The position numbers and the translations under genes are program-made. A stretch of DNA of 23,485 nt from IMG/VR virus record IMGVR_UViG_3300046754_000049, positions 1 through 23,485 of that record, one strand, 5' to 3'. Under the pieces are notes generated by a model. The model was not told the DNA's origin and ran no database searches. It worked only from the letters and a program-made list of their open reading frames with translations. Each line of letters begins with the position of its first letter. The stretch's first letter is position 1. This document shows positions 1-23,485 of the stretch, piece after piece. Source of the stretch: a virus.

Positions 1-384
1 GTTTCTATAGCCACTTATCATTCTAATGGCTGATGCTGTTTTAGTTGCATAACCAGCGGTGGTTATCCCATCATCTGCGTTGCCAAGGCTATCATCGTAA
101 CCGCAACCACCGTAAGAATAATATTGATTTGACTTGGCAGTAGAAAAATTAAAGGTCTGATCGCCTGTGCCGTTATCTGTTATACTACCCAGACCGCTAC
201 TGGCATTTATACTGTTTGACTGAGGCGCATAATCTACCCAAACCGTTGGTACAATTCCACTACCACCACCCAAAGTTATATCTTCATCAGGAAGCGTTAC
301 AGTTCTATTGGACGAAGTAGTAGGCGCAGCAAGAGTTATGCTGCCGCTACCTGATGAACTACTCTGAATTTTAATTGATGCCAT
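1..384 (-). CDS. Tail fibre-like protein, 3' end cut by window edge
   Basis: The frame is open from an ATG at 384 to base 1, giving 128 codons with no stop, so the C-terminus lies outside the window. The first residues read MASIKIQSSSSGSGSITLAA and are followed by a NRTVTLPDEDITL stretch. From memory this low-complexity Ser/Gly N-terminus with a 'TLPDE' strand is common in fibre and appendage proteins of marine phages. The rest is rich in Ser, Thr, Gly and Asn, as expected of a beta-structured virion protein, and no enzymatic motif is visible. The ATG directly follows the TAG stop of the upstream gene (TAGATG), and a GGTGG sequence lies just before it, so translation is probably coupled. It is the third fibre-like gene in a row. 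Function is inferred from composition and position; the receptor-binding part would be beyond the edge. Confidence 0.7.
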   Translation of the reverse strand, partial: MASIKIQSSSSGSGSITLAAPTTSSNRTVTLPDEDITLGGGSGIVPTVWVDYAPQSNSINASSGLGSITDNGTGDQTFNFSTAKSNQYYSYGGCGYDDSLGNADDGITTAGYATKTASAIRMISGYRN

Positions 385-669
385 CTAAACCACCGTCCAT
401 GTTTCGCCAGTACCAACTGTCACCGTCACGCCGTTGTCTATTGTAATCGGGCCAGCCGACATAGCATTCTTGCCATTAGTAATTGTGTAATCTGTTGTTA
501 CGTTTGTTCCATTTTCGTAAAACACTTCATCGGTGCCACCGCCCGTAGCTCCACCACCAGCGGCTGCCGCAAATTGAGCAGAGCCATCAGCCTGTTTCGT
601 CAGCACATCGCCAGTGCTTCCTTCATCTAGCCGATTGGCTAAGCTTGCAAGATTGCGGTTGTTGCCCAT
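385..669 (-). CDS. Small tail fibre-associated virion protein (94 aa)
   Basis: This 94-residue protein has an Asp/Lys-containing N-terminal half (RLDEGSTGDVLTKQADGSAQF) that resembles the 'TGDVLTKQADGS' strands of phage fibre proteins, then an Ala/Gly hinge at about residues 34-45. The C-terminal part contains NGKNAMSAGPITIDNG and ends in TVTVGTGETWTVV. From memory this ending is a recurrent C-terminal module of marine phage appendage proteins. No enzymatic residues are seen. The start lies 3 nt after the stop of the LamG fibre gene (TAA TTT ATG) with GGGG placed to act as ribosome binding site, and its stop directly abuts the next fibre gene. It is probably a short fibre subunit or a fibre cap or adaptor. 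Its role is inferred from neighbours and the recurring C-terminal motif. Confidence 0.7.
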   Translation of the reverse strand: MGNNRNLASLANRLDEGSTGDVLTKQADGSAQFAAAAGGGATGGGTDEVFYENGTNVTTDYTITNGKNAMSAGPITIDNGVTVTVGTGETWTVV

Positions 670-672
670 AAA

Positions 673-3612
673 TTACCCCTTTAATGGCGCTGATGGAATA
701 TTGCTAGTTTCATCGGGAGCGGTGTAGCGAGCTTTGCCTTTGGTAACTCTTAGGTCTTGAATATAACCAGTAAAATGTTCAGGATCTGAAATGCCAATCC
801 AGCGAGCTATTTCTATACCATTTGAACTGCCCGTTGAAATGTTGCTAGTGTTAGTAACTGATGAACCTTCTTGATTCCCATCAATATACAGATTTAAACT
901 ATTACCAGATCTACTTACCGCTATATGCGTCCAAGTGTTAAGACTGTATGAGGTGGTTCCCGTAAATATATTTCCCCCATTCCATATTTTAAAAACACCA
1001 TTTTGAATATACACGCCAAAACTATTTGTATTAGAGTTGGAATTACCCTGCCCAAAAAGATAACTGTAGTTTGACGGATGCGAAGGAATGTAAACCCAAC
1101 ATTCAATAGTAAAATTACCTGTTCCGTAAGTAAAAAGATCACTCGTTGGAGTTAAAATATAATCTCCAGTTCCATCAAACTTCATAGTTTTAGTGTTAGC
1201 CCAAGCCCCTGATCTAACCTGATCAGTTGAACCAGTAGTACTACCTTCCAGCTTCAAGTTAGCGACTTGCGATTTATCAATAATCGAAGCGTCAGTGCCT
1301 TTGATGTGTAGCTCTGCGCCAGATGAAGATAGAGGTGCAGTAGGAGGGATAAAATCTGTTGTGTAATGTGCGGTTCCAATAGCAACCCTTACGTCACTTA
1401 TATAACCATACATATCAGCCGCCGTAGTATTATCTCCGTCTATACCTATAGCAGGACGGGATGAATGGCTTAGGTAATTAGCTGTTGATGCATAGGTTTG
1501 AGTTTGTACCTTACCATTAATATACATTTTTATTGTGCCACTACTTCGCACTAATGCAATATGAAACCAAGAATTTGCAGTTATTAAGTCGTTAGACGCA
1601 ATTCTGTTTGAGTTATTCGCAATAAAATAAATTTTAGAGTCCGAAGATTCAAACTTTAACGTAACATAATCTCCGTTTGTAAATGGTCTAAAATCTATAA
1701 ACATTCGGTCAGAAGTTGTATCAGTAATATACATCCAACCTTCTACAGTCCAATTGGCAGTTCCAAGGTTTGTGCCAGAGTTTCCTAATATATAATCCTG
1801 ATTACCATCAAAATACACAGACCCACCGTGATCTGTTGCTGAATATTCTTCGTAGTCGTAAGGTGAGAATGGTTTTGTCTCAGGGTCGCCATTTATTGTG
1901 ATAGAGCGATCGTTAGTTGATCCATCAGCAATGTATGGTAGGTGGCAAATATGTAATGCTGATCCAGAGGAAGATAGCGGTTTAGTAGGAACGGTAGATG
2001 ACCCAGAAGGAGTACCAGAAACTATTTTAAAATCGAAAACATAACCATTGAGTGGATATCCCGTACTCCAAGCAGAACCTAAGTCGCCTATGTAAAAGGC
2101 ACTGTTAGTTGGTGAATTAGAATTACTTACACTTCCCAATAAAGTTCCATCAACAAAAAACTTTAACGTAGACCCATCCCATTGCAAATCTGTGTAGTAC
2201 CATCTATTAGCGGAAACAGAAGTTGATGCGCCAAGGTTAGCGCTTCCGATCTGAGCAAACCAATTACCACTATCAATCGTTACACCAGTTCTGCCCGAAT
2301 GCCCCGACGTACCTTGACCCCATACAGCGCCATCGGTTGTATCATTTAAATAGACCCACGCCGTTGCAGTGAAGCTAGTTGATGGTATAATTTGAGTTGC
2401 GGTTGTGTTTAAACTATCCCCAGAACCATCAAAGTACGTACTATAACCCCCACTACGATAAGGACTAAACGTACCAGCGTGAGCATCGCCAGTTACTGTA
2501 ATGCTGTGGCTATTAGAGGAGCTATCAGTAATGTTATTATTATCAGATGTACCCGTAGCAGTGGCTAACAGGGTTGTGTGATTACTGTCTAAAACTACAA
2601 ATGCTATTGAAAAACTTTGCGTTTTATTAACCACATTATTACCATCTGACACATCAAATCGAATAGTAATAGTTCCACCCGATCCACTAGTCACAGGCGT
2701 TAATGTAAATGTATTCCCACTTTGATTTGAGATCGGCAAGCTAGGTGAGCTAATCACATTAGATGCTGTGCCGCTCGTTACAGTGGCTGAATAAACCAGA
2801 GTTTCTAAATCAGGTTCAGTGGCAGTAAGTGTGATAACTGTATTGCTTCCAGAAGTAAGCGCAAACGTGCCATTATCCGCAATGGTGGTTGCAGAGCCGC
2901 TACCTGTGGTTTCAGTAAATCCAGAAACCGTTGGTGCAGTGTTCGTGATTGAGGCCAGCAAAAAGAAACCAGAAGTTTGCTTTACATAAAGCTTATTGTT
3001 AGCAGTTTCGTAATGAAGTGACCCTTCACTTGCAGAAGCAGCGTCAGTAAGCATGGCTGCTTGATTAGTGTGAACAGTCACTCCACTACCACTACCACCA
3101 CTTCCACCCGCAGAAGTAGAATACTCAACTACCTCAACAATATCTCCGGCTAAACAAGCAGATATAGTTATCTGTGTGTCAGTAGCAATGACATCACTAT
3201 CAGGCAGCTTTACTCCGTTGAGAAAGACAGAAATATTGTCAGCTTCCCAAGTCCCAGTAAACACCGTTTGACCCGCCGTAGCGGTAAACTTAGTCGTATC
3301 TATTGGATCAATAGATTGGATGTCTTCCGCAGTTGCTCCGATAAATACAATAGCAGAGCCGCTAAGATTAATAGCATTATTTGAGTTGCTGCTTTCGCTT
3401 ACAGTGCGTGTAAGAGTAGTGCCAGAGCTTGTATAGGTGCCGGTGCCTATTTCAAAATTATTACCATCTTCCAGAACGTACCGGCAAACGTCCCCATTTG
3501 CCACGCCAGCATCTGCAAAGGTTTGATATCCAGCCTCTGCAGAGCCAAGCGTAATTGTGCCAGTGCCAGTTGTACTGGTGGACATTTTGGCCCTATTTTT
3601 AAGAATAGGCAT
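673..3612 (-). CDS. Large tail fibre with Ig-like region and three LamG-type modules
   Basis: 979 residues. Residues 1-100 form an N-terminal module (NRAKMSTSTTGTGTITLGSA... GTGTYTSSGTTLTRTV) that I recall at the N-terminus of many marine phage fibres, probably the virion-anchoring part. Residues 108-165 (TATAGQTVF... NGVKL) resemble a second fibre-base domain. Residues 225-340 look like a cadherin- or Ig-like beta domain (TAPTVSG... FDVSDGNN). Three concanavalin/LamG-like units of about 215 residues follow, at about 345-547, 548-763 and 764-979. Each carries a YFDG/VYFDG/KFDG strand, an AWVY/GWMY/ECWVY strand and an FVDG/YING/YIDG strand. Units are joined by PLSSSG linkers, and the protein ends in APLKG. 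LamG folds usually bind glycans or proteins, so this is a strong candidate for host-surface recognition. It starts 11 nt after the upstream stop with an AAAGGA ribosome binding site. Confidence 0.85.
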   Translation of the reverse strand: MPILKNRAKMSTSTTGTGTITLGSAEAGYQTFADAGVANGDVCRYVLEDGNNFEIGTGTYTSSGTTLTRTVSESSNSNNAINLSGSAIVFIGATAEDIQSIDPIDTTKFTATAGQTVFTGTWEADNISVFLNGVKLPDSDVIATDTQITISACLAGDIVEVVEYSTSAGGSGGSGSGVTVHTNQAAMLTDAASASEGSLHYETANNKLYVKQTSGFFLLASITNTAPTVSGFTETTGSGSATTIADNGTFALTSGSNTVITLTATEPDLETLVYSATVTSGTASNVISSPSLPISNQSGNTFTLTPVTSGSGGTITIRFDVSDGNNVVNKTQSFSIAFVVLDSNHTTLLATATGTSDNNNITDSSSNSHSITVTGDAHAGTFSPYRSGGYSTYFDGSGDSLNTTATQIIPSTSFTATAWVYLNDTTDGAVWGQGTSGHSGRTGVTIDSGNWFAQIGSANLGASTSVSANRWYYTDLQWDGSTLKFFVDGTLLGSVSNSNSPTNSAFYIGDLGSAWSTGYPLNGYVFDFKIVSGTPSGSSTVPTKPLSSSGSALHICHLPYIADGSTNDRSITINGDPETKPFSPYDYEEYSATDHGGSVYFDGNQDYILGNSGTNLGTANWTVEGWMYITDTTSDRMFIDFRPFTNGDYVTLKFESSDSKIYFIANNSNRIASNDLITANSWFHIALVRSSGTIKMYINGKVQTQTYASTANYLSHSSRPAIGIDGDNTTAADMYGYISDVRVAIGTAHYTTDFIPPTAPLSSSGAELHIKGTDASIIDKSQVANLKLEGSTTGSTDQVRSGAWANTKTMKFDGTGDYILTPTSDLFTYGTGNFTIECWVYIPSHPSNYSYLFGQGNSNSNTNSFGVYIQNGVFKIWNGGNIFTGTTSYSLNTWTHIAVSRSGNSLNLYIDGNQEGSSVTNTSNISTGSSNGIEIARWIGISDPEHFTGYIQDLRVTKGKARYTAPDETSNIPSAPLKG

Positions 3613-3623
3613 AACTATTCCTT

Positions 3624-4061
3624 TTAGGTTAGCTGAATAACACCGTTTGACGCACTAAAGTCGATGGTAAACGTATCGCCATCATTAAGCGTTAAGCTTG
3701 AACCATAGTCATAATAACCAATCAACGGATCTGCTGGCGATGTTACAGTGTCATTATAAATATAAACATAACGAAACGCAGCAACACTACCGCCTGATGC
3801 AGTAAGCGTAAGATCAGCAAGAACAAGTTTGTAAACACCACCTGATTGTCCAGATGAACTTGTTGTTAATGTACGCGACGATAAATTGGTGTAACTAATC
3901 TGAGTTACATTGCCTAATATGCCATTAGTATCCGCAGTTGGATTAGAACTTTCAGATGATGGTGCTGTATTTGACAACGCAATTTTAAGCGTATCACTTT
4001 CTAAGTCCATATTCTCCACTGCGTTTGCAACGAAGTCGTTTATTTTAACAAAGGATGCCAT
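3624..4061 (-). CDS. Small virion protein of unknown function (145 aa)
   Basis: This 145-residue protein begins MASFVKINDFVANAVENMDL, continues with an LKIALSNTAPSS strand, and ends with PLIGYYDYGSSLTLNDGDTF followed by FDFSA-type beta strands. I recall similar proteins beside fibre genes in many tailed phages, usually annotated as hypothetical structural proteins. There is no signal peptide, membrane segment or catalytic motif. The start is supported by AGGAG about 6 nt upstream (TAGGAGATAGATATGG). It lies 55 nt after the last ejection protein and 11 nt before the LamG fibre gene, so it may be a fibre-base, chaperone-like or collar component. The precise role is unknown. Confidence 0.7.
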   Translation of the reverse strand: MASFVKINDFVANAVENMDLESDTLKIALSNTAPSSESSNPTADTNGILGNVTQISYTNLSSRTLTTSSSGQSGGVYKLVLADLTLTASGGSVAAFRYVYIYNDTVTSPADPLIGYYDYGSSLTLNDGDTFTIDFSASNGVIQLT

Positions 4062-4116
4062 ATCTATCTCCTATCTGGCTTAGCTTTCGTTACCATAGTT
4101 ACTAATTAATTTCAAA

Positions 4117-7100
4117 CTATCTAAATCCATCTTGAAATTGAGAGCTAATAAACTTTCCAAACACAGTGCCAGTTAAAGGTATTGTGTTGTAAAGCATTTT
4201 TGCTCCTTGTGATGAATCACCAGCAAGAAGATTGTAAGTGCCCTCGCCAATATCTTGAAGGGTAGATGGTCCAGCACCAGCAATTCCAGTTACAAAATCT
4301 AAAGCGCTAGGATCTTCTGTAAACTTAGGTGCAACATATCTGCTCATTATAGGATTGCCACCAGCTAACATAGTTTGCTGCATCGAAGTGTACATTAAAT
4401 CTGAATACAAAGAAGCAAGTCCACTATAATCAAAAGCCCTAGCAAACTTATCTTTTTCACTCATTTCATCCCAAATGTAATCAGGAGTTTTCATCCAAAC
4501 AGCTAAATAACCCATACCAATTGCTGCAAAAGCACCAGTCATTCTATTCTTAACTTGTCCAGATGTATAAGCAGCAGTTACTTTGTTCATTGCAGCAAAC
4601 ATATAATTGTAAAATTGAAACGGCAGAGTCATAGCTCCACTTTCAATTCTAACATAGCCTTTTACTATTTCATCTTCTGGTAATTTGTTACCCCAAGGCA
4701 ATTTTTTAGCAACCCTCATAGGTATATACACAATGCCATCTGCTGGTATTGGTCTATCAGCTGGAGTTCCTGACATAATTGTATTTAAAACACCTGAGTT
4801 TATAGAGTTCCTAAATTTTTGAATTGTTTCATAACTAATTCCTGCTGTTTCCCAGTCGCCTACATTTGGCAAAATCCTGCCATCTAGTTCTTGAATAGGA
4901 GCTTTAGTAACAATTTCTCTCATTTCTTTTATAGAAAACCCATATCTGCTTAAGTAATCCAATTCAAACTGAGAAGCATTGCCATCAACTATTTTTCTCA
5001 TACGTTTTATTAAAGTATGCTGTCTTAACGAACCTTCAAATGTTTTAAAAAATTCAGTAAAAGGGCCAAGAAAGTTTAAGATATGCGCTGTTTGTTGAAC
5101 ATTATTCCAAACGCTATTAGGATTAGTATTGTCTATTAAACCTTCAGATACACGATGCTGCACAACACCTAATTCAATATCTAAAGCTTCACCATGTTCG
5201 TCTTTAACATCTCGCATAGAAGCTCTAAACTCAGGTGTATTAAACATTTTTAATGAATGTTGAAAAATATCACCAGCATCATTCTCCATAACAATCCTTG
5301 AGAAATCAGGGAATGAAGCAAATCCAGCGGTTCCAAGATAATTTACACTTGCAAAACTTCTTAAAAACTCAGCAGCTTGAATGTCAAAACGAGTTGGATC
5401 TCTAAACACACGACTCATTACTCTGTTTTCTAACACAGTAAAATTCTTACGAGCCTCATCTATAAATTGCGTATTGTAGCCATCTACAACAAGTTGATCG
5501 TTTATTTCTGTCCATACTTGCTCTGGATTTTTTCCATCAAATAATCTTGAAAAATGATATTTAGGAGCAGTTTTATTTGTATAGTTTTTCATAGCCTCAA
5601 GAGGGTCTTGCTGAATAAAATCATACAAAACCCTATTGTCTATATCTAACATTCTATGAGCAAGCTTTACGCTTTTAGTTAACCCAGCTAAGCCATCAGA
5701 GTTTAAGGGATCAGGATCATCTACAATAGATTTGTAAACATCATCAACCGCTTCCATAACTATAGCTGGATTAGAGGGAAGACCTTTGCGCTCATATAAT
5801 TTTGTTTCTGGGTTATATCGAATGTAAGAGCCTTGATTCATAAAGTGATCAAAAATTATAGATTTAAACCGTTGTTCATTTTTTTGAATCCTAGGCACAT
5901 CAAAAATACGATTAAAAAATGGTTCTGTTGATCTAGGCCCAGCAGGAGTTTTTGAAACAATATCTAAAGCAGATTGGAAAACTTTAATCTTTTCTTCAGT
6001 AGCAGTAAGTCTGTTTTTAAAATAAAGACTTTCTTTATGCGTTGTTGCTAACTTATCTTTAATTCTAGACAGCTCTAAGTTTAGTATCTTAATTTCAGAA
6101 TCTAAACCTGTTCTGCCAATTAAATTAGATTGCTCTGTTACGCTTCTCCAACGATCATAAAACTCAGTAATTCCACGAATAACTCTAGCCTCCGCATCAT
6201 TTTCTGGAGCTATTCCAAACAATCTTTTTCTATTAGCCTCTATAAGATACTGTCGATAAGTTGGGCCTGATCCAGTAAGCCCTCTTAACATACTTGTAGA
6301 GTTCATTTGAAATAATGTTCTGTTAGATGCGCCTGTGCCTTCTGCATAAGCTTGCCTAGACATTCTACCAAACTGTTGCCAATGACGCCTTTCAGTAGAT
6401 GCTGCTATATAAACAGTTTCATCAGATGCAACTCCTGCTAAATTACCCCTTGTAAGCCTTCCATAGTCTCCAGACATTTTTAATGCAGCTTTTTTAAGCA
6501 TATTTAACCCATTAAAGTTTGGCTTTGAGTCAGGGCCAATAATAGGATCAAGCAACTGTATGTTAGACATTGGGTTAGGTACTGGATTATAAGTGCCATT
6601 AGCTAATCTATAGGGATCAACAACTCCATCAACCGTTGCATTATCTATAAGCCTAGAAGATTGCTCATCTATAAATTCAGATAATCTTGTTGTTTCTTCA
6701 TCAACAGAATTACGCATTCTTAATATAAATTTTGAGTTTTCATCAGAAGGTGGTGCTTTTTTAGCTTCTGCTATTCCTTCTTCAAGACCAAAAATACGTC
6801 TTTCTGTATATGTTATTCTTTCTGCTAATTCAGCATCTTCAAGTATGCCATAGGCTCTAGATTCTCTTGCTTTCCCAGCAAACTCATCAACTCTATTTTG
6901 CAAATTTTCCATTGCAGTAATTTCTTGTTGAAGATCTCTATAGTTTCTATGAGCATCTATTACAAAACTTCTATGCGCTCTTACTCCTAAATCAACAGAA
7001 CCACCAATAGCAGCACTAAATGCTGTAGACATTACGACAGATGAAACAGCGCGCTCAGCAGTGTAATTAGCACCACCAAAATATCTAGAAGTTTCTATAC

Positions 7101-7524
7101 CACTTTGAATAGCAAACCCAGTTAATGCAGCATTGTTAATTTTTGACAAAAGTGTTGGAGATTTAAATGCAACAATTCCCGGGATTGCATTTAAATAATC
7201 ATATGGCATAGCCGCAACATGCGCTGTCCAAGGCGCGTTAGAAGCAGTTTGCATTCTTTTATTTTCTCTTCGTATTTGTTTATAAATAAAATCAAATTCA
7301 GCTTTGCTTTTTGCAAGGTTTAATTGATCTTCAAACATATAATGTTGTGGTCTTAGATGATCTGAAATATTAAAACTTAAATCTTCTTCAAAGCCAAAGC
7401 TTTGTTTAACCATTCCTTCAAGGATATCTACTCCTGCTTCTCTTAAATCTCCAACAAGTTCAGTTGAATTGCTATATAGAGTTGCAGTGGTTTGTGGTCT
7501 TGAAGTTAAATTAAAGGTTTCCAA
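4117..7524 (-). CDS. Large internal virion (ejection) protein, gp16-like by position
   Basis: 1135 residues. The start is a TTG at 7524 with AGGA seven nt upstream, 1 nt after the preceding stop, so initiation is probably coupled. The order 159 aa, 1208 aa, 1135 aa, then fibre genes matches T7 genes 14-15-16-17, which places this protein in the gp16 position; T7 gp16 has 1318 residues. Visible features are two hydrophobic or amphipathic stretches near residues 128-180, a charged probable coiled coil at about 190-290, a second at about 470-530, and an Ala/Gly/Met hydrophobic segment near 997-1011 (GAFAAIGMGYLAVWM) that could insert in a membrane. No transglycosylase motif comparable to the N-terminus of T7 gp16 is visible. 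The likely role is in the ejection channel crossing the cell envelope. Base composition is AT-rich compared with the terminase genes. The call rests on synteny and size more than sequence identity. Confidence 0.7.
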   Translation of the reverse strand: METFNLTSRPQTTATLYSNSTELVGDLREAGVDILEGMVKQSFGFEEDLSFNISDHLRPQHYMFEDQLNLAKSKAEFDFIYKQIRRENKRMQTASNAPWTAHVAAMPYDYLNAIPGIVAFKSPTLLSKINNAALTGFAIQSGIETSRYFGGANYTAERAVSSVVMSTAFSAAIGGSVDLGVRAHRSFVIDAHRNYRDLQQEITAMENLQNRVDEFAGKARESRAYGILEDAELAERITYTERRIFGLEEGIAEAKKAPPSDENSKFILRMRNSVDEETTRLSEFIDEQSSRLIDNATVDGVVDPYRLANGTYNPVPNPMSNIQLLDPIIGPDSKPNFNGLNMLKKAALKMSGDYGRLTRGNLAGVASDETVYIAASTERRHWQQFGRMSRQAYAEGTGASNRTLFQMNSTSMLRGLTGSGPTYRQYLIEANRKRLFGIAPENDAEARVIRGITEFYDRWRSVTEQSNLIGRTGLDSEIKILNLELSRIKDKLATTHKESLYFKNRLTATEEKIKVFQSALDIVSKTPAGPRSTEPFFNRIFDVPRIQKNEQRFKSIIFDHFMNQGSYIRYNPETKLYERKGLPSNPAIVMEAVDDVYKSIVDDPDPLNSDGLAGLTKSVKLAHRMLDIDNRVLYDFIQQDPLEAMKNYTNKTAPKYHFSRLFDGKNPEQVWTEINDQLVVDGYNTQFIDEARKNFTVLENRVMSRVFRDPTRFDIQAAEFLRSFASVNYLGTAGFASFPDFSRIVMENDAGDIFQHSLKMFNTPEFRASMRDVKDEHGEALDIELGVVQHRVSEGLIDNTNPNSVWNNVQQTAHILNFLGPFTEFFKTFEGSLRQHTLIKRMRKIVDGNASQFELDYLSRYGFSIKEMREIVTKAPIQELDGRILPNVGDWETAGISYETIQKFRNSINSGVLNTIMSGTPADRPIPADGIVYIPMRVAKKLPWGNKLPEDEIVKGYVRIESGAMTLPFQFYNYMFAAMNKVTAAYTSGQVKNRMTGAFAAIGMGYLAVWMKTPDYIWDEMSEKDKFARAFDYSGLASLYSDLMYTSMQQTMLAGGNPIMSRYVAPKFTEDPSALDFVTGIAGAGPSTLQDIGEGTYNLLAGDSSQGAKMLYNTIPLTGTVFGKFISSQFQDGFR

Positions 7525-7525
7525 A

Positions 7526-10500
7526 TTATTTTCCTAAACTAGCAAGTCCCGTTGAATTTACAACAGAACTAAAAATATCTAACGGATTAAATCCTTTTGG
7601 GTCAATTTCTTGATTGTTTTCCATCATAAGCTCTAAACGACTAGGGTAAGTTAAATTTTCTTCTACAATAAACCTTTGAAGATCGAAGTTTACACCCTTC
7701 CCAAAGTTTTTGATTACAACATTTGAATCCACAAGAGGCATAACTACTCCCCCTGCATCTAAAGTTGCCAACCTAAACTCTGCTTGTGATCTTGTTGAAT
7801 TAGAGGTTGGGAAAAAAAACAACATTCTTTTTCCTTTAAAATCAAAGTCCGATTCTGTAGCAAAATATCTAACGCCTTTAGGGCGTATAGGATTTCTCGG
7901 CTGGCCTTGAAAGGCAAAAGTAGTTAAGGGCAAATAGTTATCTTCATAAGCTTCTTGCCCAATTTCTTTTATTAAAGCTTGTTCAGCAAAACGAATTACA
8001 GAGTCTCTTTCATTAGGAAATACACTTTGTAAGTTTACTGTAGTACGCTCATTTAAAGGCTGCCCAGTAAGGTTTACTGTATAATTGTCAACAGAAAAAT
8101 AACTATCAAAATGATTGTCAAGAATTTGCTTAGCATCTTCTCTACTAACACCAGAAGCAAAAAGACCTTTAAGATATCCTTCCATAGCTCCATGTAATTG
8201 AGGTGACGCTTCAAATTCAGGGCCAATCATATCAGCAACAATCTCATATACACTTTGAAAGTCTCCAAAAACTCCTCTGTCTCCAAATTGAGAAATTAAT
8301 CTTTTTTCTGTTTTATCATCATCAGATAAAGCCTCTCGAACTTTACTTAAATATTCTGCAGGAACTCCACCTTTATAAACTTCTGACAGGCCATCTAAAA
8401 TGCCTATGGTTGTAGGTTCAAAAGAATCAATTACAGAACTAGATGTAACTATTTTGTTATCAGAAGAAGTGTAAGTACCAATGTTTCTCCAAAGAATAGA
8501 TAATGACTCAACACTTACAGGCTCACCATTAAATTCCCCGCCTGCGGCTCCTCTTTTAATAAAAGTTTTTAAAGAAGGACTTAATATTTCGCGTGATCTT
8601 TTAAAGTAAAAATTAAGTAATTTACCTGCTTGAGCTTCAGGTGATCCTGCTTCTGCATTTAAATACTTAGATACGTTTTGAAATAAATCAGCAGGTTCAT
8701 AATCTAGACCAAACCTCTTTAAAGAAAACGCTGCAAAAGCTTCTTGAACTTCTGGCATTCCTGCATTGTTTATTACAGAAAGACCTAAGAAAGATTGATT
8801 TTGACTTTTTTCTGCGTCTTGTCTTTCTCTGTCTTTAAGGTTTTTTATTGCAATAACTATATCAGCATTAGCTTGACTGCTTAATTCATCCCAATCTTTT
8901 TGTTGGTCGCCATATTTTTTTGTAGCGCTTACAATTAAATTATAATCATCTTTAGAAAGAAAAGATGTTGCTGTATCATAAGGATTATTAGGATTGTTAA
9001 TAACATCTAAAGCTGCGTTCATTTGTTTTTCAGTAGTAAAGCTACTAATTAACAACGCAATCTGACGACTTGATACGTCTTTATTAATGCTATCAAATAA
9101 TTCTCTTCTTACTTTTGGATCTCCAGTAGAAGAAGCTTTTATCGTAGAGCGAATCTTAACTCTCATTCTTTCTAAATCATTATAGTTATCAATGTCAGCA
9201 ACTTGAGATTGAAATACAGCTATCTCATATTGCAAAGCAGAGTCTGCTTTAGATATAGCTTCTGCTTGAGCATCACTTCTTGTTTTATCTAGGTTATTAA
9301 CTCTTTCTATAAACCTAGTAACTAAAGAAGTTCTATCACTTACATTTGTAATCTTGCTTAAATTTTCTTTTAAAACATCTAAAACGCCCATCTGGCTTAA
9401 GGCTAATAAGTCTTTTTCTTTTGCAGAAGGATTTGATGCAAGAACATTTAACTCCGCTAAAACGCTAGGATTGTTTTTGTTTTTAGCTAAAAAATCGTTT
9501 AAAACTGATTTGCCTTGAGCAGCAATTAAAATGTCTTCATATTTTCTAGGGTTATCAATATTTAATAAATGTTTTCCTATTTTAGAAAAAGCGTTTTCAA
9601 AATTTGTATCTAAATCTGAAAATGAGCCATCGCTTATTTCAGCAGCAAGCATGTCTATATTTGCATCAAGGTAAACTTGTGAAGCTTTCTTTCTAATAGC
9701 TTTTATGTTTTTAACTGATGACTCTAAATTATTAGCTATTCCCTCTAATCTTTCTGGATTACCTATTCTAATTAATTCGTCTACAATTTTTCTTTCTTCA
9801 GTAGAAAACTTAAGGCCAACATTAACAAGTCCTTGTACATTCTTTTGAGATAAATAATTTTTTATTAGAATTATTTCACTTTCATCTAAGTCAGTATTTT
9901 GTATAGCTTTTAAAACTAATCCAGTTAAAGCTTGATCTTCAGCTTTTCCGATAAGATTTATAAGTTTAGTAACAGGTTCGTTTCCTAATGTTTTTAAAGT
10001 TTCTTCTTTACTAATATAGTCATCACGGGTTTTTCTAAGTGCAGTAATATTAGAATAAGCTTTTAAAGGGTCACTAAATGAATTATAAAAATAACTATCT
10101 TCATCCACTTCAATTTGAGCTTCAAGATTTAATTTATCTGCTGCAAGTTGCAAATCTTCAGCATTAAGTCCTGCAAGAATATTTTCTCGACTAAATTGCG
10201 TAGAGTCGTATACATCTAGATTTTTTCTAAAAGTATCTGCTTGAGCAGCAAAGTCCATAATATCGCTAATATCATTAGGTAAATATTGAAGAATTTGCTC
10301 TCTAATAGCTTGCACTTCTGGAGCTAAAGTAACGGTTTTACTGCCATATCGACTAAGAGATTGAATAAGGTTAAATCTTTGATCCATAGACAAAGAGGTC
10401 ATTTTATTATTTATAAGACCTAATGCAAAGCTAGCACTTTGGCTAATAATAGATTTGTTTTTTTCAGATGGATCGTTAAGAACAGTTGCTAAGTCAGTTA

Positions 10501-11152
10501 TGCCTTGCTCAGTAATCTGTTGCATTTTTGTAAAGCCTTCAATATTTCCCGAAAGGCCATTATCAAAAGCTAAATCATTTAACTCAGCATTGCGTTTTTC
10601 TAAATCAAGTTTTGCTTGCGCTCTTTGTCTTCTAATGTTTGCTTGTTCTAAAGCTGCTGCTGATTTAACTGTCCAAACAGCACCAGTGTCTTTTATAAAT
10701 TGACCATATCGACCATCTACATGGCTAGACATTTGCTCAAGGTATTTAAACATTGAGTCAGAAAATAATTGTACAGAATTTGGTTTTCCATCTACGGATT
10801 CTGCTAACACAGAAGCTTTGGCGTGTATCTCTTCTTCAATTGATTGCTCAAAGCGAGCGTTAACAACTCTCTGAAATGCTTCAGCTTGCGCTCGACCCAT
10901 GCCCTGCATTTCATTTAAAGCTACAGGTTTTTTTGTTTTTGGATCAATGCCTTTAATATTTGAAAGAGCTATAGATCTACCAAGCTCATCTCCACTTTCT
11001 TTAGCTTGTCTTAAACCTTCGTTATAAAACATTTTAGAAAAAGAATTAGCTGATTGAGCAATTGCTTCAGCAGTTACTCTACCGCCTTCGCTTGCTCTTG
11101 CTACTCCTATTGGACCAATAGAGTATTGTTTTTGCTCTTTAATTACTGCCAT
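7526..11152 (-). CDS. Very large internal virion (ejection) protein, gp15-like by position
   Basis: 1208 residues, longer than T7 gp15 (747). The N-terminus (YSIGPIGVARASEGGRVTAE) leads into a long alpha-helical, charged, Ala/Leu/Lys/Glu-rich body that looks like helical-repeat or coiled-coil structure through most of its length, as in T7-type core proteins. The last 200 residues contain more beta-like segments (for example GKRMLFFFPTSNS) and may be a separate C-terminal domain. No signal peptide or catalytic motif is visible. It starts 10 nt after the gp14-like gene with only a weak upstream GTGAG as ribosome binding site. With its neighbours it would form the internal core that is ejected to build the DNA conduit. 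Local GC is low, about 28% in one 60-base sample. The assignment is inferred from synteny; a tape-measure or structural role is possible but less likely in a short-tailed phage. Confidence 0.68.
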   Translation of the reverse strand: MAVIKEQKQYSIGPIGVARASEGGRVTAEAIAQSANSFSKMFYNEGLRQAKESGDELGRSIALSNIKGIDPKTKKPVALNEMQGMGRAQAEAFQRVVNARFEQSIEEEIHAKASVLAESVDGKPNSVQLFSDSMFKYLEQMSSHVDGRYGQFIKDTGAVWTVKSAAALEQANIRRQRAQAKLDLEKRNAELNDLAFDNGLSGNIEGFTKMQQITEQGITDLATVLNDPSEKNKSIISQSASFALGLINNKMTSLSMDQRFNLIQSLSRYGSKTVTLAPEVQAIREQILQYLPNDISDIMDFAAQADTFRKNLDVYDSTQFSRENILAGLNAEDLQLAADKLNLEAQIEVDEDSYFYNSFSDPLKAYSNITALRKTRDDYISKEETLKTLGNEPVTKLINLIGKAEDQALTGLVLKAIQNTDLDESEIILIKNYLSQKNVQGLVNVGLKFSTEERKIVDELIRIGNPERLEGIANNLESSVKNIKAIRKKASQVYLDANIDMLAAEISDGSFSDLDTNFENAFSKIGKHLLNIDNPRKYEDILIAAQGKSVLNDFLAKNKNNPSVLAELNVLASNPSAKEKDLLALSQMGVLDVLKENLSKITNVSDRTSLVTRFIERVNNLDKTRSDAQAEAISKADSALQYEIAVFQSQVADIDNYNDLERMRVKIRSTIKASSTGDPKVRRELFDSINKDVSSRQIALLISSFTTEKQMNAALDVINNPNNPYDTATSFLSKDDYNLIVSATKKYGDQQKDWDELSSQANADIVIAIKNLKDRERQDAEKSQNQSFLGLSVINNAGMPEVQEAFAAFSLKRFGLDYEPADLFQNVSKYLNAEAGSPEAQAGKLLNFYFKRSREILSPSLKTFIKRGAAGGEFNGEPVSVESLSILWRNIGTYTSSDNKIVTSSSVIDSFEPTTIGILDGLSEVYKGGVPAEYLSKVREALSDDDKTEKRLISQFGDRGVFGDFQSVYEIVADMIGPEFEASPQLHGAMEGYLKGLFASGVSREDAKQILDNHFDSYFSVDNYTVNLTGQPLNERTTVNLQSVFPNERDSVIRFAEQALIKEIGQEAYEDNYLPLTTFAFQGQPRNPIRPKGVRYFATESDFDFKGKRMLFFFPTSNSTRSQAEFRLATLDAGGVVMPLVDSNVVIKNFGKGVNFDLQRFIVEENLTYPSRLELMMENNQEIDPKGFNPLDIFSSVVNSTGLASLGK

Positions 11153-11162
11153 TATTTTCTCA

Positions 11163-11642
11163 CTAGACTGTGGGATTTAAAGGTTTTTGTTTAATTGTTT
11201 GATATTCATAATAGCCAGATGCTAAAGTTGTAAGTGCGCCTATAGTTGCAGATTGCATTGCAGCCCTACCTTCTATTCTTTGTGCAGTTGCTTGTTGTTG
11301 AAGCTTTGAGCCTTTAGCTTCTCCCATATAAGCTATATTATAAAGATCTTCTCCTGTCGTCTCTTTTTGTTTTTTAAAAAAAGCTTCAACAGATCTATCT
11401 AAACCAATATCTCTGCCCATAGCAGCAAACATTGCGCTGTTAGTAGAAGTGTTGGCAATATATTGCTCCCTTCTACTTCTGGAATTTTGAAGAGTTTGAA
11501 TTTTATTTCTTATTTCGTCAGTTTCAACATTAAAAGCATTTAGCTTTGACGCCTCTTGTTGAGCTTTTCCAGCTGCAATTTGACCAAATGCACTCATAAC
11601 AGTTGATCCTATAAGAGCCATTGTTAGTGGATCTATTGCCAT
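11163..11642 (-). CDS. Internal virion protein, gp14-like
   Basis: 159 residues. The N-terminus (MAIDPLTMALIGSTVMSAFG) is a hydrophobic/Gly segment, followed by an Ala/Gln/Lys helical stretch (QIAAGKAQQEASKLNAFNVE) and another small-residue hydrophobic helix near residues 128-145 (MQSATIGALTTLASGYYEYQ). This arrangement of two hydrophobic ends and a charged helical middle is typical of small ejection proteins such as T7 gp14 (196 residues) that enter the outer membrane on infection. The start overlaps the stop of the nozzle gene by 1 nt (TAATG), with only a weak distant ribosome binding site, so translation is probably coupled. It immediately precedes the two large core proteins, as in T7. 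It is a good family-level match in architecture; function is inferred. Confidence 0.75.
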   Translation of the reverse strand: MAIDPLTMALIGSTVMSAFGQIAAGKAQQEASKLNAFNVETDEIRNKIQTLQNSRSRREQYIANTSTNSAMFAAMGRDIGLDRSVEAFFKKQKETTGEDLYNIAYMGEAKGSKLQQQATAQRIEGRAAMQSATIGALTTLASGYYEYQTIKQKPLNPTV

Positions 11643-14563
11643 TAGACTATTAACTCCGCTACTATTCCATTAATCTGTAAGCCTAGTGGCTTGTCTTGCT
11701 CAATAGTTATCTGTGGATTTCTATTGTACCCCAAAGTCTTTATTTCTTTTTTCCCAGTAAAGCTTGAAGCAATAACATCGTTTGAGTTTACCTTCATTGA
11801 TTCTGTTGACTTAACGTCAACAACAATGTTGGTAATTCCCCTTGTTGTGCCAGTCGAAGGTCCATTACCCATGTTTGCATCTATTGGATTGCTTACTAAC
11901 TTAGCAGTAAACTTCTTACCAAACTCAGCACTACTATAAGTATTAATAGCTGCGGTAGAAAAAATTGTATTACCCATAGAGTTGCCATGAACTGTGCAAT
12001 AATACTTAAAACCAGCTGGAGAATCACTTGCTACTACTATAGTAACCTTAGCTCCAGCTTGCCCAGCAGTTCCCGTTGTTGTTACACCAGTTGTATAAGG
12101 TGCATCTGCAGTTGTTCTAAACGCAAAAGGATGTCCAGCGTTTGATGCATCGGAGAGATCAAACACATATGTATTTCCTCTTCCAAGGCTTAGCTGAGGT
12201 GCAGAGCCAGATATGCCAGCTATTGCGTATTTATTACCGCCATCATTTACTACAGTAACTGTATAATTTATAGTTGAAGTAATAGCGTATGAAGACAAAT
12301 CAATGTCATCGTTACTATCTACAGTAAACTCACCTAAGTAAGTATACCCACTAGAAGAAGCATACCCATATACATCAACTAGATCTCCACTGCTATAAAC
12401 ATCACTTGCATCTACCTTGTTGGTAACAACAGATTTACTTTGCCATAAGTCTAAGCCTCTATCTGTATTAAACTCACAGAGATGCAGCTTACCATTACTA
12501 TCGTATACATTTGCAAACAATCTACTGTGTATTGCTATAACAGATCCAAAGTTGCCAGACGTACTAACCCTAGTCCAAGCCGCTCTTTTTTCAGCCCTAT
12601 TAGAAGTAAACAGAATTAAGTCACCATTAGTAAGTGAGAAGGCAGCGTATGAATCTGCAAGCTCAAATCCACTATGAGCTACAGATAAATACTTTGGAGA
12701 ATCAATTAAATGAGAAGCTAGAGTAGAAATAGCAGATGCTGTATATGCATCCTCAGAGTCACTGTATAAGTATTCTCTAATAATTCTACCATTCTTTTGA
12801 ACAAATATAGTTGCACCATCTATAGATGTTGGCGTTACAAACTCTGTACCATATGGTGTTTGCATTCTTATCTGAGCGTTAGTCGGAGTGATTGCTTGGT
12901 TCAAGTAAGTAGGAACATATAGTTCGCCAGTAGAAGTAAACACTTGAAGATCACGATTAGAAATCATGTATCTTATTTCGTGAGAATCACCAGTTGCAGC
13001 AACCAAGTTAATTGAATCATCGTCAGCAGCCTCACCTACATCAAAGTTAAAGAAGCTACCAATCTTACTCATCCATATTGTATCAGGTTCAGATAACGTG
13101 CCGCCAAAGCACAATCTGTTTTCATGGAATACAACAGCAGCAGGGTATCCTCTTACAGCAGAGAATGATTGCTCATCCCATGTTGTTGTTGGAGCATGAC
13201 AAGATATAGACACTTGCCCACCACCATCTTCACTGCTGCTTGCATTACCACCAGCCTGATAGGTGTAGGTATTATCATCTATTATTTCTCTAACCTGATC
13301 TGTAACATTTAAATTACCAGTATTAATCCCACCTGTTGCAGCAGCATTCTGTACTGTAATTGCATCACCTACATTAAGGCCATGATTAATGTGAGTAACC
13401 TCAACTACGTTTGAACCCTCTCTTGTTCTAAGAGGATTTAAAACAGACAGACGAGCAGAAAGTGTATCAACAATATTACCAGTAACTACTGTTGCAGACG
13501 TATAACCAGTAATAGTTATTTCTGACTCATGGTATCTTACAGTTGTTCCGACATGATCTGCTACCCAATAATTAGCACTTGTAGTTAAAGTAATTCCATT
13601 TCCACTTATAGCAGAGGGATCTAACGTAACACCACTAGCATGAAATTTTGAATACGGCTGATAAGTAACCTTATTATCTGCGCGTGTATCAAATGAATAA
13701 GTATCTATTTCAAAAGAAGTAAGACTTGTTCTTGTAAGCAATCTAGGTGCAAACAAAGGATGCGATATAAACATAACATCGCCATATTGAGCAGCAGTAT
13801 ATTCCTGCAAATAGTCTTCATCAAAAGGCAAAGCAGCAGAACTTGTGTCTTGTGTAATTGTAGAAACAAGACTTATTGTGCCATCTGTTAAAAGTCGAAA
13901 GCATCTAACCCTTAAATGCTCTACAGATATAATGTACTCTTCATTGTCATCAAAAATAAATTTAAACAAATGAGATTGATCTGACTTATTTAAGTAATCA
14001 AGTGTAGAAGTAACTCCAACCTTTAAATTAAAATTAGTTGGCGCGGTGTTTATAGAAACAGCAGTTACGGTTTTAAATGATTTTGTGCTAGTGTATGTAG
14101 CAATATTATCATCTAAAGCAATTGCCTCTGTTTGAGCAAGCCCATATATATCCGTGCCAGTAATGGTAAGCGTTAGATTTAATGCTGATGGAATGGGATT
14201 TCCAGCAGATGCGTTATTGTCATTATAAAAAGTAACAAATCTTCCAGCGTTATTAAAAGAAGCAACACCACTAGAAACAAATGTTCCATTTAGCGCAAAG
14301 TTTGTTTGACCACTATTTGTAAACTGAGTAACAATTCCATCATCATCGGCAGTGCCAGTCCCATCAGAAGCCTTATATGTTAATCCATAATCATATATAT
14401 GTTTTAAGCCTGTTCTCTTCTTTACAGACCCCTCGCTCATAACAATTAAGTTTTCTAATCGTTGAGCCGACTGTCCATAAACAGGTGAATCCGTTCTCAT
14501 TATTAATGAGTCACTGATTTCTCCATACTGAAAGCTGTTAATTGGAACTCTTACTTTCTGCAT
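11642..14563 (-). CDS. Tail nozzle protein (tail tubular protein B, gp12-like) with inserted domains
   Basis: 973 residues; T7 gp12 has 794. The N-terminus (PINSFQYGEISDSLIMRTDS... QSAQRLENLIVMSEGSVKKR) is the characteristic opening of tail tubular protein B, and residues 470-500 (GYPAAVVFHENRLCFGG... DTIWMSKIG) form the usual central motif. The final 100 residues (about 880-973) resemble the nozzle C-terminus. The extra length appears as three modules: about 66-186 (a beta domain with ITGTDIYGLAQTEAI and TSTKSFKTVT), about 383-452 (NVVEVTHINHGLNVGDAITV), and about 766-870, a cupredoxin-like domain listed separately. The protein forms the distal end of the short tail, below the gp11-like adaptor encoded just upstream. 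Start and upstream stop overlap by 1 nt (TAATG), with AAAGG eight nt upstream. The family call is strong; the module boundaries are estimates. Confidence 0.9.
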   Translation of the reverse strand: MQKVRVPINSFQYGEISDSLIMRTDSPVYGQSAQRLENLIVMSEGSVKKRTGLKHIYDYGLTYKASDGTGTADDDGIVTQFTNSGQTNFALNGTFVSSGVASFNNAGRFVTFYNDNNASAGNPIPSALNLTLTITGTDIYGLAQTEAIALDDNIATYTSTKSFKTVTAVSINTAPTNFNLKVGVTSTLDYLNKSDQSHLFKFIFDDNEEYIISVEHLRVRCFRLLTDGTISLVSTITQDTSSAALPFDEDYLQEYTAAQYGDVMFISHPLFAPRLLTRTSLTSFEIDTYSFDTRADNKVTYQPYSKFHASGVTLDPSAISGNGITLTTSANYWVADHVGTTVRYHESEITITGYTSATVVTGNIVDTLSARLSVLNPLRTREGSNVVEVTHINHGLNVGDAITVQNAAATGGINTGNLNVTDQVREIIDDNTYTYQAGGNASSSEDGGGQVSISCHAPTTTWDEQSFSAVRGYPAAVVFHENRLCFGGTLSEPDTIWMSKIGSFFNFDVGEAADDDSINLVAATGDSHEIRYMISNRDLQVFTSTGELYVPTYLNQAITPTNAQIRMQTPYGTEFVTPTSIDGATIFVQKNGRIIREYLYSDSEDAYTASAISTLASHLIDSPKYLSVAHSGFELADSYAAFSLTNGDLILFTSNRAEKRAAWTRVSTSGNFGSVIAIHSRLFANVYDSNGKLHLCEFNTDRGLDLWQSKSVVTNKVDASDVYSSGDLVDVYGYASSSGYTYLGEFTVDSNDDIDLSSYAITSTINYTVTVVNDGGNKYAIAGISGSAPQLSLGRGNTYVFDLSDASNAGHPFAFRTTADAPYTTGVTTTGTAGQAGAKVTIVVASDSPAGFKYYCTVHGNSMGNTIFSTAAINTYSSAEFGKKFTAKLVSNPIDANMGNGPSTGTTRGITNIVVDVKSTESMKVNSNDVIASSFTGKKEIKTLGYNRNPQITIEQDKPLGLQINGIVAELIV
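11954..12268 (-). other. Cupredoxin-like domain within the tail nozzle protein
   Basis: Residues about 766-870 of the nozzle protein. The segment reads as beta strands (INYTVTVV, NTYVFDLSD), then HPFAF, and later KYYCTVHGNSMG. His811, Cys856, His859 and Met863 match the order of the four type 1 copper ligands of small blue copper proteins. The spacing is 45 residues from His to Cys, 3 from Cys to His and 4 from His to Met; plastocyanin has 47, 3 and 5. It lies between nozzle segments IDLSS and EFGKKFTAKLVSNPI, so it looks like a loop insertion. I recall similar sequences in other marine viral structural proteins. Metal binding is inferred, not shown. Confidence 0.65.
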
Positions 14564-15147
14564 TAACTGCGCCTTTCAGCAATAAACCTCGATGTTGTTA
14601 GCTTGCGCGTTGTTTGTTGCTGAGAATCAATGTTCCTAGCCTTCATAAACAATGCCGCAGCTTTCTGCTCCATTAACTGAGCAAGCTGTGCATCTCTAGC
14701 TAAAGAGATTGCAAAGGAACCAGCAAGAGTAAACTCAATTGCTGTAGTAAAGTAAGAAGGCCAGCTAGACTCAGGCGCTCTCTCAACATAATCTAAGACA
14801 ACGGTATCGTTTGTATCCGCGTCACAGAATATTTTATTACCATAGATATCGTACTTAATTAATGCATCGTTAATAGTTGCGCTTATTACTGTAACGCAAG
14901 ATGCTGGAATATGATAAGACGCTGAGAACCTACCCTTAGGAGCGGTTGCTAAACGTGTAAGATTTATTTGAGTTGTAGCAAAGCGCCAACGAAAAGAAGC
15001 AAATGAAGTCTGTATTATATCTTCATATAAAGCATTAGCTACTTTTGCTTCAGATGTACTAGCTGCAAAGTCGGTAATCCCGTCAGCACCAATAAGATAT
15101 AATGCGTTACTTGCAACTTCTAATGATGAATCAGCTACTCTTGGCAT
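14563..15147 (-). CDS. Tail adaptor (tail tubular protein A, gp11-like)
   Basis: 194 residues, close to T7 gp11 (196). The N-terminal half (EVASNALYLIGADGITDF followed by VANALYEDIIQTSFASFRWRFA) is typical of tail tubular protein A, which sits as a ring between portal and nozzle. A small beta region follows (YDIYGNKIFCDADTNDTVVLDYV), then a long C-terminal helical part (FAISLARDAQLAQLMEQKAA). It is followed directly by the gp12-like nozzle gene with a 1-nt overlap, the same order as T7 genes 11 and 12. Its leader is unusual: the strong Shine-Dalgarno sequence is separated from the ATG by a stable hairpin (see the separate entry). The ATG at 15147 is chosen because the family normally begins with an 'xxxVADSSLEVA'-type sequence. 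Confident call. Confidence 0.88.
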   Translation of the reverse strand: MPRVADSSLEVASNALYLIGADGITDFAASTSEAKVANALYEDIIQTSFASFRWRFATTQINLTRLATAPKGRFSASYHIPASCVTVISATINDALIKYDIYGNKIFCDADTNDTVVLDYVERAPESSWPSYFTTAIEFTLAGSFAISLARDAQLAQLMEQKAAALFMKARNIDSQQQTTRKLTTSRFIAERRS

Positions 15148-15180
15148 GTTGGTTTGGGGGCCGAAGCCCCCACTCCTTTA
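15148..15180 (-). promoter_or_regulatory. Leader with cUUCGg hairpin between Shine-Dalgarno and ATG of the tail adaptor gene
   Basis: On the minus strand the sequence after the upstream stop is AAAGGAG (15179-15173), then TGGGGGCTTCGGCCCCCA (15172-15155), then AACCAAC and ATG at 15147. The 18-base element folds into a 7-bp stem, six of the pairs G-C, closed by a cUUCGg tetraloop, which is exceptionally stable. There is no U-run after it, so it is not a classic intrinsic terminator. In linear sequence AAAGGAG is 25 nt from the ATG, too far for normal initiation. If the stem forms, the effective spacing is 7 nt. It could therefore bring the ribosome binding site to the start codon, or partially attenuate transcripts leaving the capsid genes, or protect the upstream mRNA end. 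Confidence 0.65.
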
Positions 15181-15444
15181 TTAATCGCCATCAGTTTCAG
15201 CAATGGCAGTGCCATCTGAAACATCGACTACAGTGCCAGTGTTCGATAGAACATTAACAAAGTTTGTTGTTGGTGTGTTTGTATCACAAACAATGATTAC
15301 ATCACGAACAGAAAGCATGTTTGCTGCATCGTTAAAATAACCGCTTGTGTTTACAGTTCCAATAGCATCGGCAGAGCTATAAAGCCAAAGATCACCATTA
15401 GATGCACCACCAAGACGAGTAAGGTTTGCTGAATTATAAGCCAT
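15181..15444 (-). CDS. Small virion protein downstream of capsid gene (87 aa)
   Basis: 87 residues, beginning MAYNSANLTRLGGASNGDLW, followed by YSSADAIGTVNTSGYFNDAA and a beta-rich C-terminus. I recall proteins with the 'YNxANLxRLGG' start and a 'GYF' motif next to major capsid genes in marine and rhodobacter-type phages. They are usually hypothetical and are sometimes suggested to decorate the head. There is no enzymatic motif, membrane segment or signal peptide. It starts 11 nt after the capsid stop with a good AAAGGA ribosome binding site, so it is probably made in high amounts with the capsid protein. The function is not established; head decoration or head completion is the best guess from position. 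Confidence 0.7.
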   Translation of the reverse strand: MAYNSANLTRLGGASNGDLWLYSSADAIGTVNTSGYFNDAANMLSVRDVIIVCDTNTPTTNFVNVLSNTGTVVDVSDGTAIAETDGD

Positions 15445-15455
15445 GATTAATCCTT

Positions 15456-16265
15456 TTAGTTATTATCAAGGACTTCATAGATACCATCGCTATCAATAAC
15501 GACAGCACCCATAGACATCATTGATGTGGCAAGGTGTGAGACTTTTTCCGCAATATAGTTTACCTCAGTTTGAACATCAGCATTTACGCCAAGCCCTACT
15601 GAAGATGTATGGTACGAAAAGTTTTTACCACCAGCTACAGCAGACGTTGAAAAGATCTTGAATCCCAAGAACTCTTTCATTGTCATACCGCCAGCAAACG
15701 GCAAGTTCTGAGGGCCAACGTAATCAGAAGAAGCAAACTCATTAATGTTAAACAAGTCAGCAAAACCAGAAGGAGACATAGCTAAATAGCGTTGTCCATC
15801 TTCTGGAACGTCAGCATTCCCAAGAGTTTCAAACAATGACAGCAAGTCAGCTTTGCTTACTGCGCTGCCAGTTGCACCAATCTGAGTGCTGTTAGCACCA
15901 GCATCCATTGCTGTAACCAAGATTTCATCAGTCTTACGACCGAGTGCAGCAGCAGCAGATTGAGCTACAGCTTGACGCTCGTTAATGTTAATCTTTAACT
16001 CATCAAGCTTGTCCATATACTCTGAAGCATAGAAGTCAGCCATTGTTACTTCAACATTGGTATGCGCTAACTCCATTGGAGTTACATTACCGTTGCGAGA
16101 TTTAGTACTTGCAGTGCCTTTTCCAATTACTTGAAAACGAGCAGTTGAACCTGTGACATTTGTCGTACGCACAGTGTTCCGTAACTTGGAACCCATACGC
16201 TGATACGCCATATGTACTTCAGTTTCAAACTGCTTGATAAAAGCTACATCTATAGTATTAGCCAT
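15456..16265 (-). CDS. Major capsid protein
   Basis: 269 residues. The call rests on the position after the scaffold gene and on the sequence: an N-terminal helix ending in HMAYQRMGSKLRNTVRTTNV, a beta region with FQVIGKGTA and VTPMELAHTNVEVTMADFYA, then a long helix with LDELKININERQAVAQSAAAALGRKTDEIL. This is the usual HK97-fold pattern of an E-loop-like strand region, a spine helix and a peripheral domain. The segment YLAMSPSGFADLFNI (160-174) resembles the 'xxxxSPxxxxxLL' P-domain element of podovirus capsids, and FLGFKIFST (199-207) is a typical A-domain strand. It is shorter than T7 gp10A (345). The ribosome binding site is AGGAC, 7 nt before the ATG. It probably assembles on the upstream scaffold. 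Confidence 0.88.
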   Translation of the reverse strand: MANTIDVAFIKQFETEVHMAYQRMGSKLRNTVRTTNVTGSTARFQVIGKGTASTKSRNGNVTPMELAHTNVEVTMADFYASEYMDKLDELKININERQAVAQSAAAALGRKTDEILVTAMDAGANSTQIGATGSAVSKADLLSLFETLGNADVPEDGQRYLAMSPSGFADLFNINEFASSDYVGPQNLPFAGGMTMKEFLGFKIFSTSAVAGGKNFSYHTSSVGLGVNADVQTEVNYIAEKVSHLATSMMSMGAVVIDSDGIYEVLDNN

Positions 16266-16300
16266 TTTTACAGTCCTATTAGAAGTTTCAGTTAATCACA

Positions 16301-16333
16301 GGTATCCGCTTTTCTATCTCAGCGAGGGTATCC
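16301..16333 (-). repeat. Pair of GGATACC direct repeats upstream of the capsid gene
   Basis: The 79-nt gap between the gp13-like gene and the capsid gene (16266-16344) holds two identical 7-base repeats, GGTATCC on the plus strand at 16301-16307 and 16327-16333, starting 26 bases apart. Nothing else clear is seen there: no strong promoter boxes and only a 4-bp possible stem (CGCT/AGCG) between the repeats. The gap is the longest in the head block and sits before the gene that should be most highly expressed, so a regulatory or RNA-processing role is possible. Two 7-base repeats in 80 bases can also occur by chance. Confidence 0.3.
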
Positions 16334-16344
16334 TTACGGGCCTC

Positions 16345-16887
16345 TCAATGTATTACGGGCTGTCGTGGTTCATCATAAACACAATTTTGATCTAAATTGC
16401 AACGAACAAATTCAACATACTTATTTCCGTTCTGCGTAGACACACCAACAGGATCAAAGCCTAGCCACGTTGCCCAGCTTACCATGCCCTCATAATCAGC
16501 AAGAATTGTCATAGACATATGCGATTGGCTTTGATCAAAAAACTCTACTAGCATTTTTGATCCACGCGCTAGCATAGTAAAGTTTTCCCTTATTTTATTA
16601 GAAAACATAGCAAACATTTGAGGCCAATCTTGATCCTCACAAAACCAAAGACCGCCAACAAACAAAAGCTCACCCCCATCTTTACGACAAACATAAGCCT
16701 CAGATGTTTTGCTCATTACTTCTAGTGCAGTCCTTACATCGCAGTATCCAAGTAATTTTATTTCTCTGCGGTTTTCTTTTGAAAGAACTCTTTCAAGCTC
16801 ATCAATGTGAAAAGATCTAAGAGGAGTCAAATAATAACTCCCCCTTTTTATAATCTTAACCTCTGTAGAGTAATTTAAATCCATCAT
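16345..16887 (-). CDS. GNAT-like protein resembling T7 gp13 (DUF2833)
   Basis: 180 residues. The middle (GGELLFVGGLWFCEDQDWPQ, 71-90, then helix MFSNKIRENFTMLARGSK) and the end of the core (MVSWATWLGFDPVGV, 135-149) have the same pattern as T7 gp13: a strand pair, a 'CWFV/LWFC' strand, a basic helix, and a final 'xxFLKTIGAVF'-like motif, which also resembles the end of GNAT acetyltransferases. T7 gp13 is 138 residues and is needed for virion assembly. No convincing acetyl-CoA-binding Q/RxxGxG/A loop is visible, so acetyltransferase activity is doubtful. The gene begins ATGATG; the second ATG (16884) is better spaced from AGGT and may be the true start. It overlaps the end of the scaffold gene by 32 nt. 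Position between scaffold and capsid differs from T7. Confidence 0.6.
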   Translation of the reverse strand: MMDLNYSTEVKIIKRGSYYLTPLRSFHIDELERVLSKENRREIKLLGYCDVRTALEVMSKTSEAYVCRKDGGELLFVGGLWFCEDQDWPQMFAMFSNKIRENFTMLARGSKMLVEFFDQSQSHMSMTILADYEGMVSWATWLGFDPVGVSTQNGNKYVEFVRCNLDQNCVYDEPRQPVIH

Positions 16888-17593
16888 CTACCTGCTTTAT
16901 AAAGTTTGGATCTCTATTTCTAGGCTCCCAATATCTTGGGTCTTTCATCATTTCCTGCAAACTTGCCTCTGTTACAGATGGAGATGGGCTAGTATTACCA
17001 GCAAAATTACCATCCTTCATTTTTTCCATAATGGTTTCTAAAGCTATAATCCCCTCATGGGATTCGCACATGCGTTCAATGGCTGGTAGTGCGTCTTCTG
17101 GAAAAAACTTATTAGCAAACATAGACGCAGCTTCAATTCTTGTGCTAGCATTATCACCAAGCTTTGCTGACTCAGCTTCCATATCTGGCTGAGTTCCATT
17201 AATGGCCTGAGCATACATTTCTATGCCCTTTTGAAACTCTTCTTGACCATAACCGTTTTCAAAAGAATGTTCAGACCACCACTGCAAAAGCTCATTATCA
17301 ACAGCAAGATTATCGTCAACAATATCTGGAAGCTGATAATCGCCAGCGGTTTCTGGTCTATCAGCAAAAGCTTCTGTTTTTATTTCCTCAAGCAAAGCCT
17401 CTCGTATTTCTTCATCCTTGCCTCCAAGCTTGGATTCAAGTTCTTTATATGCTTTTGCTAGGTCTTCACCTGTTTTATATTTCTCAGGCAACCACTCTGG
17501 GCGCTCAGGTGCAGCCGCTTGATCTACATCCTCTTGAGTTACAAAATCACGCCCATCCGCTTCCGCTGCTTCAATTGCTGCTTCATCATTCAT
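16856..17593 (-). CDS. Capsid scaffolding protein
   Basis: 245 residues, acidic and mostly helical. The acidic N-terminus is followed by PEWLPEKYKTGEDLAKAYKE (32-51) and LESKLGG, a signature I associate with scaffolding proteins of T7-like and many marine podoviruses. The middle holds long Glu/Ala/Lys-rich helices, and the C-terminus (PRYWEPRNRDPNFIKQVDDG) is more basic and aromatic, fitting a capsid-binding tail. It lies two genes after the portal and two before the major capsid protein, as expected. The start overlaps the stop of the Bbp19-like gene by 4 nt (ATGA), with AGGAG nine nt upstream. It should guide procapsid assembly and leave the shell before maturation. Confidence 0.85.
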   Translation of the reverse strand: MNDEAAIEAAEADGRDFVTQEDVDQAAAPERPEWLPEKYKTGEDLAKAYKELESKLGGKDEEIREALLEEIKTEAFADRPETAGDYQLPDIVDDNLAVDNELLQWWSEHSFENGYGQEEFQKGIEMYAQAINGTQPDMEAESAKLGDNASTRIEAASMFANKFFPEDALPAIERMCESHEGIIALETIMEKMKDGNFAGNTSPSPSVTEASLQEMMKDPRYWEPRNRDPNFIKQVDDGFKLLYRG

Positions 17594-17850
17594 TTGTCTT
17601 TACTCCTATGTGCATGTGATATGCGCTGTTCAAGAAGGCCAACAATATATCGCTGCCCCTCTATATGTCTTAGCTCTTCTGTAGATACATTAGGCCCATT
17701 AACCATCTCAATGGTTACAGACCTGAGATATTGAAGCACAGCCTTTCCAGTAGGCGTATTAAATATCTGAGCTATGTTCTTGCTTATTTCAACGTCTCTA
17801 TCTACGTGACGCTGTATTCCGTCTATGCCAATATTAGCCTTCGTCGCCAA
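17590..17850 (-). CDS. Bbp19-like small phage protein (86 aa)
   Basis: The conserved part reads IFNTPTGKAVLQYLRSVTIE and STEELRHIEGQRYIVGLLEQ, a pattern I recognise from the Bbp19 family of small proteins found near portal and scaffold genes in podoviruses; their function is unknown to me. The open frame extends upstream to an ATG at 17904, but those extra residues are an out-of-frame reading of the Gln-rich portal C-terminus. I prefer a TTG start at 17850, giving MATKANIGIDG..., with AAGGAA six nt before it. The gene then overlaps the portal stop by 17 nt. Its own stop overlaps the scaffold start by 4 nt. It is a helical, charged, soluble protein with no enzymatic motif. The TTG start is inference from the ribosome binding site and the overlap geometry. 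Confidence 0.75.
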   Translation of the reverse strand: MATKANIGIDGIQRHVDRDVEISKNIAQIFNTPTGKAVLQYLRSVTIEMVNGPNVSTEELRHIEGQRYIVGLLEQRISHAHRSKDK

Positions 17851-19378
17851 CTTGCATTCCTTGTTGCTGTTGAGCCATTTGCTGTTGAGCCATTTGCTGC
17901 GCAACCGCAGCTATTTGTCTACGCTGTTCTTCATCACGAATCAAGCTCTCTGGAACACCAAACTTTTTAGATAAGAATATAGCTGTCTTTTCTGAATCAA
18001 TTAACATCTGCATCATCTCAGGGCCAAAGGCTCCACCAACAAGTTCTAAAAAACGCGCAACACTTGAAATATCTTCATTTGCTTGCGCTTGAGCAAGCGG
18101 AGATACAGAACGCACTTTAACTTCCCTACCATTTACTGTAGGTACTTCTATGCGGCCCTGCTTCTTTAGGATGTAAATTACACGCTGAAGTACGGGCTGC
18201 ACGAGTTCCGCTTGCAACCTTCCAAATGAAGAACCCATTCTCCTAGATAAGTCAGCCATTCTTTCGGCTACCTCAGTTGCAGTCGCAGGGGTTTTGTTAG
18301 GATCAGCAAGCATATCCATGAACAAAGCCTTACGAATATTAAGGCGCATATCATTAAGAACAAGCTGCGCTACATCAAATCGACCCGCTGCTTGTATAGG
18401 CTGAAGGCCAGCAGACCCCATAGCCTTTGGTATAATAGTCCCTGGTACCAAATTAATCGTATCAACATTAACTACACCATCATCTTCCATCTGATATATA
18501 CCAGATATAGACATCTGAGCATTCTCAAGAATAAGCTCAATAGTTAAGTTCGTAGTTTTAATAGCAGATAGAGCATTAAGAATAGGTCCACGACCATATA
18601 CCTCACCAGAACACTTAGACCATCTAAAGCAAATAAAAGGATTAGATCCCACACCCTTCATTTGTTTTTCGTATAGCGTTGTTTTAGTACTCATGCAGAA
18701 TGCATAGTGATAGTAAGCTTCTTCGTTTCGCTTACTGTAGTCGCGGCATACAAGTTCAAGAACAGTAGTTTCTCTGTCCTTGCCCATTTGTTGTTCGACC
18801 TTTGGATCAAACTTACCATCAGGAAAAAGAATCCGTAGCTCATCAAAAGGAATCTTCTTACGCTCTCTAAACACATGATCAATCTTATCGTCTGGCCCAG
18901 TATCAAGTACGACATGTGGAAGGGGTATTGCGGTAAAGTTGACTGGATTAATTGAATCCCCTTCTTCGACGCACAAGACACCAGTACCAACAGCCAAGTC
19001 CATGAAAGATTCATGAACCTCTTGGCTGAAATTAGAGTTTTGTAATACCTCGAATACATATTCAGTAACTTCATCTAGCTCATTATCAATTGCTTCACGC
19101 TGATCCTTTGGCACTTCACTGCCAGACATAAGATCAGCCCACCTAGCAAAGTTAGGCACAATGCCAGACTGCAATCTGCTAGCAAACTCTTGAACACCAA
19201 CTACCGCTGTTTCATCAAAGATCTTTTCATCTCTGCGTTGTCCAGCTTCTTCATAATAAAACGACTCACGTTGAGGCAGAGCGTATTCATAACACTCCTC
19301 AAAGAGAGGAACCCAGTTTTCCCGAAAGGCTTTTGCCTTCTGGTACTTCTTTAGTTTTTGCTCTGCCAATGTATTCAT
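17834..19378 (-). CDS. Portal (head-tail connector) protein, T7 gp8-like
   Basis: 514 residues; T7 gp8 has 536. The N-terminus (FRENWVPLFEECYEYALPQR) and the following DETAVVGVQEFASRLQSGIV with 'PNFARWADL' are standard for podovirus head-to-tail connecting proteins. Further on, NPFICFRWSKCSGEVYGRGP is the conserved 'RGP' segment, and ALFMDMLADPNKTPATATEV is the expected helix-turn region. The protein forms the dodecameric ring at the capsid vertex through which DNA is packaged and ejected. The C-terminus (about 490-510) is Gln/Met-rich and contains a perfect DNA tandem repeat. The gene starts inside the stop of the small upstream MCFG gene (4-nt overlap) and is followed with overlap by the Bbp19-like gene. 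Very confident. Confidence 0.93.
   Translation of the reverse strand: MNTLAEQKLKKYQKAKAFRENWVPLFEECYEYALPQRESFYYEEAGQRRDEKIFDETAVVGVQEFASRLQSGIVPNFARWADLMSGSEVPKDQREAIDNELDEVTEYVFEVLQNSNFSQEVHESFMDLAVGTGVLCVEEGDSINPVNFTAIPLPHVVLDTGPDDKIDHVFRERKKIPFDELRILFPDGKFDPKVEQQMGKDRETTVLELVCRDYSKRNEEAYYHYAFCMSTKTTLYEKQMKGVGSNPFICFRWSKCSGEVYGRGPILNALSAIKTTNLTIELILENAQMSISGIYQMEDDGVVNVDTINLVPGTIIPKAMGSAGLQPIQAAGRFDVAQLVLNDMRLNIRKALFMDMLADPNKTPATATEVAERMADLSRRMGSSFGRLQAELVQPVLQRVIYILKKQGRIEVPTVNGREVKVRSVSPLAQAQANEDISSVARFLELVGGAFGPEMMQMLIDSEKTAIFLSKKFGVPESLIRDEEQRRQIAAVAQQMAQQQMAQQQQGMQVGDEG
17866..17895 (-). repeat. Perfect 15-bp tandem duplication in the portal C-terminus
   Basis: The 15-base unit GCTGTTGAGCCATTT (plus strand) occurs twice without mismatch at 17866-17880 and 17881-17895. 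In the portal frame it encodes two copies of a Met-Ala-Gln-Gln-Gln type unit in the Gln-rich tail. In the overlapping frame of the downstream gene it would give two KWLNS units, which lie upstream of the preferred TTG start. The identity in DNA suggests a recent slippage or duplication that keeps both frames. Confidence 0.85.
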
Positions 19379-19611
19379 GAGTTAAACCGCCCTAAGAATC
19401 CAGCACCACCAGAGCGAAACAAAGATCTACGACCGCGACCGCCGCGCATACCGCGCTGTTGCGTTCTTGCAGATAAAGCCTCGCTAATATCTTCACGTTT
19501 GCTTTCTGCGCGTTTTTCTACTTCTTCGCGTTTAGCAATATCTGCTTCAACTCTTTGATCTGCCGCTGCTTGCTTTTCCTCACTAGAAGGGCCACCACCA
19601 CCAAAACACAT
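19375..19611 (-). CDS. Small MCFG-type protein between terminase and portal (78 aa)
   Basis: 78 residues. The N-terminus MCFGGGGPSSEEKQAA is followed by a highly charged helix rich in Glu, Lys and Arg (about 12-50), then a basic Arg/Gly tail (RGMRGGRGRRSLFRSGGAGF). The composition suggests nucleic-acid or capsid-interior contact, but no fold is recognisable. Short basic genes between terL and portal occur in many podoviruses and are usually uncharacterised. The ribosome binding site AGGAG lies 6 nt before the ATG, and the first 17 bases around the start are identical to those of the 61-residue gene at 22068-22253, whose product also begins MCFG. It overlaps the portal start by 4 nt. Function unknown. 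Confidence 0.75.
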   Translation of the reverse strand: MCFGGGGPSSEEKQAAADQRVEADIAKREEVEKRAESKREDISEALSARTQQRGMRGGRGRRSLFRSGGAGFLGRFNS

Positions 19612-19617
19612 AGCTAT
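19601..19617 (-). repeat. Start-region repeat, copy 1 (17 bp)
   Basis: The plus-strand sequence CCAAAACACATAGCTAT is identical at 19601-19617 and 22243-22259. In both places it covers the start codon and first codons (Met-Cys-Phe-Gly) of a small gene plus six bases upstream of the ATG. The upstream ribosome binding sites differ (AGGAG here, GGAAAGG at the other copy). Confidence 0.8.
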
Positions 19618-19620
19618 CTC

Positions 19621-21144
19621 CTACATTCTAGACCAAACGCTAGCCGATCTTCGCATACGCGGGCCTTTGTTAAACACATCAAAGTTTCTTTTAGCTACTA
19701 CAGGCTTAGACGGTTTCTGATTATTCATCAAGGCTCGTCCTTCGCCAGCACCTAGCAAGAGGTATTGAAGCGCATCATGAATATGCGAATACATGTTTTT
19801 ATCTGGTTTGTCAGCATATCTTTCACCAGACACCTCCATGCGCTTATACTGATAGCCACCCTCAAAACCTTTAATAAGCTGTGGGCAGCGCCTATCAATT
19901 AAAAATGCTGGCTTACCTTCGGTCATCTTGTTCAGCTGGGAGGAGACTGATTCAAGACGTAGGTCAACAGAGTTGGAGGGCGCTGGAAACGCCTTCAAGC
20001 CAGCACCGCGCAGAATATGAAAAGGAGTCGATTCATCAGTCTGCGCTCTAAAGTCTCCGGCTGGATCGCCATAAATATATACATCAGAGCATTCTGAAAA
20101 CCTTGTGGCTATTTCCTGTCGCAGTACCTCGGCAAATCTTACAATGCCCATATCGAATGCAACGACTTCAGCTTGGATTAACCACCTTCCCCTTACCTTT
20201 TGCCCTAGCACGGCGGCGGGGGTTAGGCCAAAGTCTAAGCCGACATAAAGGGGCAACGAAGCGGCAATGGCGATTTCTTCTTTTGCAACATGCGTGTCTG
20301 CTGCGAACATTGGGTATATAGGTTTGCCATCTTGAATGGTTCCAAGCTGGTTCATTACATAAACATCTATCCAACTTTTTGTCTTACCTTGAATTAAATT
20401 AGGGTAATAAGACTTCAACATATGCTTTGTGTTCTCAGCCTTAGCGTTTGGAACGTAATCCTCTACTTCACCTTCTTCATTCTTCTGCGCCACCATCCCA
20501 GAGGGCTGCGTATAGAAAGACCAGTTGTCTGGTTTAACCAGCATCTTAGCTTGCTCACGCGGTATATGATCTGGGATTGGAACCTCTCCAGCCATAATGG
20601 GCCACCAATGATCTTCTTCAGGGGCGTTGGTATCGGCAATAACGCCAGTCCAACTAGGGCCACCATCACGCATAGAAGGAAACCGCCCAACACGCATCGT
20701 ACAGGCGTCAATAATACTTTTAGGAATCTCTCGCGCCTCGTTAATCCAGATGCCAGTAAGTTCCAAAGATAAAAGTTTCTTAACATCTTCTGGCCTATCA
20801 AGAGCAAGGAAGATAACCTCAAGGTCTATGTCTCCCTTTTTAATGTGGTGAGTGTACGGAACAGACCAAGTAAATCTACCCCAGTCGCTTTCGGGAAACC
20901 AATCAAGCCAAGTCTTAATAGTGGTAGTTCTTAGCTGTGGATTGGTATTACGAATAATAGCCCAACGGCTTTTGCGTATACCGCTCTCTGATTTCTTTTG
21001 AGAAAGCGCGCGGCGAAATACTTCAACACAGCAACCAACAGATTTACCAGAACCAACTGGGCCTCTTACGCCACGAAAGAATGTATCGTCTTTCATAAAA
21101 GCTTTGAGTACGTCACCATCTGGTTTGTACTTGAAGTCAGTCAT
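19621..21144 (-). CDS. Terminase large subunit (packaging ATPase and nuclease)
   Basis: 507 residues. The ATPase half carries a Walker A motif GPVGSGKS (28-35) and a Walker B-like strand with catalytic Glu, LTGIWINEAREI (129-140, Glu136). The nuclease half shows the RNase H-like acidic residues: YVGLDFGLTP (Asp304), YIYGDPAGD (Asp360/Asp364) and the C-terminal HIHDALQYLLLG (Asp457). All expected catalytic elements are present, so the enzyme looks intact. It pumps DNA into the procapsid through the portal and cuts concatemers. It starts with AGGGG five nt before the ATG and overlaps the upstream 66-residue gene by 4 nt (ATGA). Unlike T7, the gene lies upstream of the portal and about 1.8 kb from the small subunit. 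GC content is visibly higher here than in the ejection genes (samples of 47% and 57%). Confidence 0.95.
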   Translation of the reverse strand: MTDFKYKPDGDVLKAFMKDDTFFRGVRGPVGSGKSVGCCVEVFRRALSQKKSESGIRKSRWAIIRNTNPQLRTTTIKTWLDWFPESDWGRFTWSVPYTHHIKKGDIDLEVIFLALDRPEDVKKLLSLELTGIWINEAREIPKSIIDACTMRVGRFPSMRDGGPSWTGVIADTNAPEEDHWWPIMAGEVPIPDHIPREQAKMLVKPDNWSFYTQPSGMVAQKNEEGEVEDYVPNAKAENTKHMLKSYYPNLIQGKTKSWIDVYVMNQLGTIQDGKPIYPMFAADTHVAKEEIAIAASLPLYVGLDFGLTPAAVLGQKVRGRWLIQAEVVAFDMGIVRFAEVLRQEIATRFSECSDVYIYGDPAGDFRAQTDESTPFHILRGAGLKAFPAPSNSVDLRLESVSSQLNKMTEGKPAFLIDRRCPQLIKGFEGGYQYKRMEVSGERYADKPDKNMYSHIHDALQYLLLGAGEGRALMNNQKPSKPVVAKRNFDVFNKGPRMRRSASVWSRM

Positions 21145-21341
21145 CTAAGCCCCTTGTTGACTCCAAAACGAATCATGTTTTCTACAACCTCAGGCGCAAT
21201 GCTGTCTATAAGCTGATCGCACTTATAATCATCAACAAATGATTCGCCCAACTTATCAACCACATGAGCAAAGTGAACCTTGCGTACTATCTTACGCAGC
21301 ATACTAATCTCTTCTGGCTTTAGCGTAGAGGTAAAACTCAT
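21141..21341 (-). CDS. Small protein directly upstream of terL (66 aa)
   Basis: 66 residues, helical and charged: LKPEEISMLRKIVRKVHFAH, then a segment with VDDYKCDQLIDSIAPEVVEN. No family is recognised with confidence, although I recall similar short proteins just before terL in marine phages. It is acidic in its second half and basic in its first, with no membrane segment or catalytic motif. It is translationally coupled on both sides: its stop overlaps the terL start by 4 nt and its start overlaps the preceding stop by 4 nt. The position suggests an accessory packaging role, but that is only inference. Confidence 0.7.
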   Translation of the reverse strand: MSFTSTLKPEEISMLRKIVRKVHFAHVVDKLGESFVDDYKCDQLIDSIAPEVVENMIRFGVNKGLR

Positions 21342-21574
21342 GTTCTGTACTGCCTTACTTTGTTGGCAATAGCTTTCGGTTGAGCCACATGCTGTTTACC
21401 TGCTGCCTTACCCTTTCGTTTAGCTGCGGTTGTAGCTGCATATTCAGAATTACTAAGAGCAGCGATAGCCTTACTAGGAAGATAACGCTCACCAGTTTCA
21501 CTAGACTTCTTGCCAGACTTGGTACGCCACTTCTGCTTACCCCAGTTAAGCAATGACTTCTGCGGAGCTTTCAT
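21338..21574 (-). CDS. DUF5872-like small basic protein (78 aa)
   Basis: 78 residues, strongly basic. The pattern KSLLNWGKQKWRTKSGKKSS (6-25) followed by TGERYLPSKAIAAL (27-40) and YAATTAAKRKG (45-55) matches my memory of DUF5872, a family of unknown function in marine viruses. The net charge suggests contact with DNA or RNA. Both ends overlap neighbouring genes by 4 nt (ATGA), so it belongs to the coupled chain between the terminase genes. There is no catalytic motif or membrane segment. The family name is from memory and should be treated as probable. Confidence 0.75.
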   Translation of the reverse strand: MKAPQKSLLNWGKQKWRTKSGKKSSETGERYLPSKAIAALSNSEYAATTAAKRKGKAAGKQHVAQPKAIANKVRQYRT

Positions 21575-21738
21575 CTGTAGCCGCCACCAGCAGCTTTATA
21601 ACGCTTTGCTAAGAGTTGCGCCTTCCTTGCCGACCACTTGCCAGCAGCAGTTCCTTGAACATTCGCAGCCTTTATTCTGTTGAACAAAGACTTTCGCATT
21701 TTAGGCTTGGTATAGTTACCAGCAGCATTAACCGCCAT
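21571..21738 (-). CDS. Small basic protein (55 aa)
   Basis: A 55-codon gene with ATG at 21738 and TGA at 21571-21573. The protein begins MAVNAAGNYTKPKMRKSLFN and ends GKWSARKAQLLAKRYKAAGG plus GYR. I recall the 'WSARKAQLLAKxYKxxGGGY' ending in many small marine phage proteins, which supports a real gene; it may belong to one of the small viral DUF families. It is Lys/Arg-rich. The stop overlaps the next start by 4 nt (ATGA), and its start lies 11 nt inside the preceding gene, with GGAGC as a close ribosome binding site. Function unknown; nucleic-acid contact is plausible from charge. Confidence 0.78.
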   Translation of the reverse strand: MAVNAAGNYTKPKMRKSLFNRIKAANVQGTAAGKWSARKAQLLAKRYKAAGGGYR

Positions 21739-21991
21739 CTTGCTCCTCGCTTATATTCATTTGACTACGAAACTTTTCGCTGGCAGCACTTTCTAGCTTT
21801 TTAACCTTCTTCAAAAGATTTTCTCTCTTTAAGCTAGTAACCATTTGCCCATCAGATGTGCCAAGAAACTCTTTAACCTTGCGGCGCAACTTAGTCATCA
21901 TAGAATAATCTTCGGGCATGCTTTCTAATTGCTTAGAGAGCAACGAATAACGAGCATTTATTTTATCGCGGGGCGATTCACCTTTAGGCAT
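21728..21991 (-). CDS. Small charged helical protein (87 aa)
   Basis: 87 residues, beginning MPKGESPRDKINARYSLLSK. It is dominated by Lys, Arg, Glu and Leu in a pattern that predicts long helices, with a second helical block at about 54-75 (LKRENLLKKVKKLESAASEK) that could form a short coiled coil. No family recognised. The start shares one base with the stop of the preceding 25-residue gene (TAATG). The end overlaps the next gene by 11 nt. It belongs to the coupled packaging chain. No catalytic or membrane features. Confidence 0.68.
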   Translation of the reverse strand: MPKGESPRDKINARYSLLSKQLESMPEDYSMMTKLRRKVKEFLGTSDGQMVTSLKRENLLKKVKKLESAASEKFRSQMNISEEQDGG

Positions 21992-22068
21992 TATTTCTTC
22001 TTTCCACTTGGCTTCTGCTTGGGAGGACGCCCAACCTTAGATCCATAAGTTCCTTTACCCTTTGGCAT
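21991..22068 (-). CDS. AT-hook-like 25-residue peptide
   Basis: A 25-codon gene starting at the ATG at 22068 and ending with TAA at 21991-21993. The peptide begins MPKGKGTYGSKVGRPPKQK and ends in a run of Lys. I recall near-identical small peptides ('GKGTYGSKxGRPPKK') annotated in other phages, which argues that it is translated. The GRP core flanked by basic residues resembles an AT-hook, which binds the minor groove of AT-rich DNA. Both ends are TAATG junctions (1-nt overlaps), and GGGAGG lies 8 nt upstream of the ATG, an excellent ribosome binding site. DNA binding is inferred from sequence alone. Confidence 0.7.
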   Translation of the reverse strand: MPKGKGTYGSKVGRPPKQKPSGKKK

Positions 22069-22253
22069 TAGTAACCTCCCATGTCAGTAGGCATCAGCAA
22101 AGAACGAGCCTGATAACCCTTCCGCTTTACATCCTCTAGCTTAGGCTTATCCCTCTTGACCTTATCCATAGCCAAAGAAGGTAACGCACCAAACGTAGGC
22201 TTCTGAGCCGCGTATAGCGCTGAAGCACTAGGCCCAGTATTTCCAAAACACAT
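22068..22253 (-). CDS. Small MCFG-type protein (61 aa)
   Basis: 61 residues, beginning MCFGNTGPSASALYAAQKPT, then a basic stretch (MDKVKRDKPKLEDVKRKGYQ) and ending RSLLMPTDMGGY. The 'ARSLLxPTxxGGY' ending and MCFG start look familiar from marine phage hypotheticals. The start region (17 bases) is identical to that of the 78-residue gene at 19375-19611. It starts 2 nt after the HNH stop (TAGCTATG), and its stop shares a base with the next start (TAATG). No fold or enzymatic motif is seen. The N-terminal Met-Cys-Phe-Gly may be a shared interaction or modification signal, but this is speculative. Confidence 0.72.
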   Translation of the reverse strand: MCFGNTGPSASALYAAQKPTFGALPSLAMDKVKRDKPKLEDVKRKGYQARSLLMPTDMGGY

Positions 22254-22259
22254 AGCTAT
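22243..22259 (-). repeat. Start-region repeat, copy 2 (17 bp)
   Basis: Identical to 19601-19617 on the same strand. It covers the last bases of the HNH gene (its TAG stop lies within), the two-base spacer, and the first four codons of the 61-residue MCFG gene. Confidence 0.8.
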
Positions 22260-22522
22260 GCCTTTCCCGCATTCTTATTGCGCTTAATAGATCTATTCAC
22301 AGCCCTGCCAACAACTCTTAGATTACCTTTAGAATTATCTCTTGGGTTTCCGTTCTTGTGGTCAACGTCCTTGCCATCACCACGCTTGGCAATACCAGCT
22401 TGCTCCATCTTGTAGCGAGCCTTCTTACGCTTGCGATTATCCTCCATTCGCTTAGAAGACTTGTCGTACTTGCCCTCACCAGCCTTAGAATAATCCCGAA
22501 CATAATTCCTGCTACTGGGCAT
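22256..22522 (-). CDS. HNH endonuclease, packaging-associated
   Basis: 88 residues from the ATG at 22522. An in-frame ATG four codons upstream (22534) exists, but 22522 gives a TAATG junction with the preceding gene, a GGAAG ribosome binding site five nt away, and the usual 'MPxxxxNYxRDY' type of start. A basic helical N-terminal half (KRMEDNRKRKKARYKMEQAG) precedes the nuclease core GDGKDVDHKNGNPRDNSKGN with DH at 54-55, Asn67 in GNLRV, and Asn76 in RAVNRS. These fit the His-Asn-Asn form of the HNH motif. HNH proteins beside terminases are known to assist terminase cleavage in HK97-like phages, so a role in cutting packaged DNA is likely. A homing-type nuclease is the alternative. Confidence 0.83.
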   Translation of the reverse strand: MPSSRNYVRDYSKAGEGKYDKSSKRMEDNRKRKKARYKMEQAGIAKRGDGKDVDHKNGNPRDNSKGNLRVVGRAVNRSIKRNKNAGKA

Positions 22523-22743
22523 TAACACTTCCACTTTCGTAAAGCTAAAGCCTTTCTAGTAGGACGACCCTTTTTATCTTTCATTGGCCCCTTAACGCCA
22601 CCCATTCTAGCGCAAAAAGATTTCTTTCTAGGGCCGCCTTCAGGTTGAGGCCGCTTTAAATTAGCGCCAGTTTTATTCTTAAAATATCTACGACCAGCGG
22701 CGTTTAAACCACCCTCAGGATTCTGATATTTTTTTGCGACCAT
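22522..22743 (-). CDS. Small basic Cys-containing protein (73 aa)
   Basis: 73 residues. The signature is GGLNAAGRRYFKNKTGANLK (11-30), then RKKSFCARMGGVKGPMKDKK (39-58), and a terminal ALRKWKC. I recall proteins with the 'GLNAxGRxxFxxxTGxNLK' and 'KSFCARM' pattern in many marine phages and some large viruses, always without known function. Two Cys (44 and 73) and many Lys/Arg are present; a nucleic-acid-binding role is possible, but a metal site is not evident. The stop overlaps the HNH start by 1 nt (TAATG). The start lies inside the end of the preceding 36-residue frame. The gene is confident because the signature is so recognisable; the function is unknown. Confidence 0.8.
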   Translation of the reverse strand: MVAKKYQNPEGGLNAAGRRYFKNKTGANLKRPQPEGGPRKKSFCARMGGVKGPMKDKKGRPTRKALALRKWKC

Positions 22744-22825
22744 AACCCTTACTCTTCAATAAAAGCTTCGCCTTGGAATTAGACTTCCGAATAGGCATCT
22801 TCTCAGGCTTCTTAGAATATCTCAT
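22715..22825 (-). CDS. Candidate 36-residue basic peptide
   Basis: ATG at 22825 to TGA at 22715-22717. The peptide begins MRYSKKPEKMPIRKSNSKAK, continues LLLKSKGYGRKK and ends ISES. It has AAGGG six nt before the ATG and overlaps the start of the 73-residue gene by 29 nt, similar to other overlaps in this chain. Its strong Lys/Arg bias matches its neighbours. It would be the first gene of the coupled chain leading to terL. I do not recognise a family, and the length is short enough for chance, so this is tentative. Confidence 0.5.
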   Translation of the reverse strand: MRYSKKPEKMPIRKSNSKAKLLLKSKGYGRKKISES

Positions 22826-22976
22826 TTCTCACCCTTAGCAGATAAAATATTTTTTGAGAACCTTTTTTAAAAAAAATGTGAGTAGGGGACCACATAGACA
22901 TCCAAGGTCACGAGTTTTCGGGGCCACCCCCTAGCTAAGTTACCACCAGCCAAACGGTTGCACGGGACAAACAAAC
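22826..22976. other. Intergenic region between terS and the terL gene chain
   Basis: This 151-nt stretch is the largest gap in the window. It holds a short inverted repeat GGGGCCACCCC (22920-22930), a related GGGGACCAC (22885-22893), and two T6 tracts (22850-22855 and 22863-22868, the latter followed by A8), spaced 13 nt apart. On the minus strand a 29-codon frame (ATG within 22901-22910, starting MSMWSPTHIFFKKG) also crosses it, but without a convincing ribosome binding site. No clear sigma-type promoter is visible. Its place between the terminase subunit genes makes a packaging recognition site or a leader of the downstream chain plausible. Confidence 0.35.
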
Positions 22977-23351
22977 TCAGCCTAGATCAATGGACACCTT
23001 GATATCCCCAGCCACCTGAACCTGTGAACGATCAATAGGCTTATACCCAGCACGATCCAACAGATCCTTACTAGCCTCAAGCTGAACGTACTCAGACTTA
23101 GCACTCGTAGCCAACCTACGCACTGTACCAGCAGCCAGAGTAGCGCTCAAACCAAACTCATCATTCATCCGCTGCATCAAGTACTGCTGCACATGCGGTA
23201 ACTTCATCGTCTTGGTTGCAGTCACTCTTCCAGATTCACCCTTAGCATATCCAGCCAACTCTGCTGCTTGTGCTATCGTACAACCTTTTGCTACAATCGT
23301 GTCTACTAACGCCGTCTGTTTATCAGTCAGCTTCCTGTTTGCTGGAACCAT
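22977..23351 (-). CDS. Terminase small subunit
   Basis: 124 residues. The N-terminal part (LTDKQTALVDTIVAKGCTIA, 8-27, then QAAELAGYAKGESGRVTATK) is a helix-turn-helix DNA-binding region in the layout of phage small terminases. It is followed by LPHVQQYLMQRM, the usual helix after it, and a helical oligomerisation segment (LQLEASKDLL-like at about 92-103). The C-terminus (VAGDIKVSIDLG) is a typical short beta tail that contacts the large subunit. It recognises viral DNA for packaging. The ATG is preceded by AGGGG with five nt spacing. Its stop is followed by the 151-nt gap and then the chain leading to terL, so the two subunits are unusually far apart. Confidence 0.85.
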   Translation of the reverse strand: MVPANRKLTDKQTALVDTIVAKGCTIAQAAELAGYAKGESGRVTATKTMKLPHVQQYLMQRMNDEFGLSATLAAGTVRRLATSAKSEYVQLEASKDLLDRAGYKPIDRSQVQVAGDIKVSIDLG

Positions 23352-23371
23352 GTCACCCCTGTTTTCTAAGC

Positions 23372-23412
23372 TTAGTCATTATTAAAACATCTATCGTATG
23401 TCTCATTCGCTT
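23372..23412 (-). CDS. Possible C-terminal end of an upstream gene (partial)
   Basis: Between the G-rich end and terS, a minus-strand frame reads QANETYDRCFNND and stops at TAA (23372-23374), 20 nt before the terS start. The composition looks like a real helical protein end, but only 13 codons are available. A second frame (ending MTKLRKQG, stop TGA just before the terS ATG) is also open. The identity cannot be determined. Confidence 0.25.

Positions 23413-23485
<73 letters not shown>

Follow-up and report, generated by a model that had tools for sequence, protein, structure and literature searches.

Ephrins are cupredoxin folds that have lost their copper and are used for binding, while plastocyanin, a copper-bearing cupredoxin, has an Asn after its first His ligand. 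On phage particles, Ig-like decorations are small mobile beta-sandwiches that occur across unrelated structural proteins. In the tail nozzle protein gp12 of the podophage T7, N-terminal platform strands are followed by the propeller, the fibre dock and the C-terminal platform, with the tip emerging from propeller blade 3 and the fibre dock lying on the outer surface (PMC6702177). Here we analysed an IMG/VR viral record of 23,485 bases (hereafter the window) whose nozzle protein appears to carry a cupredoxin-type domain with a putative copper site.

Results

The window contains a podophage structural block comprising a terminase, a portal-type head-tail protein, a major capsid protein, an adaptor and a nozzle. 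The last two genes are located as follows:

11642..14563, minus strand: tail nozzle gene (T7 gp12 type), 973 aa, insert-bearing (PHROG 376, 8ck1, Foldseek)
14563..15147, minus strand: gene of a gp11-like, adaptor-type tail protein, immediately upstream of that of the nozzle (PHROG 394 and PHROG 9239)

The nozzle matched PHROG 376 (tail) with an E value of 3.7e-88 and the Carin1 Tail Nozzle (PDB 8ck1) with an E value of 8.8e-25, and the top 17 PDB matches of the full nozzle model in Foldseek were all podophage tail complex chains (17/17). The protein is thus linked to solved T7 gp12-type nozzles by both sequence and structure, and the tail nozzle identity given in a preliminary description of this DNA is confirmed. 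For the adaptor-type protein, the matches were to the tail family PHROG 394 (E 6.2e-36) and, with an E value of 1.9e-6, to PHROG 9239 (tail tubular protein). The closest relative of the terminase and the portal was Pelagibacter phage Hodr (66.7% and 63.0% identity, respectively), which makes a SAR11-type host likely for the window phage.

Elsewhere in the window, a 979-aa protein (673-3612, minus strand) contains three Laminin_G_3 domains and is probably a tail fibre or appendage, a further swappable surface module of the same phage. Nozzle residues 385-445 (window about 13229-13411) gave a weak match, under the cut-off, to PF12195 (endosialidase beta-barrel, E 2.9e-4); endosialidase structures were also found among the Foldseek matches of the full nozzle model. 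Upstream of the packaging genes, a small ORF (22256-22534, minus strand) includes the HNH-like stretch DVDHKNGNPRDNSKGNLRVV, judged by eye.

The domain under study had been proposed to be a loop insertion in the nozzle, and this was borne out by aligning nozzles with and without it. Its borders are given below:

11933..12295, minus strand: the insertion as a whole, nozzle residues about 757-877 (carrier nozzles aligned with nozzles that lack it)
11948..12265, minus strand: cupredoxin domain, nozzle residues 767-872 (AlphaFold2 and Foldseek)

The exact borders of the insert vary with the alignment used, the span originally put forward being 11954-12268 (nozzle residues 766 to about 870). The insert starts after the propeller and leaves about 97 residues to the nozzle C-terminus; the strands predicted on its two sides are 739-747 and 878-884. 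Because the fibre dock and then the platform follow the propeller in the sequence order of T7 gp12, the insert would lie in the post-propeller fibre-dock region of the nozzle, on its outer surface, and not at the tip. Exposure at the tail tip, as initially suggested, was not confirmed and is disfavoured, the gp12 order arguing for the fibre dock or the platform (PMC6702177). The full nozzle model, built without the alignment rows that hold the domain alone (such rows were misplaced in the nozzle alignment), had a pLDDT of 61.6; it was poor within the insert and too weak to place the insert in three dimensions.

We sought to characterize the fold of the isolated domain. The AlphaFold2 model obtained with 40 homologues was a beta-sandwich with a pLDDT of 93.2 and a pTM of 0.86. 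Searching the PDB with this model by Foldseek placed three-domain copper nitrite reductase first (TMq 0.64-0.65), followed by plastocyanin, rusticyanin and multicopper oxidases. Cupredoxins made up 39 of the 50 PDB matches listed (best TMq 0.65, probability 1.00), and the non-cupredoxin matches among these 50 were to the SO1698 peptidase, to Ig domains of titin and to one further structure. The best E value against the PDB was only 2.6e-3, with no match at E 1e-3, and the search against predicted viral structures returned 64 matches at E 1e-3, many of them in cyanophage tail proteins. The predicted model shows a Greek-key beta-sandwich like that of plastocyanin, with the first His before strand 49-53, the Cys ending strand 87-92 and the Met starting the last strand. 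On the strength of this model and its matches to copper proteins, we assign the domain with confidence to the cupredoxin-type fold that had been suspected from the sequence.

Profile searches against cupredoxin families yielded a weak alignment with PF00127 and no significant match; this weakness, like the modest Foldseek E values, weighs against the reading proposed below. The window domain gave no match to Pfam PF00127 (Copper-bind), and the best family member reached a weak E value of 0.016-0.026, short of the curated cut-off. With hhalign, the Cys-x2-His of the domain was aligned with the Cys-x-Pro-His of PF00127 proteins (P 1.9e-4 to 4.5e-4, probability 33-48%). Sequence searches of the PDB with the domain gave chance-level or weak matches only, such as that of the HP motif to the copper oxidase 6vox by profile (E 0.3-0.55), and none of the Pfam or NCBIfam models searched matches the domain family. 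Four members of alignment A8 gave matches to PF25489, the At5g54830-like domain of plants (best E 3.5e-4), which may be a distant relative in eukaryotes.

Four residues of the domain could form a type 1 copper site:

12131..12133, minus strand: His811, first putative copper ligand (GHPFAF); His in 188/195 domains
11996..11998, minus strand: Cys856, putative copper ligand; Cys in 188/195 domains
11987..11989, minus strand: His859, putative copper ligand; His in 188/195 domains
11975..11977, minus strand: Met863, putative axial ligand; Met in 195/195 domains

The coordinates thus place all four ligands where they had been read from the sequence, and their order and spacing, His...Cys-x2-His-x(2-3)-Met, are those of blue copper proteins. 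Across the family, the order His, Cys, His and axial Met or Gln was found with the Cys-x2-His-x(2-4)-Met arrangement of type 1 copper sites. The His-Cys spacing is mostly 44-51, and x2 and x3 between the second His and Met occur in nearly equal shares; His-to-Met spacing is as short in amicyanin. In two SAR86 members the axial Met is replaced by Gln, a substitution known from stellacyanin.

The preliminary description had also called for the ligand set to be conserved among homologues. H-C-H-M was found in 187 of 197 distinct homologous domains, a conservation that puts the ligand set beyond chance; three of the remaining ten are cut by the sequence end and seven read N/F/I-S-L-M. Some of our search patterns included the Cys and the His, so a control scan was run with a ligand-free query: of its 63 distinct matches, 49 contain C-x2-H-x(2-4)-M, 14 lack both the Cys and the second His, and no match was mixed. 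Over 274 phage and cellular domains these two residues were both kept in 253, both lost in 21 and never split. On a tree of 71 representatives built with the ligand columns removed, the Cys and the second His each change three times and the first His twice, the correlated loss amounting to about three events, too few for significance.

The Cys and second His have been lost together in two phage sub-families. Members of one (L061, L068-L081, L299-L303, L313, L368) read YYSTALAGMG or YYNSL.. at this place, and members of the other (L332, L339, L347, L352-L359) read YYYSSGGGTYG and keep the first His. Hence both versions initially envisaged for this domain, copper-type and ex-copper, are present in the family. 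The persistence of ligand-less members means that copper is dispensable for some uses of the fold. The conserved, all-or-none nature of the site argues for a bound metal in most copies, and with these ligands copper is the metal to be expected. These data are consistent with a type 1-like copper site in the nozzle and with putative copper binding in the virion.

Some records annotate the domain as immunoglobulin-like, in which case its CxxH would be fortuitous. The P-HM1 homologue is annotated as containing PF07686, the MED4-213 protein found among the predicted viral structure matches is named immunoglobulin domain-containing, and weak PDB profile matches to antibody chains arise via YYC. However, two scans, covering 22 and 18 members at E values up to 1 and up to 0.5, gave no match to PF07686. 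The Ig V-set has two cysteines that form its core disulfide, whereas 247 of the 250 intact domains contain only one Cys, which excludes such a bond. Matches to Ig folds in Foldseek were few and weaker (titin, TMq 0.39-0.41) than those to cupredoxins (up to 0.65), and the joint retention or loss of the Cys and second His also speaks against a chance motif. We consider the Ig assignment very improbable, and rejected it on the single Cys and the predicted fold.

We compared the nozzle with its relatives. The domain is absent from five nozzles (L100, L086, L113, L090 and L089) that are 72-81% identical to that of the window over the nozzle; in L032 it lies one loop away, preceding the YLG/YSLG strand rather than following it, and in L099 and L102 other sequence or domains occupy that loop. 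In other phages, the domain recurs at 88-90% amino-acid identity in a 608-aa protein (L012-type; PHROG 3287, virion structural protein). The 150 bases on either side of these copies are only 25-33% identical to the window in ungapped comparison, and the flanks are on that account unrelated. In the distant nozzle L029, the domain is found near the C-terminus, with 86% identity. As judged from these comparisons, the domain is a mobile module exchanged between unrelated tail proteins. Between the window and L012-type copies, dN was about 0.06 and dS about 1.1-2.4, the larger dS values being near saturation; these rates indicate that the domain is under strong purifying selection.

A second mobile module was noted in the same nozzle at residues ~68-191 (window about 13991-14362). 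It is absent at its own site from most relatives; a related stretch (38-42% identical) lies near residue 326 in L100, L113 and L125, and a further one resembling it near the L029 C-terminus.

A consensus query picked out 98 of 50,697 phage records, in which the named carriers were almost all marine cyanophages, pelagiphages and methylophages. The carrier proteins are annotated as fibres, baseplate proteins and virion proteins, and the domain is present in baseplate wedge tail fibre connectors as well as in tail fibres. Two scans of IMG/VR gave at least 554 and at least 581 confirmed stretches. The idea of a virus-only module was rejected: a strict pattern scan of genomes found 3 loci, but a profile search of the order of a SAR86 cluster bacterium gave a match in 70 of its 151 genomes. 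The carriers there include proteins of about 180 aa and 320 aa with lipobox-like N-termini and intact ligands, and giant proteins of about 3,500 aa, one of which (L408) combines an intact copy with a ligand-less one.

Carrier loci in this order are L403, L405, L412, L415, L416 and L419, together with L404 and L406-L411; the small proteins with lipobox-like N-termini also have poly-Gly linkers. The weakest domain matches (E 1e-6 to 1e-10) came from a uniform set of SAR86 proteins of about 636 aa, e.g. G114:C4:42294-42578, which may be another cupredoxin-containing protein.

Discussion

The above findings suggest a role in contact or adhesion rather than in electron transfer. The domain is an exchangeable, surface-exposed beta-sandwich found repeatedly on nozzles, fibres and connectors and on surface-type proteins of bacteria, for which display or contact is the most likely function. 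We give roughly even chances to a copper-site cupredoxin that serves as an interchangeable decoration contacting the host or the fibres and does not carry electrons. In this model, a mobile cupredoxin with a type 1-like site would insert into a surface loop of the post-propeller (fibre dock) region, and the hexameric nozzle would then present six copies around the tail. The metal site would fix the His and the Cys-His-Met loops of a rigid beta-sandwich and would give shape to an exposed face, by which the tail could bind the host surface or its own fibres weakly and multivalently.

The same decoration could work by binding alone, its site empty or holding zinc or another structural metal, with no copper chemistry. 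Members without the ligands have persisted among phages as well as in a giant protein of SAR86, and copper-less cupredoxin folds serve as binding modules elsewhere, as in the ephrins; however, the complete site is kept under purifying selection in the nozzle-borne copies seen and in >90% of the family, and we regard this reading as rather unlikely. The post-propeller position adjoining the fibre dock, by T7 gp12 homology, and the occurrence of the domain in baseplate wedge tail fibre connectors would also fit a fibre-docking or virion-stability latch, in which a thiolate-metal site would form in oxic seawater once the host has lysed, making the tail stiffer. Close relatives manage without the domain, though, and its other carriers include further tail proteins as well as surface-type proteins of bacteria, to which no fibre attaches, so that such a latch seems distinctly improbable.

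A metal Trojan horse, in which a host receptor for metal uptake would recognise the domain with its copper, would suit the marine setting, and an iron version for phage tails has already been proposed as the Ferrojan horse hypothesis (Bonnain et al. 2016, as cited in PMC11705849). Given the widely differing hosts, and with no link to a copper receptor seen, we hold it to be very unlikely. An electron-transfer or redox-sensing domain can invoke the ligand set, which is that of electron-transfer blue copper proteins; yet the virion seems to offer no redox partner, nor does a mobile module standing alone at the surface point to an electron pathway, making this role scarcely plausible. Returning to the swappable contact decoration, a bolder and unlikely extension is that copper-loaded mobile cupredoxins are common to marine phage tails and bacterial surfaces, the tail copper aiding adsorption or the locking of the virion after release. 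If true, copper-loaded tail and cell-surface cupredoxins would form a metalloprotein decoration system of an undescribed kind.

A widespread marine phage tail module, sometimes called Ig-like, is thereby recognised as a cupredoxin with an intact copper-type site, and SAR86 surface-type proteins are seen to share it. The domain is a marker for module exchange among unrelated tail proteins, and a role of the metal in adsorption or virion stability is testable in the cultured Pelagibacter phage Baldr, Methylophilales phage Melnitz and cyanophages. Our search of the open literature, with most subscription journals outside its scope, found no description of a cupredoxin or copper-binding domain on phage tails; a paper on a viral NirK enzyme concerns a different thing, not a tail domain. 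The fold is known, and what appears to be new is the mobile phage-tail and SAR86 family with an intact site, unmatched by Pfam or NCBIfam, for which a prior description is possible.

Among known systems, the small blue copper proteins (plastocyanin/PF00127, amicyanin and rusticyanin) resemble the phage domain in predicted fold, ligand order and spacing, and the Cys-x2-His pairing. The phage domain differs in having Pro after the first His and shows no significant sequence match to them; they are soluble electron carriers, whereas the domain described here is inserted in phage tail proteins. The cupredoxin domains of copper nitrite reductase and multicopper oxidases gave the best Foldseek matches and the weak 6vox profile match, but the phage domain is single and has no enzyme partner domains, and ligands for type 2 or type 3 copper were not seen in it. 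T7 gp12-type nozzles (8ck1 from Carin1, 9efk from LME-1, and T7) match the carrier protein in sequence and structure, but the domain profile gives no cupredoxin match on those solved chains. The Ig-like decorations on tail and capsid proteins of phages resemble the domain in its proposed role, but the domain differs from them in its cupredoxin-type fold, single Cys and conserved metal ligands. The SAR86 lipoprotein-like cupredoxin proteins carry the same domain with intact ligands, but are cellular, with a lipobox-like N-terminus or of giant size. By sequence, the cyanophage and pelagiphage fibre and baseplate-connector modules (PHROGs 30742, 677, 693, 708 and 32294), which occur in phage genomes already deposited, are the same domain; these are annotated as tail fibre, virion structural or Ig-containing, whereas the window copy sits in a nozzle.
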